The position numbers and the translations under genes were made by a program. From Cryptosporangium arvum DSM 44712 (GTDB lineage Bacteria; Actinomycetota; Actinomycetes; Mycobacteriales; Cryptosporangiaceae): 64,000 nt of DNA. The DNA lies in assembly GCF_000585375.1 (NCBI RefSeq), contig NZ_KK073874.1:1488001-1552000 (forward strand), in the 5' to 3' direction. A model generated the notes under the pieces. It had not been told where the DNA came from. It saw only the letters and a list, made by a program, of their open reading frames with translations, and made no database searches. Each line of letters starts with the position of its first letter. The stretch's first letter is position 1. Shown one piece after another: positions 1 to 64,000 of the stretch.

Positions 1-422
1 ACCCACCGCTGAACACGTTCCTGCTCCTCATCGTCATGGTGTGGATCCAGGCCGGTTTCGCGATGGTCGTGCTCTCGGCCGCGATCAAGGGCATCCCGGC
101 CGACATCGTCGAGGCCGCGCGCATCGACGGCGTCAACCCTTGGAGCATGTTCTGGCAGGTCACTCTGCCGTCGATCCGCGGGGCGGTGATCGTCGTGCTG
201 TCGACGATCACGATCGCGGTGTTGAAGGTCTTCGACATCGTCCGGACGATGACCGGCGGTAACTTCGACACCAGCGTCATCGCGAACGAGATGTACACGC
301 AGGCGTTCCGGTTCCGGGAGCCCGGCCGCGGTGCCGCGCTCGCGCTCCTGCTGTTCGTCCTGGTGATCCCGCTGGTGCTCTACCAGATCCGGGTTCTTCG
401 TCAGCGGGAGGAGACCCGATGA
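1..422 (+). CDS. Sugar ABC transporter permease, MalF-like, 5' end cut by the window
   Basis: Only the C-terminal part is present. The frame is open from base 3 and ends at the TGA at 420-422. The readable part has the inner-membrane permease EAA loop (EAARIDGVNPWSMFWQVTLP), which docks on the ATPase subunit, followed by two hydrophobic segments and a basic tail. The family imports oligosaccharides or glycosides with a periplasmic-type binding protein and an MsmK-type ATPase; the substrate cannot be read from here. The stop overlaps the next permease start by four bases (ATGA), so the two are translationally coupled. The binding protein and the N-terminus should lie upstream of the window. 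Confidence 0.9.
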   Translation, partial: PPLNTFLLLIVMVWIQAGFAMVVLSAAIKGIPADIVEAARIDGVNPWSMFWQVTLPSIRGAVIVVLSTITIAVLKVFDIVRTMTGGNFDTSVIANEMYTQAFRFREPGRGAALALLLFVLVIPLVLYQIRVLRQREETR

Positions 423-1369
423 GCACGGTCGCGGCCACCGCCGCCCAGACACCCCCGGTAGCGGTCACCGAACCGATGGCCAACCGGGTGAAGAAGCGGC
501 TGACATCGCGGACGGCGTCGATCATCTCGCTGCTGATCGCGGTGGTCTGGACGATCCCGACGTTCGGGCTGCTGCTCTCGTCGTTCCGGCCGGAGCGCGA
601 GATCAAGACGACCGGCTGGTGGACGGCGTTCACCAACCCGTCGTTCACGCTGGAGAACTACGAGACGGTTCTGTTCGGAACGTCCTCGACGCAGCTGGCC
701 AGCTACTTCGTCAACTCGATCGTGATCGCCGTCCCGGCGACGATCTTCACGCTGACGCTCGCGGCGATGGCCGCGTACGCGCTGGCCTGGATCGATTTCA
801 AGGGCCGCAGCTGGGTGTTCATCGGCATCTTCGCGCTGCAGATCGTGCCGCTGCAGATGGCGCTGATCCCGCTGCTGCAGCTCTTCTCCAACGGTGCTCA
901 CATCGGCAGCATCACGATCGTCCCGGACTTCAACCTCACCGGCACGTTCGTGACGGTCTGGATCGCGCACGCCGCGTTCGGTCTGCCGCTCGGCACGTTC
1001 CTGCTGCACAACTTCATCTCCGAAATCCCTCGGGAGATGGTGGAGGCAGCTCGGGTCGACGGTGCCGGGCACGGCGCGATCTTCCGGAAGCTGATGCTCC
1101 CGCTGATCACGCCGGCGCTGGCCTCGTTCGGCATCTTCGAGTTCCTGTGGGTGTGGAACGACCTGCTGGTCGCGCTCACGTTCACCGGCGGCACGAAGGA
1201 CGTCGCACCGCTGACCGTGCGGCTGGCCGAGATGGCCGGCTCGCGCGGCGACCGGTGGGAACGATTGACCGCGGGCGCGTTCGTCTCGCTGATCGTTCCG
1301 CTGATCGTGTTCCTGTCCCTGCAGAAATACTTCGTGCGAGGTCTGCTGGCCGGTGGCCTGAAGGGCTGA
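419..1369 (+). CDS. Sugar ABC transporter permease, MalG-like
   Basis: 316 aa, the usual length for the second permease of CUT1 sugar importers. After a cytoplasmic basic N-terminus come about six membrane segments, and the EAA loop is clear (EAARVDGAGHGAIFRKLMLP, about residues 209-228). It pairs with the preceding permease to form the membrane channel. ATG at 419 overlaps the upstream stop. A strong hairpin 15 bases after the stop ends the operon, so no ATPase gene follows; actinobacterial CUT1 systems often share an unlinked MsiK ATPase, which would fit. Confidence 0.93.
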   Translation: MSTVAATAAQTPPVAVTEPMANRVKKRLTSRTASIISLLIAVVWTIPTFGLLLSSFRPEREIKTTGWWTAFTNPSFTLENYETVLFGTSSTQLASYFVNSIVIAVPATIFTLTLAAMAAYALAWIDFKGRSWVFIGIFALQIVPLQMALIPLLQLFSNGAHIGSITIVPDFNLTGTFVTVWIAHAAFGLPLGTFLLHNFISEIPREMVEAARVDGAGHGAIFRKLMLPLITPALASFGIFEFLWVWNDLLVALTFTGGTKDVAPLTVRLAEMAGSRGDRWERLTAGAFVSLIVPLIVFLSLQKYFVRGLLAGGLKG

Positions 1370-1384
1370 CCGGTCGATCGAGCC

Positions 1385-1421
1385 GAAGCGCCGGGCCCAA
1401 CCCCTTCGGGCCCGGCGCTTC
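1385..1421. terminator. Bidirectional terminator
   Basis: Perfect 14-bp inverted repeat (GAAGCGCCGGGCCC with its complement) around a 9-base loop, between the converging permease and hydrolase genes. There is no U-tract, as is common for actinobacterial terminators. Confidence 0.85.
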
Positions 1422-1422
1422 G

Positions 1423-2379
1423 TCATGCCAGGAGTGTTTTCAGGTCCGCCGCGAGACGGTCGGGGTATTCGGCGTTGACGGCGTGTGAGGCGTCGTCGTA
1501 GACCTTCACGGTGCTGTTCGGCAGCAGTCGGCGCGCGTTCTCGGCGCCGGCATCCGGATCGTGCATCCGGGATTCGCCGCCGAAGATCACCAGCGTCGGT
1601 ATCCGCAGATTCCGGAGCTGCCCGTCGCTCGGGCGGGACGGCGCCGACAGCTTGATCACGTAGGACTGCATGCCCTGCTCGATCATCCGCGCGACCGGCT
1701 CGTCCTCGACCGGGGCGTCGTTGGCGGTCCAGCGCGCGAAGCCGTCCCGCCAGGACTTCGGGAACCACTTGACGCTCGCCGGCACCGAGCGGAGCACCGC
1801 CTGGGCGGAGAGGTTCCCGAACACGACGACCGGGTCGAACAGCGAGACGCTCGCGACCTTGGTCGGCTCGTGCACCGCCAGGTTCGCCGCCGTCCAGCCG
1901 CCGATCGACCAGCCGACCAGGTGGACCCGCGGCTCCGGCAACACCTCCAGGACCTCGTGCAGCCACCGGGCGTGATCGGCCGGCGTCGTGATCGGCCGCT
2001 GCTGGACGCTGTAGCCGGGCTCGCCGAGCAGGTCGACGGTGTAGGCGCTGCGCAGCCGTAACAGCGACGGCAGGTTGTCGGCCCAGATCGGCGACGCCGA
2101 AGCGCGGCCCGGAAGCAGCACGAGCGGGTCCTCGTCCGGCGCGGCACCGGCGAAGTGGTAGACGCGGACGATCCCGTAGCTGGTCCGCACGTCGAGAGTG
2201 CGGTCGGGAGCGGGCAGGTCGTCCATCGCGTCGTCGTAGGCGGCGAGGAAGCGGTCCTGGGCCTCACCCGAGGTGAAGTAGCCGATCGGGGACGGGTCGC
2301 GCAGCGCGTAGGCGGTGATCAGGGCGAGCGCGCCGAGGACTCCGAGGCTGCCGAAGAGCAGGCGGCGGTTGCGTGACAT
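1423..2379 (-). CDS. Membrane-anchored alpha/beta hydrolase
   Basis: 318 aa from the ATG at 2379, which follows a GAAGGGA ribosome binding site; an in-frame upstream ATG at 2421 would run through the operator region and is less likely. Residues 5-25 are a hydrophobic signal/anchor, so the enzyme probably faces the cell exterior. The hydrolase fold shows the nucleophile elbow G-W-S-I-G-G, a C-terminal aspartate in a GGESRMHDPDAG stretch and a histidine in DASHAVN, which makes a complete Ser-Asp-His triad. Substrate unknown; esterase or peroxidase-like members exist. It is divergent from a TetR regulator that probably controls it. Confidence 0.82.
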   Translation of the reverse strand: MSRNRRLLFGSLGVLGALALITAYALRDPSPIGYFTSGEAQDRFLAAYDDAMDDLPAPDRTLDVRTSYGIVRVYHFAGAAPDEDPLVLLPGRASASPIWADNLPSLLRLRSAYTVDLLGEPGYSVQQRPITTPADHARWLHEVLEVLPEPRVHLVGWSIGGWTAANLAVHEPTKVASVSLFDPVVVFGNLSAQAVLRSVPASVKWFPKSWRDGFARWTANDAPVEDEPVARMIEQGMQSYVIKLSAPSRPSDGQLRNLRIPTLVIFGGESRMHDPDAGAENARRLLPNSTVKVYDDASHAVNAEYPDRLAADLKTLLA

Positions 2380-2394
2380 GAGCTGATCCCTTCT

Positions 2395-2424
2395 ACCGTG
2401 CGGTCGATTTACTAACCACATGGT
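2395..2424. promoter_or_regulatory. Two tandem TetR-type operator dyads
   Basis: In the 64-bp divergent gap there are two short dyads of form ACCR-N2-YGGT: ACCGTGCGGT at 2395-2404 and ACCACATGGT at 2415-2424. Their centres are 20 bp apart. The outer flanks also pair (TTCTACC with GGTAGAA). Position and symmetry suggest binding by the adjacent TetR protein; this is inference. Confidence 0.45.
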
Positions 2425-2443
2425 AGAACGCTAGGGTCGAAAA

Positions 2444-3043
2444 GTGGCACCCGGGAAACCCCTGACCTTCGTCGAGCAGGCGCGGCGTGCGCAGATCGTC
2501 GGCGTCACGATCGACGTCGTCGCCGAGCACGGCTTCGCGAAGGCCTCGCTGCAGCGGATCGCCGACGCCGCCGGGCTCACCAAGGCCGCGGTGCTCTACC
2601 ACTTCCCGTCGAAGGACGCGATCGTGCGCGCCGCCTACGGATCGGTGCTGCACAGCCTCACCGACGACGTCGGGCGCGCCGTGGACGCGGCCTCCGGGGC
2701 GGCGGCGCTGGACGCGTACGTCCACTCGCTCGTCGCGCACCTGCGGGCACACCCGGCCCACGTGCGGATGATCGTCGAGGCCGTCGTGGAGCGGACCGGC
2801 GCCGACGACGTCCCGAGCGGTCCCAGCCGGCGGGACGCGGTCGCCTCCCTGGTGGAGCAGGCCGTCGCGGCCGGCGACTACCGCGAGGGCATCGACCCGA
2901 TCGTCGTCGCGGTCCTGGTCAACGGGGCGGTCGACGCGATCGTGGGGCAACTTCTCGACGACCCGGCGTTCGACACGGCGGGCGCCGCCACCGAGCTCAC
3001 CGAGTTGCTGCGCCGCGGGTACGGACGGAATACCGGGGCGTAA
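2444..3043 (+). CDS. TetR/AcrR-family transcriptional regulator
   Basis: 199 aa from a GTG start. The N-terminal TetR helix-turn-helix is typical (residues about 10-55: the VVAEHGFAKASLQRIADAAGL turn, then KAAVLYHFPSKDAIVRAAY). The C-terminal ligand domain has no diagnostic residues. It is divergently oriented to the anchored hydrolase across a 64-bp gap with paired dyads, so repression of that gene and of itself is the simplest model. The inducing ligand is unknown. Confidence 0.92.
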   Translation: MAPGKPLTFVEQARRAQIVGVTIDVVAEHGFAKASLQRIADAAGLTKAAVLYHFPSKDAIVRAAYGSVLHSLTDDVGRAVDAASGAAALDAYVHSLVAHLRAHPAHVRMIVEAVVERTGADDVPSGPSRRDAVASLVEQAVAAGDYREGIDPIVVAVLVNGAVDAIVGQLLDDPAFDTAGAATELTELLRRGYGRNTGA

Positions 3044-3150
3044 CGGCGCGTTCTACGCGCGGATCCCCCCCGGGGGCGTTGATTTCGCCGCGCCGCGCAG
3101 ACCTGGGAGGATGGAAGGACGTACGCGATCCGCGGAGGAACGACCCCCTG

Positions 3151-4821
<1,671 letters not shown>

Positions 4822-4822
4822 C

Positions 4823-5230
4823 ATGCCGCGGCACACGGAATGGTGTCAGGTCCGCTGGTCGGACATGGACGCGTTCGGGCACGTCAACAACGCCCGGTTC
4901 CTGACGCTGTTCGAAGAGGCCCGGACGGCGCTGATCCTCGACGGGGGAGAGGCGCTGTCCGGGATGCTCGACGGCTGCGTGGTCATCCGGCACGAGATCG
5001 ACTACGTCCGGCCGGTGAGGTACGGGCGCGGTCCGATCCGGGTCGACTGCTGGGTCACCGAGGTGCGGGCCGCCAGCTACGGCGTCGGCTACGAGCTGTT
5101 CAACCACGCGGAGGAGTCGGCGGCGCGCGGCCTCACGAAGCTGGTGCCGGTTTCGCTGCCGGCCGGGCGTCCGCGTCGACTGCGTCCCGAGGAGCGTGAG
5201 TTCCTCGAGGCCTGGCGGGAGGAATCGTGA
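4823..5230 (+). CDS. Acyl-CoA thioesterase, 4HBT hot-dog fold
   Basis: 135 aa. The N-terminus carries the 4-hydroxybenzoyl-CoA thioesterase signature (RWSDMDAFGHVNNARFLTLFEEAR), with the catalytic aspartate in the DMDAFGHVNN stretch. Single-domain hot-dog thioesterases hydrolyse acyl-CoA in the cytosol; the acyl preference is not visible. ATG lies one base after the ettA stop and its own stop overlaps the next start (GTGA), so it sits inside the ettA operon. Confidence 0.88.
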   Translation: MPRHTEWCQVRWSDMDAFGHVNNARFLTLFEEARTALILDGGEALSGMLDGCVVIRHEIDYVRPVRYGRGPIRVDCWVTEVRAASYGVGYELFNHAEESAARGLTKLVPVSLPAGRPRRLRPEEREFLEAWREES

Positions 5231-5814
5231 CGGTTCCGGTGGTCGAGCGACGTGACCTGGGCGTTTTCCTGGGGCGGGTGGTCCGGCTCGACGCGGGTGC
5301 GCTGGTGCGGATCCGGCCGTCCGGCCCCGACCACCTGACGCTCTGGGCTTCGTTGCCGTTCGACGTCCTGGTCGCGCGCACGGTGCCGGGCATGTGGTTG
5401 GACGACGCCACGGTGCGTGCCACCGAGCTGCTGGAGTCCGAGTCGCCGCAGCGGCGGGACTCGGAGTGGCGGGGTTCGCTACCGCCCGAGCGGGGCTGGC
5501 AGGTGCTGGACACCGTGCCCTCCGCGGTGGTTCGTGATCTGATCACCGCCGGTCAGAAAGCCTTCCGCGCGGCCGGCACCCAGGCCGCGGGCGAGTCGCT
5601 GCTCGACCACGAGACCCTCCGGGTACGCGGCGACGCGCCGGGCGCACCGGAGGTCGCGGTGACGTTCCGCCTGCTGCTGGCGCTGGCCCGGATGGCGTTC
5701 CTGGGCGACCGGCCGGTGGAGGTGGCCACGTGCGGCCCCTGGGTCCGGCTGAGCGCCGACCACGGCACCGCCTACCACCGCACCGCCGCGTTCGGCGTCA
5801 CGCTTCTGCGCTAG
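5227..5814 (+). CDS. Conserved-looking protein of unknown function
   Basis: 195 aa from a GTG that overlaps the thioesterase stop. No membrane segment, signal peptide or catalytic motif that I recognise. The composition is ordinary and codon use matches its neighbours, so it is a real gene. The translational coupling to ettA and the thioesterase says only that it is made together with them. Its tail overlaps the end of the convergent downstream gene by 17 bases. Confidence 0.75.
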   Translation: MTVPVVERRDLGVFLGRVVRLDAGALVRIRPSGPDHLTLWASLPFDVLVARTVPGMWLDDATVRATELLESESPQRRDSEWRGSLPPERGWQVLDTVPSAVVRDLITAGQKAFRAAGTQAAGESLLDHETLRVRGDAPGAPEVAVTFRLLLALARMAFLGDRPVEVATCGPWVRLSADHGTAYHRTAAFGVTLLR

Positions 5815-6844
5815 TGCACTTCAGCTCGACGTGGACCGGATCGCCGTCGCGCGGGAAGGTCAGGACACCGGCGTCGCTCAGCCGGGTCGGCAGCCGAAAT
5901 TTGTTGATCTCGCAGGTCTGCGCGAATCCGACCGGATCGTAGTCGCGGTCGAGGCCGGTGGCGTCGAGTCGCAGCACGCCGGGTGTGACGACGTAGGTCT
6001 CGAGCGGCCCGTCCGTGCCGTTGGGATCGCGTGAGTCCCGCACGCTGATCGCGGGTCGGCGGACGATTCGCCACCGTTGCGTCGTCACGTCCTCCGGGTC
6101 GACCAAGCCTTTTTCCGTGTCGTATCTGCTGTCGTACCAGGGCGCCATCGTGCATTGCGCGGTGCGCAGCGCAACGCAGTCGTCCAGCACCGCGTCCACG
6201 GCGGCCTGCGCGGTTCGGTTACCGGCCGCCGTGACGGTGAATTCGGGGTCGTACGAGCCCTGGTCCGTCACGATCAGCCGGGGGTTCTTCGGCGCCAGAG
6301 CGGTGGAAGGGACATTGGCGTACGGCGTGTACACGCCGGGGAACATCCAGAACCGGGTGGCATCGGACCGGACCGTGGTCGGATCGTCGGGCCGCAGCGG
6401 CACTCGCACCGGGCCGATCTGCAGGAAAGAGAACAGCCGGGGCCAGAAGGGGACGCTGACCAGCGGATCGTCTATTCGCCAGCTCCAGCCGTCCTCGGCC
6501 AGGCGGAACTCACCGCGGTGGCCACCGCCCAGGCGGTAGGCCACGGAGTAGACGTCCTCGTTCTCGAAGTCGGGTATGCCGCCCTCGACCACCTTCGGGG
6601 TCTCGACCGCGTCGATCGTCCAACCGCGGGACAGCGCCTCCCGGCGGAGGAACGGGCCGGTCGGGACGTCCTCGGCGCGGGAGATGTCCAGGGCCTCGGC
6701 GGTCCGGCCGGCCGACAGCGCCTCGAGATAGTCGCGGACGACCTCATCGGGTTCGTCGCGGCCGATCCAGGCGACGAACCACACGAGCACGACCAGCGCC
6801 GATACGCCGGCGGCCAACACCCGCGCAGGCCGGTCCAATGTCAC
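5798..6844 (-). CDS. Membrane-anchored extracytoplasmic protein of unknown function
   Basis: 348 aa. A single hydrophobic segment at residues 9-28, preceded by arginines, should anchor the protein with its bulk outside. The region just after it (EVVRDYLEALSAGRTAEALDISR) looks like the NTF2-like domain of DUF4878-type proteins, in which a short helical start precedes a beta-rich sheet. The rest has no motif I know. Four cysteines near residues 217-330 could form disulfides outside the cell. It stands alone between convergent genes. Confidence 0.7.
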   Translation of the reverse strand: MTLDRPARVLAAGVSALVVLVWFVAWIGRDEPDEVVRDYLEALSAGRTAEALDISRAEDVPTGPFLRREALSRGWTIDAVETPKVVEGGIPDFENEDVYSVAYRLGGGHRGEFRLAEDGWSWRIDDPLVSVPFWPRLFSFLQIGPVRVPLRPDDPTTVRSDATRFWMFPGVYTPYANVPSTALAPKNPRLIVTDQGSYDPEFTVTAAGNRTAQAAVDAVLDDCVALRTAQCTMAPWYDSRYDTEKGLVDPEDVTTQRWRIVRRPAISVRDSRDPNGTDGPLETYVVTPGVLRLDATGLDRDYDPVGFAQTCEINKFRLPTRLSDAGVLTFPRDGDPVHVELKCTSAEA

Positions 6845-6885
6845 GAGGCCACACGGTAGCGTCGCCGGTCCACATCGGCCGGTGG

Positions 6886-6914
6886 GCGGCCCGCGCCGGG
6901 TGGGCGCGGGCCGC
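6886..6914. terminator. Terminator after the alpha-glucosidase gene
   Basis: Perfect 12-bp stem (GCGGCCCGCGCC with its complement) and 5-base loop, 7 bp past the stop of the minus-strand GH13 gene. No U-tract. Confidence 0.75.
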
Positions 6915-6920
6915 GGTCGC

Positions 6921-8480
6921 TCAGACCAGCCAGGCGGCGGCGTCGCCCGGGAGCTTCCCGTCGACCAGGGGGACGCTGGTGAGCAGCAGCTCGCGGTGCT
7001 CCGGCAGCTCCACCGGGTGGTTGGTGAAGTTCACCAGGCAGGTCAGGCCACCGTCGCGGCGGAACGCCAGGCACCCCTCGGGGGCGTCCAGCCACGTCAT
7101 CTCGCCGGAGAACTCCTCGCGCGCCTTCCGGAGCGCGATCGCCTCCTTGTACAGCGTGTGGGTGGACCCTTCGACGCCGACCTGCGACTCCACGGCCAGC
7201 GGCGACCAGCCGGCGGGCTGGGGGAGCCAGGTGTCGACGGGCTCGGGCGAGAACCCGTACGGCGGCTCACCCGGCGTCCACGGCATCGGGATCCGGCACG
7301 CGTCGCGTCCCCGCACCGAGTGCCCGGAGCGCTCCCACGTCGGGTCCTGCAGGACCTCGTCGGGCAGCTCGACGTTCGGCAGGCCCACTTCGTCGCCGTA
7401 GTAGACGTAGACGACGCCGGGCAGCGCGAACGTCAGCATCGACGCGGCGCGGGCCCGCCGGTCGCCGACCAGACCCTCGCCGAAGCGCGAGACGTGCCGG
7501 ACGATGTCGTGGTTCGACCACACCCAGCACGGCGGGGCCGGCGTGCCCGACACCGTGTCGCGCGAGTCGTCGATCGCCTTACGCAGCTCGTCGGCGCGCC
7601 AGCGGGCCTGCACGATCACGAAGTTGAACGCCAGGTGCAGCTCGTCGGCACGCAGGTAGAGCTTGAGCCGCTCGACGTCCTGGACCCAGATTTCGCCGAC
7701 CGCCATCGAGTCGGGGTACTCGTCGAGCACCTTGCGGATGCGGCGGTGGATCTCGTGGACGCCGTCGTAGTCGAAGCGCGGGTGGCCGTCGCCGGCCAGC
7801 GTCTCCTTGACCGCCTCCATGTCGGGCAGGCCCGGCGGCTTGGCCAGGCCGTGCGCGACGTCGATCCGGAACCCGTCGGCGCCGCGGTCGAGCCAGAACC
7901 GGAGCGTCTTCTCCAGGTCGGCCATGACCTCCGGGTTGTCCCAGTTGAGGTCGGGCTGCTCGGGTGCGAACAGGTGCAGGTACCACTGCCCGGGCGTGCC
8001 GTCCGGCTCGGTGACGCGGTGCCAGGCCGGGCCGCCGAAGACCGACGTCCAGTTGTTCGGCGCCTCGCTGCCGTCAGGCCCGCGGCCGTCGCGGAAGATG
8101 TAGCGCTCCCGCTCCGGGCTGCCCGGAGCCGCCGTGAGCGCCTCCTGGAACCAGACGTGCTGGTCGGAGCTGTGGTTGGGGACCAGGTCGACGGTGACCT
8201 TGATCCCGAGCCGGTGGGCCTCGGCGACCATGTCGTCGAAGTCCGCGAGCGTGCCGAAGACCGGGTCGACGTCGCGCGGGTCGGCGACGTCGTAGCCGTG
8301 GTCGGCCATCGGGGAGCGATAGAACGGGTTCAACCAGAGCGCGTCGACGCCGAGGTCGGCGAGGTAGGGCAGGCGGGACTTCAGCCCCGCCAGGTCGCCT
8401 ACTCCGTCGCCGTTCGAGTCGGCGAAACTACGCACGTAGACCTGGTAGAACACGGCATCGCGCCACCACGTGCCAGCCAA
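6921..8480 (-). CDS. GH13 alpha-glucosidase / oligo-1,6-glucosidase
   Basis: 519 aa from a TTG at 8480 that follows GGGGG; a GTG at 8519 would add 13 residues but has no ribosome site and would put a LacI-like dyad inside the gene. The family start WWRDAVFYQVYVRSFADSNG is then at residue 5. Numbered from the longer start, the nucleophile is D220 (GFRIDVAHG), the acid/base E276 (AVGEIWV), and the transition-state pair is H337-D338 (SNHDIV). This is the GH13 layout of cytosolic enzymes that release glucose from malto- or isomalto-oligosaccharides or sucrose-like substrates. No signal peptide. It could feed on sugars taken up by systems like the permeases at the window start. Confidence 0.92.
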   Translation of the reverse strand: MAGTWWRDAVFYQVYVRSFADSNGDGVGDLAGLKSRLPYLADLGVDALWLNPFYRSPMADHGYDVADPRDVDPVFGTLADFDDMVAEAHRLGIKVTVDLVPNHSSDQHVWFQEALTAAPGSPERERYIFRDGRGPDGSEAPNNWTSVFGGPAWHRVTEPDGTPGQWYLHLFAPEQPDLNWDNPEVMADLEKTLRFWLDRGADGFRIDVAHGLAKPPGLPDMEAVKETLAGDGHPRFDYDGVHEIHRRIRKVLDEYPDSMAVGEIWVQDVERLKLYLRADELHLAFNFVIVQARWRADELRKAIDDSRDTVSGTPAPPCWVWSNHDIVRHVSRFGEGLVGDRRARAASMLTFALPGVVYVYYGDEVGLPNVELPDEVLQDPTWERSGHSVRGRDACRIPMPWTPGEPPYGFSPEPVDTWLPQPAGWSPLAVESQVGVEGSTHTLYKEAIALRKAREEFSGEMTWLDAPEGCLAFRRDGGLTCLVNFTNHPVELPEHRELLLTSVPLVDGKLPGDAAAWLV

Positions 8481-8499
8481 GATGTACCCCCGGGGTTCC

Positions 8500-8511
8500 G
8501 GAATCGTTTCA
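8500..8511. promoter_or_regulatory. LacI/GalR-type operator at the alpha-glucosidase start
   Basis: On the minus strand the site reads TGAAACGATTCC, ten of twelve positions of the TGAAACGTTTCA-type operator of actinobacterial LacI sugar regulators; the core GAAACGATTC is a near-perfect dyad. It lies 20 bp upstream of the chosen TTG start. No lacI gene is in the window. Confidence 0.4.
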
Positions 8512-8569
8512 GAGCCCACATGCTGCCAGAGGCTCGAGCGGAACTAACCCTTACCCCGATTCGACCGGC

Positions 8570-8986
8570 TCAAATCTGCGCGGCGCGGCCCTGCTGGATG
8601 TCCTCGATGTGGTTGACCATGAAGTCCGCGGCCCGGACGAAGTACTCCCAGATCGTGGCGTCGTATTCGGCCGGCAGCGCGATCTCGTCCATCGCGTCAC
8701 GCATCCGGTTCAGCCAGGCGTCACGCTCGGCGACACCGACGCGGAACGGTGCGTGACGCATCCGCAGACGCGGGTGCCCGCGCTGATCGGAGTAGGTGCG
8801 CGGGCCGCCCCAGTACTGCATGAGGAAGAGCCGGAATCGCTCCTCGGCCGGCCCGAGGTCTTCCTCCGGGTAGAGCGGACGGAGCACCTGGTCCTCGGCG
8901 ACACCGCGATAGAACGCGGCCACCAGCCGATGGAACGTGTCGTCCCCACCGACCGCTTCGTAAAAATCCGGCGAGGGCTGCGTCAT
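8570..8986 (-). CDS. glbO: Group II truncated hemoglobin (trHbO)
   Basis: 138 aa, the right size. The 2-on-2 globin pattern is visible: [19 protein letters not shown] (helices A-B with the aromatic B10 position), LYPEEDL with the tyrosine at CD1, the [24 protein letters not shown] segment holding the proximal His (H78), and W91 at G8, a group II hallmark. The family binds O2 and has been linked to respiration and to peroxide or NO chemistry. ATG at 8986. The downstream GH13 gene is 90 bp away and probably has its own promoter. Confidence 0.95.
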
Positions 8987-9051
8987 GACCCCATCCTACG
9001 AGCGCCGCCAGGCGCCTTGTTTCGTGCGTGAACCCTGGGCGGGACGCCCAC

Positions 9052-10116
9052 TCAGGCGGGCGGTGCGGGGATGGGGGCGATGCCGGAGGTGATCTCGGCG
9101 GCGGCCAGGTCGGTACTGATCCGGGCGCGGAGTTCGCGGGCCACCCGCCACTGGGCCGCGGTCGTGGTGCGAACCGTCACGCGGAGCATGAGGCCGGTGG
9201 CGGTCATCTGGTCCACGCCGAGCACCTCCGGCGGCGCGAGCAGGTCGTCCTTGAACTCTTCTTCCTCGGTGAGCCGGGCCGCGGCCTCGGTGAGCACCTC
9301 GTGCGCCTTCTCCAGGTCGGTGCCGAACGGTATCGGGACGTCGATGACGACCTGCGCCCAGCCCTGGCTCTTGTTGCCCACCCGCAGGATCTCCCCGTTG
9401 CGGATGTACCAGACCACCCCGCGGACGTCGCGGACCGTCGTGATCCGCAGCCCCACGCCCTCCACGGTGCCGCTGGCCTCACCCAGATCGACGATGTCGC
9501 CGACGCCGTACTGGTCCTCGAGGATCATGAAGATGCCGGACAGGTAGTCACGTACCAGCGACTGGGCACCGAACCCCAGCGCCACACCGGCGATACCGGC
9601 GCTGGCCACCAGCGGCGCCAGGTTGATGTCGAACAGCCCGAGGATCGTCGAGCCCGCGACGACGAGGATGATCACCGACGTCACGCTGCGCAGCACCGAG
9701 CCGAGCGTGCTCGCCCGCTGGGCCCGCCGCTCGCTCATCAGGCCCGACGCCAGGAGCGCGGACTCGGCCTTCTCCCGGAACGGGCGCAGGATCCGCGGCT
9801 TCTTCTTCGGCTTGCCGTCCGGCGTCGTGGCTTCGGCGTCGCCGTTGCCGACCGAGGTGATCGCCCTGATCGTCCGGTAGATCGCCCAGCGGATCAGCAT
9901 CGCCACGACGACGATCAGCACGACGGCCAGCGGCTTGGCGAGCAGCCATTCCGATGCGTTCGCCAGCCATCGGCTCTCGGTCGAGTCCCAGACCCACTTG
10001 CAGACCGAGCCCTCGTTCTCTTTGCCGAGCGCGCAGCTGGGGGCGACGTTGTCGTTCAGGAAGCTGGGCCACTCCTCGAACCACGAGGGGACGGCGGCGG
10101 GTAGACGCAGACTCAC
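9052..10116 (-). CDS. Small-conductance mechanosensitive channel, MscS family
   Basis: 354 aa from GTG 10116. A hydrophobic segment lies at about residues 58-77, followed by a lysine-rich cytoplasmic loop (KPKKKPRILRPF), a second one at about 145-165, and the glycine/alanine pore helix ASAGIAGVALGFGAQSLVRDYLSG with the MscS signature, then the beta domain (GDIVDLGEASGTVEGVGLRITTVR). The channel releases solutes on hypo-osmotic shock. The two cysteines near residues 28 and 39 lie in the outer N-terminal stretch. The upstream gap holds part of a GTAC-rich region that continues into the divergent HNH gene. Confidence 0.92.
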   Translation of the reverse strand: MSLRLPAAVPSWFEEWPSFLNDNVAPSCALGKENEGSVCKWVWDSTESRWLANASEWLLAKPLAVVLIVVVAMLIRWAIYRTIRAITSVGNGDAEATTPDGKPKKKPRILRPFREKAESALLASGLMSERRAQRASTLGSVLRSVTSVIILVVAGSTILGLFDINLAPLVASAGIAGVALGFGAQSLVRDYLSGIFMILEDQYGVGDIVDLGEASGTVEGVGLRITTVRDVRGVVWYIRNGEILRVGNKSQGWAQVVIDVPIPFGTDLEKAHEVLTEAAARLTEEEEFKDDLLAPPEVLGVDQMTATGLMLRVTVRTTTAAQWRVARELRARISTDLAAAEITSGIAPIPAPPA

Positions 10117-10287
10117 AGTGTTCTTGGTACAGCACCGGGCCCGGTGGCGTGCTCACCGCCCTGGGGACGGATCAGGACGAACCAGTCCGCGTGCGCGACT
10201 GTGACGAAGAAGGGATTCAGTACCTCCCGGATCATGCGTGCAGAACCGCGTCTGGTAAGCGATCATTGCGGCAGCGGAGGTGATCCG

Positions 10288-10806
10288 ATGCCTGGTACAG
10301 CCGTATCGCTGGTACTCAATGCCACGTACGAACCATTGTGCGTGGTACCAGTACGGCGTGCTGCCGTATTGGTACTCACCGACAAGGCCGTCCCCGTGAC
10401 CGAGGGGGACGGCCTTCTTCGTTCCACGACCACGATGGTGGTCGCACCGGCCGTCGTCCGGCTCACGCGTTTCGTGAAGGTGCCGTTCCGGGGGCAGGTG
10501 TCCCTGACCCGGCGGGCGATCTTCGCCCGCGACGGCGGGCGCTGCGCGTACTGCACCTCGTCGGCGACGACGATCGACCACGTGATGCCGCGCAGCCGGG
10601 GTGGCCGGCACGTGTGGGACAACGTGGTCGCCGCGTGCACCCGGTGCAACCACGTCAAGGCCGACCGGACGCTCACCGAGCTCGGCTGGCGCCTGCGTCG
10701 CCGCCCCGCCGCGCCCACCGGTGTGGCCTGGCGGGTGCTGGGCCATCGCACGCCCGATCCGCTCTGGTACACGTGGCTCGACATCCCGGAACAAGCCTCG
10801 GCGTGA
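10288..10806 (+). CDS. HNH endonuclease family protein
   Basis: 172 aa from ATG 10288 after GGAGG. The first 45 residues (LVLNATYEPLCVVPVRRAAVLVL) are the conserved N-terminal module of a widespread actinobacterial and cyanobacterial HNH group. The nuclease part has CAYC ... TIDHVMPRSRGGRHVWDNVVAACTRCNHVKADRT: two CxxC zinc pairs around the DH(V) and N of the HNH motif. The function of this group is unsettled. Oddity: the first 30 codons use the rare valine codon GTA six times, the rest of the gene hardly at all. Confidence 0.9.
   Translation: MPGTAVSLVLNATYEPLCVVPVRRAAVLVLTDKAVPVTEGDGLLRSTTTMVVAPAVVRLTRFVKVPFRGQVSLTRRAIFARDGGRCAYCTSSATTIDHVMPRSRGGRHVWDNVVAACTRCNHVKADRTLTELGWRLRRRPAAPTGVAWRVLGHRTPDPLWYTWLDIPEQASA
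10293..10375. repeat. GTAC-rich cluster at the HNH gene start
   Basis: GTAC occurs at 10295, 10312, 10326, 10345, 10351 and 10372, most within TGGTAC, plus 10127 and 10220 upstream. Six sites in 81 bp of GC-rich coding DNA is far above chance. They create the unusual GTA codons at the start of the HNH gene. Confidence 0.6.
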
Positions 10807-10911
10807 CTCAGGGGAAACCCTGGGGTTGTCGTCCTTCGGTCGCAGTGAGCCCGAGGACTGGGGTCGTGTAGGTACCGTAGGGGTTCCTGGCGACATCAGA
10901 GGACGGCGCAA

Positions 10912-12924
10912 ATGACCAGTGTGGGAGCGGACACCGTCGACCTGGTCTGCGGGCCGGACGGACCGCTTCCCGAGGGGCGCCAGCGGTACCGGCTGACCGG
11001 CCGGCTGGGCTCCGGCGGGCAGGCGGACGTGTTCCGCGGCGTGCGGCTCTCGAGCGGCGTGCGCTCGGCTCCGGTGACCGTGAAGGTGTTCCGCGAGGAC
11101 CACCGGCGGCCCGTGCTCGACCAGATGCGCTCCTGGGACAAGGGCGACGCGGTCCTCATGGACCTCAACACGCGCGACGTTCCGGGCATCTGCCTGCGTG
11201 TCGACGGGTTCTACGGCGCGCCGCCGGTCGCCGCGAACGCCACCTCCGTGCTCGGTTCCAGCACCGACCGGCGGATCCCGTTCCAGGTGCTCGACTACCT
11301 GCCCGGTCACACGCTGCTGCAGCACGTGGCCAAGCAGGCCGGGGGCGAGGCCGTTCCGCGCCTGAACGGCCCGGCCGTGCTCACCACGCTGGCGCGCACG
11401 ATCGCGCTCCTGCACCGGCCGGCCGACCGCGGTGACACCTCGGTTCTCCACATGGACGTCAAGCCGGCGAACGTGCTGGTGCTGCCCACCGGTGAGATCC
11501 GGCTGATCGACTTCACCGCCGCGCGCTACCACGACCCGCAGCACATCACGACGATCGCGCACACGCCCGAGTCCGCGGGGCCGGAGGCGTTCACCGGCGT
11601 GGTCGGGCCCTCGTACGACGTGCACGGGTTCGGGTCGGTCGCGTATCACCTGGTCACCGGCTGGTTGCCGCGCGCCGACCGGGCGACGTCGCACTACGAC
11701 GGTGCCCTGGTGGCCCCGGGCGCGCTGCGCCGTCACCCGCTGCTCGACGCCAACCCGGCGCTCGCCGCGCACCTGCTGGCGCCGCTCGACGACGACCCGG
11801 GCAAGCGTCCGCTCAGCTCGGAGCTGGTCAACTGGGTCACGACGCTGGCGCGGCTGGCGTCGGCGGTGCCCGCGGCGAGCACGCACGTCGACTGGATCGC
11901 CGGCGCGGCCACCGGGCCCACCCCGACGCGCGTCGAGCGCATCCCGCCCCAGGCGCCGTCCGCGCCCGCGGCCCGAGCGTCCGCGCCGATCCGTGGGGCC
12001 GCCAAGGTGGGCACCGCCGCCGTCGGCGGCGCTGCCGCCGCGGCACCCTACGCGGCCTCCGCTCCCGCTTCCGGCGGCCCGGCCTACGGCGCCGCCCCGG
12101 GTTCCGGCGGCCCGGCCTACGGCGCGTCGGGGTCGGGCGGGCCCGTGTACGGGGCGCCTGCTTCCGGTGGGCCCGCCTACGGTGCCCAGGCACCGCGGCC
12201 GCCCGCGCCGTCGGCCCCGTCGTCGGGCGGGCCGGCGTACGGCGCCGCGGCGCCGGGCCCGGGCGGGCGGGTGGCGCCCAACCCGACGGCGCCGCTGCCC
12301 GATCTGCCGGGGGCGAAGGGGGCGCAGTCGGCGCCGCCGAAGACCACCGCCATGCCCCGGTACTCGGACGCCGACGCGCCGCAGTCCGGCCCGCCCGCCG
12401 GGCCGAAGATCCGCAGCGGGGTGGCGAAGGTCGGCCCGCGCCAGCCGGGCGTCGACGACGTGGACAACTCACGGCGGCGTCGTGACGAGGGCCACGACCC
12501 GTACGGCGACCAGCACGGCGGCGGCCAGCCCCCGCAGCAGCAGCCCTCCGGCCCGCTGCGCCGCAGCGGCAAGAAGTACACGACGTTCGCGACGGTCGTC
12601 GCCGCGGCCGGCTGGCTGCTCTGGCTGGCCACGGTCGCGATCATCAGCGGCGCCGACACCGGCGAACCGATCACCGCGGCGATCCTCGTCGTCGTGGCGG
12701 CCTTCGCGGTCTGGTGGCTGGTGCGCCTCGGCGGTCACCTGATCCGCTCCACCCTCGAACGGGGCTCACGCCGCAGCACGTTCCTGCAGAACGCTGTGAC
12801 CGGCACGTTCATCCTGCTGTGCGGGCTGTTCTTCGCCACCCGTGGCGTCAGCAACTTCTCCGACGTCGGTGCGATGGTCAGCGAGTGGTGGTCGAACCTG
12901 TGGGACAGCATCTGGCCGTTCTGA
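10912..12924 (+). CDS. Serine/threonine kinase-like membrane protein with Pro/Gly-rich linker
   Basis: 670 aa. The kinase-like domain covers about residues 20-310: glycine loop GSGGQADV (33-40), lysine in VTVKVF (K58), catalytic loop HMDVKPANV (D182, N187) and DFT in place of DFG (D200). The catalytic Asp and both metal ligands are kept, so it may be active despite HMD/DFT deviations. Residues about 380-450 are disordered repeats of SGGPAYGA. Two to three hydrophobic segments follow at about 565-660, so unlike classical PknB types the kinase sits before the membrane part with no PASTA domain. ATG 10912. No obvious substrate gene beside it. Confidence 0.85.
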   Translation: MTSVGADTVDLVCGPDGPLPEGRQRYRLTGRLGSGGQADVFRGVRLSSGVRSAPVTVKVFREDHRRPVLDQMRSWDKGDAVLMDLNTRDVPGICLRVDGFYGAPPVAANATSVLGSSTDRRIPFQVLDYLPGHTLLQHVAKQAGGEAVPRLNGPAVLTTLARTIALLHRPADRGDTSVLHMDVKPANVLVLPTGEIRLIDFTAARYHDPQHITTIAHTPESAGPEAFTGVVGPSYDVHGFGSVAYHLVTGWLPRADRATSHYDGALVAPGALRRHPLLDANPALAAHLLAPLDDDPGKRPLSSELVNWVTTLARLASAVPAASTHVDWIAGAATGPTPTRVERIPPQAPSAPAARASAPIRGAAKVGTAAVGGAAAAAPYAASAPASGGPAYGAAPGSGGPAYGASGSGGPVYGAPASGGPAYGAQAPRPPAPSAPSSGGPAYGAAAPGPGGRVAPNPTAPLPDLPGAKGAQSAPPKTTAMPRYSDADAPQSGPPAGPKIRSGVAKVGPRQPGVDDVDNSRRRRDEGHDPYGDQHGGGQPPQQQPSGPLRRSGKKYTTFATVVAAAGWLLWLATVAIISGADTGEPITAAILVVVAAFAVWWLVRLGGHLIRSTLERGSRRSTFLQNAVTGTFILLCGLFFATRGVSNFSDVGAMVSEWWSNLWDSIWPF

Positions 12925-13074
12925 CGGTCCACAGCCGACCGCCTACGGCGAGGTGAAACCCCGGCGTCACCGGGTACGACGGCGGACACCCTTCACATGC
13001 GGTGGGACCGCCCTCCGCTACCGTAAGCGGCGTCCACACGTCCGCTCGCTCGTGAGAGAGAGTGAGAGCTCCCG

Positions 13075-13386
13075 ATGTCCGTGCTGGAGACCACACTCAT
13101 CTTCGTCCTGATCCCCCTGGCGGTGGCGGGCGTCCTGGCGCTGCTGACGCTCGGCGTCGGTGGCGGCAATCGCACGCCGCGTTACCGCCCGGGTATGCCG
13201 TTCGAGTTCACGCCGGTGTGGTTCCTCTCGGCACCGCCGACCGGCCTGTCCGTCAACGGTCAGCAGCCGGCGCTGGAGCGGGCCGCGGCACCCGGCGTGC
13301 TGCAGTCCGGTGGTGTCATCGACCGTGCCGCTCCGGTGACGGTTGCCAACTCCGGTCCGAAGGGAGGGGCACGTGGCACCTGGTGA
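13075..13386 (+). CDS. Small membrane protein linked to DUF5130
   Basis: 103 aa with one membrane segment at residues 6-28, then a conserved-looking short domain (YRPGMPFEFTPVWFLSAP) and a disordered tail. I recognise the arrangement with the next gene as common in actinobacteria but know of no function. The start of the following gene lies inside this one (14-base overlap), which implies coupled translation and possibly a complex. Confidence 0.75.
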   Translation: MSVLETTLIFVLIPLAVAGVLALLTLGVGGGNRTPRYRPGMPFEFTPVWFLSAPPTGLSVNGQQPALERAAAPGVLQSGGVIDRAAPVTVANSGPKGGARGTW

Positions 13387-13828
13387 CTCCCCGGAGATCC
13401 CGGCCTCGCAGCTCACGTCCAGCCAGCTCACGTCGATCGCGAACGGTGCGGCCGCGGCCGGGCCGTTCAGCTCGCGGCAGCTGTTCCGCATCGACGAGGC
13501 ACTCACCGCCGCTGACCGGGAGACCGGGCTGACGTTCAGCGTGTACGTGGGTGGGCTCGAGGAGCCGCTGCGCGGCAGCGCCGAGACGATGCTCGACGCG
13601 TTGCCCGCGCCGGAGGACTCGGTGCTGCTCGCGGTCTCGCCCAACCAGCGTGCGCTGGAGATCGTCACCGGTCAGCGGGCCGCGAAGCGCATCCCCGACC
13701 GCGCCTGCGAGCTGGCCGGCATGTCCATGCGAGCGGCGTTCCAGGGCGGCGACCTGGCCGGCGGCATCGTCACCGGCCTCCGCATGCTCGCGGACCGGGC
13801 GGGGGCGGCCCGCTCAGAACGACGCTGA
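13373..13828 (+). CDS. DUF5130 family protein (TPM-like)
   Basis: 151 aa from GTG 13373, which follows a strong GGGAGGGG site inside the preceding gene. Residues about 35-130 resemble the TPM/DUF5130 fold: a helix of type FSSRQLFRIDEALTAADRETGLTFSVYVG followed by a strand that ends in NQRALEIVTG. The family is thought to lie at the cell envelope and has no firm function. No signal peptide here; the upstream membrane protein could recruit it. Confidence 0.8.
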   Translation: MAPGDSPEIPASQLTSSQLTSIANGAAAAGPFSSRQLFRIDEALTAADRETGLTFSVYVGGLEEPLRGSAETMLDALPAPEDSVLLAVSPNQRALEIVTGQRAAKRIPDRACELAGMSMRAAFQGGDLAGGIVTGLRMLADRAGAARSERR

Positions 13829-13832
13829 CAGA

Positions 13833-13880
13833 CGAGCGCGAGCCCTTGAGTATCAGTTATACGAGGCGGTCTCGCGCTCG
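13833..13880. terminator. Possible terminator after the DUF5130 gene
   Basis: Perfect 10-bp inverted repeat CGAGCGCGAG / CTCGCGCTCG separated by 28 bases, immediately past the stop codon. The long loop makes the call tentative. Confidence 0.45.
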
Positions 13881-14003
13881 ACTGCCAGCGCCGCCCTGAG
13901 CGGGCTCCAGGTTCAAACATTTGGCGCGCCCCGCACACCCCCAGCAACCGGAGGGTGGGCGAGTCACCACTTACGGCGGAGCGGGGCGTCTCGCGCCGAA
14001 CTG

Positions 14004-14037
14004 GTGAGCGCCGGTTGCGGAAGCAACCGGCGCTCAC
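14004..14037. terminator. Terminator between DUF5130 and pepN
   Basis: Perfect 15-bp stem (GTGAGCGCCGGTTGC with its complement) closed by a GGAA tetraloop, 15 bp past the pepN stop on the minus strand. It serves both converging genes. Confidence 0.85.
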
Positions 14038-14052
14038 TCGGCAGGCGTAGGT

Positions 14053-16596
14053 CTAGGAACTGGCGGAAGCGTCGCAGGCGCGCGCCCGCAGAGCTCGGAC
14101 CAGGCGATCCTTGCCCTCCACGACCAGGCGGCGCAGCGCCGGCGGGTGGTCGGCACCGGCCAGCCACGCGTCGGTGCGGGCCACCGTGTCCTCGCTCACG
14201 GCCCAGGCCGGGTAGAGCAGCACCGCGACGTTCTGGGCGACCTCGCTGGTGCGCCGGGCCCAGACGTCGGAGACCGCCGCGAAGAAACGCTCGACGTACG
14301 GCTCGAGCAGCGCGGCCTGGTCCGGGTGGCCGAAGCCGCGGATGACCGAGAGGCCGACCTGGTTGGGGATCGTGTCGTCCTCGGTGGCCAGGTGCCACGC
14401 GGCCGCCTTGGCCTCCGCGGTGGGCACCAGTGCCCGGGCGGTCGCGGCCTCCTTGCTGCCCTGGTCGGTGTTGTCACGCTCGAGCTCGGCGGTGATCTCC
14501 GCCTCGCCCGCGGCGCCCCTGGCGACCAGCGACTGCAGGAAGTCCCAGCGCAGCTCGGTGTCGACCTCGAGGCCCGGAACGATTTCCGAGCCGTCGAGCA
14601 GCGCCTTCAACACGGCGATGTTCTCGTCGGTACGCGCGGTGCCGGCGAACGTACGCGCCCACACCAACTGGACGTCGCTGCCGGGCTCGGCGGCCCGCAG
14701 CCGCTCCAGCGCGGCGTCCGCGACCAGTGCGTACCCGGTGGGGGCCCACTCCGGGTCGGCGTAGGAGGCGAGTGCCGCCCGCGCCTGCCGCAGCTGCGTC
14801 TCGACGACGCTTATCGTCGACTCGGCCGCGAGCCCGTTGAGCACCAGCCGCACGTAGTCGCGGGTGGGCAGCTCGGCGTCGCGGCACATGTCCCAGGCGG
14901 TGGCCCAGAGCAGCGAGCGGGGCAGCGACTCGGTGAACCCGCCGATGTGGTCGACGACGGTGCTCAGGGACCGCTCGTCGAGGCGGATCTTCGCGTACGT
15001 CAGGTCGTCGTCGTTGAGCAGCACCACCGCGGGCGGGGTCTCGCCGACCAGGTCGTCGATCTCGGTGCGCGCGCCGTGGATGTCGGTCTCGACGCGACGG
15101 CGGCGGATCAGCTTGCCGGTGGACTCCGACAGGTCGTAGAGGCCGATCGCGATGCGGTGCGCCCGGAGCGTGCCGTGCTCGGCCATGCCCTCCTGGGTGA
15201 CCGCGAACGAGGCGTACGAACCGTCGGGGGCCAGCGTGAACGACGGGCGCAGCGTGTTGACGCCCGCGGTCTCCAGCCACTGCGCCGACCAGTTCGACAG
15301 GTCCCGGCCGCTGGCCTCGGTGAGCGCGGTGAGCAGGTCGGCGAGCGTCGTGTTGCCGAACGCGTGGGCCTTGAAGTACGACCGCAGGCCGGAGACGAAC
15401 TCGTCTTCGCCGACGAAGGCCACCAGCTGCTTGAGGACGCTGGCGCCCTTGGCGTAGGTGATGCCGTCGAAGTTGACCTCGACCGCCTGCATGTCGGGGA
15501 TGTCGGCGGCGATCGGGTGGGTGGAGGACAGCTGGTCCTGCCGGTAGCCCCAGCCCTTGCGGTCGGTGCAGAACGCCGCCCACGAGTCGGTGAAGCGGGT
15601 GCCGCCGGCCGCGGCCCAGTGGGCGGCCCACTCGGCGAACGACTCGTTCAGCCAGAGGTCGTCCCACCAGCGCATCGTGACGAGATCGCCGAACCACATG
15701 TGGGCCATCTCGTGCAGGATCGTGTTGGCGCGGTTCTCGCGGACGTAGTCGGTGACCTTGCCGCGGAAGATGTAGGACTCGGTGATCGTGACGCAGCCGG
15801 CGTTCTCCATCGCGCCCGCGTTGAACTCGGGGACGATCAGCTGGTCGTACTTCCCGAACGGGTAACGCACGCCGAAGTGCTCGTGGAAGAAGTCGAACCC
15901 CTGCTTCGTGATCTCGAAGATCTCGTCGGGGTCGAGGAACTCCTTGAGCGACTGCCGGCAGTACAGGCCCAGCGGGATGTCGTCGTGCAGGTCGGTGACC
16001 TTGTGGTACGGGCCGGCGACGAGCGCGGTGATGTAGGTGGACATCCGTGCGGTGGGCGGGAACTTCCGGACCGCGCCGGCCTTCTCGGGGGTCGTGTTCG
16101 ACACGACCTCCCAGTGGTCGGGTGCCGTGACCTCGAGCGTGAACGTCGCCTTGAGGTCGGGCTGGTCGAAACAGGCGTAGACGCGCTTGGCGTCGCCGGT
16201 CTCGAACTGCGAGTACAGGTAGACCTCGTCGTCGACCGGGTCGACGAAGCGGTGCAGGCCTTCGCCGGTGTTCATGTAGAGGCAGTCCGCGTCGACGACG
16301 AGGACGTTGTCGGCCTCCAGGCCGGACAGCTCCAGACCCTTTTCGGGGTCGTAGCCGCTGACGTCGAGCGCCGTCCCGTTGAGCGTCGCCGCCCGGACGG
16401 TCTTCGCGATCAGGTCGATGAACGTGCTGGCGCCGGGTCGTCTGGCGCTGAACTTGACCTCGGTGACCGAACGGAACGTGTCGGTTCCGGGTTTACCGGT
16501 GCCATCGGTCAGGTCGAGCGTGATGTGGTACGACGCGACCTCGAGAAGATCTCCGCGTTCCCTGGCTTCGCCGAGGGTGAGATTGGTACCGGCCAA
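14053..16596 (-). CDS. pepN: Aminopeptidase N, M1 family
   Basis: 847 aa from TTG 16596, chosen because AAGGAG lies 10 bases upstream; the frame stays open to a GTG at 16674, but that extension crosses a palindrome. M1 motifs are complete: exopeptidase motif GAMEN at 261-265, zinc site HEMAH at 295-299 with the third ligand glutamate in NESFAEW (E318), and the catalytic tyrosine is expected in the following domain. The C-terminal half is the helical ERAP1-like domain. It removes N-terminal residues from peptides in the cytosol; no signal peptide. Length agrees with Streptomyces PepN of about 850 aa. Confidence 0.96.
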
Positions 16597-16629
16597 CTGT
16601 CGGGTACTCCTTCGCCGCTCCGATTCGCA

Positions 16630-16650
16630 GAGGACGCGGTCCGCGTCCTC
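16630..16650. promoter_or_regulatory. 21-bp palindrome upstream of pepN
   Basis: GAGGACGCGG-T-CCGCGTCCTC, a perfect 10-bp inverted repeat with one central base. It lies 34 bp upstream of the pepN start and in the 224-bp divergent gap to the Rv2466c homologue. It looks like an operator rather than a hairpin; the cognate regulator is unknown. Confidence 0.4.
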
Positions 16651-16820
16651 GAGCCGTGCCAATGAGTCTCCCACGCAGGCCGGGCGGTAAACGATGCGCC
16701 GGAGACCAGTGCTGCACCAGGTGTTTACGCAGCTCTCACGGGAAACGTACGCCGCAGGGCGGGAATACCCCGGTGTGGGTATGGGTCTCGTTCGGTGAGT
16801 TCTTTTCCCGAGGAGGATCG

Positions 16821-17447
16821 ATGAGTGAGCAGAGGACCCCGGTCGATTTCTGGTTCGATCCGCTGTGCCCGTGGGCGTGGATGACGTCGCGCTGGGTGCT
16901 GGAGGCGGCGAAGGTCCGCCCGCTTGACGTCACGTTCCACGTGATGAGCCTGGCCGTGCTCAACGAGGGCCGGGATCTCGAGGAGCACTACACCGAGATG
17001 ATGAAGAAGGCCTGGGGGCCGGTGCGTGTCGTCATCGCCGCCGAGCAGGCCCACGGCAACGAAGTCGTGCTGCCGCTCTACACCGCACTGGGCAACCGGA
17101 TCCACCTGCAGAAGGTGGAACTGGACGACCCGTCGCTGCTGACCGACGCGCTGCGCGAGGTCGGGCTCCCGGAGTCGCTGGCCGAGGCGGCCACCTCGAC
17201 CGAGTACGACGAGGCGCTGAAGAAGTCGCACCACGCCGGTATGGACCCGGTGGGCATGGACGTCGGCACGCCGGTGATCCACGTGCCCGGGCCGGACGGA
17301 CCGGTGGCCTTCTTCGGGCCGGTCGTGACGCCGGCTCCCAAGGGCGAGGCGGCGGCCCGGCTCTGGGACGGCGCGGTGCTGGTGGCGTCGGTGCCGGGCT
17401 TCTACGAGCTCAAGCGCACCCGTACTTCGGGACCCATCTTCGATTAG
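16821..17447 (+). CDS. Rv2466c-type DsbA/thioredoxin-fold protein with CPWA active site
   Basis: 208 aa from ATG 16821 after AGGAGG. The whole sequence follows the mycothiol-dependent reductase Rv2466c of mycobacteria ([13 protein letters not shown] start, [44 protein letters not shown] end). In that family the active site is CPWC; here it is C16-P-W-A19, so the resolving cysteine is lost. A monothiol form could still react with mycothiol disulfides as glutaredoxin monothiols do. It acts in the cytosol in redox balance and nitro-drug reduction. Its tail overlaps the convergent neighbour by 4 bases. Confidence 0.9.
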
Positions 17448-18076
17448 AGGCCGAGGCGGCTCATCTCCAGCTTGGCCAGGGCCGCCACCGCCTCCGGGTG
17501 ACCCGATCGCCACGCCTCGCCCGGGTCGACCTCGAGGCGGCGGGCCACCCGGATCACCTCGGACAGCGGCTGGTGCGCCAGCGCGCGCAACGCGAAGAAC
17601 GACGCGTCGGCGCCGCCGCGCACCAGCCGCCGGGCCGCGGTGGCCTCCCGGCTCCAGCGCCAGCGCCGCAGCACCCACCAGAGCACGACGATCAGCGGAA
17701 TCGCCGCCGCGATCAGCCCGGTGACGAGCGCGGCCTGCTCGATCGTGTCGTGCAGCGTCTTGCCCGCCTCGGCGACCTGCTGACCGGCACCGGCGGCGCG
17801 GTCGAACGGTTCCCGGAGGTCGTCGCCGACGCCGGGGATGCGCCCGACCTGTTTGCCAGCGTTCGAGAGTCCTCCGCTGAAGCCGTTGCCGGCCGACTGC
17901 AGGGTCTCGCCGGGTGCGGCGAGTTTCGAGATCTGGTCGTCGACCCATCCCTGCAGACGGACCGCCCACCACACCAGGCCGACCGCGATCAAGTCCCCGA
18001 CGAGCTGGCGCATGGCCTGACCGGTGCGTGCGGAGTAGAGCACCGGGGCCGTGCGAGGGGCGACGGACTTACTCAT
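17444..18076 (-). CDS. Two-TM membrane protein of unknown function
   Basis: 210 aa from ATG 18076 after GGAGGAAGG. Membrane segments lie at about residues 23-42 and 118-140. Between them is an extracytoplasmic loop rich in Gly, Ala and Gln with amphipathic helices ([24 protein letters not shown]). The C-terminal cytoplasmic part of about 65 residues is helical. I do not recognise a family with known function. It is divergent from the DUF1015 gene. Confidence 0.75.
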
Positions 18077-18193
18077 GGGGGGGTTCCTTCCTCCGGGGCG
18101 GGCTTAACCCATAGCGCACGTCCCCAGGACGCGGCGCGCCCATACCTAGTGAGGAGATGCTCGGTGCACACGACACGCGGTAGCCTCGGGGCA

Positions 18194-19363
18194 ATGAGTG
18201 CAATACACCCCATACCGGTTGGATGGGTGTCGACCGGAGGAACAGGCGCACAGAACTACGACGAGTTCGCTGACGACGCGGAGATCACGGCGCTGGTGGC
18301 CGGCAATCCCGACTCCATGCTCGGGGTGGAGATGCCGCACCGGACGCCGGAGGCCGTCGCCGACGGACTCGACTTCGCTGCCGCGCTGCCGACCGCGGTC
18401 GCGCGGCTGCGAGGCCTCGTCGACCGGGAGAAGTTCACGCCGTTCACCGAATCGATCGCCGTCTACCGGATCGGTGAGAGCTTCCTGGGGATGTTCTGCC
18501 TCGTCGACACCGCCGAGATCGGTGGTGGCCGGGTGATCCGCAACGAGGAAGTGTTCGCGGCGAAGGTGGCCGAGCGCACCGCGCTGATCCGCGCGCTGGG
18601 CGTGCTGACCAGCCCTGTGCTGCTGGTGCAGGCCTCGGACTCGCTGCGCTCGGCGTTGTCCGCGCTGACGCTGGGGGAGCCGGCGGTCTCGGACACCGAC
18701 CGGCACGGGCAGACGCACTCGGTCTGGCTGGTCGGGCCGGGCGCCGACCAGGATCGCCTGCTCGCGGCGGCCGACGTGGGCGAGCTCGTCGTCGCCGACG
18801 GCAACCACCGCAGTCTCGCGGCCCAGGAGGCCGGCCTGTCCCGGTTCCTCGCCGTGGTGGCCCCGGCGTCGTCGGCGTCGATCCGGCCCTACCAGCGGCT
18901 CCTGCGGCGCCTGTCGATGCCGGTGGCCGGGGTGCTGGACGGCCTGCGGTCCGTCGGCTGCGGCGTCGACGCCGTGGACGCGCCCCCGGCCACGCCCCGG
19001 CGCGGAACCGTCGTGCTCTACGCCGAGGGCCGCACCTACGAGGTGAAGCTTCCCTCCGTCGCCGGCGGCACCGTCGACCGGATCGACCACACGGTCGTCG
19101 AGCAGTTGCTGGTCCGCCAGGTTCTGGGCCTCACCCCGGACGACCCGGCGATCTCCTACGTCGGCGGTGACTACCCGGCGAGCTGGCTGGCCGCCGAGGT
19201 CGACGCCGGGCGCGCGGCGCTCGCCGTCCTGCTCGCGCCGGTGACCGTCGAGGACTTCGTGGCGGTCAACCTCGAGCGGGCGACGATGCCGCGCAAGAGC
19301 ACGTGGTTCACCCCGAAAGCCCGGACGGGGCTCGTCCTCGCGGATCTGGAGATGCCTACATGA
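18194..19363 (+). CDS. DUF1015 family protein
   Basis: 389 aa from ATG 18194. The family mark is the DGNHRSLAAQEA stretch at about residues 198-209 (DGHHR in many members), which belongs to the ParB/Srx-like nucleotide-binding fold; related archaeal and SbnI proteins are ADP- or ATP-dependent serine kinases. The C-terminus keeps the family pattern TMPRKSTWFTPKARTGLVL. Whether this copy phosphorylates serine is inference. It overlaps the next gene by four bases (ATGA). Confidence 0.85.
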   Translation: MSAIHPIPVGWVSTGGTGAQNYDEFADDAEITALVAGNPDSMLGVEMPHRTPEAVADGLDFAAALPTAVARLRGLVDREKFTPFTESIAVYRIGESFLGMFCLVDTAEIGGGRVIRNEEVFAAKVAERTALIRALGVLTSPVLLVQASDSLRSALSALTLGEPAVSDTDRHGQTHSVWLVGPGADQDRLLAAADVGELVVADGNHRSLAAQEAGLSRFLAVVAPASSASIRPYQRLLRRLSMPVAGVLDGLRSVGCGVDAVDAPPATPRRGTVVLYAEGRTYEVKLPSVAGGTVDRIDHTVVEQLLVRQVLGLTPDDPAISYVGGDYPASWLAAEVDAGRAALAVLLAPVTVEDFVAVNLERATMPRKSTWFTPKARTGLVLADLEMPT

Positions 19364-20313
19364 ATCTGCACCCGCAAGCCGTTGCGGACCTCGCCAGCGA
19401 AACCATCCCCGACGGGCCGGTGCCGGAGCCCACGCTCGCGGACATCGCCGCGGCGCGGGCGGCGGAGAACGACAACGCGCCGATGCTCGGCGGCCCGCCG
19501 GCGCCGGTGGCGATCGTCGTCGACCTGGAGGCCGACGGCGTCCCGATCCGGCTCTACAACCCGCGCGGCGGACGCGGAACGCCGGTGATGTTCTTCCTGC
19601 ACGGCGGCGGCTGGGTCGGCGACAGCCTGGTCACCCACGACGCCGCGTGCCGCCGGCTGGCGAACCGGTCGCACTGCGCGGTCGTGGCGATCGACTACCG
19701 GCTCGCGCCCGAGTACCCGTGGCCGGCCCAGGTCGAGGACGCCGTGCACGCGCTCGCCTGGGTCCGCGACCACGCCGACGAGCTCGGCCTGGACATCAGC
19801 CGCACCGCGGTCGTCGGCGACTCGGCGGGGGCCACGCTGGCCGCGATCCTGGCCCGCCGTGCCCGCGACGCGCACGTCGCGTTCGACTTCCAGGCGCTGA
19901 TCTACCCGCCGGTCGAGCCGTTCGCCGAGCCGCCGCTCGGCCCCGACCCGCGCGACGGCACCGAGCACGGGCTGAGCGTCGGGGAGATGAACTGGGCCTG
20001 GAAGACCTGGCTCGGAGGCGCCGACCCGGACAACGAGGACGTCGCCCCGGCGCGGATCAAGGACATGGCCGGTCTGCCGCCGACGCTCATCGTCACGGCC
20101 GAGTTCGACGTGCTGCGCGACGGCGCGGAGGCGTTCGGCGAGGCGCTCGCCGGAGCGGGGGTACCCGTGGTCACGACCCGCTACCTGGGCGTGCCCCACG
20201 GGTTCTTCCGGCGGCTCGCGGTGTACGACGCCTCGCGGGCCGCGGTCGACCAGGTGGCGGCCGCGGTGAAGGACGTGCTGGACCCGATCGCCTTCCCCGT
20301 CCAGGTTTCTTGA
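19360..20313 (+). CDS. Alpha/beta hydrolase, HSL-type esterase
   Basis: 317 aa. The hormone-sensitive-lipase signature is complete: oxyanion motif HGGGW at about residue 78, YRLAPEYPWPAQ, nucleophile GDSAG, aspartate in TAEFDVLRD and histidine in VPHGFFRR. Such cytosolic carboxylesterases cleave short acyl esters. The ATG overlaps the DUF1015 stop, so the two are coupled. Confidence 0.92.
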   Translation: MNLHPQAVADLASETIPDGPVPEPTLADIAAARAAENDNAPMLGGPPAPVAIVVDLEADGVPIRLYNPRGGRGTPVMFFLHGGGWVGDSLVTHDAACRRLANRSHCAVVAIDYRLAPEYPWPAQVEDAVHALAWVRDHADELGLDISRTAVVGDSAGATLAAILARRARDAHVAFDFQALIYPPVEPFAEPPLGPDPRDGTEHGLSVGEMNWAWKTWLGGADPDNEDVAPARIKDMAGLPPTLIVTAEFDVLRDGAEAFGEALAGAGVPVVTTRYLGVPHGFFRRLAVYDASRAAVDQVAAAVKDVLDPIAFPVQVS

Positions 20314-20326
20314 GAGGATGCGGGGC

Positions 20327-20794
20327 ATGCGCGTCTACGTTGGCTCCGACCACGCCGGATTCGAGCTGAAGCAGCACCTGGTCGAGCACCTCACGAAGGC
20401 CGGGCACGACGTCGTCGACGTCGGCCCGCACCAGTACGACGCGGAGGACGACTACCCGCCGTTCTGCCTGGACGCGGCCCGGAAGGTCGTCGCCGACCCG
20501 GGCAGCCTCGGCGTCGTGATCGGCGGGTCCGGCAACGGTGAGCAGATCGCGGCGAACAAGGTGCCCGGGGTGCGTGCCGCCCTGGCCTGGAACATCGAGA
20601 CCGCTCAGCTGACCCGCCAGCACAACGACGCGAACGTCGTCGGCATCGGGGCGCGGATGCACTCGGCCGAGGACGCCACCACGATCGTCGACGCGTTCCT
20701 CGCGACGGAGTTCAGCGGCGAGGCGCGCCACGCCCGCCGGATCGAGATCCTGGCCGAGTTCGAGCGCACGGGTGAGTACCCGCCACTGCCCTAG
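20327..20794 (+). CDS. rpiB: Ribose-5-phosphate isomerase B
   Basis: 155 aa from ATG 20327, with GAGAGGA 9 bases upstream; an ATG three codons earlier is too close to that site. The RpiB/LacAB motifs are present: VGSDHAGFELK at the N-terminus, and the active-site loop GGSGNGEQIAANK with E72, which replaces the catalytic cysteine of the E. coli enzyme as in mycobacteria. It interconverts ribose-5-phosphate and ribulose-5-phosphate in the pentose phosphate pathway. It follows the esterase by 13 bases. Confidence 0.97.
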   Translation: MRVYVGSDHAGFELKQHLVEHLTKAGHDVVDVGPHQYDAEDDYPPFCLDAARKVVADPGSLGVVIGGSGNGEQIAANKVPGVRAALAWNIETAQLTRQHNDANVVGIGARMHSAEDATTIVDAFLATEFSGEARHARRIEILAEFERTGEYPPLP

Positions 20795-21015
20795 TTCGCC
20801 GGCTTGATGCCGGGCGGCAGGTTCTGGGTCGGGACGTACCGGCGGCGGACCAGGACGAGGTCCCGTTCGGCCTCGGCCAGGTCCTCGTCGGTCGGCTGGG
20901 ACGCGTCCCGGGCGCGCAGGGCGGCGTGCGTGCTCAGCTGGGAGGGGCCGGCGCCGACGAGCCCGCGGAGCACCTTGTCGTCGGACGGCTGCTCGGGCCG
21001 GGGAGGCTCGGGCAC
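20791..21015 (-). CDS. Small conserved-looking protein between rpiB and nei
   Basis: About 74 aa if the GTG at 21015 is the start; the start is uncertain because no clear ribosome site is visible. The stretch KVLRGLVGAGPSQLSTHAALRARDASQPTDEDLAEAERDLVLVRR is charged, well ordered and ends in a disordered NLPPGIKPAN tail; I recall similar small proteins beside rpiB in actinobacteria. No function known. The stop overlaps the rpiB stop. Confidence 0.6.
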   Translation of the reverse strand: MPEPPRPEQPSDDKVLRGLVGAGPSQLSTHAALRARDASQPTDEDLAEAERDLVLVRRRYVPTQNLPPGIKPAN

Positions 21016-21093
21016 CTCGACGTGCCGTTCGCGCTTGCGTCTTGCACGATGGCGATGGGTTTCGATGGGGAGCCCCCAGCAACGAGGAGAAGC

Positions 21094-21888
21094 GTGCCCG
21101 AAGGTCACACGATCCACCGGTTGGCCCGACGGCACAAGCGGCTGTTCGGCGGCGCGGTGGTGGGGGCCTCGAGCCCGCAGGGACGCTTCGAGGCCGGGGC
21201 CGCCGGCCTGGACGGGCTGACGCTGCGCGGCACGGACGCGCACGGCAAGCACCTGTTCCACGACTACGGTGACCGCTGGCTCCACGTCCACCTGGGCCTG
21301 TACGGAACGTTCACCGACGGCACGGGGGAGCCGCCCGCGGTCCGGGGGCAGATCCGGCTGCGGCTGACCGGGGGACGCAAGGGTCCGGTCTGGGCCGAGC
21401 TGCGTGGGCCGACGGCCTGCGAGGTGCTCGACGACGGAGCGCGGGACGCGTTACTGGCACGGCTCGGCCCCGACCCGCTCCGCCCGGACGCCGAGCCCGA
21501 CCTGGCCTGGCGGCGCGTCAGCCGTAGCCGCACGTCGATCGGCGCGCTGTTGATGCGCCAGGACGTGCTCTCCGGCGTCGGCAACGTGTACCGCGCGGAG
21601 GCGCTGTTCCGTGGCGGGATCGACCCGTACCGGGCCGGTCGGGACGTCTCCCGGGCCGAGTGGGACGCGGTCTGGGACGACCTGGTCGTGATGATGACCG
21701 ACGGGGTGCGGGCCGGACGCATCCGGACCCTCCGGCCGGAGCACAAGCTGCGTGAGCCGGCCGGTCGCGGCGCCGGCCGCTACGTCTACCACCGGGCCGC
21801 GCGGCCGTGCCGGCTCTGCGGAACGCCGGTGCGGACGGCCGTCGTCGAGGGGCGGAACCTATTCTGGTGCCCGCTATGTCAGAAGTGA
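21094..21888 (+). CDS. Fpg/Nei-family DNA glycosylase (Nei2-like)
   Basis: 264 aa from GTG 21094 after GAGGAGA. The processed N-terminus PEGHTIHR supplies the catalytic proline and glutamate. The helix-two-turn-helix region is at VLSGVGNVYRAEALF, and the C-terminal zinc finger is CRLC ... CPLC over the last 27 residues. The PEGHTIHRLA start is typical of Nei2 endonuclease VIII in actinobacteria, which excises oxidised pyrimidines and nicks the abasic site. It converges on the next gene with a 15-base overlap. Confidence 0.93.
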   Translation: MPEGHTIHRLARRHKRLFGGAVVGASSPQGRFEAGAAGLDGLTLRGTDAHGKHLFHDYGDRWLHVHLGLYGTFTDGTGEPPAVRGQIRLRLTGGRKGPVWAELRGPTACEVLDDGARDALLARLGPDPLRPDAEPDLAWRRVSRSRTSIGALLMRQDVLSGVGNVYRAEALFRGGIDPYRAGRDVSRAEWDAVWDDLVVMMTDGVRAGRIRTLRPEHKLREPAGRGAGRYVYHRAARPCRLCGTPVRTAVVEGRNLFWCPLCQK

Positions 21889-22272
21889 GGTTCTGACCTC
21901 GAGCTCGAACCAGATCCGCTTCCCGGGGCGCGCCGGACCCTGGGGTTCGACGCCCCAGCGGTCGGACATCGCGTTCACCAGCGCGAGGCCGCGGCCGGAC
22001 GTCGCGTCGGGGTCGAAACTGCCCATCCGCGGCGGCTCGAACGCGTCGTCGTGCACCTCGATGCGGACGCGGCCCCGGTCGCCGGTCGTGACGATCAGCA
22101 CGCGCGCCCGGGAGCGCGCGTGCACGACGGCGTTCGTCACCAGCTCGGTGACCAACAGCTCGGCCGCATCCACCAGTTCGACGTCCGCCTGCGGGCCGAG
22201 CGTGTCGGCCACGAACCGCCGCGCCAGCCGGGGGCTGCGTGGTACGGGTTCGAGCTCGATCAGGGCGCGGAT
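21874..22272 (-). CDS. Anti-sigma-type ATP-binding protein (HATPase_c)
   Basis: The GHKL fold shows an N box (AELLVTELVTNAVVHA), a G1 region (DDAFEPPRMGSF) and GRGLALVNAMSDRWG. Such single-domain kinases of the RsbW/SpoIIAB group phosphorylate or sequester anti-sigma antagonists. The first usable start codon is GTG 22212 (112 aa), but this would cut off the first helix (PRSPRLARRFVADTL). The only good ribosome site, AGGAGG at 22279-22284, stands six bases before an ATC at 22272, and I give that longer form of 132 aa. CTG 22263 is a further option. Confidence 0.8.
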   Translation of the reverse strand: MRALIELEPVPRSPRLARRFVADTLGPQADVELVDAAELLVTELVTNAVVHARSRARVLIVTTGDRGRVRIEVHDDAFEPPRMGSFDPDATSGRGLALVNAMSDRWGVEPQGPARPGKRIWFELEVRTSLLT

Positions 22273-22383
22273 CGGGCACCTCCTCGGGTCGCGCTATCGA
22301 ACTGTGACGGACGCGGCTTCTAGCCGGTTAGTTCTTATTTTGCTGCTTTGTCATACATCGTCGGGACTCGGGTAGCGCGCGGC

Positions 22384-22399
22384 TGTCCGGGACCGGACA
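22384..22399. promoter_or_regulatory. Dyad in the divergent regulatory gap
   Basis: TGTCCG-N4-CGGACA, perfect 6-bp arms. It lies in the 267-bp gap between the ATPase gene and the 125-aa gene, a gap that is AT-richer than its surroundings, as promoters are here. Probable operator; factor unknown. Confidence 0.4.
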
Positions 22400-22539
22400 A
22401 ATTCGGACTCTTGAACGGTACGGAGAGAGATGTGACATATACGAAACCCGCTAGACGTTCTGACGTCGCCCGGCCGGGGTAGGCATGGGTGAGTACGAGT
22501 GGTGGGCCTTCGAGGCCTGCCAGAAAGAAGAGGAACCTG

Positions 22540-22917
22540 ATGCGGGACCACGTCATCGTGAAGAACGAACGCCGGGCCCTCCTGGCTTACTCATCGAGCA
22601 CCCAACCCGCCGACGGCCCGGAGTTCAGTCACTTCCTCCGGGGTGCGGCAGCGGCCCTCGACTGGGCGACGAACACCGTCGCGAACGCGCCGGTCGGTCC
22701 GGGCAGCGGCCCGGCGGACGCCGCGCTGATCGCGGCCGAGATCGAACTGTGTGACGTCCTGCTCGCCGGGTCGGTGTCAGCGTTGACGCCGGTACGCAAG
22801 GACCCGCACTACGTCAACGGCGTCGAGCACGCCCTGCGGTGGCTGCTGGAGCTCGAGGCCGAGCCGCCGGTGCCGCTGATCGAGGACGACGCGCCGGTCG
22901 CCGTGCCGGCAGCTTGA
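22540..22917 (+). CDS. Unknown 125-aa protein upstream of the repeat-peptide cassette
   Basis: ATG 22540 after GAAGAGGA. The protein is soluble and mostly helical (FSHFLRGAAAALDWATNTVANAP, AALIAAEIELCDVLLAGSVSALTP, HYVNGVEHALRWLLELEAE) with a short acidic Pro/Ala/Val tail. There is no known motif. It is 75 bp upstream of the repeat peptide and may be cotranscribed with it, but its own family is not recognised. Confidence 0.7.
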   Translation: MRDHVIVKNERRALLAYSSSTQPADGPEFSHFLRGAAAALDWATNTVANAPVGPGSGPADAALIAAEIELCDVLLAGSVSALTPVRKDPHYVNGVEHALRWLLELEAEPPVPLIEDDAPVAVPAA

Positions 22918-22992
22918 TCGACGAAACGAGTTTGCCGCCCGCCGACCTGGGAACATGCCACGACGTTCAAGCTTCCACAGGAAGGAACGTCA

Positions 22993-23277
22993 ATGGCGAT
23001 CAACGACGACGACATCGTCACCTCGGGCTCAGGCCGCGCCGAAGGCACGGCTGACGGTGGCGCGAACCCGGGCGGTCACGACGGCGGCGCCGACGGTGGC
23101 GCCGACGGTGGTGCCGAGGGTCCGGCCGACGGTGGCGCGAACCCGGGTGGCCACGACGGTGGCGCGGACGGCGGTGCCGACGGTGGTGCCGAGGGTCCGG
23201 CCGACGGTGGCGCGAACCCGGGTGGCCACGACGGTGGCGCGGACGGCGGTGCCGACGGCGGCGCGTCGCGGCTGTGA
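22993..23277 (+). CDS. Asp/Gly/Ala-rich three-repeat peptide, candidate modified-peptide precursor
   Basis: 94 aa from ATG 22993 after AGGAAGGA. A 19-residue acidic leader-like segment (MAINDDDIVTSGSGRAEGT) is followed by three 25-residue repeats (20-44, 45-69, 70-94), each made of ADGGANPGGHDGG then further A-D-G-G steps; the third ends in SRL. Each repeat has a single Asn-Pro and a single His. No hydrophobic segment and no cysteine. The TGA overlaps the GTG of the JmjC oxygenase gene, so peptide and enzyme are translationally coupled. A ribosomally made, post-translationally hydroxylated peptide is the idea; a structural or calcium-binding role is an alternative. Confidence 0.8.
   Translation: MAINDDDIVTSGSGRAEGTADGGANPGGHDGGADGGADGGAEGPADGGANPGGHDGGADGGADGGAEGPADGGANPGGHDGGADGGADGGASRL
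23050..23274 (+). repeat. Three 75-bp in-frame tandem repeats
   Basis: Copies at 23050-23124, 23125-23199 and 23200-23274. Copies 2 and 3 are identical over their first 59 bp; copies 1 and 2 differ at seven third-codon positions only, all synonymous. Confidence 0.9.
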
Positions 23278-24485
23278 CTGATTCTTCGCTGCGGACGACC
23301 GGCCTTCCGGCCGGTCGTCCGGCGTTGGAGCGCTGTATCTCGGTTCCGGTGGCGGATTTCCCCTGGGGACGTCGGCCGCTGCTGAGCACCGGCCTCGGCT
23401 TCGGTGACCTGTTCGGCCTGGACGACGTCGACGAACTGCTCACCCGCCGCGGGCTGCGGACGCCGTTCATCCGGCTGGCCAAGGGCGGCGAGGTCATCGA
23501 CCCCCGTCGGTACACCAGCTCCGGCGGTGCCGGCGCCGAGATCGCCGACCAGGTCGACGACGAGCGCGTCACCCGGCTCTTCCTCGACGGCGCCACGATC
23601 GTTCTGCAGGCGCTGCACCGCACCTGGCCACCGCTCGTCGACTTCGGACAGCAACTCGCCGCGGACCTCGGCCATCCGGTGCAGATCAACGCGTACGTCA
23701 CGCCGCCGCAGAACCAGGGCTTCTCGGCCCACTACGACGTCCACGACGTGTTCGTGCTGCAGGTGGCGGGCGAGAAGCAGTGGCGGATCCACGCACCGGT
23801 GCTCACCGACCCGCTGCGTAACCAGCCGTGGAACTCGCGGGCCGCTTCGGTCGCCGCGCGGGCGTCAGAGGAACCGGTGATCGACACCGTCCTGCGCCCC
23901 GGCGACGCGCTCTACCTGCCGCGGGGCTGGCTGCACTCGGCGACCTCGCTGGGGGAGACGTCGGTCCACCTCACGGTCGGCGTGCACCCGGTGACCCGCC
24001 ATTCGCTGGTGGAGGTGCTCGCCGGGTTGGCCGCCGAGGACCCGTCCCTGCGCGAGTCCCTGCCGCTGGGCTTCGACCCGACCGACCCGAGCCTGCTCGC
24101 CGGCGCGGTGGACGCGCTGTCGTCCTGGCTGCGGACAGTCGACGCCGACGCGGTCGCCGACCGTCTGCGTGAGCGGGTGTGGCCGCAGGGGCGGTCGGAG
24201 CCGGTGTCACCGCTGGCGCAGGAGCGAATCGTCTCGTCGCTGACCGCGGATACGCCGGTGCGGCTGCGGGGCTTCCTGCCCCACACCGTGGACGTCCGCG
24301 CGGACGGCGTCGTGCTGCGCCTGCCGGACCGGACGCTCACGCTCCCGGCGGTCACCGCCGCCGCGATGAAGACGGTTCTGTCGGGCACGGTGGTGCGCGC
24401 CGCGGAACTGCCCGATCTCGATGCCGACGACGGCCTGGTGCTGATACGGCGCCTGCTGCGTGAGGCGCTGGTGGTACCGGCTTGA
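23274..24485 (+). CDS. ROX/YcfD-type JmjC (cupin_4) 2-oxoglutarate oxygenase
   Basis: 403 aa from GTG 23274. The JmjC core is at residues about 95-245. Iron ligands read H153-x-D155 (SAHYDVHDVFVLQVAG) and H221 (LPRGWLHSATS), matching the PHFDQYDVF and PGFPH pattern of YcfD, MINA53 and NO66; the dimerisation and winged-helix parts follow (to about residue 400). This family hydroxylates Arg or His residues in proteins using O2, Fe(II) and 2-oxoglutarate. The gene overlaps both the repeat peptide (4 bases) and the ferredoxin (1 base), so the peptide is the likely substrate; a ribosomal protein is the alternative. Confidence 0.9.
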   Translation: MTDSSLRTTGLPAGRPALERCISVPVADFPWGRRPLLSTGLGFGDLFGLDDVDELLTRRGLRTPFIRLAKGGEVIDPRRYTSSGGAGAEIADQVDDERVTRLFLDGATIVLQALHRTWPPLVDFGQQLAADLGHPVQINAYVTPPQNQGFSAHYDVHDVFVLQVAGEKQWRIHAPVLTDPLRNQPWNSRAASVAARASEEPVIDTVLRPGDALYLPRGWLHSATSLGETSVHLTVGVHPVTRHSLVEVLAGLAAEDPSLRESLPLGFDPTDPSLLAGAVDALSSWLRTVDADAVADRLRERVWPQGRSEPVSPLAQERIVSSLTADTPVRLRGFLPHTVDVRADGVVLRLPDRTLTLPAVTAAAMKTVLSGTVVRAAELPDLDADDGLVLIRRLLREALVVPA

Positions 24486-25315
24486 TGCCGCGCTGCGCGG
24501 TCACCGCCCGGGAACGTGGCGACCAGCTGTTCGCCACGGCCGCGCCCGGGGAGCGCTGGCTGCTGGTGGAGCATCCCGGGCCGTGGCCCCGCCGGGCCTT
24601 CGAGGCGTCGCCGGAGCTGACGCGCGTGGCCGAGCGGGCCGTCGCGTCCGGGTTCCGGGCGGTGCTGATCCGGCGGCCGGGGCGCTCGCCGGCCCGCGAG
24701 GTCCGGTCCTACGCCGTAGTGGACGCGCGGCCGGGGCGGGAGGGCATCTCGTGGGGGACGTTCACCGCCGAGGCGGAGTTGCTCGACGTGCCGCTCGCGC
24801 TGGATCCGTCCTTCTCGGACGAGCCGGTGCACCTGGTGTGCGCGCACGGCCGGCACGACACGTGTTGTGCGGTGGAGGGCCGGCCGGTGGCGGCCGCGCT
24901 GGCCGACGCGTACCCCGGCCGTACCTGGGAGTGTTCACACGTCGGTGGCGACCGGTTCTCGGCGAACCTCGTGCTGCTGCCGCACGGCCTGTACTACGGG
25001 AGGCTCGATCCCGGCGCGGCCCTGGAGGTGGCCGCCGCGTACCGCGCCGGCCGGGTGGTGCCCTCGCTGTTGCGCGGCCGCTCGGTGTTCGCCCCGGCCG
25101 TGCAGGCCGCCCAGCACTACGCGCGCCTGGAGAGCGGCAACGACGGCGTCGACGCGTTCGGCCCGCTGGGGATCGAGGCACTCGACGCTTCGACGACCCG
25201 TGTGCGGCTCGAGGGTGCGACGGTCACCGTGCGTATGGGCTGGTCGGAGCCGGCGGTGCTGACGTGCGCCGCCGGCGGGCCCGAGGTGGCGCGGGTGTTC
25301 AGCCGCGTTCAGTAG
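24485..25315 (+). CDS. Suc_Fer/Apd1-like thioredoxin-fold ferredoxin
   Basis: 276 aa from ATG 24485, whose A is the last base of the oxygenase stop. The sucrase/ferredoxin-like pattern is clear: LVCAHGRHDTCCAVEGRPVAAAL (C119, C127, C128), WECSHVGGDRFSANLVLLPHGLYYG (C150, H152, H167), and a second alpha/beta half. Apd1-type proteins carry a [2Fe-2S] cluster held by Cys and His. A redox role next to an Fe(II) oxygenase fits re-reduction of its iron. Its end overlaps a convergent gene by 7 bases. Confidence 0.85.
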   Translation: MPRCAVTARERGDQLFATAAPGERWLLVEHPGPWPRRAFEASPELTRVAERAVASGFRAVLIRRPGRSPAREVRSYAVVDARPGREGISWGTFTAEAELLDVPLALDPSFSDEPVHLVCAHGRHDTCCAVEGRPVAAALADAYPGRTWECSHVGGDRFSANLVLLPHGLYYGRLDPGAALEVAAAYRAGRVVPSLLRGRSVFAPAVQAAQHYARLESGNDGVDAFGPLGIEALDASTTRVRLEGATVTVRMGWSEPAVLTCAAGGPEVARVFSRVQ

Positions 25316-25686
25316 GCGTGGCCGTTGATCGTGGGCGGCGCGACCATCCGCTCCCACTCGAGGAAGTTGTCGGTCTCGGCGAAGAGCGCGCCGGCCAGGT
25401 ACACCGCGACCGCGACGTCGTCGGCGAGGCCGAAGATCGTCATGAACAGCTCCGGCATCGCGTCGACCGGGGAGACGACGTAGGCGACGCCGACGCCGAG
25501 CAGGGCCAGCTTCAGCCGGGACAGCCCGGGGTACTGGCCGGACGCCGAGGCGCGGATCATGCGCGGGACCGCGCCGATCCGGGCGCCGATCGACGGCGAG
25601 CCCGGACGGGACGCTTCGCGGGCCACCTTGGCCGCGGCGGCGAGCCGGGTCTTGCGTCGCAGGGGACCACTTCCGGTGCGAGCCAT
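25309..25686 (-). CDS. YkvA/DUF1232 membrane protein
   Basis: 125 aa from ATG 25686 after GGAGGT. The C-terminal half has the DUF1232 core (LALLGVGVAYVVSPVDAMPELFMTIFGLADDVAVAVYLAGAL), two short hydrophobic hairpins with the SPVD-P signature. The N-terminus is basic and disordered. Function unknown in all members I know of. Stands alone. Confidence 0.85.
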   Translation of the reverse strand: MARTGSGPLRRKTRLAAAAKVAREASRPGSPSIGARIGAVPRMIRASASGQYPGLSRLKLALLGVGVAYVVSPVDAMPELFMTIFGLADDVAVAVYLAGALFAETDNFLEWERMVAPPTINGHAY

Positions 25687-25766
25687 GAGAACACCTCCAG
25701 TGTCTGTCTCCTTGATACCCGCCGAGAGCAACGCGACGCGTCCGATGCGTGTTCCGGCGGCGGACG

Positions 25767-26423
25767 TCAGGACGCCTTGGTGGTGGCGCAGGTCCTGGGG
25801 GCCGGACGCCGGCCGGCGGCGAAGGCGGCCGGGGAGACGCCCATGAGTTGACGGAACTCGCGTCCGAGGTGGGACTGGTCGTAGTAGCCGGCCTGCGCGG
25901 CGAGCTGAGCGAACGGCGCCGACCCGATCTCGTCCAGAACCCGTCGGACCCGCTGGATGCGGGCGTAGTGCTTCGGTGACACGCCGACGGCGGCGGCGAA
26001 CCGGTTGCGCAGGTGCCGCTCGCTCACGCCCAGATCGTCGGCGACCGCGGCGATCGGTGTGCCACCGGCGAGCCGGGCCGCCGCCGCGTCGACCCAGCGG
26101 GTTTCCCGGTCCGCGGCCGGCGCGGCGGCCGCCAGATACGGTTCGAGCACGGCGCCCGGCCGGGAGGGTGCCGCCAGCCAGCGCTCGGCCAGCTGCCCGG
26201 CGTCCGCCGACGGCAGCGGGACCACCTGATCGGTGAACTCGGTCACCGGCATCCCGAACGCGGCCCGCGCCTGCCCCGCGGTCAGGCGGAACCGCGGCGC
26301 GACGGGGTTCCCGTTCGGCTCGTAGTAGAGCGCGCGGGTACGCGGCCCGAGGACGACGAGCTCCGGGCGGCCCGTGCAGCAGACCGAGAGCACGATCTCG
26401 GTCGTCGTGGTGGGCGCGTGCAT
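25767..26423 (-). CDS. AraC-family transcriptional regulator
   Basis: 218 aa from ATG 26423; a longer frame to 26459 is possible but unneeded. The N-terminal half (MHAPTTTTEIVLSVCCTGRPELVVLGPRTRALYY) is the effector part seen in small AraC proteins of actinobacteria. The C-terminal half has two helix-turn-helix motifs (IAAVADDLGVSERHLRNRF and FAQLAAQAGYYDQSHLGREFR). It is divergent from an NmrA-like reductase across 88 bp and very likely controls it. Confidence 0.92.
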   Translation of the reverse strand: MHAPTTTTEIVLSVCCTGRPELVVLGPRTRALYYEPNGNPVAPRFRLTAGQARAAFGMPVTEFTDQVVPLPSADAGQLAERWLAAPSRPGAVLEPYLAAAAPAADRETRWVDAAAARLAGGTPIAAVADDLGVSERHLRNRFAAAVGVSPKHYARIQRVRRVLDEIGSAPFAQLAAQAGYYDQSHLGREFRQLMGVSPAAFAAGRRPAPRTCATTKAS

Positions 26424-26511
26424 CACGTCTTCGAGCGTAGGGGCTGAGCGGGCGCGCACCAGTTCCGAAACGTCCTATCCAGCGCCTCCGGGGGCGGCCC
26501 AGGGTGGCGCC

Positions 26512-27258
26512 ATGATTCTGGTGACTGGTGCCACGGGCACGATCGGTTCCGCTCTCGTCGAGGTTCTCACCGCCGCCGGAGAGCCGTTCCGGACGATGAG
26601 CCGACGACCGTCCGCGGGTGTCCGCGGCGACTACGCGGACGCCGACTCGCTGCGCGCCGCGGTGAAGGACGTCGACGCGGTGTTCCTGCTGACCCCACCG
26701 GGGCCGTCGGCGCCGGCGCAGGACCTGGCGCTGCTGGAGGCCGCGGCCGGGGTGCGCCGGATCGTGAAGCTCTCCGCGTTCGGCGTCGACGAAGGGCTCG
26801 CACCCTGGCACGAGCCCGGCGAGGAGGCCGTGCGGTCCGGCGACCGGGAGTGGACGATCCTGCGGCCGTCGATGTTCGCGTCGAACGTGCGGTGGTGGCA
26901 ACCGTCGATCCGCGCCGGTGAGCCGATCCGGAACTTCACCGGCGAGGGGAAGCTGGGCGTGGTCGACCCGCGTGACGTCGCGGCGGTGGCGGCGGTGGCG
27001 CTGACCGGCGGAACGTCCGGCGTGCACACGTTGACCGGGCCGGAGCTGCTGAGCACGCCGGAGCAGGTGGCGATCCTCGCTTCGGTGCTGGGCCGGCCGC
27101 TCTCGACCGTGGAGGCCGCCGGCTCGGAGCCGGGCTACGCGTACGTGCGCTCGGGCCGGGGTGCGGTCGTCACCGACGACGTGCCGCGCCTCCTCGGCCG
27201 CCCGGCCCGGACGTTCCGCGAGTGGGTCGTCGACCACGCGGACACACTGGGGGCGTGA
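26512..27258 (+). CDS. NmrA/azoreductase-like NAD(P)-binding protein
   Basis: 248 aa from ATG 26512. The Rossmann start ILVTGATGTIGSALVE binds the dinucleotide; RTMSRRPSAG with arginines after strand 2 points to NADP. The YxxxK catalytic pair of classical SDRs is absent, as in NmrA/QorB atypical SDRs, which act as sensors or quinone reductases. AraC regulator is divergent upstream. The stop overlaps a decayed DUF4440 gene (GTGA). Confidence 0.9.
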   Translation: MILVTGATGTIGSALVEVLTAAGEPFRTMSRRPSAGVRGDYADADSLRAAVKDVDAVFLLTPPGPSAPAQDLALLEAAAGVRRIVKLSAFGVDEGLAPWHEPGEEAVRSGDREWTILRPSMFASNVRWWQPSIRAGEPIRNFTGEGKLGVVDPRDVAAVAAVALTGGTSGVHTLTGPELLSTPEQVAILASVLGRPLSTVEAAGSEPGYAYVRSGRGAVVTDDVPRLLGRPARTFREWVVDHADTLGA

Positions 27259-27467
27259 CCGAACTCCGGGATGCGGTGGGACGCCGGTCCGCGGCGCTGG
27301 CAGCGGGTGACGCGTCCGCGCTCGAGGCGTTGCTGCACCCGGCGTTCCGCTGGACGTCGCACCGCGGTGAGGTGTTCGACCGGGCGGGTGCCCGTCACCC
27401 AGACCTGGGTCCGCGTGCCGGCGAGTGGTTGTGTCTCGCCGGCCACGCGGGGCCGCTCACTGGTTGA
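27255..27467 (+). pseudogene. Remnant of a DUF4440/SnoaL-like gene with internal deletion
   Basis: A GTG overlapping the upstream stop opens a typical DUF4440 N-terminus (ELRDAVGRRSAALAAGDASALEALLHPAFRWTSHRGEVFDRA). At about base 27388 the middle of the domain is missing. Just after, the +1 frame encodes the family's PVTQTWVRV strand, and from about 27420 the first frame resumes with the family end GEWLCLAGHAGPLTG and a stop. So about 40-60 codons are lost and a frameshift remains. The surviving 70-aa frame cannot fold as an NTF2-like cone. The NmrA gene before it is intact. Confidence 0.7.
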
Positions 27468-29133
27468 ACGCGGTCAGGAACTTGTCGCGGAACGCGTCCA
27501 TCTTCCAGACCGGGGCGTCCGTGGCCGGCTTGATGCCGTTGGTCCAGCCCCAGCTCTCGATCCGGTCGAGCACCTTCGGGTCCTTCGCGACGATCGTGAT
27601 CGGCACGTCCCAGCTCGCGTTCTGCCCCACGATCAGCGGCACCGGCTGGTGGTCGCCGAGGAACACCAGCACCTGGTCGTCACCGAGGTACTTCTCGGCG
27701 TAGCCGGTGAGCGTCCGCAGCGAGTACTCGATCGTCTGGCGGTACTGGGTGCGCACCTGGTCGGGGTTCTTGGTCGAGCGCGGGCGTCCGCCGTAGGTGG
27801 CCTGGCCGTTGCCCACCTCGTCCCAGTCGGCCAGCTTCGGCAGGTAGGACCACGGAGCGTGGCTGGAGGTCGTCTCGATCTCGGCCACGACCGGGGTGTC
27901 GCCGGCCTTGGAGAGCTCGGCGCGCTGCAGCTTCGAGAGCAGGTACTGGTCGGGGATCGCCGACCACTGCGGCTTCGGCCCCTGGAAGCCCAGGTTGCGG
28001 GAGTCGTAGATCTTGTCGTAGCCGAAGAACTCGCCCTCCGGCCAGTAGCCGGTGAGGCCCGGCATCACGCCGACCGAGCGCCAGTCCGACTGCTTGAACG
28101 CCCGGGTGAGCGTCAGCCGGTCGCTCTTGGTGAGCGAGCGGTAGCGGGCCTCGTTGTTGATCCAGAGGCCGGAGTAGAACGTGGAGTGCGCGAGCCAGCT
28201 GCCGCCGCCGATCGTGGGCGAGGTGAGCCAGCCGCTGCGCGCGGTGAGCCCGGCCGTCTTGAGCTTCGCCGATCCTTCGTCGAGCACGGCGTCGACCTGC
28301 GACGCGTACTTCGGGTCCTCGACCGCGCTGCGTCCGTAGCTCTCGATGAACGTGAAGACGACGTCTTTGCCCTTCAGACCCGCGAGCAGCTGGTTCTGGT
28401 TCTTGAACCGGTCGACCGCGAGCTCTTTCTGGAACTGCTTGTGGTCGGCGAGCGCGTGCGGGACCTTCCGGAACATGTTGTAGCCGAACAGCGAGGTCGT
28501 GTAGCTGGTCTGCGGGAGGCCGGGGACCGTGTTCCCGAAGGCCGCACAGACGAACCAGATCACGGTGAGCGCGGCGACCGCTTTGGTGGCGTGCGGCTGG
28601 GCGTCGACGAGGGTCTGGGAGAGCCGGCGCACCGCCAGCACCATCAGCGCCAGCACGCCGACGAGGAGCACGAGCGCGGCGACCATCGCGCCGATCGCCG
28701 CTGCCTTGCCGTACGACCCCTCGACGAAGTCGTAGGCGTTGCCGAGGAAGCTCCAGTCGAAGATGACGTTGAACGGGCGGGACAGCACCGCGAAGAAGCC
28801 CAGGTCGAGGACTTTGATGACGGTGAGCACGCCGAGCGCGACGCCGGCGACCGTGGCCACGATCCGGCGCAGCCGACCGGGGAGAACCAGCAGCACGGCG
28901 GCGCCGACGACGGCCTCCACCGGGATCCGTACGAACGCTTTCGGCGTCAGCAGGTACTCGCGGTTCGGGAGCAGCAGTGCGGCGTAGACCAGCACCAGCG
29001 CCAGCGCGGTGAACGTCCAGCGCAGGGCCGTGCGGATTCTACTTTTCCGCGGCTTCCCGGACGGCGCGATCGGGGTCGGGTCGCTGCTGTCCGTCGTGGT
29101 CGACGGCTCCGGCTTCCCTGTCAGAAGCGCCAT
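27457..29133 (-). CDS. Membrane-bound sulfatase/LTA-synthase-like phosphotransferase or hydrolase
   Basis: 558 aa. A cytoplasmic tail of about 35 residues leads to five membrane segments (about 38-58, 70-90, 92-112, 140-165, 180-200). The extracytoplasmic domain (about 215-558) has the alkaline-phosphatase superfamily pattern: VVFTFIESYGRSA with the metal/nucleophile region, GGGSWLAHSTFYSGL, IETTSSHAPW, and VLFLGDHQP. Such proteins build or trim phosphoglycerol or similar groups on envelope polymers. The start lies within the end of the glycosyltransferase gene (95-base overlap), so the two form an operon on the minus strand. Confidence 0.85.
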   Translation of the reverse strand: MALLTGKPEPSTTTDSSDPTPIAPSGKPRKSRIRTALRWTFTALALVLVYAALLLPNREYLLTPKAFVRIPVEAVVGAAVLLVLPGRLRRIVATVAGVALGVLTVIKVLDLGFFAVLSRPFNVIFDWSFLGNAYDFVEGSYGKAAAIGAMVAALVLLVGVLALMVLAVRRLSQTLVDAQPHATKAVAALTVIWFVCAAFGNTVPGLPQTSYTTSLFGYNMFRKVPHALADHKQFQKELAVDRFKNQNQLLAGLKGKDVVFTFIESYGRSAVEDPKYASQVDAVLDEGSAKLKTAGLTARSGWLTSPTIGGGSWLAHSTFYSGLWINNEARYRSLTKSDRLTLTRAFKQSDWRSVGVMPGLTGYWPEGEFFGYDKIYDSRNLGFQGPKPQWSAIPDQYLLSKLQRAELSKAGDTPVVAEIETTSSHAPWSYLPKLADWDEVGNGQATYGGRPRSTKNPDQVRTQYRQTIEYSLRTLTGYAEKYLGDDQVLVFLGDHQPVPLIVGQNASWDVPITIVAKDPKVLDRIESWGWTNGIKPATDAPVWKMDAFRDKFLTAFNQ

Positions 29134-30367
29134 CCTTCGGCCCTCTCCGGTCGTTGTGGCTGTCGTTTTCCACCAGGCTCACGGCCGGTTCCGGCAGAAA
29201 GTTCACGTCGTCCTCCGGCCGCTCTGTCGCCTTGACGACGACGCCGGACAGCAGACGGTGACCGGTGACCAACAGTGCCACGAGCATCAACGTGGCCAGC
29301 AGGCGGCGGTCGATCATCGGACCCACCGGGGCCTTGCTGAACATGAACGGCAGGTAGGAGAAGAACGACGACGCCTGGACGATCAGCGGCACGTACCAGA
29401 GCCGGGGCAGGTAGAACGCGAGGATCAGGGTCAGCACGTCGGCGAGGAAGAAGTAGCGCTCGTGCATCGCCGGGAGCAGCCACGGGATCGCGATCGCGAA
29501 GAACGCCCCCGCGGTCAGCCAGCGCGTGCGATCGAGCGTGGCCCGCGTCGCGATGAGCACGTAGCAGACGCCGAGCGAGAGCGCGGCCGCGAACAGGTAA
29601 CCGAGGTTGCGCAGGACGCCCAGCGCCACGTTGACGTGCAGGTACTGGTAGACGGTCGGGCCGCCGCGCCGCAGGGCGGACGGGTCGTCGAGCTGGTTGG
29701 AGTAGATCGTGAGCAGCTCGATCGCGTCGCGACCGGCGAGCAGCGCCGGGATGTCCCAGGCCAGGTAGACCAGCGGGAACACCAGCACGGCCCGCCACCG
29801 CACGCGCCCGGCCAGCACCGCGAGCAGGAACACCGGGAAGACGAACACGGCCTGCGGCTTGAACGCCCAGGCGGTGGCGACCATCGCGACCGCGGCCCAG
29901 TCGTTGTTCTTGAGCACGTAGTACAGCGCGGCGACGCAGAACGCGCCCCAGATCGAGTCGCACTGCCCGTACATCGAGGCGTTGAGCACCACGGTCGGCA
30001 TGAACGCGGCCACCAGCGCCGCGGTGGCCGGGATCCGCCACCCCGTCCACTTCAACGCGACGGTCCGGTAGACGTAGTACGCGAGCACCACGTCAAAGGC
30101 GGCGAAGATCAACTTGATCTTCATCAGCGCCGGACCGGGGAACCAGCTGGCCACCTCGAGCAGGTAAAGGAACGGCGCGTTGTAGTTGCCGACCGGCGCT
30201 TTGAGGCCCTCCCGTTGCAACTGGTCGTACCACTCACCAAAAACATCAAGGTCAGTAGTCCAGTAACTACGGCAGGCGTACCGAATGACCACCGCAAGCC
30301 CGACAAGCCCGCCTAAGAGCACCCATTCCGCCGCCGGCACACTCCGAGCCCGCCGAATCAACGACAC
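29039..30367 (-). CDS. Multi-pass GT-C type glycosyltransferase (GT87-like mannosyltransferase)
   Basis: 442 aa from GTG 30367 after GGGAAGA; the frame continues upstream through a minisatellite and is not coding there. Ten or so membrane segments. The first extracytoplasmic loop has DLDVFGEWYDQLQREG with the acidic residues of GT-C enzymes, and there is a NAPFLYLLEVASWFPG loop and a GQCDSIWGAF motif. Such enzymes use polyprenyl-phosphate sugars to decorate envelope lipids or glycans. The C-terminal 75 residues are charged and disordered. It is followed by the sulfatase-like gene, which fits a lipid- or polymer-linked envelope pathway. Confidence 0.82.
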   Translation of the reverse strand: MSLIRRARSVPAAEWVLLGGLVGLAVVIRYACRSYWTTDLDVFGEWYDQLQREGLKAPVGNYNAPFLYLLEVASWFPGPALMKIKLIFAAFDVVLAYYVYRTVALKWTGWRIPATAALVAAFMPTVVLNASMYGQCDSIWGAFCVAALYYVLKNNDWAAVAMVATAWAFKPQAVFVFPVFLLAVLAGRVRWRAVLVFPLVYLAWDIPALLAGRDAIELLTIYSNQLDDPSALRRGGPTVYQYLHVNVALGVLRNLGYLFAAALSLGVCYVLIATRATLDRTRWLTAGAFFAIAIPWLLPAMHERYFFLADVLTLILAFYLPRLWYVPLIVQASSFFSYLPFMFSKAPVGPMIDRRLLATLMLVALLVTGHRLLSGVVVKATERPEDDVNFLPEPAVSLVENDSHNDRRGPKDGASDREAGAVDHDGQQRPDPDRAVREAAEK

Positions 30368-30397
30368 CGAGTCTTCCCTTCCCTCAACACTCGACGC

Positions 30398-30568
30398 TCC
30401 TGAAACCCAGGGGTGTCCCGAGTGTCTCCTGAACCCAGGGGTGTCCCGAGTGTCTCCTGAACCCAGGGGTGTCCCGAGTGTCTCCTGAACCCAGGGGTGT
30501 CCCGAGTGTCTCCTGAACCCAGGGGTGTCCCGAGTGACTCCTGAAACCCCACGGGTGTCCCGAGTAAG
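30398..30568. repeat. Six-copy 28-bp minisatellite
   Basis: Units start at 30398, 30427, 30455, 30483, 30511 and 30539. Copies 2-4 are identical (28 bp), copy 1 has an extra A, copy 5 one change near its end and copy 6 is diverged (30 bp). Each contains AGGGGTGTCCCGAG with a GGG-TGT-CCC core. They are contiguous with no spacers, so this is not CRISPR. The array starts 30 bp upstream of the glycosyltransferase GTG, in its probable leader. The rest of the gap up to the tRNA (30569-30717) holds a 7-bp hairpin at 30640-30656 and one at 30681-30699; I see no gene. Confidence 0.95.
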
Positions 30569-30680
30569 GCGGCCTGCCGCCGCACGAAGGGGAAAGACGG
30601 ACCGGCAGGTGCGGGGGTGAGCATGCCGCACCGTGGGGTCCGGGGCTCGGCCCCGGGGCGGAATGCGAGCGGGGGACGCG

Positions 30681-30699
30681 GTCTGCGCCTTCCGCAGAC
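30681..30699 (-). terminator. Hairpin downstream of tRNA-Gly
   Basis: Perfect 7-bp stem GTCTGCG/CGCAGAC with a 5-base loop, 19 bp past the 3' end of the minus-strand tRNA. Confidence 0.5.
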
Positions 30700-30717
30700 A
30701 CACGCCCCCCAACCGCG

Positions 30718-30788
30718 AGCGGGTGACGAGAATCGAACTCGCGTAGCCAGTTTGGAAGACTGGGGCTCTACCATTGAGCTACACCCGC
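30718..30788 (-). tRNA. tRNA-Gly (anticodon UCC)
   Basis: 71 nt. The acceptor stem GCGGGTG/CACCCGC pairs perfectly with U as discriminator. The D arm is GCTCAATGGTAGAGC, the anticodon stem CCAGT/ACTGG with loop CTTCCAA (TCC at 30754-30756), and the T arm is GCGAGTTCGATTCTCGT. CCA is not encoded. Confidence 0.95.
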
Positions 30789-30909
30789 AGTGGCCACCGG
30801 AGCGGCCTGGACCATAGTAACGGCATTGGTCGGGCGGCTCGCCACCGACTTACCCCGGGCCAACGAGCCGTGGCGCCCCGCAACCGCCTACACTGGCGGC
30901 GCAGTGCCG

Positions 30910-30983
30910 CGGGGTGTGGCGCAGTTTGGTAGCGCACTCGCTTTGGGAGCGAGGGGCCGTGGGTTCAAATCCCGCCACCCCGA
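30910..30983 (+). tRNA. tRNA-Pro (anticodon UGG)
   Basis: 74 nt. The acceptor stem CGGGGTG/CACCCCG pairs fully, with A as discriminator. The D arm is GGCGCAGTTTGGTAGCGC, the anticodon stem CTCGC/GCGAG with loop TTTGGGA, and the T arm is GTGGGTTCAAATCCCGC. The C1-G72 pair is usual for tRNA-Pro. CCA is not encoded. Confidence 0.96.
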
Positions 30984-31119
30984 CCGAGTTCGGCCGGTGC
31001 TTCAGTCGCCGGGAGCGGGTGCCGTCGTTTTGTTGGGCGGCGGCACCGTCCGCCGCCGTCGTGGGCGTCGTCAACGTTTTGTCGGCGTCGCGTCGGCGCC
31101 GGGTTGGTCGACTGGGGTC

Positions 31120-31611
31120 ATGACAGAAACTACGACGTCCTTCCCGTCGGTCACGCTCGCCGACCGCGCCGCGATCCTCGACACGCTGCACCGCTACACC
31201 GCCGGCCTCGACCTCGGCGACGCCGATCTGCTGGCTTCGTCGTTGACCGAGGACGCCACCGTCGACCTCGGGCCGGCCATGCGCCGGATCGGCTACGACT
31301 TCCCGCCGCTCCGGCCGCGGGAGAGCGTCGTCAGTGCGTTGATCGGCGCGGTCGGGCCGTTGGACACCAGCCATGCGATCAGCAACGTGCGCAGCACCGT
31401 CGACGGGGACGTAGCGACCGTTCACGCGTACGCGCAGGCGCAGCACTTCGAGCCGGGCCGGGGTTCCGATCCGGCCGCGACGCGCCACGCGCTGATGATG
31501 AACCGATACACCGCGACGATGGTCCGGGACGGTGAGCGGTGGCGCATCCAGCACCTCGACATCGCCAACGCGTGGTTCGACGGTGACCCCACGGTGCTGC
31601 TCGGCGAGTAG
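31120..31611 (+). CDS. SnoaL-like / NTF2-fold protein
   Basis: 163 aa from ATG 31120. The N-terminal helix LADRAAILDTLHRYTAGLDLGDADLLASSLTEDATVDL is the classic start of the SnoaL_4 group; later strands (DTSHAISNVRSTVDGDVATVHAYAQAQHF, RYTATMVRDGERWRIQHLDI) complete the cone. It may bind or isomerise a small ligand. Stands between the tRNA and the LuxR regulator. Confidence 0.88.
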   Translation: MTETTTSFPSVTLADRAAILDTLHRYTAGLDLGDADLLASSLTEDATVDLGPAMRRIGYDFPPLRPRESVVSALIGAVGPLDTSHAISNVRSTVDGDVATVHAYAQAQHFEPGRGSDPAATRHALMMNRYTATMVRDGERWRIQHLDIANAWFDGDPTVLLGE

Positions 31612-31752
31612 CACCCGGTCACGCCGGGACGGCGGCGTGAAGCACACTCCCCAGCGGGAGCCCGGTGCGCCGGGACCGTCGACGCGGTCCGGCCGGGAGT
31701 GGCCGTCGAGGGCGTGACGGGCTACGCACGGTGACCGTCTAGCGTTCCGGCC

Positions 31753-34452
31753 ATGTGGGCGCCGGCGCAGCTCTCCGATCCGCTGGTGGGACGGCGGGTG
31801 GAGAAGGAGCGGCTCGAGGCGTTGATCGCCGCTGCGCGGGACGGGCGCGGCGAGGCGCTGGTGGTGAGCGGTGAGGCGGGTATCGGGAAGAGCGCACTGC
31901 TCGACCACGCGGTCGAGGTGGCGGCCGGGTTCGAGGTCGTGCGGGCGTCGGGGTCGGAGCTCGAGCGGGAGATGGCGTTCGCCGCGCTCCACCAGTTGTG
32001 CGTGCCGCTGCTGCGTCGGCTGCCGGAGTTGTCGGAGCGGCACCGGACGGCGGTGCGGGTGGCGTTCGGGCTGGCCGACGGGGTGCCGGACCTGTTCCAC
32101 CTGGGGCTGGCCGTCCTCGAGTTGATGGCGGCCGGCGACCGCCCGCTGTTGTGCCTCGTCGACGACGCCCACTGGCTGGATCCGGCCTCGTCGAGGGTGT
32201 TGGCGTTCCTCGGCCGCCGGGTCGCCGCCGACCGGATCGCCTTGCTCTTCGCCGCCCGCCCAGCCGCAGGCCCGGACGCCCCGGGCAGCCTGACCGGCCT
32301 CCCCGCTCTGACCGTCAGCCCTTTGAACGACCAGGAATCCGCCCAGCTCCTCGCCCAGAAATTTCCCCTGCCGCTGGACGAGAGAGTCCGCGACAACCTC
32401 CTGTCCGAGGCCCGCGGCAATCCGCTGGCGCTCCTCGAACTCCCGCGAGCCGGCGGCTTCCTCCCCCCGACCAGCTCCCCACTTCCCACCCGCATCCAGG
32501 ACACCTTCCGAGCGCGTCTGACGAACCTGAACCCCGACGCACGCAGCCTGCTCGTCCTGGCGAGCGCCGACCCGACCGGCGATCCCACGCTCCTCTGGCC
32601 GGCCGCGCGGCACCTGGGCCTGGACGTCGCGCTCGCGGGGGCCGAGGCGACCGCCACCGGCCTGGCCGAGTTCGACGCCCGGATCCGGTTCTGTCACCCG
32701 CTGGCACGGTCGGCCGTCTACCGCGCGGCCGACCCGGCCGAACTCCGCACGGCGCACGCGGCGCTGGCCGAGGTCACCGACCCGCGGCGGGCTCCGGACC
32801 GGCGGGCCTGGCACCGCGCCCAGGCCAGCAGCGGCCCGGACGACGAGGTGGCGGCCGAGTTGGAACGATGCGCGTCCCGGGCGCAGGCACGCGGGGGTGT
32901 CGCCGCGGCGGCCGCCTTCCTGCGGCGTTCGGTGACGCTCACCCTCGACCCGGCCCGGCGCAGCGAACGAACCCTCACCGCGGCGGCGGCCCTCCTGGAC
33001 GCCGGCGACGCCGATGCCGCCCACGCGTTGCTGGCCACCGTCGACAGCACCTCGCTCGATGGATTCCAACAGGCTCGCGCCGACGTGCTGCGGGGACGCG
33101 TCGCGTTCACCCGGCCGGGCGAGCGCGCGGGACCGATGCTGGTCGTGAGCGCCGCGCGACGACTCGCGCCGTTGGACCCGGAGAGCTCGCGGGACTGCTT
33201 CGTGGACGCTCTCGAGATGGCGTTGGCCGTCGGCCGCGCCCGTGGCGTCATCGACGAGGTGCTGGCCGCGGCCCGGTCGTCGGCGCCGGCCGCGGCGTCA
33301 CCCGACCTGCTCGACGTGGTGATGTCGTTGGCCGCGGAGGGTCCCCGGGGTGCGGTGCCGGTGCTCGATACCGTGCGGGCGGTGCACGGCGAGACGTGGT
33401 GGGCCCGCCGACCCGCGCTGGCCACGATGATCACCGCCGAAGTCTGGGATTTCGCCACGCACACCGCGATCGCGGCCTGGCTGGAGACGACCGGCCGCGA
33501 CACGGGTTCGCCGACCATGCTCCGGCTCGGCCTCGGCCAGCGGGCCAGCGACGCCGTGCTGGTCGGCGACGTCGGCCAGGCGATCGCCGCGATCGCCGAG
33601 GAGGAGGCGATCGCCGACGCGATCGGCGACCAGCCACTGGTCTACCCCCGGCTGCACCTGGCGGCGCTGCGCGGGCGCCGAGCGGACGCCCTGCGGCTGT
33701 TCCGGGCCGCCACCGACGCGGATTCCGGGGGCGACGGCGGACGGGTCACCAACCTGCACTGGGCGACGGCGCTGCTCCACAACGGGTTGGGCAACTACCC
33801 GGCGGCGCTCGAGGCCGCCCGCGCCTCGATCGAGGACCGGAACCTGTTCCACGTCGGTGGGGTGCTGGTGGAGCTGGTCGAAGCCGCGACCCGCTGCGAC
33901 GAACCGGCCGTGGCCGCCGGGGCGCTGGACACGCTGACCGACCACGCTATGGCCGGCGGCACGCCCACCGCGCTGGGGGTGGCCGCCTACGCGCGCGGGC
34001 TGGTGACCGGCGTGGAGGACGACTACCGGGAGGCGCTCGCCCGGCTCGCCGAGAGCCCGCTCGTGCCGTACCGGGGCCGCGCCCACCTGCTGTACGGCGA
34101 GTGGTTGCGGCGCGCCGGGCGCCGTCGGGACAGCAGCGAGCAGCTGCGCACGGCCCACCGCTTGCTGGCCGCGTCCGGGGCCGAGGGGTTCGCGCGCCGT
34201 GCCGCCGACGAGTTGCGCGCGGCGGGGGAGAAGGTCAGTCGCCGCCCCGGCCGCTCGATCGACGAGCTCACGTCGCAGGAGGTCGCCGTGGCCCGGCTGG
34301 TCGCGGCCGGCGCCACGTCGCAGGAGGTCGCGGTCCAGCTGTTCATCAGCAAACGGACCGTCGACGCCCACCTGCGCGGCATCTTCCGCAAGCTCGGCCT
34401 CACCTCGCGTCGACAGCTCCGGGACCACCGGTTCGGCCGTCCGACGAATTAG
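31753..34452 (+). CDS. Large ATP-binding LuxR (LAL) regulator
   Basis: 899 aa. An AAA/STAND N-terminus has Walker A GEAGIGKS (40-47) and Walker B LLCLVDDAHWLD (about 132-143). A long helical TPR-like central region follows. The C-terminus (about 836-895) is a GerE/LuxR helix-turn-helix: LTSQEVAVARLVAAGATSQEVA then ISKRTVDAHLRGIFRKLGL. LAL proteins switch on pathways after sensing a ligand with the central region. It is followed by a secreted SRPBCC-SnoaL protein 49 bases away, which may be its target. Confidence 0.93.
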   Translation: MWAPAQLSDPLVGRRVEKERLEALIAAARDGRGEALVVSGEAGIGKSALLDHAVEVAAGFEVVRASGSELEREMAFAALHQLCVPLLRRLPELSERHRTAVRVAFGLADGVPDLFHLGLAVLELMAAGDRPLLCLVDDAHWLDPASSRVLAFLGRRVAADRIALLFAARPAAGPDAPGSLTGLPALTVSPLNDQESAQLLAQKFPLPLDERVRDNLLSEARGNPLALLELPRAGGFLPPTSSPLPTRIQDTFRARLTNLNPDARSLLVLASADPTGDPTLLWPAARHLGLDVALAGAEATATGLAEFDARIRFCHPLARSAVYRAADPAELRTAHAALAEVTDPRRAPDRRAWHRAQASSGPDDEVAAELERCASRAQARGGVAAAAAFLRRSVTLTLDPARRSERTLTAAAALLDAGDADAAHALLATVDSTSLDGFQQARADVLRGRVAFTRPGERAGPMLVVSAARRLAPLDPESSRDCFVDALEMALAVGRARGVIDEVLAAARSSAPAAASPDLLDVVMSLAAEGPRGAVPVLDTVRAVHGETWWARRPALATMITAEVWDFATHTAIAAWLETTGRDTGSPTMLRLGLGQRASDAVLVGDVGQAIAAIAEEEAIADAIGDQPLVYPRLHLAALRGRRADALRLFRAATDADSGGDGGRVTNLHWATALLHNGLGNYPAALEAARASIEDRNLFHVGGVLVELVEAATRCDEPAVAAGALDTLTDHAMAGGTPTALGVAAYARGLVTGVEDDYREALARLAESPLVPYRGRAHLLYGEWLRRAGRRRDSSEQLRTAHRLLAASGAEGFARRAADELRAAGEKVSRRPGRSIDELTSQEVAVARLVAAGATSQEVAVQLFISKRTVDAHLRGIFRKLGLTSRRQLRDHRFGRPTN

Positions 34453-34501
34453 GCATTCGTTACCGAGGCGCGTCCGTACCCCGCTGGACAGGCTCGGAGC
34501 C

Positions 34502-35470
34502 ATGGAAATCACCAAATACCTCGCGGCCGCGGCGACCGGCGTGGCGATCGTGGCGGCGCTGCCGACCGCGGCGTCGGCCCACCGGTCGTACGAGCGGTGC
34601 GGCGGAACGACCGTCGACCGCAGCGCGCCGGTGATCGCCCGCGCCAGCGTGTTCGTGCGGGCGTCGGAGGACCTGACCTGGCGGATGCACACCGCGATCG
34701 ACGAGTGGGAGACCTGGATCCCGGAGATCGTCCCGGCGCGCCAGAGCACCCCGGGACCGCTGCGGCCAGGGTCGGTGTTCGACTGGTCGCCGCAGAACAT
34801 GACCGTGACGTCCACCGTCACGAAGGTCGAACCACGGCGGTGCACGGCCTGGGCCGCGCCGGTCAACGGCATCGACGGCGTGCACCTGTTCACGTTCGAG
34901 AAGGTCCGCGGCGGCGTGGTCGTCACGACCGAGGAGTCCTGGGCCGGAAAGCCGGTCCAGGCCGACGTTCCCGGTTTCCAGAAACTGCTCCAGACGGGGC
35001 TGGACGACTGGGTGGGCCGGTTCAAGGAGGTCGCCGAACGCGGCGGCCCGGCCCGCAACGAGGTCCGCCGTACCCCGCGGATCGTCGGGGACTGGCTCCG
35101 GTACTGGAACGCGGGCGACGGGAAGCGGCTCGGCTCGCTGTTCACGCCGGACGGCCGCTACACCGATCACTCGGCCGGCGTGACGTTCACCGGCCCGGCC
35201 GGCGTGGCCCAGTGGGTCGCCACGACCGTCGGCGGCGTCGACGACGTGCACGGTGACCTGCGCCAGGTGCACCGCTACGGCGACCGGATCGTTCTCGGCT
35301 GGACGTTCAGCGGTCACGTGAAGGGTGCTCCGTCGGCGTTCCGTCTGCCCGCGGTCACCGTGCTGCAGCTGCGCGGGAACCGGGTCGTGAGCAACGACGA
35401 CTACTACAGCCACGCCGATCTGCTGGCCCGGTCCGGCCTACCGGCCGACTGGAAACCCCCGGCGAACTGA
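34502..35470 (+). CDS. Secreted SRPBCC-SnoaL fusion protein
   Basis: 322 aa. Residues 1-26 form a signal peptide ending TAASA before HRSYE. Residues about 45-175 are an SRPBCC (polyketide cyclase-like) domain: ARASVFVRASEDLTWRMHTAIDEWETWIPEI, then RPGSVFDWSPQNMTVTSTVTKVEP and EESWAGKPVQADVPGFQKLL. Residues about 183-315 are an NTF2/SnoaL-like domain (DWLRYWNAGDGKRLGSLFTPDGRYTDHSAGVTFTG). Both bind hydrophobic ligands, and the fused, exported form is unusual. Coded 49 bp after the LAL regulator. Confidence 0.83.
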   Translation: MEITKYLAAAATGVAIVAALPTAASAHRSYERCGGTTVDRSAPVIARASVFVRASEDLTWRMHTAIDEWETWIPEIVPARQSTPGPLRPGSVFDWSPQNMTVTSTVTKVEPRRCTAWAAPVNGIDGVHLFTFEKVRGGVVVTTEESWAGKPVQADVPGFQKLLQTGLDDWVGRFKEVAERGGPARNEVRRTPRIVGDWLRYWNAGDGKRLGSLFTPDGRYTDHSAGVTFTGPAGVAQWVATTVGGVDDVHGDLRQVHRYGDRIVLGWTFSGHVKGAPSAFRLPAVTVLQLRGNRVVSNDDYYSHADLLARSGLPADWKPPAN

Positions 35471-35534
35471 CGCTCGACGCCGGAGGCTCCGCCGCCCGTC
35501 TCCCGGCGGTGCCCCGGCCCGCGATACTGACCGG

Positions 35535-36218
35535 GTGATCACCGAGCACTGGCCGCTCTACGACCTGCGCATCACGACGCCGCGGCTCGAACTCCGGCTG
35601 CCCACCCCGGACGACCTCGCCGCTCTCGCGACCCTCGCCGCCGGCCCGATCCACGACCCGGCCCGGATGCCGTTCGCCTCCGAGTGGACCGACGCGCCCC
35701 CGGCCGAGCGCAGCCGCTCCGTCCTGCAGCACCACTGGAGGTCGCTGGCCGAGTGGACGCCGCGGAAGTGGACCCTGCAGCTGGTCACCGTCGCCGACGA
35801 CACGGTCATCGGCACCCAGGCGATCGGCGGTGACAACTTCGCGGTCGTGCGCGAGGTCCACACGGGATCCTGGCTCGGGCAGCACCACCAGGGGCGGGGC
35901 TTCGGCGTCGAGATGCGCGCGGCCGTGCTCCACCTGGCCTTCCACGGCCTCGGAGCCCGGGAAGCGGTCACCGGCGCCGTCACCGACAACCCGGCCTCGC
36001 TCGGCGTCTCGCGGCGGCTGGGGTACGTGCCGAACGGGGTCGTCAACCGGTCGATGCGCGGGAAGCCGGCCGTCGAGCAGCGGTTCCGGCTCGAGCGCGC
36101 GAACTGGCGCTCGCCGATCGAACCGATCACGCTCACCGGCGTCGAGCCCTGCCTGGCGTTGTTCGGAATTCAGGCCTCGAACGTCGCGACCGACGACCAC
36201 CCGGCGCCCGGCGTGTAG
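35535..36218 (+). CDS. GNAT-family N-acetyltransferase (RimJ/RimL type)
   Basis: 227 aa from GTG 35535. The start TPRLELRLPTPDDLAALATLAAG is typical for the RimJ-like branch. The acetyl-CoA loop is present in altered form (GQHHQGRGFGVEMRAAVLHLAF, Q/RxxGxG/A), then AVTDNPASLGVSRRLGYVPNG. Substrate unknown. It converges on the astacin gene with a 49-base overlap. Confidence 0.9.
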   Translation: MITEHWPLYDLRITTPRLELRLPTPDDLAALATLAAGPIHDPARMPFASEWTDAPPAERSRSVLQHHWRSLAEWTPRKWTLQLVTVADDTVIGTQAIGGDNFAVVREVHTGSWLGQHHQGRGFGVEMRAAVLHLAFHGLGAREAVTGAVTDNPASLGVSRRLGYVPNGVVNRSMRGKPAVEQRFRLERANWRSPIEPITLTGVEPCLALFGIQASNVATDDHPAPGV

Positions 36219-37735
36219 AGCCGGCACGACGCGTCGAGTACCGAGTACGTCAGCACCCGGCCGTCGCCCAACGCCCAGGCGACGTCCCCGGTGGCTCCGT
36301 CCAGCGAGGTCCACGTGGACCCGTCGAACGACCACACGCCGTCCGGGCTCGTGACGTACCGGCCACCCACCAGCGACCCGGCCGGACCGGCCGCCCCCAC
36401 CGGCCGCCACGTCAGCGCACCGTCCACGAGCGACCCGAGCAGCGTCGAATCCCCGGTGGAGACGAGCAACCCGCCCGACGTCACCCCCAGCGCCCGGCCG
36501 ACCGTTTCGCCGACGACCGACCACTCGAACTCCCCGGCCGCGCCCAGCTTCGCGCACCACCACTCGCCCCCGTCGGCGACCAGCAGCTCGGCCACCCCGT
36601 CGGCGTCGACGTCGCCGACGAGCAGCGTCGAGAGGTCGGCGGTGAAGCCTTCGGTGTTCCCGGCGTAGCTCCACTCCGACGGCCCCAGCCACCACGAGTG
36701 GTCGGTGGGGTAGTAGGTCAGGACCTCGTCGGCGCCGCCGGGGCGGAACCGGCCCACCCAGGACTGCGACCCGAGCACTCGCGCGGTGGCCGACGACCAG
36801 CTCAACTGCCCCTCGACCAGCCGCCCGATCCGCCCGCCGGCCGCGTCGAGCACCTCGTCGAGACCGTCGCCGTCGAAGTCGCCGACCGGCCCGGGCCCGC
36901 CGTGGCCGACCTCCGTCCAGGTCAGCGCACCGGTCGCGAGCGAGCCGAGGTGGTACGTGCCGCGGCTGCGCAAGTGGTACAGGACGCCGAAGGACCCCAC
37001 CCAGGTGTTCGCGTCCGACGGTTCCAAGGACGAGTACAGCTCCCGGATCGCCGCCCGGTCCCCGGCCGACAACCCTTCGCGCTGGCCGATCTGCGCCCCG
37101 TCGCGAAGCGGCACGATCGTCGGCTCACCGTTCACCGAGAACGAGACCGCCGGGTAATGCATGATCGACCCGTAGTCGTACGGCCCGACGTCGTCGCCGT
37201 CGGTGATGTGCTGGTCGAAGTTGTGCTTCTGGCCCGGGTCGATGTTGTCCCAGACGATGCGGACGAACTCGTCGCGGTCCTCCCGGCTCTGCTCGTGCCA
37301 GAGCCCGGCCGCGTGCCCGAGCTCGTGCGTCGCCTGGCCGAAGAAGCACCCGGTGCCGAGGTCGAGGGTCTGCATGCCGCCCTGCCGCCCGACCGACGAC
37401 GTGCACCCGCCCCCGGGGACGAACCTGACGTAGTCGTCCTCGCCGTCGCGGGGGACGACCGCCAGCCGGGTACGCGTGTTCCAGTGCTCGACCGCCTCCT
37501 CCACCGCCGAGCGCTGGGCTTCCGGTAACGCCGGGTCGATCTCGTACGGGATCACCCCGTCGGGCCAGCGGAAGCTCTCGCCCGGAATGGCCACCGCGGA
37601 CCGCGCGGACACCTCCGACACCGGGCCGAGCACGATGTCGCCCTCGAAGATCGCGCGCCCGTCCTCGACGCTGAACACGACCCGGCGGACGCCGAACGTT
37701 TCCCCGTACACATATCCAACGCCGGTCTCCGACAT
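36170..37735 (-). CDS. Astacin-type (M12A) zinc metalloprotease with FG-GAP-like repeats
   Basis: 521 aa from ATG 37735. The astacin zinc site is HELGHAAGLWHE (137-148) with REDRD, and the met-turn is SIMHY (190-194). The catalytic domain runs from about 58 (WPDGVIPYEID) to 250, with C111 and C130 the probable disulfide. After about 260 there are six or so beta-propeller-like repeats with calcium-type DxDxDG loops (GDFDGDGLDEVLDA, GDVDADGVAELLVADG). No signal peptide is visible; the first 55 residues look like a pro-region. It lies seven bases after the SDR gene. Confidence 0.9.
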   Translation of the reverse strand: MSETGVGYVYGETFGVRRVVFSVEDGRAIFEGDIVLGPVSEVSARSAVAIPGESFRWPDGVIPYEIDPALPEAQRSAVEEAVEHWNTRTRLAVVPRDGEDDYVRFVPGGGCTSSVGRQGGMQTLDLGTGCFFGQATHELGHAAGLWHEQSREDRDEFVRIVWDNIDPGQKHNFDQHITDGDDVGPYDYGSIMHYPAVSFSVNGEPTIVPLRDGAQIGQREGLSAGDRAAIRELYSSLEPSDANTWVGSFGVLYHLRSRGTYHLGSLATGALTWTEVGHGGPGPVGDFDGDGLDEVLDAAGGRIGRLVEGQLSWSSATARVLGSQSWVGRFRPGGADEVLTYYPTDHSWWLGPSEWSYAGNTEGFTADLSTLLVGDVDADGVAELLVADGGEWWCAKLGAAGEFEWSVVGETVGRALGVTSGGLLVSTGDSTLLGSLVDGALTWRPVGAAGPAGSLVGGRYVTSPDGVWSFDGSTWTSLDGATGDVAWALGDGRVLTYSVLDASCRLYTPGAGWSSVATFEA

Positions 37736-37742
37736 GGACACA

Positions 37743-38498
37743 TCAATACACGGTGTACCCACCGTCGACGACGACTTCGTTCCCGGTGTGGAAAACCAGC
37801 GCGGGATCGGCGAGGAACGCGGCGACGTCGTGGAAATCCGCGTCGTCGCCCCACCGCCGCACCGGCGTGCGGGACGTGGTCGCGGCCAGGAACCGCTCGT
37901 CGGCCCGGAGCGGCTCGGTCATCGGCGTCCTGGTCCAGCCCGGCAGCAGCATGTTGCAGCGCACGCGGTGGCGGGCCAGCTCCACCGCGAGCGTGCGCCC
38001 GAGGCCGAGCAACCCGGTCTTGCTCGTCGCGTACGCCGCCAGCCCCGCGCCGCCGTACCGGCTGACCGTCGACGACACGATCACCAGCGACCCGCCCGAG
38101 CCCTGCGCCACGAACCGCCGCGCCGCCTCGCGCGTGGACAGGAACGCCCCGTCGAGGTTCGTCCGTAGGACACGGTGCCAGCGGTCCAGCGACATCTCGG
38201 TGATCGGAGCACCGTCGGTCACCCCGGCGTTCGCGACCAGGCACCCGAGTGGTCCGAGCTCGGCGACGGTCCGCTCCATGGCGTCGGACACGGCGTTCTC
38301 GTCGGTGACGTCGCACCCGACCGCCAACGCGCGCACGCCGAGCGCCCGGAGCTCGCCCACCACCGACGCCGAGCGCGCGGTGTCGCGGGCCCAGAGCGCG
38401 ACGTCGGCGCCGGCCCGGGCCATGCCGATCGCCATCGCGCGGCCGATCCCGCTGTTGCCGCCGGTCACGACGGCGGTGATGCCCGACAGGTCGGTCAC
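37743..38498 (-). CDS. Short-chain dehydrogenase/reductase
   Basis: 251 aa from GTG 38498 after GGGAGG. The classical SDR motifs are complete: TGGNSGIG (cofactor), NAG, catalytic Ser in VIVSSTVS and YATSK, and the C-terminal VVVDGGYTVY. WARD after strand 2 suggests NAD or NADP cannot be settled. The substrate is unknown. It is first in an operon with the astacin gene and divergent from the MFS transporter. Confidence 0.93.
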   Translation of the reverse strand: MTDLSGITAVVTGGNSGIGRAMAIGMARAGADVALWARDTARSASVVGELRALGVRALAVGCDVTDENAVSDAMERTVAELGPLGCLVANAGVTDGAPITEMSLDRWHRVLRTNLDGAFLSTREAARRFVAQGSGGSLVIVSSTVSRYGGAGLAAYATSKTGLLGLGRTLAVELARHRVRCNMLLPGWTRTPMTEPLRADERFLAATTSRTPVRRWGDDADFHDVAAFLADPALVFHTGNEVVVDGGYTVY

Positions 38499-38616
38499 GG
38501 CGCCTCCCTTGAATCGTCGTTAACTTCCGCAGCCTCCCATGTGTATCGGGGAAGCTGACGAAATCGGTCCGGAAACGCCGTAAAGTGGCGTGACCCCGGC
38601 GATGGGAGTCCGCACC

Positions 38617-39975
38617 ATGGCGACGACGTCCCGAGCCGGTACGGCCACCACTCCGCTCGGGCGGGAACCCTGGCCGCCGCGCGCCCGGCTGATCGTGTTC
38701 CTGCTGGCCCTCTACGTCATGCTCGCGTTCGGCGACAAGGCGATCCTCGGCCTCGTCGGCCCGCGGATGATGGCCGACCTGGGGCTCACCAACGCCGAGT
38801 TCGGTCTCGTCGGCAGCAGCTTCTCGCTGCTGTTCTGCGTCACCGCGATCGGCATCGGCCTGCTGGGCAACCGGGTCTCGCCGCGCTGGCTGCTCGCCGG
38901 TCTGGCGATCGTCTGGGCGGTCGCCCAGCTGCCCGTGCTGCTCCCGGTCGTCGGGTTCGCCGGTCTCGTCGGCACCCGCATCCTGCTCGGCGCGGGGGAG
39001 GGCCCGGCCGTGCCGCTCGCGTCGCACACCGCGTTCACCTGGGTGCCGATCCGCAGCCGCGCGCTCGCCGCGACCCTGCTCGCGGTCGGCGGTGGCGCCG
39101 GCGTCGTGGTCGGCGCCCCGCTGCTGATGCTCGCCATCCAGGCCTACGGCTGGCGGGCTCCCTTCGGGATCCTCGGCGTGCTCGGGCTGATCTGGGCGGT
39201 CGGCTGGCTCGCGGTCGGCGGAACCGGTCCCCATCACTACGCCGCCCCCGGCACCACCGCCGGCGATGCGCCGAGCGGCTCACGCGTGCCCCCCGGAACG
39301 GCCGCCGGCGCCGCGGGCGAGTCGCCCGAGCGGGTGCCCTATCGCCGCGTCTTCGCCCTCAGTACCTGGTGGGGCGCGGTGCTGGCCGGCTTCACCGTCT
39401 TCTGGACCCTGGGCCTCGCGCTCACCTGGCTGCCCACCTACCTGGAGGAGCAGGCCGGCTACGACCCCTCGACGGTGAGCCTGCTCGTCGGCCTCCCGAG
39501 CATCTTCTCGATCGTCTCGATCCTGGTCGCCGGCATGGTCGCCGACCGCCTGCTGCGTCGCGGGGGCTCGCGCCGCGTCGCCTACGGGGTGGTGCCCGCG
39601 GTCGCGATGATCGCGGGCGGGATCGCGCTGGTCGCGATGAGCCGTCTCGGCGCGGGCTGGCCGCTGCTCGCCGCGATGACCATCGCGTTCTCCACCGGCC
39701 CGGCGCTCACGCCGCTCACCAACGCCGCGATCGCCGACGTCTGCCCGCCGGCCCAGCGCTCGGGCGTCCTGGCCACCGCACACGCGTTCGCCACCACCGG
39801 CAACGTGGCCGCCCCGTTCGCCAGCGGCCTCGTCGTCGATCTGGCACCGACCGAGAGCGTCGGCTTCACCGCCGCGCTCGACCTGGCCGGCGTCCTCCTG
39901 CTCGCCGGAGCCGCGCTGGCCGCGACGACGATCCGCCCGGACGCGCACGCCGCTCGCCTGGCCGAACCGGGGTAG
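38617..39975 (+). CDS. MFS transporter
   Basis: 452 aa from ATG 38617, with GGGAG 8 bases upstream; earlier in-frame starts at 38590 and 38602 lack this. Twelve membrane segments. An Asp-Lys pair in segment 1 (AFGDKAILGL) and the loop MMADLGLTNAEFGLVGSSFSL point to the anion:cation symporter/ACS branch that carries organic acids. The central loop (GPHHYAAPGTTAGDAPSG) is Pro/Gly rich. Divergent from the SDR, which may act on the same substrate. Confidence 0.9.
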   Translation: MATTSRAGTATTPLGREPWPPRARLIVFLLALYVMLAFGDKAILGLVGPRMMADLGLTNAEFGLVGSSFSLLFCVTAIGIGLLGNRVSPRWLLAGLAIVWAVAQLPVLLPVVGFAGLVGTRILLGAGEGPAVPLASHTAFTWVPIRSRALAATLLAVGGGAGVVVGAPLLMLAIQAYGWRAPFGILGVLGLIWAVGWLAVGGTGPHHYAAPGTTAGDAPSGSRVPPGTAAGAAGESPERVPYRRVFALSTWWGAVLAGFTVFWTLGLALTWLPTYLEEQAGYDPSTVSLLVGLPSIFSIVSILVAGMVADRLLRRGGSRRVAYGVVPAVAMIAGGIALVAMSRLGAGWPLLAAMTIAFSTGPALTPLTNAAIADVCPPAQRSGVLATAHAFATTGNVAAPFASGLVVDLAPTESVGFTAALDLAGVLLLAGAALAATTIRPDAHAARLAEPG

Positions 39976-40178
39976 GACGCTGGGGTGCGGTCGCTGATCG
40001 GCGGTCGCATAGACTGCGTAGAGTCAATCCTGCGGTCTATCCGCGTGCGCGTCTTCTGGTGGTGCCCCGTGTCGATCGTCGGCGATTTCTCGCTGCCTCG
40101 GTCCTGGGCGGGCCCTACCCTCTGAAACCCACAGAGATTGAACACCTAATTACACCTGCAGCGTTGAGGAGCACACAC

Positions 40179-41549
40179 GTGAAGAGCACCGTCGAGACCT
40201 TGAGCCCGACGAGGGTGCGGCTCGCCGTGGAGGTGCCCTTCGAGGAGCTGAAGCCCAACCTCGACGAGGCCTACCGCTCGATCGCCAGCCAGGTCTCGAT
40301 CCCCGGCTTCCGTAAGGGCAAGGTCCCGCCGCGCTTGATCGACCAGCGGATCGGTCGCGCGGCCGTGCTCGAGGAGACGCTGAACAACGCGATCCCGACG
40401 CACTACTCGTCCGCCGTACGCGAGCACGACATCAAGGTGATCGGGCGCCCCGACGTCGAGGTCACCGAGCTGCAGGACGGCGAGAAGGTCTCGTTCACCG
40501 CCGAGGTCGACGTCCGTCCCGAGCTCGCGCTCCCCGACTACTCGACGCTCGAGGTCACCGTCGACGAGGCGATCGTCTCCGACGAGGACATCGACAACCA
40601 GGTCGACAGCCTGCGCCAGCGGTTCTCCACCCTGAAGGGTGTCGAGCGCGCGGTCCGGACGGGCGACTTCGTCCAGCTCGACCTGGTCGCCACCATCAAC
40701 GGCGAGGAGATCGAGGGCGGTAGCGCCGAGAACGTCTCCTACGAGGTCGGCAGCGGTCAGCTGCTCGAGGGCACCGACGCGGCCATCGAGGGCCACGAGG
40801 CCGGCGAGGAGGTCACCTTCACCACGACACTGGCCGGTGGCGAGCACGCCGGTCAGGACGCGGACGTCAAGGTCACGATCCGCACGGTGAAGGAGAAGGA
40901 ACTCCCGGAGCTGGACGACGAGTTCGCCCAGACCGCGTCGGAGTTCGACACGCTCGACGAGCTCAAGGACGACGTCCGCAACCGGCTCGGCCGGGTGAAG
41001 AAGCTCGAGCAGGCCGTCGCGGCCCGCGACAAGACGCTCGAGGCGCTCCTCGAGGCCGTCGAGGTCCCGATGCCGGAGAAGGTGCTCGCCGACGAGATCG
41101 AGTACCGCCGCCACCAGCTCGGCCACGCGTTGGAGAACGCCGGCGTGACGCTCGAGCAGTACCTGGAGAACGAGGGCCAGACGCAGGAGGAGTTCGACGA
41201 GCAGCTGGACAAGGACTGCGCTCAGGCGGTCCGCTCCCAGCTCGTGCTGGACGCCGTCGCGGACGCCGAGGAGGTCGGCATCGACGACGGTGAGCTCACC
41301 AGCGAGGTCGTCCGGCGCGCCCAGCAGTCGGGCGTCAACCCGCAGCAGTTCGCCGACCAGCTCGTGCAGAACGGCGAGCTGCCGATCGTCGTCGCCGACC
41401 TGCGCCGGGGCAAGGCGCTCGGGGTCGTCACCGACCAGGCGAAGATCGTCGACTCGGCCGGCAACCCGGTCGACCTGAAGGCACTGCAGGACGAGATCAA
41501 CCCGGCCCAGGCGGACTCCGAAGCCGAGTCGGCTCCGGCTCAGGTCTGA
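40179..41549 (+). CDS. tig: Trigger factor
   Basis: 456 aa from GTG 40179 after GAGGA. The N-terminal ribosome-binding domain carries the signature GFRKGKVPPRLI (about residues 44-55). The FKBP-type prolyl isomerase domain is at about 155-240 (GDFVQLDLVATING, SYEVGSGQLLEGTDAAIEGHEAGEEVTF). The helical C-terminal chaperone domain and an acidic tail follow. It is the first chaperone to meet nascent chains at the exit tunnel. clpP1 follows after a hairpin. Confidence 0.97.
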   Translation: MKSTVETLSPTRVRLAVEVPFEELKPNLDEAYRSIASQVSIPGFRKGKVPPRLIDQRIGRAAVLEETLNNAIPTHYSSAVREHDIKVIGRPDVEVTELQDGEKVSFTAEVDVRPELALPDYSTLEVTVDEAIVSDEDIDNQVDSLRQRFSTLKGVERAVRTGDFVQLDLVATINGEEIEGGSAENVSYEVGSGQLLEGTDAAIEGHEAGEEVTFTTTLAGGEHAGQDADVKVTIRTVKEKELPELDDEFAQTASEFDTLDELKDDVRNRLGRVKKLEQAVAARDKTLEALLEAVEVPMPEKVLADEIEYRRHQLGHALENAGVTLEQYLENEGQTQEEFDEQLDKDCAQAVRSQLVLDAVADAEEVGIDDGELTSEVVRRAQQSGVNPQQFADQLVQNGELPIVVADLRRGKALGVVTDQAKIVDSAGNPVDLKALQDEINPAQADSEAESAPAQV

Positions 41550-41569
41550 TCCACCGGGCCGTGGTCGTG

Positions 41570-41583
41570 CGCTCACAGCGAAC
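41570..41583 (+). promoter_or_regulatory. ClgR-type activator box ahead of clpP1
   Basis: CGCTCACAGCGAAC agrees with the core of the published actinobacterial ClgR pattern (CGCYNANRGCGWWS). It lies 150 bp upstream of clpP1, as expected for ClgR activation of clp genes. clgR is not in the window. The match was made by eye. Confidence 0.55.
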
Positions 41584-41587
41584 AGCC

Positions 41588-41615
41588 CCCCGAGGCCCCG
41601 TCAGGTGCCTCGGGG
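41588..41615. terminator. Hairpin between tig and clpP1
   Basis: Perfect 9-bp stem CCCCGAGGC/GCCTCGGGG with a 10-base loop, 39 bp past the tig stop and only 5 bp after the ClgR-type box. It should end tig transcription. Confidence 0.75.
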
Positions 41616-41732
41616 CCGCGTTAGTGTCAGGCGTACGGCCAGCCGCGTAGTTCTGATCAGCCCAGCACACAGCAGGCCCCACAGCTCGAAGAGCTTCAGC
41701 CCAGCATCACGTTCAAGGCGAAGGCAGGCATC

Positions 41733-42365
41733 GTGACCCACTTCGACACACCGGCAGCACCCGCGGTCGGCCGCGCGCCGAGCTCGGGCGGCATGGGCTT
41801 CGATGACTCGGTGTTCAACCGGCTCCTCAAGGAGCGGATCATCTTCCTCGGTCAGCAGTTCGACGACGAGATGGCCAACCGGATCTGCGCCCAGCTGCTG
41901 TTGCTCTCCGCGGAAGACCCGGTCCGCGACATCGCGCTCTACGTCAACTCCCCGGGCGGCAGCGTCTCGTCCGGCATGGCGATCTACGACACCATGCAGT
42001 TCATCCCGAACGACGTGGCCACCTACGGCCTCGGCCTCGCCGCGTCGATGGGGCAGTTCATCCTGTGCGCCGGCGCCCGCGGCAAGCGGTACGCGCTCCC
42101 GCACACCCGCGTGATGATGCACCAGCCTTCCGGCGGCATCGGTGGTTCGGCCAGCGACATCGCCATCCAGGCCGAGCAGATGCTCTACACCAAGAAGCTG
42201 ATGCAGGAGCGGATCGCCTTCCACACCGGTCAGTCCGTCGAGCAGATCGAGGCCGACTCGGACCGCGACCGCTGGTTCACCGCCGACGAGGCCAAGGAGT
42301 ACGGCCTGATCGACGCGGTGCTGCCCACCACGTCCGACGTGGCGGCGACCACCGGCGCTCACTGA
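41733..42365 (+). CDS. clpP1: ATP-dependent Clp protease proteolytic subunit ClpP1
   Basis: 210 aa from GTG 41733. The catalytic triad is S105 (GLAASMGQ), H130 (MMHQP) and D179 (DRDRWF). Short N-terminal propeptide. In actinobacteria ClpP1 and ClpP2 form a mixed two-ring barrel of 14 subunits that docks on ClpX or ClpC1. Followed by clpP2 46 bases later. Confidence 0.97.
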   Translation: MTHFDTPAAPAVGRAPSSGGMGFDDSVFNRLLKERIIFLGQQFDDEMANRICAQLLLLSAEDPVRDIALYVNSPGGSVSSGMAIYDTMQFIPNDVATYGLGLAASMGQFILCAGARGKRYALPHTRVMMHQPSGGIGGSASDIAIQAEQMLYTKKLMQERIAFHTGQSVEQIEADSDRDRWFTADEAKEYGLIDAVLPTTSDVAATTGAH

Positions 42366-42410
42366 GCGCGCAGCCACCGATCCGCCATTTTCTCGTCCGG
42401 AGGACCTGAA

Positions 42411-43076
42411 ATGAGTGACCTAAGCTTCCCGGGCTCCGGGTTGTACAACCGCGAAACTGCTCCGCAGGGCCGCTACGTCCTGCCGTCGTTCGTCGAGCGC
42501 ACGTCGTACGGGATCAAGGAGATGAACCCGTACAACAAGCTGTTCGAGGAGCGCATCATCTTCCTCGGTGTGCAGATCGACGACGCCAGCGCGAACGACG
42601 TGATGGCGCAGCTTCTCTGCCTCGAGTCGATGGACCCCGACCGGGACATCTGGATCTACATCAACTCGCCGGGCGGCTCGTTCACCGCGCTGACCGCGAT
42701 CTACGACACGATGCGGTTCGTCCGCTGCGACATCCAGACGGTGTGCATGGGCCAGGCGGCCTCCGCCGCGGCCGTGCTGCTCGCCGCCGGGACGCCCGGT
42801 AAGCGCCTCGCGCTGCCGAACGCCCGGGTGCTGATCCACCAGCCGTACAGCGAGGGTGGCGGCCAGGGCTCGGACATCGAGATCCAGGCCCGTGAGATTT
42901 TGCGCATGCGTACGCAGCTGGAACAAATGCTTTCCTCGCACTCCGGTCAGCCGATCGAGAAGGTCCGCAAGGACATCGAGCGGGACAAGATTCTGACTGC
43001 GGACGAGGCCAAGGAGTACGGCCTCATCGACCAGGTGCTGGAAAGCCGCAAGAAGGTTCCGGTCGCGGCGGGTTGA
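42411..43076 (+). CDS. clpP2: ATP-dependent Clp protease proteolytic subunit ClpP2
   Basis: 221 aa from ATG 42411 after GGAGG. Catalytic residues S118 (GQAASAAA), H143 (LIHQP) and D192 (ERDKILT). The longer N-terminal pro-segment (about 30 residues) is usual for ClpP2, which is the ring that contacts the unfoldase. Co-transcribed with clpP1 and ended by a hairpin before clpX. Confidence 0.97.
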
Positions 43077-43094
43077 GAGTCGAAGTAAGGCAAC

Positions 43095-43126
43095 GCGCCC
43101 TCGCGACCAGGGGTCAGCGAGGGCGC
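43095..43126 (+). terminator. Terminator after clpP2
   Basis: Perfect 10-bp stem GCGCCCTCGC/GCGAGGGCGC with a 12-base loop, 18 bp past the clpP2 stop. clpX, 65 bp further on, should therefore have its own promoter or depend on read-through. Confidence 0.8.
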
Positions 43127-43190
43127 GGAGCATGTACCGTCGAGGAGTCAGTCGGCCGGCGGTCCGGCGAGGACAGGGAGATGGTCGTTC

Positions 43191-44474
<1,284 letters not shown>

Positions 44475-44484
44475 CCTGTTCGCG

Positions 44485-44518
44485 CGAAACCCCCGCCCGG
44501 ATCCGGGCGGGGGTTTCG
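44485..44518. terminator. Bidirectional terminator after clpX
   Basis: A perfect 34-bp palindrome, 16-bp arms starting CGAAACCCCCGCCCGG, 10 bp past clpX and 13 bp before the end of the converging gene. Confidence 0.9.
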
Positions 44519-44531
44519 GCGTTCCTGGGGT

Positions 44532-45257
44532 TCAGTTCGTGTGCCAGTTCGCGACCCGGGTGCCGTCCACGGTGAAAATCTGCAGGCGCCCGTCGGACTG
44601 CTCGACCCGTGGGGGCCCTTCGCTGCGGGTCAGTTCGGCGATCGTCTTGGACAGTGCGGGCAGGCCCCGAACGGACTCGTAGGTCGCCACGAAGTAGAAC
44701 TGGGCTGCTGGGTCGTCGGTGCCGGGATAGAAGACGCTGCAGCGGAACGTGAGGACTGCTTCCTTCACGCCGTCGTCGGTGAGTTCCGCGTATCTGGGGC
44801 CTGACTCCCCGAGGCCGTCGAACACCTGGTAGCCGATCGATCCGAGGTCGGGCACGTCCGCGTGGGCAAGGCCGGCGGTGAACGACAGTTCCGGTGCGCC
44901 GCCGCAGTCCTCGTTGCCCGGCACGTCCAGCGTCGCGTTGCGCCAGTCGACCGCGCTGAGCGGGTTCTGCTGACCGTCGTCGTCGGTGGGCGCGGGCGCC
45001 GAGGTCGTCGTGGCCGGGCTGACGGGCCGGAGAGCATCCGGTTGCTCGGTGCCGCGGAGCGCGTAGCCGACTACGAGCGTCATCACGAGGACGAGGGCGC
45101 CGACGGCGGCGAGCCGGTTGCGCCGACGCCGGCGGCCGAGACGGGCGGTGACCGATTCGCCGGGGCCCGCGAACGCCTCTGAAGGGTCGTCGCGCAGGCG
45201 CCCGAACAGCTCGGTAGCGGGATCGTGAACGGATCCGGGAACGTCAGAGTCGGCCAT
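44532..45257 (-). CDS. Single-pass membrane protein paired with a SigE-family sigma factor
   Basis: 241 aa. The cytoplasmic N-terminus (about 48 residues, with [13 protein letters not shown] just before the membrane) precedes one membrane segment (about 49-67) and an exported Thr/Pro-rich linker plus a 145-residue domain with two cysteines. The gene starts inside the sigma gene (14-base overlap). The position fits an anti-sigma or sigma-linked sensor, but the zinc-finger HxxxCxxC of typical ZAS anti-sigma factors is absent. Confidence 0.78.
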
Positions 45258-45753
45258 CGTCGTACGCCCCTTCCATTCGTTCGTCGGCGATGTGGGCCGC
45301 GAGTGCCGCGCGGCCGCGGTGCAGCCAGGACTTCACCGTGCCTTCGGCCACCGATTCTTCGGCGGCGATCTGGGCGATCGACAGATCCGCCAGGTAGTGC
45401 AGCACCACCGCCCTGCGCTGCCGTTCGGGGAGCGTGGCCAGCGCGGCGACGAGCGTCACGTGCTCGGGGCCCGGCGGTGGCGCGTGCACCTCGCGTTGGC
45501 CGTGCACGAACCTCAACGCGGTGCGGGCCCGACGCCAGCGGCTGATCGCCAGGCGCCACGCCACCTGCCGCACCCAGGCGGCCGGGCTCTCGTAGGCCGA
45601 GACCGCCGCCCAGCGCGTCCACGCCCGGACGAACGCCTCCTGCACCGCGTCCTGCGCCTCGGCGGCGTCACCGGTGTAGGCGTAGAGCTGTTTGCAGAGC
45701 ACCGGGAAGTTGTCGGCGTAGAAGCGGCCGAAATCCCGTCCGGTCCCGGTCAC
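45244..45753 (-). CDS. SigE-family ECF RNA polymerase sigma factor
   Basis: 169 aa from GTG 45753 after GGAAGGAGG. Region 2 (DFGRFYADNFPVLCKQLYAYTGDAAEAQDAVQEAFVRAWTRW) and region 4 (LPERQRRAVVLHYLADLSIAQIAAEESVAEGTVKSWLHRGRAALA) are clear. This is the short actinobacterial SigE-type group usually paired with a membrane protein, here the next gene. Target promoters unknown. Confidence 0.94.
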   Translation of the reverse strand: MTGTGRDFGRFYADNFPVLCKQLYAYTGDAAEAQDAVQEAFVRAWTRWAAVSAYESPAAWVRQVAWRLAISRWRRARTALRFVHGQREVHAPPPGPEHVTLVAALATLPERQRRAVVLHYLADLSIAQIAAEESVAEGTVKSWLHRGRAALAAHIADERMEGAYDDGRL

Positions 45754-45830
45754 GGCCCTCCTTCCTGGCCGACGTGGTGCCGGCTCCCGTGTCACACGCG
45801 TGGACGGGGTCGCCGGTTGCAGACAAAGTA

Positions 45831-45876
45831 TTGAGCACTCGCTCAAGGCCGGAGTACGATTTGAGCAGTCGCTCAA
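45831..45876. promoter_or_regulatory. Two TetR-type operators upstream of the YndJ-like gene
   Basis: TTGAGC-N4-GCTCAA occurs twice, at 45831-45846 (centre ACTC) and 45861-45876 (centre AGTC), 30 bp apart, 15 bp before the downstream gene start. This is a well-formed operator class for TetR repressors. No tetR lies nearby. Confidence 0.7.
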
Positions 45877-45891
45877 ACGAGGAGGTCAGCC

Positions 45892-46743
45892 ATGCGGTGG
45901 GCGGTGGTTCCGGCGATAGCGCTCGGCATGCTGGTGATCGTGCCGGTCGGGCTCGGGCTGCTCGAGGCGCCGGGTCTGCGGACGGTCCGGCGGTGGTGGC
46001 CACCGGTGGCGATCGTCGGGGCGCTGTCGCTCGCGATGCCGGTGAGCCTGCCTGCGGTGGGGCTCGCCTGCGTCTACGCGGCCGGGACGTTCGTGCTGGC
46101 CGGGACGGCGGCGGCCCGGCTCCGGCGCGACCGGTCCCTGGCCCCGGTGGACGTCGCGGCGCTCACCGCCCTGGTCACGCCGGCGGTGGCCGGGGCGTCG
46201 CTGGTGGTCGAGCGGGTGGGCGGCACGCTGCTCGGCTTCGGCCCGAAGATCCTGCTGCTCACCGTCGCCCACTTCCACTACGCCGGCTTCGCCGCCGCCC
46301 TGGTGGCCGGGCTGGTGGCCCAGGCCACCCGCGCCGGGTCCGCCACCCGCGCGGCCGCGGTCGCGGCGTTGACGGTGCCGGCGGGGACGCTGCTGGTGTT
46401 GATCGGGTTCTTCGCGGGGGAGCTGGTGGAGCTGGCCGGAGCGGCCGTGCTCACCGCCGGGATGTGGGTGGTCGCCGCGCTCTCCTGGCGCCTGCGGGCC
46501 TCGGTGTCCGACCGGTCGGCGCGGGTGCTGCTCGGCGTCTCGTCGGTGGTGCTCGTGCTAACGATGCTGCTCGCGCTCGACTGGGCGCTGGGCGAGGCGT
46601 TCGGCGTCCCGAAGCTCAGCCTCACCTGGATGGCCGCGACCCACGGTGTCCTGAACGCGGTGGGGTTCGGTCTCTGCGCGGTGCTGGCCTTCAGCCGGCT
46701 CAGCGCCGGGTCCGACGATCGAACTCGCCGGGTGGCATCGTGA
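45892..46743 (+). CDS. YndJ-like membrane protein
   Basis: 283 aa from ATG 45892 after GAGGAGG. Eight or nine membrane segments. The stretches KILLLTVAHFHYAGFAAALVAGL and LTWMAATHGVLNAVGFGLCAVLAF carry the histidines kept in YndJ-like proteins. The function is unknown; membrane histidines might bind metal or heme. Twin TetR-type operators sit directly upstream. The end overlaps a convergent regulator gene by 44 bases. Confidence 0.85.
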   Translation: MRWAVVPAIALGMLVIVPVGLGLLEAPGLRTVRRWWPPVAIVGALSLAMPVSLPAVGLACVYAAGTFVLAGTAAARLRRDRSLAPVDVAALTALVTPAVAGASLVVERVGGTLLGFGPKILLLTVAHFHYAGFAAALVAGLVAQATRAGSATRAAAVAALTVPAGTLLVLIGFFAGELVELAGAAVLTAGMWVVAALSWRLRASVSDRSARVLLGVSSVVLVLTMLLALDWALGEAFGVPKLSLTWMAATHGVLNAVGFGLCAVLAFSRLSAGSDDRTRRVAS

Positions 46744-47308
46744 CGACCATGTGGACGCGGGCCGCCGTATCGCCGTCGTTGCGGTACCGGTGCGGCACGT
46801 CCCCGGGGTAGACCGCGGTCCGGCCGGTCGCGACCCGCAACTCCAGGTCGCCGACGACGAGCGTCATCGTGCCCGCCACCACGTGCGCGATCTCGCGTGT
46901 GCCCACCGAGTGGTCCTCGGAGACGTGCTCCTCGCCCGGCTCCAGCACCCACTCCCAGAACTCGACGAACTCCGGGTCGTCGACGCCCGCGAACAGCGTC
47001 GCCCTCCCCCCGGACGGCCCTTCCCACAGCACGCTGTAGTCGTCGGGGCCGGTGATCTGCACCTCCGGCGGACGGGCCTCCTCCACCAACCGCGCCACGG
47101 TGACGCCGAACGCGTCGGCGATGCGCACGAGCGTGCCGATGCTCGGGTTCGTCCGCCCGGCCTCGATCTGCACGAGCATGCCCTTGCTGACGCCGGAGCG
47201 CCCGGCCAGTTCGTCGAGTGACCAGCGGCGACCGGTGCGCAGGCTCCGGACCCGCTCACCCACCAGGAGTGCGATCGCGGGGCGCGCGTCGTCCCGAGCA
47301 GTGGTCAA
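46700..47308 (-). CDS. XRE-family regulator with cupin sensor domain
   Basis: 202 aa from TTG 47308, with GAAGAGG 8 bases upstream; a GTG 17 codons earlier would leave little room for a promoter. The helix-turn-helix spans about 12-66 (VRSLRTGRRWSLDELAGRSGVSKGMLVQIEAGRTNPSIGTL). The cupin barrel is at about 110-195 with PGEEHVSEDHSVGTREIAHVVAGTMTLVVGD. Such proteins sense a small ligand and often control a divergent transporter, here the EamA gene. Confidence 0.92.
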   Translation of the reverse strand: MTTARDDARPAIALLVGERVRSLRTGRRWSLDELAGRSGVSKGMLVQIEAGRTNPSIGTLVRIADAFGVTVARLVEEARPPEVQITGPDDYSVLWEGPSGGRATLFAGVDDPEFVEFWEWVLEPGEEHVSEDHSVGTREIAHVVAGTMTLVVGDLELRVATGRTAVYPGDVPHRYRNDGDTAARVHMVVTMPPGEFDRRTRR

Positions 47309-47379
47309 TATATTGGCCTCTTCGGTCAGTTCAGTGATACAAACGGTGCTATGAACCACGCTACCGGTTGGAGTCGGCG

Positions 47380-48222
47380 GTGATCCCGGTGCTGCTCGCC
47401 GCCGGCTCCGCCCTGGTCTACGGCGTCGGGGACTACTGCGGGGGAACCGCCGGGAAGCGCGCCCCCGCCGTCGCGGTGACGGTGGTGGCCAAGGTGTCGG
47501 CGTTCCCGCTGCTGCTCGTGCTCACGCTGCTCCTCGGGGCCGACGCCGCGCCGGGCGCCGCCGACCTCGGGTGGGCCGCGCTGGCCGGTCTCGCCGGCGT
47601 GGGTGCGGTCGTCCTGTTCTACCGGGCGATGTCGGCCGGAGCGATGGCGGTCGTGGCGCCGGTCACCGCGGCGGCGTCGGCGGTGCTGCCGGTGATCGTC
47701 GGCATCCTGGTGGACGGGTCACCCGGCACCGTGCCGCTGATCGGCGTCGGGTGCGCGGTCGTCGCGATCGCGCTGGTGAGCGCGGGCGGGGGGCGCCCCG
47801 CACACGTGACGCCCCCGCTGGTGGGGCTGGCCGTGGTGGCCGGCATCGGGTTCGGGTTGTTCTTCGTGCTGCTGGACCGGGTCCACTCGGGCGTCGGGCA
47901 GTGGCCGCTCGTCGTCGCGCAGGTGGCCGCGATCCTCGCGCTCGTCGTCCTGAGCTCCGCGCGCCGGGAACGGATGTCGGTGCCCCGCGCGGCGCTGCCG
48001 TTCGCGCTGGCCGCCGGGGCGTTCGACACGGTCGCGAACGTGCTCTACGTGCTGGCCAACAACAGTGGGCAGCTCGCGCTGGTGGCGCCGCTGGCGTCGC
48101 TCTACCCGGCCAGCACCGTCGTGCTCGCGCTCGTGCTCGACCGGGAGAAGGTCCGCGGCTGGCAGCTGCTCGGCCTCGGCCTGGCCGGAACCGCGCTGGC
48201 CCTTCTCGCCGCCACCGGTTAA
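47380..48222 (+). CDS. EamA/DMT-family exporter
   Basis: 280 aa from GTG 47380, with TTGGAG upstream. Ten membrane segments in two five-helix halves, each with EamA character (LLAAGSALVYGVGDYCGGTAGKRAP; VLYVLANNSGQLALVAPLASLYPASTVVLALVLDREKVRGWQLLGLGLAG). Exports amino acids, nucleosides or toxic compounds in known cases; its ligand is likely that of the divergent XRE-cupin regulator. Confidence 0.9.
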   Translation: MIPVLLAAGSALVYGVGDYCGGTAGKRAPAVAVTVVAKVSAFPLLLVLTLLLGADAAPGAADLGWAALAGLAGVGAVVLFYRAMSAGAMAVVAPVTAAASAVLPVIVGILVDGSPGTVPLIGVGCAVVAIALVSAGGGRPAHVTPPLVGLAVVAGIGFGLFFVLLDRVHSGVGQWPLVVAQVAAILALVVLSSARRERMSVPRAALPFALAAGAFDTVANVLYVLANNSGQLALVAPLASLYPASTVVLALVLDREKVRGWQLLGLGLAGTALALLAATG

Positions 48223-48232
48223 GACTTGAACC

Positions 48233-49078
48233 ATGCGTGTTGCGGTGTGTCAGTTGAACTCACGGGACGATCGGGCGGCGAACCTCGCGGAGGCTCGGCG
48301 TCTGCTGGAGCAGGCCGCGGCGGCCGGGGCCGACTTCGCCGTACTGCCGGAGTTCGTCGACTACCTGGGGCGCCGTCGCGGCGAACCGGAGCCGGAGACC
48401 GTCGACGGCGAGTTCGCGCAGTTCTTCTCCCGCGCCGCCCGCGAGCTCGAGCTCACCGTGCTCGCCGGGTCGTTCCGCGAGCGCGCCGAGGACGGCGAGC
48501 GGGCCTACAACACCAGCCTGGTGTTCGACCGGTCCGGCCGGCGCGTCGCGGCCTACCGCAAGATCCACCTCTACGACGTCGAGATCCCCGGCCGGGTCTC
48601 GTACCACGAGTCGAAGACGATCGCGCCGGGGGAGGAGCTCGTCGTCGCCGACGTCGAGGGCACCCCTGTGGGGCTCTCGATCTGCTACGACCTGCGCTTC
48701 CCCGAGCTCTACCGCGCGCTGGCCGTGGCCGGGGCCCGGGTGCTCGTCGTCCCGGCGGCGTTCATGGCCCACACCGGCCGTGACCACTGGGAGGTGCTGC
48801 TGCGGGCCCGGGCGATCGAGAACCAGTGTTACGTCGTCGCCGCCGGCCAGATCGGCGACCACGAGCCCGGCCGTACCTGCTTCGGCCGCAGCATGGTGAT
48901 CGATCCGTGGGGCACGGTCGTCGCCCAGGCACCGGACGTCGTCGGCGTCGTCACCGCGGATCTGGATCTGGGGCGCCTGGAGGACGTGCGGGCCGAGCTG
49001 CCCAGCCTGGCCAACCGGCGGCTGCCGGATCAGGACGGCGTGAAGGTCCAGGTCTCGCCCTCGGCCACCGCGCGGTAG
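48233..49078 (+). CDS. Carbon-nitrogen hydrolase (Nit1/omega-amidase branch)
   Basis: 281 aa. The Glu-Lys-Cys triad is visible: E in AVLPEFVDY, K in YRKIHLYD, C in SICYDLRFPELYR. The order and the MAHTGRDHWEVLLRARAIENQCYVVAAGQ stretch match the Nit/deaminated glutathione amidase group, which repairs the alpha-ketoamide form of glutathione; in an actinobacterium with mycothiol another amide must be the substrate. Starts 10 bases after the EamA stop. Confidence 0.92.
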   Translation: MRVAVCQLNSRDDRAANLAEARRLLEQAAAAGADFAVLPEFVDYLGRRRGEPEPETVDGEFAQFFSRAARELELTVLAGSFRERAEDGERAYNTSLVFDRSGRRVAAYRKIHLYDVEIPGRVSYHESKTIAPGEELVVADVEGTPVGLSICYDLRFPELYRALAVAGARVLVVPAAFMAHTGRDHWEVLLRARAIENQCYVVAAGQIGDHEPGRTCFGRSMVIDPWGTVVAQAPDVVGVVTADLDLGRLEDVRAELPSLANRRLPDQDGVKVQVSPSATAR

Positions 49079-49902
49079 CCGATCCGCTCGTAGACGCCGT
49101 TGCTCGTCGGGTTGGCCGCGTCGGTGAACAGCAGAACGGCGGCGGCCCCGATGTCGAGCAGGTGCTGGCTGAGTTCCGCGGTCGCGGCCGCCGCGTACCC
49201 GCGCCGCCGGTGCTCCGGCGGGGTGTAGACGGCGTTGATGCGGTAGGCGGCCGCGGCCGGTGGAGCGAAGCAGACCATCGCGACCGGTTCGCCACGCACC
49301 TCCCAGAGCCAGGCGCGCCCGCCGCTCAGGAAGTAGTCGACCCGGCGGGCCGCGTCCCGCTCGGTGAACGGCTCCGGTTCGTCGCCGGGAGTGTCGGCCT
49401 CGAAGCCCAGCACGGCCTTGATCAGCCAGGGCCGGTAGGTCCAGTCGGCGCGGATCAGCCGTCCGGGAACGTCGTCCGGCGCTCGTAACGTCTCGAGGAC
49501 CAGCAGCCTCGTGCTCATGCCGCGGCGGGCCGAGGCCGTCGTGCGTGCCGTCCACGCGCGGGCCACCGCCGAGGGGCCGGGCGCCATCCCGGTGACCCCC
49601 GGCACCGTCTCACCGGCCTCGAGCAGGGCGTCGACGAGCGCGGACGCGGCCTCGTCGTCCAACTCGGGCACGAGCAGCAGGTGCGGTGGCGTCCAAGCCG
49701 CGATCCAGGCCGGCGGGGTGCCCGGCGCCGCGCGGATCAGCGCCCACAGGGCGTCGGGCTCGGTGGGGAGCACGCCGTCGGCCCGCTGGCTGACGACCGT
49801 GCACAGGTGGTTGTGGCGGACCGGGTCCCGGGCCAGCCAGGAGGCGACCGCCGGCGTGAACGCGGACAGTCCGATCGCCCCGCGGAGCAGTTCACAGCGC
49901 AC
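49030..49902 (-). CDS. GNAT-family N-acetyltransferase
   Basis: 290 aa from GTG 49902. The C-terminal GNAT domain has the acetyl-CoA loop RRRGYAAAATAELSQHLL (from about 232) and NPTSNGVYERIGYRAVAE. The N-terminal 130 residues are a degenerate second domain typical of the GNAT pair group. Convergent overlap of 49 bases with the amidase gene. Substrate unknown. Confidence 0.9.
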   Translation of the reverse strand: MRCELLRGAIGLSAFTPAVASWLARDPVRHNHLCTVVSQRADGVLPTEPDALWALIRAAPGTPPAWIAAWTPPHLLLVPELDDEAASALVDALLEAGETVPGVTGMAPGPSAVARAWTARTTASARRGMSTRLLVLETLRAPDDVPGRLIRADWTYRPWLIKAVLGFEADTPGDEPEPFTERDAARRVDYFLSGGRAWLWEVRGEPVAMVCFAPPAAAAYRINAVYTPPEHRRRGYAAAATAELSQHLLDIGAAAVLLFTDAANPTSNGVYERIGYRAVAEGETWTFTPS

Positions 49903-49913
49903 GCCCGATGATG

Positions 49914-50138
49914 TTAGGGCTGTACCACGGCATTTCCCGGCGAATGGTCAGCCGGACCGGAGCAACCTTCGGCCGCGACGCCGATCAGGAACACCGCGAC
50001 GATGCCGCCGCCCACCGTGAGCATCGCCCGACGCATCGGCGCCGAGCCGGGGCCACGCATCCGGACCGCGCCGACGACCACCGCGATCAACACGAGAAGG
50101 CCGATCAGCGGGCCCCACATCGGGGCGATCAGGTCCAC
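49914..50138 (-). CDS. Small two-TM membrane protein
   Basis: 74 aa from GTG 50138, 11 bases upstream of the GNAT gene on the same strand. Two hydrophobic segments (about 6-26, 39-58), with an [12 protein letters not shown] loop between. Function unknown. Its coding nature rests on the frame, the membrane pattern and spacing. Confidence 0.6.
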
Positions 50139-50206
50139 GGGACCCAGACTGCCACGCCCGCATCCGGGTGGCGAACGCGCTCGCCGCGCGAACTAGGATT
50201 CACTCC

Positions 50207-52837
50207 GTGACCACACACCCCGACACCCAGGCACCGCCGACGCCGTCGACCGAACTGTCGACCAAGTACACGCCGGCGGACGTAGAGGGGCCGCTCTACG
50301 AGCGGTGGGTCGCGGCCGGCTACTTCACTCCCGACGCGACGAGCGACAAGCCGCCGTTCTCGGTCGTGATCCCGCCCCCCAACGTGACCGGTGTCCTGCA
50401 CATCGGCCACGCGCTCGACCACACCCTGATCGACACGCTGACCCGGCGTCGCCGGATGCAGGGGTACGAGGTGCTGTGGCTGCCCGGCATGGACCACGCG
50501 GGCATCGCCACCCAGAACGTCGTCGAGCGTGAGCTGGCCAAGAACGAGGGCAAGAGCCGCCACGACCTGGGCCGCGACGAGTTCGTGAAGCGCGTGTGGC
50601 AGTGGAAGGAAGAGTCCGGAGGCAAGATCGCCGGTCAGATGCGTCGCCTCGGTGACGGCGTCGACTGGACGCGCGACCGGTTCACGATGGACGAGGGGCT
50701 CTCGAAGTCCGTCCAGACGATCTTCAAGAAGCTCTACGACGACGGCCTGATCTACCGTGCCGAGCGCATCATCAACTGGTGCGCGCGCTGCCACACCGCG
50801 CTCTCCGACATCGAGGTGGAGCACTCCGACGACGAGGGCGAGCTCGTCAGCATCCGCTACGGCGACGGCGAGAACGCGATCGTGGTGGCCACCACCCGGG
50901 CCGAGACGATGCTCGGTGACACCGCGGTGGCCGTGCACCCCGACGACGAGCGCTACCAGCACCTGATCGGCACCGAGGTGCAGCTGCCGCTCACCAACCG
51001 GCGCATCCCGATCGTGGCCGACGAGCACGTCGACCCGAGCTTCGGCACCGGCGCGGTGAAGGTGACCCCGGCGCACGACCCGAACGACTTCGAGATCGGT
51101 CAGCGCCACGGCCTGCCGAACCTCACGATCATGGACGAGAAGGCCGTGATCACCGCGCACGGCCCGTTCGAAGGGCTCGACCGGTTCGAGGCGCGCCCGG
51201 CCGTGGTGGCCGCGCTGCGCGAAGAGGGCCGGATCGTCGCGGAGAAGCGCCCGTACGTGCACGCGGTGGGCCACTGTTCGCGCTGCGACACGGTGGTGGA
51301 GCCGCGCTTGTCGCTGCAGTGGTTCGTGAAGGTGGAGACGCTGGCCGCGGCGGCCGGCGACGCCGTGCGCGACGGCCGGGTGTCGATCCACCCGCCGGAG
51401 CTGTCGAAGCGGTACTTCGACTGGGTCGACAACATGCACGACTGGTGCATCTCCCGCCAGCTGTGGTGGGGCCACCGCATCCCGGTCTGGTACGGCCCCG
51501 ACGGTGAGATGGTGTGCGTCGGCCCGGACGAGCAGCCGCCCGGTCCGGAGTGGACCCAGGACACCGACGTGCTCGACACCTGGTTCTCGTCGGGCCTCTG
51601 GCCGTTCTCGACGCTCGGCTGGCCGGACGAGACCCCCGACCTGGCGAAGTTCTATCCCACCAGCGTGCTGGTCACCGGGTACGACATCCTGTTCTTCTGG
51701 GTGGCCCGGATGATGCTGCTCGGCCTGTACGCGATGGACGGCGAGCAGCCGTTCGACGTGGTGGCGCTGCACGGCCTGGTGCGCGACAAGTACGGCAAGA
51801 AGATGTCGAAGTCGCGCGGCAACACCGTCGACCCGCTGGACTGGATGGACGCCTACGGCTCCGACGCGCTGCGCTTCATGCTGGCGCGGGGCGCCAACCC
51901 GGGCTCCGACCAGGCGTCCAGCGAGGAGTGGGTGGCCGGTGCCCGCAACTTCTGCAACAAGCTCTGGAACGCGACCCGGTTCGCGCTGCTGAACGGGGCC
52001 GACGCCGGCGCCGAGCTGCCGAGCGAGCTCTCCCCGGCCGACCGGTGGATCCTCTCCCGGCTGCACACCGTGCTCGCCGAGGTCGACGACCTCTACGAGC
52101 GGTTCGAGTTCGCCAAGCTCACCGACCTGCTCTACCACTTCGCGTGGGACGAGGTCTGTGACTGGTACGTGGAGCTGGCCAAGCCGGAACTGGCCGCGGG
52201 CGGCGTGCGGGCCGACACCACCCGGGCGGTGCTCGGGCACGTGCTCGACCGGCTGCTGCGCGTGCTGCACCCGGTGACGCCGTTCGTCACCGAGGCGCTC
52301 TGGACGGCGCTGACCGGCCGCGAGTCGGTGGTGATCGCCGAGTGGCCGCAGGCCGAGCCCGGGCGCCGCGACCCCGCCGCGGAGGCCGAGATCGAGGCGC
52401 TGCAGCGGGTCGTCACCGAGGTCCGGCGCTTCCGCTCCGACCAGGGCCTCAGGCCGACGCAGCGGGTGCCGGCCCGGCTCGACGGGCTGGACGCGCTCGG
52501 CGTGGCCGCACACGAGACGCTCATCCGGTCGCTGTCGCGGCTCGACCCGGCCGGTGACGACTTCACCGCCACCGGCACCGTGCAGGTGGGTGCCGAGCTC
52601 ACGGTCAGCTTCGACACGTCGGGGACGATCGACGTCGCCGCCGAACGGCGCCGGCTCGAGAAGGACCTGGCCGCGGCCGAGAAGGAACGCGCGCAGAACT
52701 CCGGCAAGCTCGGCAACGAGGCGTTCCTGGCCAAGGCGCCGGACGCGGTGGTGGCGAAGGTCCGCGAGCGGCTCACCGCAGCCGAGGCCGACCTGGCCCG
52801 CCTCGAGACCCAACTCGCCGCACTGCCCTCGGCATGA
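50207..52837 (+). CDS. valS: Valyl-tRNA synthetase
   Basis: 876 aa from GTG 50207. Class I motifs: HIGH at 65-68 ([12 protein letters not shown]) and KMSKS at 532-536. The CP1 editing domain ([19 protein letters not shown]) removes threonine. The C-terminal coiled coil ([21 protein letters not shown]) binds tRNA. The stop overlaps folC by four bases. No T-box leader is possible in the short upstream gap. Confidence 0.98.
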
Positions 52838-54195
52838 GCGACAACAACCGGGCCGCGGAGGACGCCGCCGAACTCGCTCGGGCCGAGGCCGGGCTCAACG
52901 CGCGCGGTCCCGGGCGGATGGTGCCCGACCGGGACCGCATCGTCGCGCTGCTCGACCTGCTCGGAAACCCGCAGCGGGCTTACCCGTCGATCCACCTGAC
53001 CGGCACCAACGGCAAGACGTCGACCGCGCGCATGGTCGACAGCCTGCTCAAGTCCTTCGGGCTGCGGGCGGGGCGCTACACCAGCCCTCACCTGGAGTCG
53101 GTCACGGAGCGGATCTCGCTGGACGGCACGCCGATCCCGGCCGGCAAGTTCGCCGCGGCCTACGACGAGGTCGCGCCGATGGCCGACCTGCTCGATGCCA
53201 AGAACGCAGACCCGGTGACGTACTTCGAGTTCACCACCGCGATGGCCTTCGCCGCGTTCGCCGACGCGCCGGTGGACGTCGCGGTCGTCGAGGTGGGCCT
53301 GGGCGGCCAGTGGGACGCGACGAACGTCCTGGACGCCGGCGTCGCGGTTATCACGCCGATCAGCCTCGACCACGCTGCCCTGCTCGGCGGCACGGTCGCG
53401 AGCATCGCCACCGAGAAGGCCGGCATCATCCACGGCGACGCGAGCGTGATCACCGCGGTGCAGCCGGCCGAAGCGATCGAGCCGCTGCTCGCCCGGGCCG
53501 CGTCGGAGGGTGCCTCGGTCGCCCGCGAGGGCGTCGAGTTCGGCGTGCTCGAGCGGACGATCGCGGTCGGTGGCCAGCAGCTGCGGCTCAAGGGCCTGGC
53601 GGGGGAGTACGGCGAGATCTTCCTGCCGCTCCACGGCGCCCATCAGGCGCAGAACGCGGTGCTGGCGCTCGCGGCCGTCGAGGCGTTCCTCGGCGCCGCG
53701 CCGGGCCGCGCGCTGGCCGCGGACGCCGTCCGGGAGGGGTTCGCGAACGTGCGGTCACCCGGGCGTCTGGAGCGGCTGCGTACCTCGCCGACCGTGCTCG
53801 TGGACGCGGCGCACAACCCGGCTGGGATGACCGCGACGGTGCAGGCGATGGCCGAGGCGTTCGCGTTCCGCAAGCTCGTGGCCGTCGTCGCGGTGCTCGA
53901 CGACAAGGACTACCGGGGCATGCTCGAACTGCTCGAACCGGTGGCGGACGCGATCGTGGTGACCGAGAACTCGTCACCGCGGCGCCTGAGCGTCGACGAG
54001 CTGGCGGCCGCGGCCGTGGAGGTGTTCGGCGCCGACCGGGTCGACGTGGCCTCCCGGCTCGACGACGCGATCGAGTCCGCGGTCACGATCGCCGAGGAGG
54101 ACGACGACGGCGACGCGCCGCTGGCCGGGGCGGGCGTGCTGGTCACCGGCTCGGTGGTCACGGCGGCCGACGCCCGGAAGCTGCTGGCGCGGTGA
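52834..54195 (+). CDS. folC: Dihydrofolate synthase / folylpolyglutamate synthase
   Basis: 453 aa. The Mur-ligase-type P-loop is [12 protein letters not shown] at 56-67, with the omega-loop [15 protein letters not shown]. It adds glutamate to dihydropteroate and to tetrahydrofolates. ATG overlaps the valS stop and its own stop overlaps DUF4233, the standard actinobacterial order. Confidence 0.97.
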
Positions 54196-54572
54196 GTGAA
54201 CCGGAGGAGACCCCCGAGTCGCCACGGTCGGGCCTGAAGAACCCCGGGGCGGCCGTGCGCGGTGTCGGTGCGGCGACGTTGCTGCTGGAGTTCCTCGTGC
54301 TGCTGCTGGCGATCCAGCCGCTGCGGACGCTGCTGCCGGACGCCTCCGGTGCGGCCGCGGTGCTGGCGCTCGTCCTCGGGCTGCTCTGTCTGGCCGCGGC
54401 CGGCCTGCTCCGCCGGGGCTGGGCGTGGAATGCGGTGATCGGTCTGCAGGTTGTGATCGTCGCGACCGGCATCGTTCACTGGATGCTCGGCGTCGTCGGG
54501 GGCATATTTCTCTTGGTGTGGATCTATGTCCTCAACGTCCGGAAAAGCGTCTTGGGTGACCGTCCACAGTAG
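54192..54572 (+). CDS. DUF4233 membrane protein
   Basis: 126 aa from GTG 54192 inside the folC stop. A short acidic tail is followed by four membrane segments (about 25-45, 50-70, 75-95, 100-118), with RGVGAATLLLEFLVLLLAIQPL at the first. The family is restricted to actinobacteria, sits between folC and ndk and has no known function. Confidence 0.93.
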   Translation: MSEPEETPESPRSGLKNPGAAVRGVGAATLLLEFLVLLLAIQPLRTLLPDASGAAAVLALVLGLLCLAAAGLLRRGWAWNAVIGLQVVIVATGIVHWMLGVVGGIFLLVWIYVLNVRKSVLGDRPQ

Positions 54573-55085
54573 TTACCTTGAGTGCATGAGTCATTAACTG
54601 AAAGTAATTGAATCAGTCGGTCGCGGGGAGCAACTTCCTCGCTGTTCACAGCGTCTATTGGGTGTGTCCTACACCGGCCCGCAATCGGGCGCAGTATGCC
54701 GTCTCTGTAGCGGTTGCAATCCGTACCGTGACGATTGACCGTTCCGCAGAGTGAATGCAGAGCAACGCTCCGGTGTCCGATCGGCGCTCCTGGCTGTAGC
54801 GCTGACCTGGCAGAATAAGCTGCGCGAAAGCGCGACGTCCTCGCTACGCCCCGTAATTTCAGTCGTCATCCGTACGAACCGAATGGCCAGGGCGGCCGTC
54901 TGATTTTTAAGGCTCGCTCCGTCGAACAGTTGAGGTTCTATGTCGGATTGGTGACTTCACAGGAATGGCACTGTCCGTGATGACCGATTGAACCCTCACT
55001 GTCCGCCCAACTTAGAGCGCCTTGGGTCGGAAGTCCAACTTGTCGGTTTCGTTGACGTCTTTGAGATATCGCTTAAGGTGCACTC
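54573..55085. other. 513-bp AT-richer intergenic region
   Basis: No gene visible on either strand. Hand-counted 60-base lines run 47-62 % G+C, well below the genes around it. It contains a GCGC-GAAA-GCGC hairpin at 54822-54833 with a GNRA tetraloop, several weak promoter-like TTGAC boxes and a good promoter at its end. It marks the junction where ndk is expected but a polysaccharide locus stands instead. An ncRNA or long leader is possible; I see no match to a known riboswitch. Confidence 0.6.
55052..55079 (+). promoter_or_regulatory. Promoter of the polysaccharide operon
   Basis: TTGACG and TAAGGT with a 16-base spacer. The expected transcription start is at or just before the GTG at 55086, so the transcript may be leaderless; alternatively AAGG serves as ribosome site. 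Confidence 0.5.
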
Positions 55086-55898
55086 GTGGAATCAGGGTTG
55101 AATTCCGATACCGAGCAGGTCGAGGTCTTACCTGAAGACATCGTTGCTGCTCCGGTGTTCGTGGATACGACGGGTAAGCGGCATCGACGCTTCCGTACCG
55201 TCGGCTTCCTCGCGGGAGGCGTCGCGATCGCCTACGCCGCCATGCTGGGCCTGAGCTTCGCCGGCGGCCCCATCGCCCCGAACGCGCTGCTGCCGATCCC
55301 GGGCGTCCCCACCGCTGCTCCGTTGGCCGTCCCGGACAAGGAGCCGAAGGGCGACGACATGTCCGCGGTCAGCCGGGACGAGGAGATCTCGCGCGGCGGC
55401 GACGACAGCAACCGTGGTCGCCGCGACGGTCAGATCGACTCGACGTCCACCACCACGCCGAAGCTGACGCCGTCGGGCCCGGCCAAGGCACCGGTGAAGG
55501 CGACGCCGACCAAGCCGTCCGCGACGCCGATCAAGCCGTCGCCCACGCCGACGAAGCCGTCGCCGACCCCGACGAAGCCGTCGCCGACGCCGACCAAGGC
55601 GCCGCCGACGACGAAGCCGGCCGACCCGCCGCCGACGACGAAGCCCGCGGACCCGCCGCCGACGACGAAGCCGGCCGACCCGCCGCCGGTGACCACCAAG
55701 CCGGCCGACCCGCCGCCGGTCACCACGAAGCCGGCCGACCCGGCGCCGGGCACCGGCGCGGGTGGTGGCGGTGGCAGCACCGCGCCGAAGCCTCCGGCTG
55801 ACCCGCCGGCCGATCCTCCGGCGAGCAACAACCCTCCGGCGCCCGTCACCAAGGCGCCGACCGCCAGCGCAAGCCCGAGTTCCACCACGGAGAGCTGA
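55086..55898 (+). CDS. Membrane-anchored Pro/Thr/Lys-rich repeat protein
   Basis: 270 aa from GTG 55086. A cytoplasmic start of about 38 residues leads to one membrane segment (about 39-60). The outer part is disordered: charged linker, then KPSPTPT repeats (about 150-175), then five TTKPADPPP-like units (about 180-225), and a Gly/Pro/Ala tail. It looks like a wall-spanning stalk. Five bases before the deacetylase-synthase gene, so probably in one operon and perhaps a scaffold for it. Confidence 0.82.
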   Translation: MESGLNSDTEQVEVLPEDIVAAPVFVDTTGKRHRRFRTVGFLAGGVAIAYAAMLGLSFAGGPIAPNALLPIPGVPTAAPLAVPDKEPKGDDMSAVSRDEEISRGGDDSNRGRRDGQIDSTSTTTPKLTPSGPAKAPVKATPTKPSATPIKPSPTPTKPSPTPTKPSPTPTKAPPTTKPADPPPTTKPADPPPTTKPADPPPVTTKPADPPPVTTKPADPAPGTGAGGGGGSTAPKPPADPPADPPASNNPPAPVTKAPTASASPSSTTES

Positions 55899-55903
55899 CC
55901 GAG

Positions 55904-58285
55904 ATGCAGCCTGGGCAATACGGCCGCGTCCCGCAGCCGACCCAGTACCCGCAGTACCCCGCGCAGCGTTACCCGCAGTCGGCGCCTCCGGCGCCGGCTG
56001 CTCCGCAGCGTCCGGGTACGCAGTTCCCGCAGCAGCGGCCGCCCGCCAACCCGCCGACGTTCGGTGACGGTGGCGGACCGGTCAACCCCCCGCCGGGCGG
56101 AGGCGGCGGTGGGGGTGGCGGCGGCGGAGGCGACGGCAGTGGCGGCGAGGCCCGCAAGGTCCCACCGCGCCCGCGCTTCCTGTTCGTCGCGTTCCTGCTG
56201 CTCGTGCTGGTCGCGGTCCTGATGGTGCAGGCGTACGTGCAGGCTCAGGTCGCCACGCCGAAGAACGTCCACAACGCGGGCGCTTCGGACGAGGTGCCCG
56301 ACAAGGTCCTCTCGGGTGGGCCGATCATCGACACCACCCACAAGGACAAGCCGTACTCGTACTCGCTGCCCGACAAGAAGATCGCGCTGACGTTCGACGA
56401 CGGGCCCGACCCGAAGTGGACGCCGAAGGTCCTCGACCTGCTCGCCAAGTACAACGTCCACGCGACGTTCTTCCTGGTGGGCTCGGCGGTCACCGAGCAC
56501 CCAGACCTCGTCGAGCGGATGGTCCGCGAAGGACACGAGGTCGGCATCCACAGCTTCACCCACCCCGAGATGTCGGAGATGGGTGCCTGGGAGCGCAAGC
56601 TCCAGTACTCGCAGACGCAGATGGCGATCGTCGGCGCGGCCGGCGTCACCACGTCGCTGCTCCGCTTCCCGTACTCCTCGCAGCCCGACGCGATCGACAA
56701 CGTCTACTGGCCGATCGTCAAGGAAGCCGGTGAGCTCGGCTACCTCAACGTCGTCAACGACACCGACAGCGAGGACTGGAAGAAGGAGGGCGTCGAGAAG
56801 ATCATCACCAACTCCTACCCGAAGAAGGGGCAGGGGGCGGTCTCGCTCTTCCACGACGCCGGTGGCAATCGCAAGATGACGCTCGAGGCGATCGCGGAGA
56901 TGCTCCCGCGGTTCAAGAACGAGGGCTACCAGTTCGTCACCGTCGGTGAGGGACTGAAGATGTCCCCCGACTGGAACAACGCGGACGGCGGCGCCAACTT
57001 CCAGGCCATGCAGCCGGCCAGCTCCGGTGAGATCTGGCGCGGGCGCGCGATGATCTGGGTCGTCCAGGCCTCGGGTTGGTTCGTCACCGGCCTGGTGGGC
57101 CTGCTGACCGTCGTCGGTGTGCTGACGCTCGCTCGCCTGGTGTTGATGCTCGTGCTGGCCACGGTCCACGCCCGGAAGCGGCGGGCGAAGAACTTCCGCT
57201 GGGGGCCGGAGTTCCTGGAGCCGGTGTCGGTGGTGGTGCCGGCCTACAACGAGAAGGAAGGCATCGCGGCCGCGGTCAGATCGCTGGCGACCAGTAACTA
57301 TCCAATGGTCGAAGTGATCGTGGTCGACGACGGGTCGTCGGACAACACCGCGGAGATCGCCGAGAGCCTCGGCTTCGCGAACGTGCGTGTGGTCCGGGTA
57401 CCCAACGGCGGTAAACCGGCGGCGCTCAACATCGGCACCGCCTGGGCCCGCGCGGACGTCATCGTCATGGTCGACGGCGACACGATCTTCGAGCCCGACT
57501 CGGTCTACGAGCTCGTGCAGCCGTTCGCCGACCCCCGGGTCGGTGGCGTCGCCGGCAACGTGAAGGTCGGCAACCGCCAGAGCATCGTCGCGCGCTGGCA
57601 GCACATCGAGTACGTGATCGGCTTCAACCTCGACCGGCGGATGTACGACATGCTCCAGTGCATGCCGACGATCCCCGGTGCGATCGGCGCGTTCCGCCGC
57701 GAGGCGCTCACCGACGTCGGCGGCGTCTCGCACGAGACCCTGGCCGAGGACACCGACCTCACGATCGCGATGGGCCGTGCCGGCTGGAAGGTCGTGTACG
57801 AGGAGAAGGCCCGCGCCTGGACCGAGGCGCCGTCGACGATCCAGCAGCTGTGGAAGCAGCGTTACCGCTGGAGCTACGGCACGATGCAGGCGATGTGGAA
57901 GCACCGCAAGGCGGTGTTCGAGAGTGGCCCGTCGGGCCGGTTCGGCCGGTTCGGTCTGGTCTTCCTCGGCATCTTCCAGGTCGGTCTGCCGCTGTTCGCG
58001 CCGCTCATCGACGTCTTCGCGCTCTACGGCCTGGTCGCCTACGACGCGGCGCTGTCCGCGGGGGCCTGGGTCGGCATGCTCGCACTGCAGTTCTTCCTGG
58101 CGGTGTTCGCGTTCAAGCTGGACAAGGAGAAGCTCGGCCCGCTGTGGTCGCTGCCCGCCCAGCAGTTCGTGTACCGGCAGCTGATGTACGCGGTGATGAT
58201 CCAATCCGTGGTCACCGCGTTGACCGGTGCCCGCCTGCGGTGGCACAAGCTGCACCGCACGGGGCTCCAAGCTCCTGGTAGCTGA
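55904..58285 (+). CDS. Bifunctional polysaccharide deacetylase - GT2 glycan synthase
   Basis: 793 aa. A Pro/Gln/Gly-rich cytoplasmic start (1-85), one membrane segment (about 90-112), then an external NodB-type deacetylase (about 150-340): TFDDGPDP (DD motif), HSFTHPEMSE (metal histidines), RFPYSSQPD. A second segment (about 390-420) returns to the cytosol, where a family 2 glycosyltransferase follows: VVDDGSSDNT, VDGDTIFE, AEDTD, and QQLWKQRYRW (Q/RxxRW). The last 100 residues have further membrane helices. It should polymerise GlcNAc-like sugars, extrude and then partially deacetylate the chain. Confidence 0.94.
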   Translation: MQPGQYGRVPQPTQYPQYPAQRYPQSAPPAPAAPQRPGTQFPQQRPPANPPTFGDGGGPVNPPPGGGGGGGGGGGGDGSGGEARKVPPRPRFLFVAFLLLVLVAVLMVQAYVQAQVATPKNVHNAGASDEVPDKVLSGGPIIDTTHKDKPYSYSLPDKKIALTFDDGPDPKWTPKVLDLLAKYNVHATFFLVGSAVTEHPDLVERMVREGHEVGIHSFTHPEMSEMGAWERKLQYSQTQMAIVGAAGVTTSLLRFPYSSQPDAIDNVYWPIVKEAGELGYLNVVNDTDSEDWKKEGVEKIITNSYPKKGQGAVSLFHDAGGNRKMTLEAIAEMLPRFKNEGYQFVTVGEGLKMSPDWNNADGGANFQAMQPASSGEIWRGRAMIWVVQASGWFVTGLVGLLTVVGVLTLARLVLMLVLATVHARKRRAKNFRWGPEFLEPVSVVVPAYNEKEGIAAAVRSLATSNYPMVEVIVVDDGSSDNTAEIAESLGFANVRVVRVPNGGKPAALNIGTAWARADVIVMVDGDTIFEPDSVYELVQPFADPRVGGVAGNVKVGNRQSIVARWQHIEYVIGFNLDRRMYDMLQCMPTIPGAIGAFRREALTDVGGVSHETLAEDTDLTIAMGRAGWKVVYEEKARAWTEAPSTIQQLWKQRYRWSYGTMQAMWKHRKAVFESGPSGRFGRFGLVFLGIFQVGLPLFAPLIDVFALYGLVAYDAALSAGAWVGMLALQFFLAVFAFKLDKEKLGPLWSLPAQQFVYRQLMYAVMIQSVVTALTGARLRWHKLHRTGLQAPGS

Positions 58286-58292
58286 TGCATTC

Positions 58293-58322
58293 GAAGGGCC
58301 CGGCGAATCCGCCGGGCCCTTC
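58293..58322 (+). terminator. Terminator after the deacetylase-synthase gene
   Basis: Perfect 13-bp stem (GAAGGGCCCGGCG with its complement) and AATC loop, 7 bp past the stop. The response-regulator gene starts only 27 bp later. Confidence 0.88.
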
Positions 58323-58349
58323 GTCGTACCCGCGTGGGAGAGTGTCGGC

Positions 58350-59042
58350 GTGAAGGTGCTCGTGGTCGAGGACGATGCCGATCTGGGGTACGCGGTCGCC
58401 GCGGCCCTGCGCGGCGCCGGGCTGGCCGTCGACCTGGTCGGAGACATCCCGGCCGCGGACGAGGCCGTGCTGATCAGCCCGTATGCCTGCGTGGTGTTCG
58501 ACCGGATGCTGCCCTCGGGGGACAGCGTCGACTACGTGGCCGCGCGTAGACGGGGTGGCTGGGACACCCCGGTGCTCTTCCTGACCGCTCGCGACAGCGT
58601 GGCCGACCGGGTGGCCGGCTTCGAGCACGGCGGCGACGACTACCTGGTGAAGCCGTTCGCGGTGGCCGAACTCGTCGCGCGGGTGCTCAGCCTGGGCCGT
58701 CGTTCGCTCACCACCGGCCCGCCGGCCGCACCGGTGCTCCGCGTCGTCGACCTGGAGATCGACGTCCCGCGCCGCCAGGTCCGCCGCGCGGGCGTCCTGC
58801 TGACGCTCACCGCGAAGGAGTTCGCGGTGCTCGAGCTGCTGGCCAACCACGCCGGTGAGGTGGTCAGCCGCACCACGCTCATCGAGCACTGCTGGGACGC
58901 GATGGCCGAACCGATGTCGAATGTCGTGGACGTGCTCGTACGCCAGCTGCGGCGCAAGCTGGGCGGTCCGCAGCTCATCCACACCGTCCGGGGCGCGGGC
59001 TATCTGCTCGGCCAGGATCCCGCCGCACCGGCCTACGGCTGA
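58350..59042 (+). CDS. OmpR-family response regulator
   Basis: 230 aa from GTG 58350 with GGGAG upstream. Receiver: acidic pair D8-D9, phosphoacceptor D51 (VVFDRMLPSGDS), threonine in LFLTARD, lysine in DYLVKPFAV. The C-terminal winged helix (LTLTAKEFAVLELLANHAGEVVSRTTL, VVDVLVRQLRRKLGG, IHTVRGAGYLL) binds DNA. Paired with the kinase 2 bases downstream; the neighbouring glycan genes are the obvious targets. Confidence 0.95.
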   Translation: MKVLVVEDDADLGYAVAAALRGAGLAVDLVGDIPAADEAVLISPYACVVFDRMLPSGDSVDYVAARRRGGWDTPVLFLTARDSVADRVAGFEHGGDDYLVKPFAVAELVARVLSLGRRSLTTGPPAAPVLRVVDLEIDVPRRQVRRAGVLLTLTAKEFAVLELLANHAGEVVSRTTLIEHCWDAMAEPMSNVVDVLVRQLRRKLGGPQLIHTVRGAGYLLGQDPAAPAYG

Positions 59043-59044
59043 TC

Positions 59045-60409
59045 GTGGTCACTACGCCGCCGCTCGCGCCCAACGCCGCCGGGAAGTCGCCCGGGCGGCG
59101 CTCCGGGCGGCTCCGGAAGCGGAAACTCACCGGGAAGGGCACGGGCACCGTCGGTGTGCGGCGGTCGCTGCGGCTGCTGCGGTGGCGGCTGACCGTCCTC
59201 TACACGGTGGTGGCCGGCTGCGGGCTGATCGCCCTGGCGACGCTGGCCGTCAACACCGACAACCACCTGCGCGAGACCCGGCTCGACAACTCGATGGAGA
59301 CCCGCGCGCGTACCGCGGTCGCGCTCGTCTACTTCACCGACTCGGGCATCCAGCTGCAGGACATCCGGCAGGACGAGGTCGCGACCGGGTCGCCGCAGCT
59401 CGTCGTGCTGCTCGGGTACCCGCCCCAGCGCTCGGTGTTCGCGAGCAGCGACCCGGCGCTCACGGTCACCGCGTCCCACCTGAACGGGGTGGCGGCGCAG
59501 GCCATCGATCTCGGTGGAATCGTCCGCACCGACGGTGAGGACGATCGTGGGCACCCCACCCGGCTGCTCGCCGCGCCGCTCTACGACAACGAAGGCACCG
59601 CGGCCGGCGCGGTGGTCGTCATCGGCGACCCGACCGACGGGGACGAGGAACACGAGAAGCTCGTCGCCGCGCTCATCCTCGGCTGCGTGACGCTCGTGAC
59701 GCTGGCCGCGCTCGCCGGCCACGCGTTGTCCGGGCGGTCGATGCGGCCGGCCGTCGACGCGCTGGAGCGGCAGGAAGCGTTCCTCGCCGACGCGGCCCAC
59801 GACCTGCGCACCCCGGTGGCGACGCTCCGCACGCTCGCCGAGGCGGCCCTCGCCGACCCCGCTCAACGCTCGGATCTGTTGCCCCGGGCGGTGGCGCTGT
59901 CGGCGCGCATGGGCGACATCATCGACGACCTGCTGACCCGGGCCCGCCTCAACGCCGGCGTCCAGCACCTGAACAAGGAGCTGCTCCGGCTCGATCTGCT
60001 GGTCGAGAGCATCGTCGATCAGCTGGCCGACCCGGTGGGCGGCCCCGGCGCGCGGGCCCAGGTCACGTTCCACTCCGAGGAGTGCACGGTCCGGGCCGAC
60101 GCCCACCTGGTCACCCGCGCGGTGGCCAACCTGGTCGAGAACGCGCTGAAGCACGGTCACCACCCGGGTGTCGCGCCCGAGGTGGACGTCGTCGTGCTGC
60201 GGCCCGGGCGGATCACGGTCTCAGACCGCGGCCCGGGCATCGATCCGAACGTGGCGTCCGCGCTGTTCGGCCGCTTCCGGAGCGACGGTGGCTCGATCGG
60301 CCTGGGGCTCTCGATCACGCTCTGGGCGGCCGACCTGCACGGCGGAAAGCTGACCACCGCCGCCCGGCCGGGCGGCGGTGCGGTGTTCGAACTGGTGATC
60401 CCGGCCTGA
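59045..60409 (+). CDS. Sensor histidine kinase
   Basis: 454 aa from GTG 59045. Basic N-terminus, membrane segments at about 50-70 and 213-233, with an extracytoplasmic sensor domain of about 140 residues between them. No clear HAMP domain. Phospho-His is H252 (DAAHDLRTPVATLRT). ATPase: N box NLVENALKHG, G1 SDRGPGID, F box LFGRF, G2 SIGLGLSI. Signal unknown; it may sense the wall or membrane state. The stop lies in a 20-bp tandem repeat. Confidence 0.94.
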   Translation: MVTTPPLAPNAAGKSPGRRSGRLRKRKLTGKGTGTVGVRRSLRLLRWRLTVLYTVVAGCGLIALATLAVNTDNHLRETRLDNSMETRARTAVALVYFTDSGIQLQDIRQDEVATGSPQLVVLLGYPPQRSVFASSDPALTVTASHLNGVAAQAIDLGGIVRTDGEDDRGHPTRLLAAPLYDNEGTAAGAVVVIGDPTDGDEEHEKLVAALILGCVTLVTLAALAGHALSGRSMRPAVDALERQEAFLADAAHDLRTPVATLRTLAEAALADPAQRSDLLPRAVALSARMGDIIDDLLTRARLNAGVQHLNKELLRLDLLVESIVDQLADPVGGPGARAQVTFHSEECTVRADAHLVTRAVANLVENALKHGHHPGVAPEVDVVVLRPGRITVSDRGPGIDPNVASALFGRFRSDGGSIGLGLSITLWAADLHGGKLTTAARPGGGAVFELVIPA

Positions 60410-60460
60410 ACCCCGGGGACCGGGCCTGAACCCCGGAGACCGGGCCTGGACCCCGGAGCC
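60401..60460. repeat. Three 20-bp tandem repeats at the kinase gene end
   Basis: Units at 60401-60420, 60421-60440 and 60441-60460, each of form CGGGCCTGAACCCCGGAGAC with one to four changes. The TGA of the sensor kinase is in the first copy, the acyltransferase stop 6 bp past the last. The units have GGCC and CCCCGG self-complementarity and may act as the shared terminator. Confidence 0.8.
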
Positions 60461-60465
60461 GGGGC

Positions 60466-61989
60466 CTAGCGGTTGCGCGGGATCGTGCCGGTCTCGTCGA
60501 ACGACGGGGGGCGCTCGTCGCGGCCCCGTGACGACTGCGGGGTGCCGGGCCCGGCGCTCCAGCCGACGTCGTCACGCTGCGCCGGCACGTCGGGGAACCG
60601 GCCGGTGCGTGGCGTGCCGTAGGTGGCGGGCTCGGACGAACGCCGCTGTTCGGGTAAGCGCCGGTCGTTCTCGTACTGCTGGTCGTCGGGCGAGGCGGGC
60701 CGGGAGCCGTACACCCGGGGCTGCGGCCGCTCGTCGGGCCGGGACGCCGGGGTGGCCGACCAGCCGCCACCGGGCGGGGTACCCACCGGCGCGCCGGACA
60801 CCGGAAGCGACACCGTGCTGTCGTCGACGTTCGCTGCCACCGGTGGCTCGGGCTGCCCGCCGCCGGTGACTCCGGAAGCCGCGGCGGGCGCGGCCGGCGT
60901 CGACGCGCCACCCTTCTTGCCCAGGTCCTTGGGGAGCAACTGGGGCCGCCGCTGGGCCGCGACGTCCTCGATCCAGCCGAACGCGAGCATGCCCAGGATC
61001 GTCAGTACGACGGCGATGACCGCGCAGACCGCGGTACCGGCGGTCTCGCCGAGCTTCCAGACGCCGACCTTGTCGCCGACCGGGTAGCTGAGCTCGATCG
61101 CGACGTTGTGCCACAGGTAGATCACCATGGCGCGGCCGTTGACGATCGTGATCAGGCGGTCGAGCGCCTTGTTGTTGCCCACCCAGCTGAACTTCGGCGC
61201 GAAGCGCAGCAGGATCAGCACGATGCCGAATGAGAAGATCGCCTGCCCGGCCGGGATCAGGTTGAAGTCGTAGCTGTTCTCCTCCTGGTGCGTGAACGCC
61301 CAGAAGGTCGCGAGCGCGGCCAGCGCCAGACCGCCGGTGACCACCGCCGGTACCGGGATCTTCTTGAGCATCCCCTCGCGGTGCGCGAAGCCGAGCAGCC
61401 AGAGCGAGAGGAACGTGAAGCCGTCGGTGAGCACGCCTTCGCCCAGCTCGCCGGCCCAGCCGAAGCCGATCTTGCCGGTCGCGACCCCGACCATGACCAG
61501 CAGCGGGATCGTGATCATCGTCCGCGGGTACCAGCGGAACAGGATGAGCAGCAGCGGCGAGAGCAGGATGAACCAGACGATGCTCCGCATGTACCAGAGC
61601 GGCTCGGTGAGCGAGGCCGCCCACTCCGAGCCGGGCGGGTCGGACAGCGGGAAGATCCAGAACACCAGACGCCAGAGCGGCGGACGCTCGTCGGCCGGCC
61701 AGCCGTGCCAGAACATCAGCGGGATGCCGATGAGCCCGGCGAGCCAGAGGACCGGCAGTAGGCGCTGGAGACGGTTCTTGATCGTCTTCAGCGCGCCGCG
61801 GTCGAGCGAGCGGACCATCAGCGACCCGGAAATCGCGAACAGCAGGCCCATGGCCGGCCAGAAGCCGAGCCACGCCTCGGTCGAGAAGATGTGGTAGACG
61901 ACCACCCAGAGGATGCAGAGGAACCGAAGAACGTCGAAGTAGCGGTCCCGGCCCCCGGTCGAGGCGCGCGCAGGCGTTTGCGTGGTCAC
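60466..61989 (-). CDS. Membrane acyltransferase, family 3 (OatA-like), copy A
   Basis: 507 aa from GTG 61989, chosen by analogy with copy B and an AAGGTG site; an ATG at 62022 is possible. The acyltransferase-3 core (about 15-365) has ten or so membrane segments, RYFDVLRFLCILWVVVYHIF with the catalytic histidine, and LWYMRSIVWF, SLWLLGFAHREG and IYLWHNVAIEL. The last 140 residues are Pro/Gly/Arg-rich and disordered. Such proteins O-acylate sugars of envelope glycans. It follows its paralogue B on the minus strand. Confidence 0.9.
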   Translation of the reverse strand: MTTQTPARASTGGRDRYFDVLRFLCILWVVVYHIFSTEAWLGFWPAMGLLFAISGSLMVRSLDRGALKTIKNRLQRLLPVLWLAGLIGIPLMFWHGWPADERPPLWRLVFWIFPLSDPPGSEWAASLTEPLWYMRSIVWFILLSPLLLILFRWYPRTMITIPLLVMVGVATGKIGFGWAGELGEGVLTDGFTFLSLWLLGFAHREGMLKKIPVPAVVTGGLALAALATFWAFTHQEENSYDFNLIPAGQAIFSFGIVLILLRFAPKFSWVGNNKALDRLITIVNGRAMVIYLWHNVAIELSYPVGDKVGVWKLGETAGTAVCAVIAVVLTILGMLAFGWIEDVAAQRRPQLLPKDLGKKGGASTPAAPAAASGVTGGGQPEPPVAANVDDSTVSLPVSGAPVGTPPGGGWSATPASRPDERPQPRVYGSRPASPDDQQYENDRRLPEQRRSSEPATYGTPRTGRFPDVPAQRDDVGWSAGPGTPQSSRGRDERPPSFDETGTIPRNR

Positions 61990-62079
61990 CGAACCATGAT
62001 CACCTTCTGAACGGGTGCGCATGGTTGTTTCAGGGAACTAAGTCCAGCGCACAGTGTACATTTACCGACACTCTTCGTC

Positions 62080-63510
62080 CTATCGGCCCACTTGATCGGG
62101 GCGATCGTCCGAGCGCGGACGCGACGTACCGTACTCCGCCGACGGGTAGTGGCCACCGGCCCGGGGGTCGGGATTCCGACCCTGCGGTCCGTACTGCTGC
62201 GGCGGGTACTGCCGGGGGTCGTACTGCTGCGGAACCTGCTGGCGCGGATCGCCGTACCGCGGGTCGGGGGCGTACCGGGGGTCGCCCCCGTAGGGCTGCT
62301 GATTGCCGTACTGGGCCGGGGCCGGGGCCGGGGCGGGGGTCGGCGGCATCGGCGGTGACTGGGGGGCCGCCTCGGCGGCAGCACCCGGCTGGAGCGGCGC
62401 GGCCAGCACCTTCACCTTCCCGGGTACCAGCTCGGGCTTCCGCCGCGCGGCGACGTCCTCCACCCACCCGAACGCCAGCACGAAGACGCCGACGAGCACC
62501 CAGGTCAGCGGGAACCAGGCGACCCAGATGTCGATCCCGAACTGCTCGAGCACGGTCATCGCGATCAGGATCGCCGCGTTGTGCCAGAGGTAGATCGTCA
62601 CCGCGCGGGAGTTGAAGATCGTGATGATCCGGTCGATCACCGCGTGGCGCTGCAGCCACTCCATCCGCGACGAGTAGCGCATCAGGATGAACACGACGCC
62701 GAACGAGTAGAGCGCGAGCGTGAGGCTGCTGTTCTCCACCGACCAGGCCTTGCGGCCCTCCTCGAGCGCCTCGGCGTTACCCGGCCCGGCCAGCCAGCCG
62801 AGGCCGGCGGCGATCACCACGCCGCCGATCGCGAACAGGGCCGGCAGCGGCAGGCGCTTGATGATGCCTTCGGCGTGCGCGAACCCGATCAGCCAGCAGC
62901 CCAGGTACACGAGGACGTCGTTGAACGTGCTGCCCCACCAGTCGTCCAGCGGGAGGATGCCGACCTCGGCCAGGCCGAGCAGAGCGAACGGCAGGGCGAG
63001 AACCAGCCACGGCACCTTGCGGAACGGCTTGAGCAGCAGCGGCGACAGCGCCACGAACCACAGGTACGTCTTCAGGTACCAGAGGACGCCCCACGCGACC
63101 TCGCCCCACTCGCTGCCCGGCGGGTCGCCGACCGGCAGCAGCCAGAACGCCAGCTGCCAGAGTGGGGAGTCGCCGTTGGCGCCGTAGCTCCACTCCCGCG
63201 GTGCGCCGTCGTGCCAGATCATCAGCGGGATCCAGATCGCGCCGAAGGCCCAGACCACCGGGAGCAGGCGGCGGAACCGGCTCTTGATCGCGGCCAGCGC
63301 ACCCTTGTCGATCGAGCGCACCATGAGCGTTCCGGCGAGCGCGAACATGACGCCCATCGCGGGGAACCAGGGGAAAATGGCGAAGCCGAACGCGTGGTAG
63401 GTGACCACTCGGATGATCGCGACCGCGCGCAGCGTGTCGAGATAACGGTCGCGGCCCTTTGCGGGGGTCGCCTTCGGCGCGGGCGCAGGGGCAGTCACGG
63501 ACACGAGCAC
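62080..63510 (-). CDS. Membrane acyltransferase, family 3 (OatA-like), copy B
   Basis: 476 aa from GTG 63510 (GTGs at 63504 and 63498 are equally possible). Aligned with copy A throughout the core: GRDRYLDTLRAVAIIRVVTYHAFGF, AMGVMFALAGTLMVRSIDKGAL, DPPGSEWGEVAWGVLWYLKTYLW, CWLIGFAHAEGIIKRLPLPA, AVTIYLWHNAAILI and FGWVEDVAARRKPELVPG. The tail (about 375-476) is different: Tyr/Pro/Gln-rich with DPRY repeats. Divergent from ndk across 228 bp. The pair stems from a duplication in which only the tails drifted. Confidence 0.9.
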   Translation of the reverse strand: MLVSVTAPAPAPKATPAKGRDRYLDTLRAVAIIRVVTYHAFGFAIFPWFPAMGVMFALAGTLMVRSIDKGALAAIKSRFRRLLPVVWAFGAIWIPLMIWHDGAPREWSYGANGDSPLWQLAFWLLPVGDPPGSEWGEVAWGVLWYLKTYLWFVALSPLLLKPFRKVPWLVLALPFALLGLAEVGILPLDDWWGSTFNDVLVYLGCWLIGFAHAEGIIKRLPLPALFAIGGVVIAAGLGWLAGPGNAEALEEGRKAWSVENSSLTLALYSFGVVFILMRYSSRMEWLQRHAVIDRIITIFNSRAVTIYLWHNAAILIAMTVLEQFGIDIWVAWFPLTWVLVGVFVLAFGWVEDVAARRKPELVPGKVKVLAAPLQPGAAAEAAPQSPPMPPTPAPAPAPAQYGNQQPYGGDPRYAPDPRYGDPRQQVPQQYDPRQYPPQQYGPQGRNPDPRAGGHYPSAEYGTSRPRSDDRPDQVGR

Positions 63511-63738
63511 ATGTTCCGGGAATGAGATGAAGTTTGGATGAGGAGAACAACTTCGGTTTGCTGCGAATGTTCACAGCCGTGCGGACATATCACGTGAGTG
63601 ACCCCAGACCGCCGCCCGATCGGGGGTGTATGAGAGCGGAGTCACGCGGACGGTACGCTGCGGTGACGGGTCGACGCGCCTCCGCTGCCGGTGTTCACAC
63701 CCGGCCTCCGCCCCCCATCTGAACGAGGAGTCATCCCT

Positions 63739-64000
63739 GTGTCCGAGCGCACGCTGGTTCTGATCAAGCCCGACGCGGTCCGCCGCGGCCTGATCGGGGA
63801 GGTGCTCGGGCGATTCGAGCGCAAGGGCCTGAGCATCGACGCGCTGAACCTGCGCACGGTCGACGCCACGCTCGCCGACGAGCACTACGCCGAGCACCTC
63901 GAGCAGCCCTGGTACCCGCCGCTGCGTGAGTTCATCACGTCCGGTCCGCTGGTGGCGCTCATCCTCTCCGGCGACGAGGCGATCTCGGTCGTCCGGACGC
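63739..64000 (+). CDS. ndk: Nucleoside diphosphate kinase, 3' end cut by the window
   Basis: 87 codons are present from GTG 63739 after GAGGAG. The start TLVLIKPDAVRRGLIGEVLGRFERKGL is diagnostic, with the ATP-binding lysine in KPDAV; the catalytic histidine (NxxH) lies outside the window. The enzyme equilibrates nucleoside di- and triphosphates. In many actinobacteria it directly follows DUF4233, which here is 9 kb away. Confidence 0.96.
   Translation, partial: MSERTLVLIKPDAVRRGLIGEVLGRFERKGLSIDALNLRTVDATLADEHYAEHLEQPWYPPLREFITSGPLVALILSGDEAISVVRT

Follow-up and report, generated by a model that had tools for sequence, protein, structure and literature searches.

An Asp-rich repeat peptide and a ROX-type JmjC oxygenase as a candidate peptide-modifying pair in Actinomycetes

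Three overlapping genes in Cryptosporangium arvum

The window, a 64,000-nucleotide stretch of the Cryptosporangium arvum DSM 44712 genome, contains three genes read on the forward strand that encode a repeat peptide, a ROX-type oxygenase, and a Suc_Fer-like protein. The peptide and oxygenase genes share a 4-base overlap (GTGA) and the oxygenase and Suc_Fer genes a 1-base overlap (TGATG), confirming the arrangement described in the original prediction. The first ORF (22993..23277) encodes a 94-residue Asp/Gly/Ala peptide, the candidate substrate, and ahead of its ATG we read a ribosome-binding site, AGGAAGGA (22979..22986). An N-terminal stretch, MAINDDDIVTSGSGRAE (22993..23043), which may be a leader, precedes three repeats of 25 residues that start at residues 18, 43, and 68: GTADGGANPGGHDGGADGGADGGAE (23044..23118), GPADGGANPGGHDGGADGGADGGAE (23119..23193), and GPADGGANPGGHDGGADGGADGGAS (23194..23268). 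Codon changes between these repeats are mostly synonymous (synonymous to nonsynonymous, 8:1, 11:2, and 3:1), suggesting maintenance of the protein sequence. A codon pattern for D-G-G-A-D-G-G-A has six matches in the 9.2-Mb genome, every one inside the peptide gene; as a genome-wide marker, the count of this pattern proved too loose, with at least one match in 199 of 394 genomes.

The window peptide belongs to no Pfam family, and searches with all three proteins returned no NCBIfam model for any of them. One relative's peptide aligned with the NCBIfam SdrC model at an E value of 1.5, far below the SdrC cut-off. PHROGs gave nothing for the peptide or the Suc_Fer protein and matched the oxygenase to three families of unassigned function (best 7e-23).

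The second gene (23274..24485, GTG start) encodes a 403-residue protein identified by Pfam, profile, and fold matches as a JmjC_2 (ROX-type, NO66-like) Fe(II)/2-oxoglutarate oxygenase. Its match to Pfam JmjC_2 (PF08007; 3e-28, 98.3 bits against a cut-off of 22) is the only one in the genome. The presumed iron ligands are His153 and Asp155 of an HYD motif (23730..23738) and His221 (23934..23936), all invariant in 27 sequences. The protein had been called ROX/YcfD-type; the ROX assignment holds, but among solved relatives NO66 (1e-34) and MINA53 (1.5e-27) are nearer by profile than YcfD (2e-9). With the predicted model (pLDDT 92.5), Foldseek likewise placed NO66 chains first, with TM scores of 0.65-0.71 by query and the C-terminal domain included. 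This C-terminal region (residues 328-403; 24255..24482) is modeled as strands followed by helices, an order that would suit a RiPP recognition element, and has no recognition-domain match in Pfam. Winged helices are ancient among ROX enzymes, so the domain need not bind a leader.

The third gene, which starts from an ATG (24485..25315) or from a TTG at 24482, encodes an accessory Suc_Fer-like protein with a thioredoxin-like ferredoxin fold. It provides the single Pfam Suc_Fer-like (PF06999) match in the genome (1e-18, 68.6 bits against a cut-off of 34.9). A sequence search for solved relatives yielded nothing sound, and a fold search with its model listed thioredoxin-like [2Fe-2S] ferredoxins such as 1m2a first, none with an E value below 0.001. 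According to the available parts of two reports, Apd1 and Aim32 are thioredoxin-like ferredoxins with the Suc_Fer domain (PF06999) and the motif CX8CXnHX3H (PMC8482512, PMC11126956). The window protein shares with them the Suc_Fer domain, CX8C, and the first histidine (C119-x8-C128...H152-x3-D156; 24839..24952), but its fourth position is Asp rather than His. Across 40 sequences, CX8C and H152 are invariant and the fourth position is Asp in 34, Cys in 4, Glu in 2, and His in none.

Conservation of the peptide-oxygenase pair

In the window's genome and its relatives, 30 of 30 loci with the orthologous oxygenase have an Asp-rich repeat ORF a short way upstream of it. A species-wide scan found at least 565 relatives of the oxygenase, orthologous or not, and among its 80 best loci, a selection biased to close relatives, 77 show the same arrangement; in the remaining three, the sequence ends 16-103 bases upstream of the oxygenase. 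A class-wide sample of 394 genomes shows a patchy distribution, with an orthologue scoring above 370 bits in at least 63, and a repeat ORF precedes the oxygenase in 49 of the 50 orthologues inspected. The exception (L197) has a 95-residue Asp-rich ORF upstream, without repeats. Some of the 80 best loci, and the class-wide sample, share genomes with the first set of relatives. Repeat ORFs of the D-G-G type number 75 before the oxygenase versus none elsewhere (11,843 ORFs, 1.24 Mb). The pair is no local accident, and every orthologue sample displayed the opposite of what had been named as counting against the original prediction, namely oxygenases found mostly without a repeat peptide nearby.

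Farther out in the family, 20 more distant ROX loci were compared: 13 carry a different kind of Asp-rich ORF upstream, one (L165) has an ambiguous one, and six (L162, L164, L167, L168, L171, and L177) have none that is convincing. Precursor type follows the oxygenase tree, requiring 8 changes versus 23.5 with shuffled labels, the labels having been assigned by eye and one locus (L173) entered as peptide-free though a peptide is present.

The Suc_Fer gene is a frequent companion of the pair, accompanying it in at least 65 of the 80 best loci of the species-wide scan. When 13 genomes with no Suc_Fer seen beside the ROX gene were searched, seven proved to have one (two beside the ROX gene and five elsewhere), so these adjacency counts are lower bounds. 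The other six lack it: five Micromonospora-like genomes (G018, G030, G039, G047, and G055) and G171. Because the five Micromonospora-like genomes keep the pair, we rejected Suc_Fer as an essential part; of the three-gene set first proposed, the peptide-oxygenase pair stands, with Suc_Fer present in many cassettes but not in every one.

Apart from the ROX and Suc_Fer genes, no ORF of at least 100 residues from 11 seed loci recurs in more than five members of a set of 34 diverse loci, and on this count we rejected a wider operon. The same comparison revealed no conserved transporter, exporter, or protease gene near the cassette; the product may thus be retained in the cell, or general machinery may finish it. 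Upstream of the peptide gene lies a weak sigma-B/F-like promoter match, GTTT-N15-GGGAAC (22930..22954, forward strand), which fits the relaxed pattern only; the strict pattern with GGGTA is absent there. The relaxed pattern occurs in 40 of 101 upstream regions versus 13.7 in shuffles. In the same 101 regions, the best matches to an IdeR-type iron box consensus were as in shuffles; the lack of an IdeR/DmdR box counts against an iron-regulated metallophore.

Predicted substrate and target residue

Because the oxygenases are nearly always found with a peptide in the orthologue samples, a dedicated substrate is the best reading of the peptide, and we consider it very probable that it is what the oxygenase acts on. 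This was the main proposal of the original prediction, and co-conservation strongly supports it. To ask which residue might be modified, we turned to composition: 110 loci gave 101 peptides (four loci were incomplete, and five were missed by the start rule despite a visible peptide), of which 94 are distinct, with the core taken as everything after residue 14. Repeat number and type differ between precursors, but Asp, Gly, and Ala are constant, and no core lacks Asp, which occurs 6-25 times (median 14.5).

Asp is probably the target; since Gly and Ala are as constant, that choice draws on chemistry together with conservation. For beta-hydroxylation of core Asp in particular, we judge the chances to be even. 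In four loci, aldo/keto reductase genes adjoin paralogous ROX genes, which would fit chemistry on a hydroxyl. The original prediction had instead chosen the His or the Asn-Pro of each repeat, and indeed one of each occurs in all three window repeats, the oxygenase has its nearest relatives in the His hydroxylases NO66 and MINA53, and no residue precedes DGGA more often than His (129 of 269). Against modification at His or Asn, of the kind that NO66 and MINA53 carry out on ribosomal proteins, 16 of the 94 cores contain no His, 65 no Asn, and 8 no Pro. The position before DGGA is never His in 32 of 90 peptides and mixes His with other residues in 23, and all six DADx/DGTD-type cores counted (L163, L169, L180, L030, L031, and L199) have neither His nor Asn. 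We therefore rejected the His/Asn target on conservation and regard that reading as improbable; the three modified units per chain that had been expected followed from the wrong target.

The nearest solved relatives of the oxygenase are named for hydroxylation of His or Arg in ribosomal proteins, and none for Asp, so its substrate could be a housekeeping protein of that kind with the peptide as partner, decoy, or regulator. Such a role would suit a very acidic chain able to mimic or compete, but it fits poorly with the patchy distribution of the oxygenase, with a peptide type that changes with oxygenase clade, and with repeats kept through synonymous change, and we think it unlikely. Core Asp might alternatively undergo desaturation, decarboxylation, or backbone cleavage, with electrons from Suc_Fer. 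The varied chemistry of oxygenases in RiPP pathways, as far as the accessible sources describe it, and the presence of Suc_Fer beside the pair in most loci would allow this; the Micromonospora-like genomes that dispense with Suc_Fer, and the JmjC enzymes of the biphenomycin pathway, which in the available text hydroxylate (PMC12707348, PMC12257519), make it a low-probability option.

We thus lean, by a modest degree, toward a RiPP-like modification pair that oxidizes core Asp. The ribosome would make a precursor in which a short N-terminal stretch is followed by a core with Asp mostly four residues apart, in A-D-G-G repeats. The oxygenase from the overlapping downstream gene would then oxidize core Asp, most simply at C-beta to give 3-hydroxyaspartate, and its winged-helix-like C-terminal domain might bind the precursor in part. 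Suc_Fer, where present, might act as a redox or iron partner, and the product may remain intracellular or be completed by general machinery.

That the C-terminal domain binds the precursor is a tentative and rather doubtful element of this scheme. An N-terminal D..[I/M] motif appears in 91 of 94 peptides when starts are chosen by a similar rule, a count that leans on that rule; a freer count with a loose D..[I/M].[T/S]-type rule finds it in 127 of 155 repeat-ORF loci, with 28 lacking it, and in L182-L201 only 6 of 18 have it. We accordingly dropped it as a general leader motif. With the motif absent from 28 loci, and within one clade set from the majority, a shared leader is at most putative, which lowers our confidence both in precursor binding and in the explanation as a whole.

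Relation to described systems and possible role

The window oxygenase shares with NO66, MINA53, and YcfD (PF08007) the JmjC_2 domain, the HxD...H residues, and the overall fold including the C-terminal domain. Unlike all three, its type adjoins a gene for an Asp-rich peptide in almost all loci inspected, and its predicted substrate would not be a ribosomal protein; unlike NO66, it carries the stretch RRGLRTPFLR, which falls in a gap of the NO66 alignment. Another parallel is offered by BipG and PbsQ of biphenomycin RiPP biosynthesis, which the accessible parts of two reports describe as JmjC or cupin-like enzymes that hydroxylate ornithine once an arginase has acted, and whose clusters also encode MNIO and radical SAM enzymes (PMC12707348, PMC12257519); the RiPP precursor is the substrate of BipG, a JmjC hydroxylase. 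As there, a JmjC/cupin oxygenase is paired with a ribosomal precursor peptide, here a predicted one; unlike those clusters as described, the present loci have no arginase, MNIO, or radical SAM gene as a conserved neighbor, and their core consists of Asp repeats. The accessible part of a further paper also mentions JmjC proteins that carry RRE-like domains and have bacterial homologues in RiPP-like contexts (PMC12710340). The window oxygenase resembles these in combining PF08007 with a domain modeled in strand-strand-strand-helix-helix-helix order, but neither a precursor family nor a repeat nor a Suc_Fer partner is named in that part of the paper.

The family of Asp-repeat peptide plus JmjC oxygenase, and the string ADGGADGG, were both absent from the literature searched, a weak negative given that few subscription papers were covered. 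The claim that no such pathway had been described consequently survives for the peptide-oxygenase family within that literature. It fails for JmjC hydroxylases in RiPP pathways, and bacterial JmjC proteins in RiPP-like contexts have a prior mention in PMC12710340. Taken at the level of gene content, these data point to a widespread actinobacterial, apparently undescribed peptide-modifying system, with a widespread peptide gene that goes unannotated, the window copy falling outside Pfam and NCBIfam models. A large group of JmjC oxygenases would gain a concrete predicted substrate and, if this is true, enzymes resembling human ribosomal oxygenases would gain peptide-modifying bacterial cousins, a link only hinted at in the literature searched, in the accessible part of PMC12710340.

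A metal-binding role for a poly-hydroxy-Asp chain is a guess. A fuller version, which we regard as a long shot, would be a widespread and hitherto undescribed Actinomycetes peptide class of intracellular chains with many 3-hydroxyaspartates mostly four residues apart, the work of one JmjC oxygenase that carries its own precursor-binding domain. A ferredoxin, its cluster perhaps Asp-ligated, would load or discharge metal, and the whole would act as a gene-encoded polymeric metal buffer under stress.

Co-occurrence of a repeat peptide with an oxygenase

The original prediction described a coupled three-gene set, and all three genes are present as stated: a 94-residue Asp/Gly/Ala repeat peptide (window 22993–23277), a ROX-type JmjC oxygenase (23274–24485) and a Suc_Fer-like ferredoxin (24485–25315). 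Pfam assigns the two enzymes to JmjC_2 (3e-28) and Suc_Fer-like (1e-18), each the single match of its kind in the 9.2 Mb, one-contig genome, and no Pfam or NCBIfam model matches the peptide. The peptide comprises MAINDDDIVTSGSGRAE, three 25-residue repeats and a final RL. Codon differences among the repeats are mostly synonymous (synonymous to nonsynonymous, 8:1, 11:2 and 3:1), and all six genomic matches to a DGGADGGA codon pattern lie inside the peptide gene.

We surveyed three overlapping genome samples for this arrangement. A ROX match was found in 34 of 61 genomes of the organism and its relatives; the loci of the best 30 matches, our own included, all carry an Asp-rich repeat ORF immediately 5′ of ROX. 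A search in which each species was represented by a single genome yielded at least 565 confirmed ROX relatives; such an ORF occurs at 77 of the best 80, kept as loci (including L058, where the contig begins at the ORF and only its end is seen), and at the remaining three the contig provides only 16 to 103 bases of upstream sequence. A class-level sample of 394 genomes contained 132 with a ROX match, at least 63 of them above 370 bits by our count (a minimum because some lower matches are fragments), with the next match at 264 bits. Inspection covered 50 of these 63: the repeat ORF lies upstream in all of the first 30, and the same kind of repeat in 18 of the other 20, which also include L199, with a DGTD-type core, and L197, with a 95-residue Asp-rich ORF lacking repeats. 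As a control, 1.24 Mb of the 80 loci (11,843 ORFs of at least 50 residues) was examined for ORFs holding at least four DGG[A/S/T] units: 75 lie before ROX and 0 elsewhere. Relative to the aligned start of ROX, the peptide ends between −60 and +20 bases in 92 of 101 extracted cases, and in 53 it overlaps that start. When ORFs of at least 100 residues from 11 seed loci were compared with 34 diverse loci, none outside the cassette was present in more than 5.

The 94 distinct peptides are rich in Gly (37%), Ala (19%) and Asp (18%) and contain no Cys. Their cores, the part following the N-terminal stretch, all contain Asp, Gly and Ala; His is missing from 16, Asn from 65, Pro from 8 and Arg from 67. 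Each core holds 6 to 25 Asp (median 14.5), with GG directly after 999 of 1,340 and a spacing of four residues to the next Asp in 750 of 1,246 cases. By a loose rule, D..[I/M].[T/S] precedes the repeats in 127 of 155 loci and is missing from 28; within the set L182–L201 it appears in only 6 of 18. Another motif count, 91 of 94 peptides, is partly built in through the choice of start codons. In the Geodermatophilus ruber peptide (L081), a helix-like insert, GLIDKVRDKVRDVIGGDK, interrupts the DGGA repeats.

The oxygenase and the ferredoxin

ROX residues H153, D155 and H221 are invariant across 27 sequences. By profile, the nearest solved structures are NO66 (1e-34), MINA53 (1.5e-27), a YcfD-like protein (6e-15), YxbC (1e-12) and YcfD (2e-9), and the predicted model (pLDDT 92.5) also best matches NO66 (TM 0.65–0.71 by query). 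In the model, the C terminus consists of four strands followed by a helix, a short helix and another helix, a predicted order close to the RiPP recognition element definition in the excerpted text of PMC12710340. According to that text, fish and algae have RRE-like folds joined to PF08007 JmjC domains, with the closest homologues in bacteria located in RiPP-like contexts. A Pfam search of this region returned no recognition domain.

Suc_Fer lies near ROX in 24 of 30, 65 of the best 80, 28 of 34 and 21 of 30 loci in four overlapping sets, counts that are lower bounds because a genome search added two adjacent genes beyond the 21; genome-wide, none was found in five Micromonospora-like genomes and G171. 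Its model (pLDDT 95.3) best matches an Aquifex thioredoxin-like ferredoxin (TM 0.72 by target, E 1.5e-3). Whereas the Apd1/Aim32 motif is CX8CXnHX3H in the excerpted text of PMC8482512, the last His, the fourth cluster ligand, is replaced in all 40 aligned cassette sequences (Asp 34, Cys 4, Glu 2; window 24839–24952).

Predicted function and regulation

We read the cassette as a precursor peptide with its modifying oxygenase, the predicted chemistry being Asp oxidation, which would be compatible with all precursor types. BipG and PbsQ are JmjC or cupin-like oxygenases that hydroxylate ornithine in biphenomycin RiPP precursors (excerpted texts of PMC12707348 and PMC12257519). The kind of system, RiPP-like with a JmjC hydroxylase, is already known; no description of this peptide–ROX family and its architecture was found in the literature searched.

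β-Hydroxy-Asp is a known metal ligand, which suggests a putative metal role for the product, but no iron box was found upstream of the peptides. A sigma-B/F-like pattern, G[G/T]TT-N12-17-GGGTA, precedes 19 of the 101 peptides; the mean over 30 dinucleotide-shuffled sets is 0.13. It also occurs in 17% of 75 upstream regions versus 0.45% of random windows. Because many matches come from closely related Micromonosporaceae and the peptide gene in the window has a fit to a relaxed pattern only, a possible link to stress is a lead.

Other candidate precursor types at more distant oxygenases

On a tree of 91 ROX sequences, the 67 with DGGA-type precursors cluster with L197 in a single strongly supported group (100/98). 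Precursor types, labeled by eye, require 8 changes on this tree versus 23.5 when shuffled. Among 20 distant loci, an Asp-rich upstream ORF occurs in 13, is ambiguous in L165 and was not seen in six (L162, with ROX at 263 bits, L164, L167, L168, L171 and L177). Three loci at 257–288 bits carry other repeats, DADGTDG (L169, L180) or DADST (L163), together with Suc_Fer and a comparable stretch, L[S/A]DDDM. Their cores, of DADGTD or DADST units, contain no His and no Asn, and these precursors are natural test substrates.

At 120–190 bits, a short upstream ORF with an Asp/Ser/Thr/Gly tail is frequent. SDGGGTGRSDxND-like tails (L173, L174, L175, L179, L181) mark a second ROX-linked peptide family, with ROX next in order. 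An aldo/keto reductase gene lies 3′ of ROX in all four neighborhoods tested (L205, L208, L215 and L210, from the genomes of L175, L174, L173 and L178, picked by eye), including all three tested of the five genomes of this type (L205, L208, L215). DGTDSSSDFI-like tails (L166, L170, L172), with ends like DSDGTDSSSDFI before ROX, mark a third family, from one family of the class; a prolyl oligopeptidase adjoins the L166-type peptide (Pfam check in one locus, L202). DGSDG tails occur in L176 and L178 (L209, L210; family f32), where a Suc_Fer gene lies nearby on the opposite strand. Four genomes of one genus (G388, G309, G396 and G404; f8 g9) have a stop within the matched oxygenase stretch, and in the three with loci (L156, L161, L183) the upstream peptide ORF is still present.
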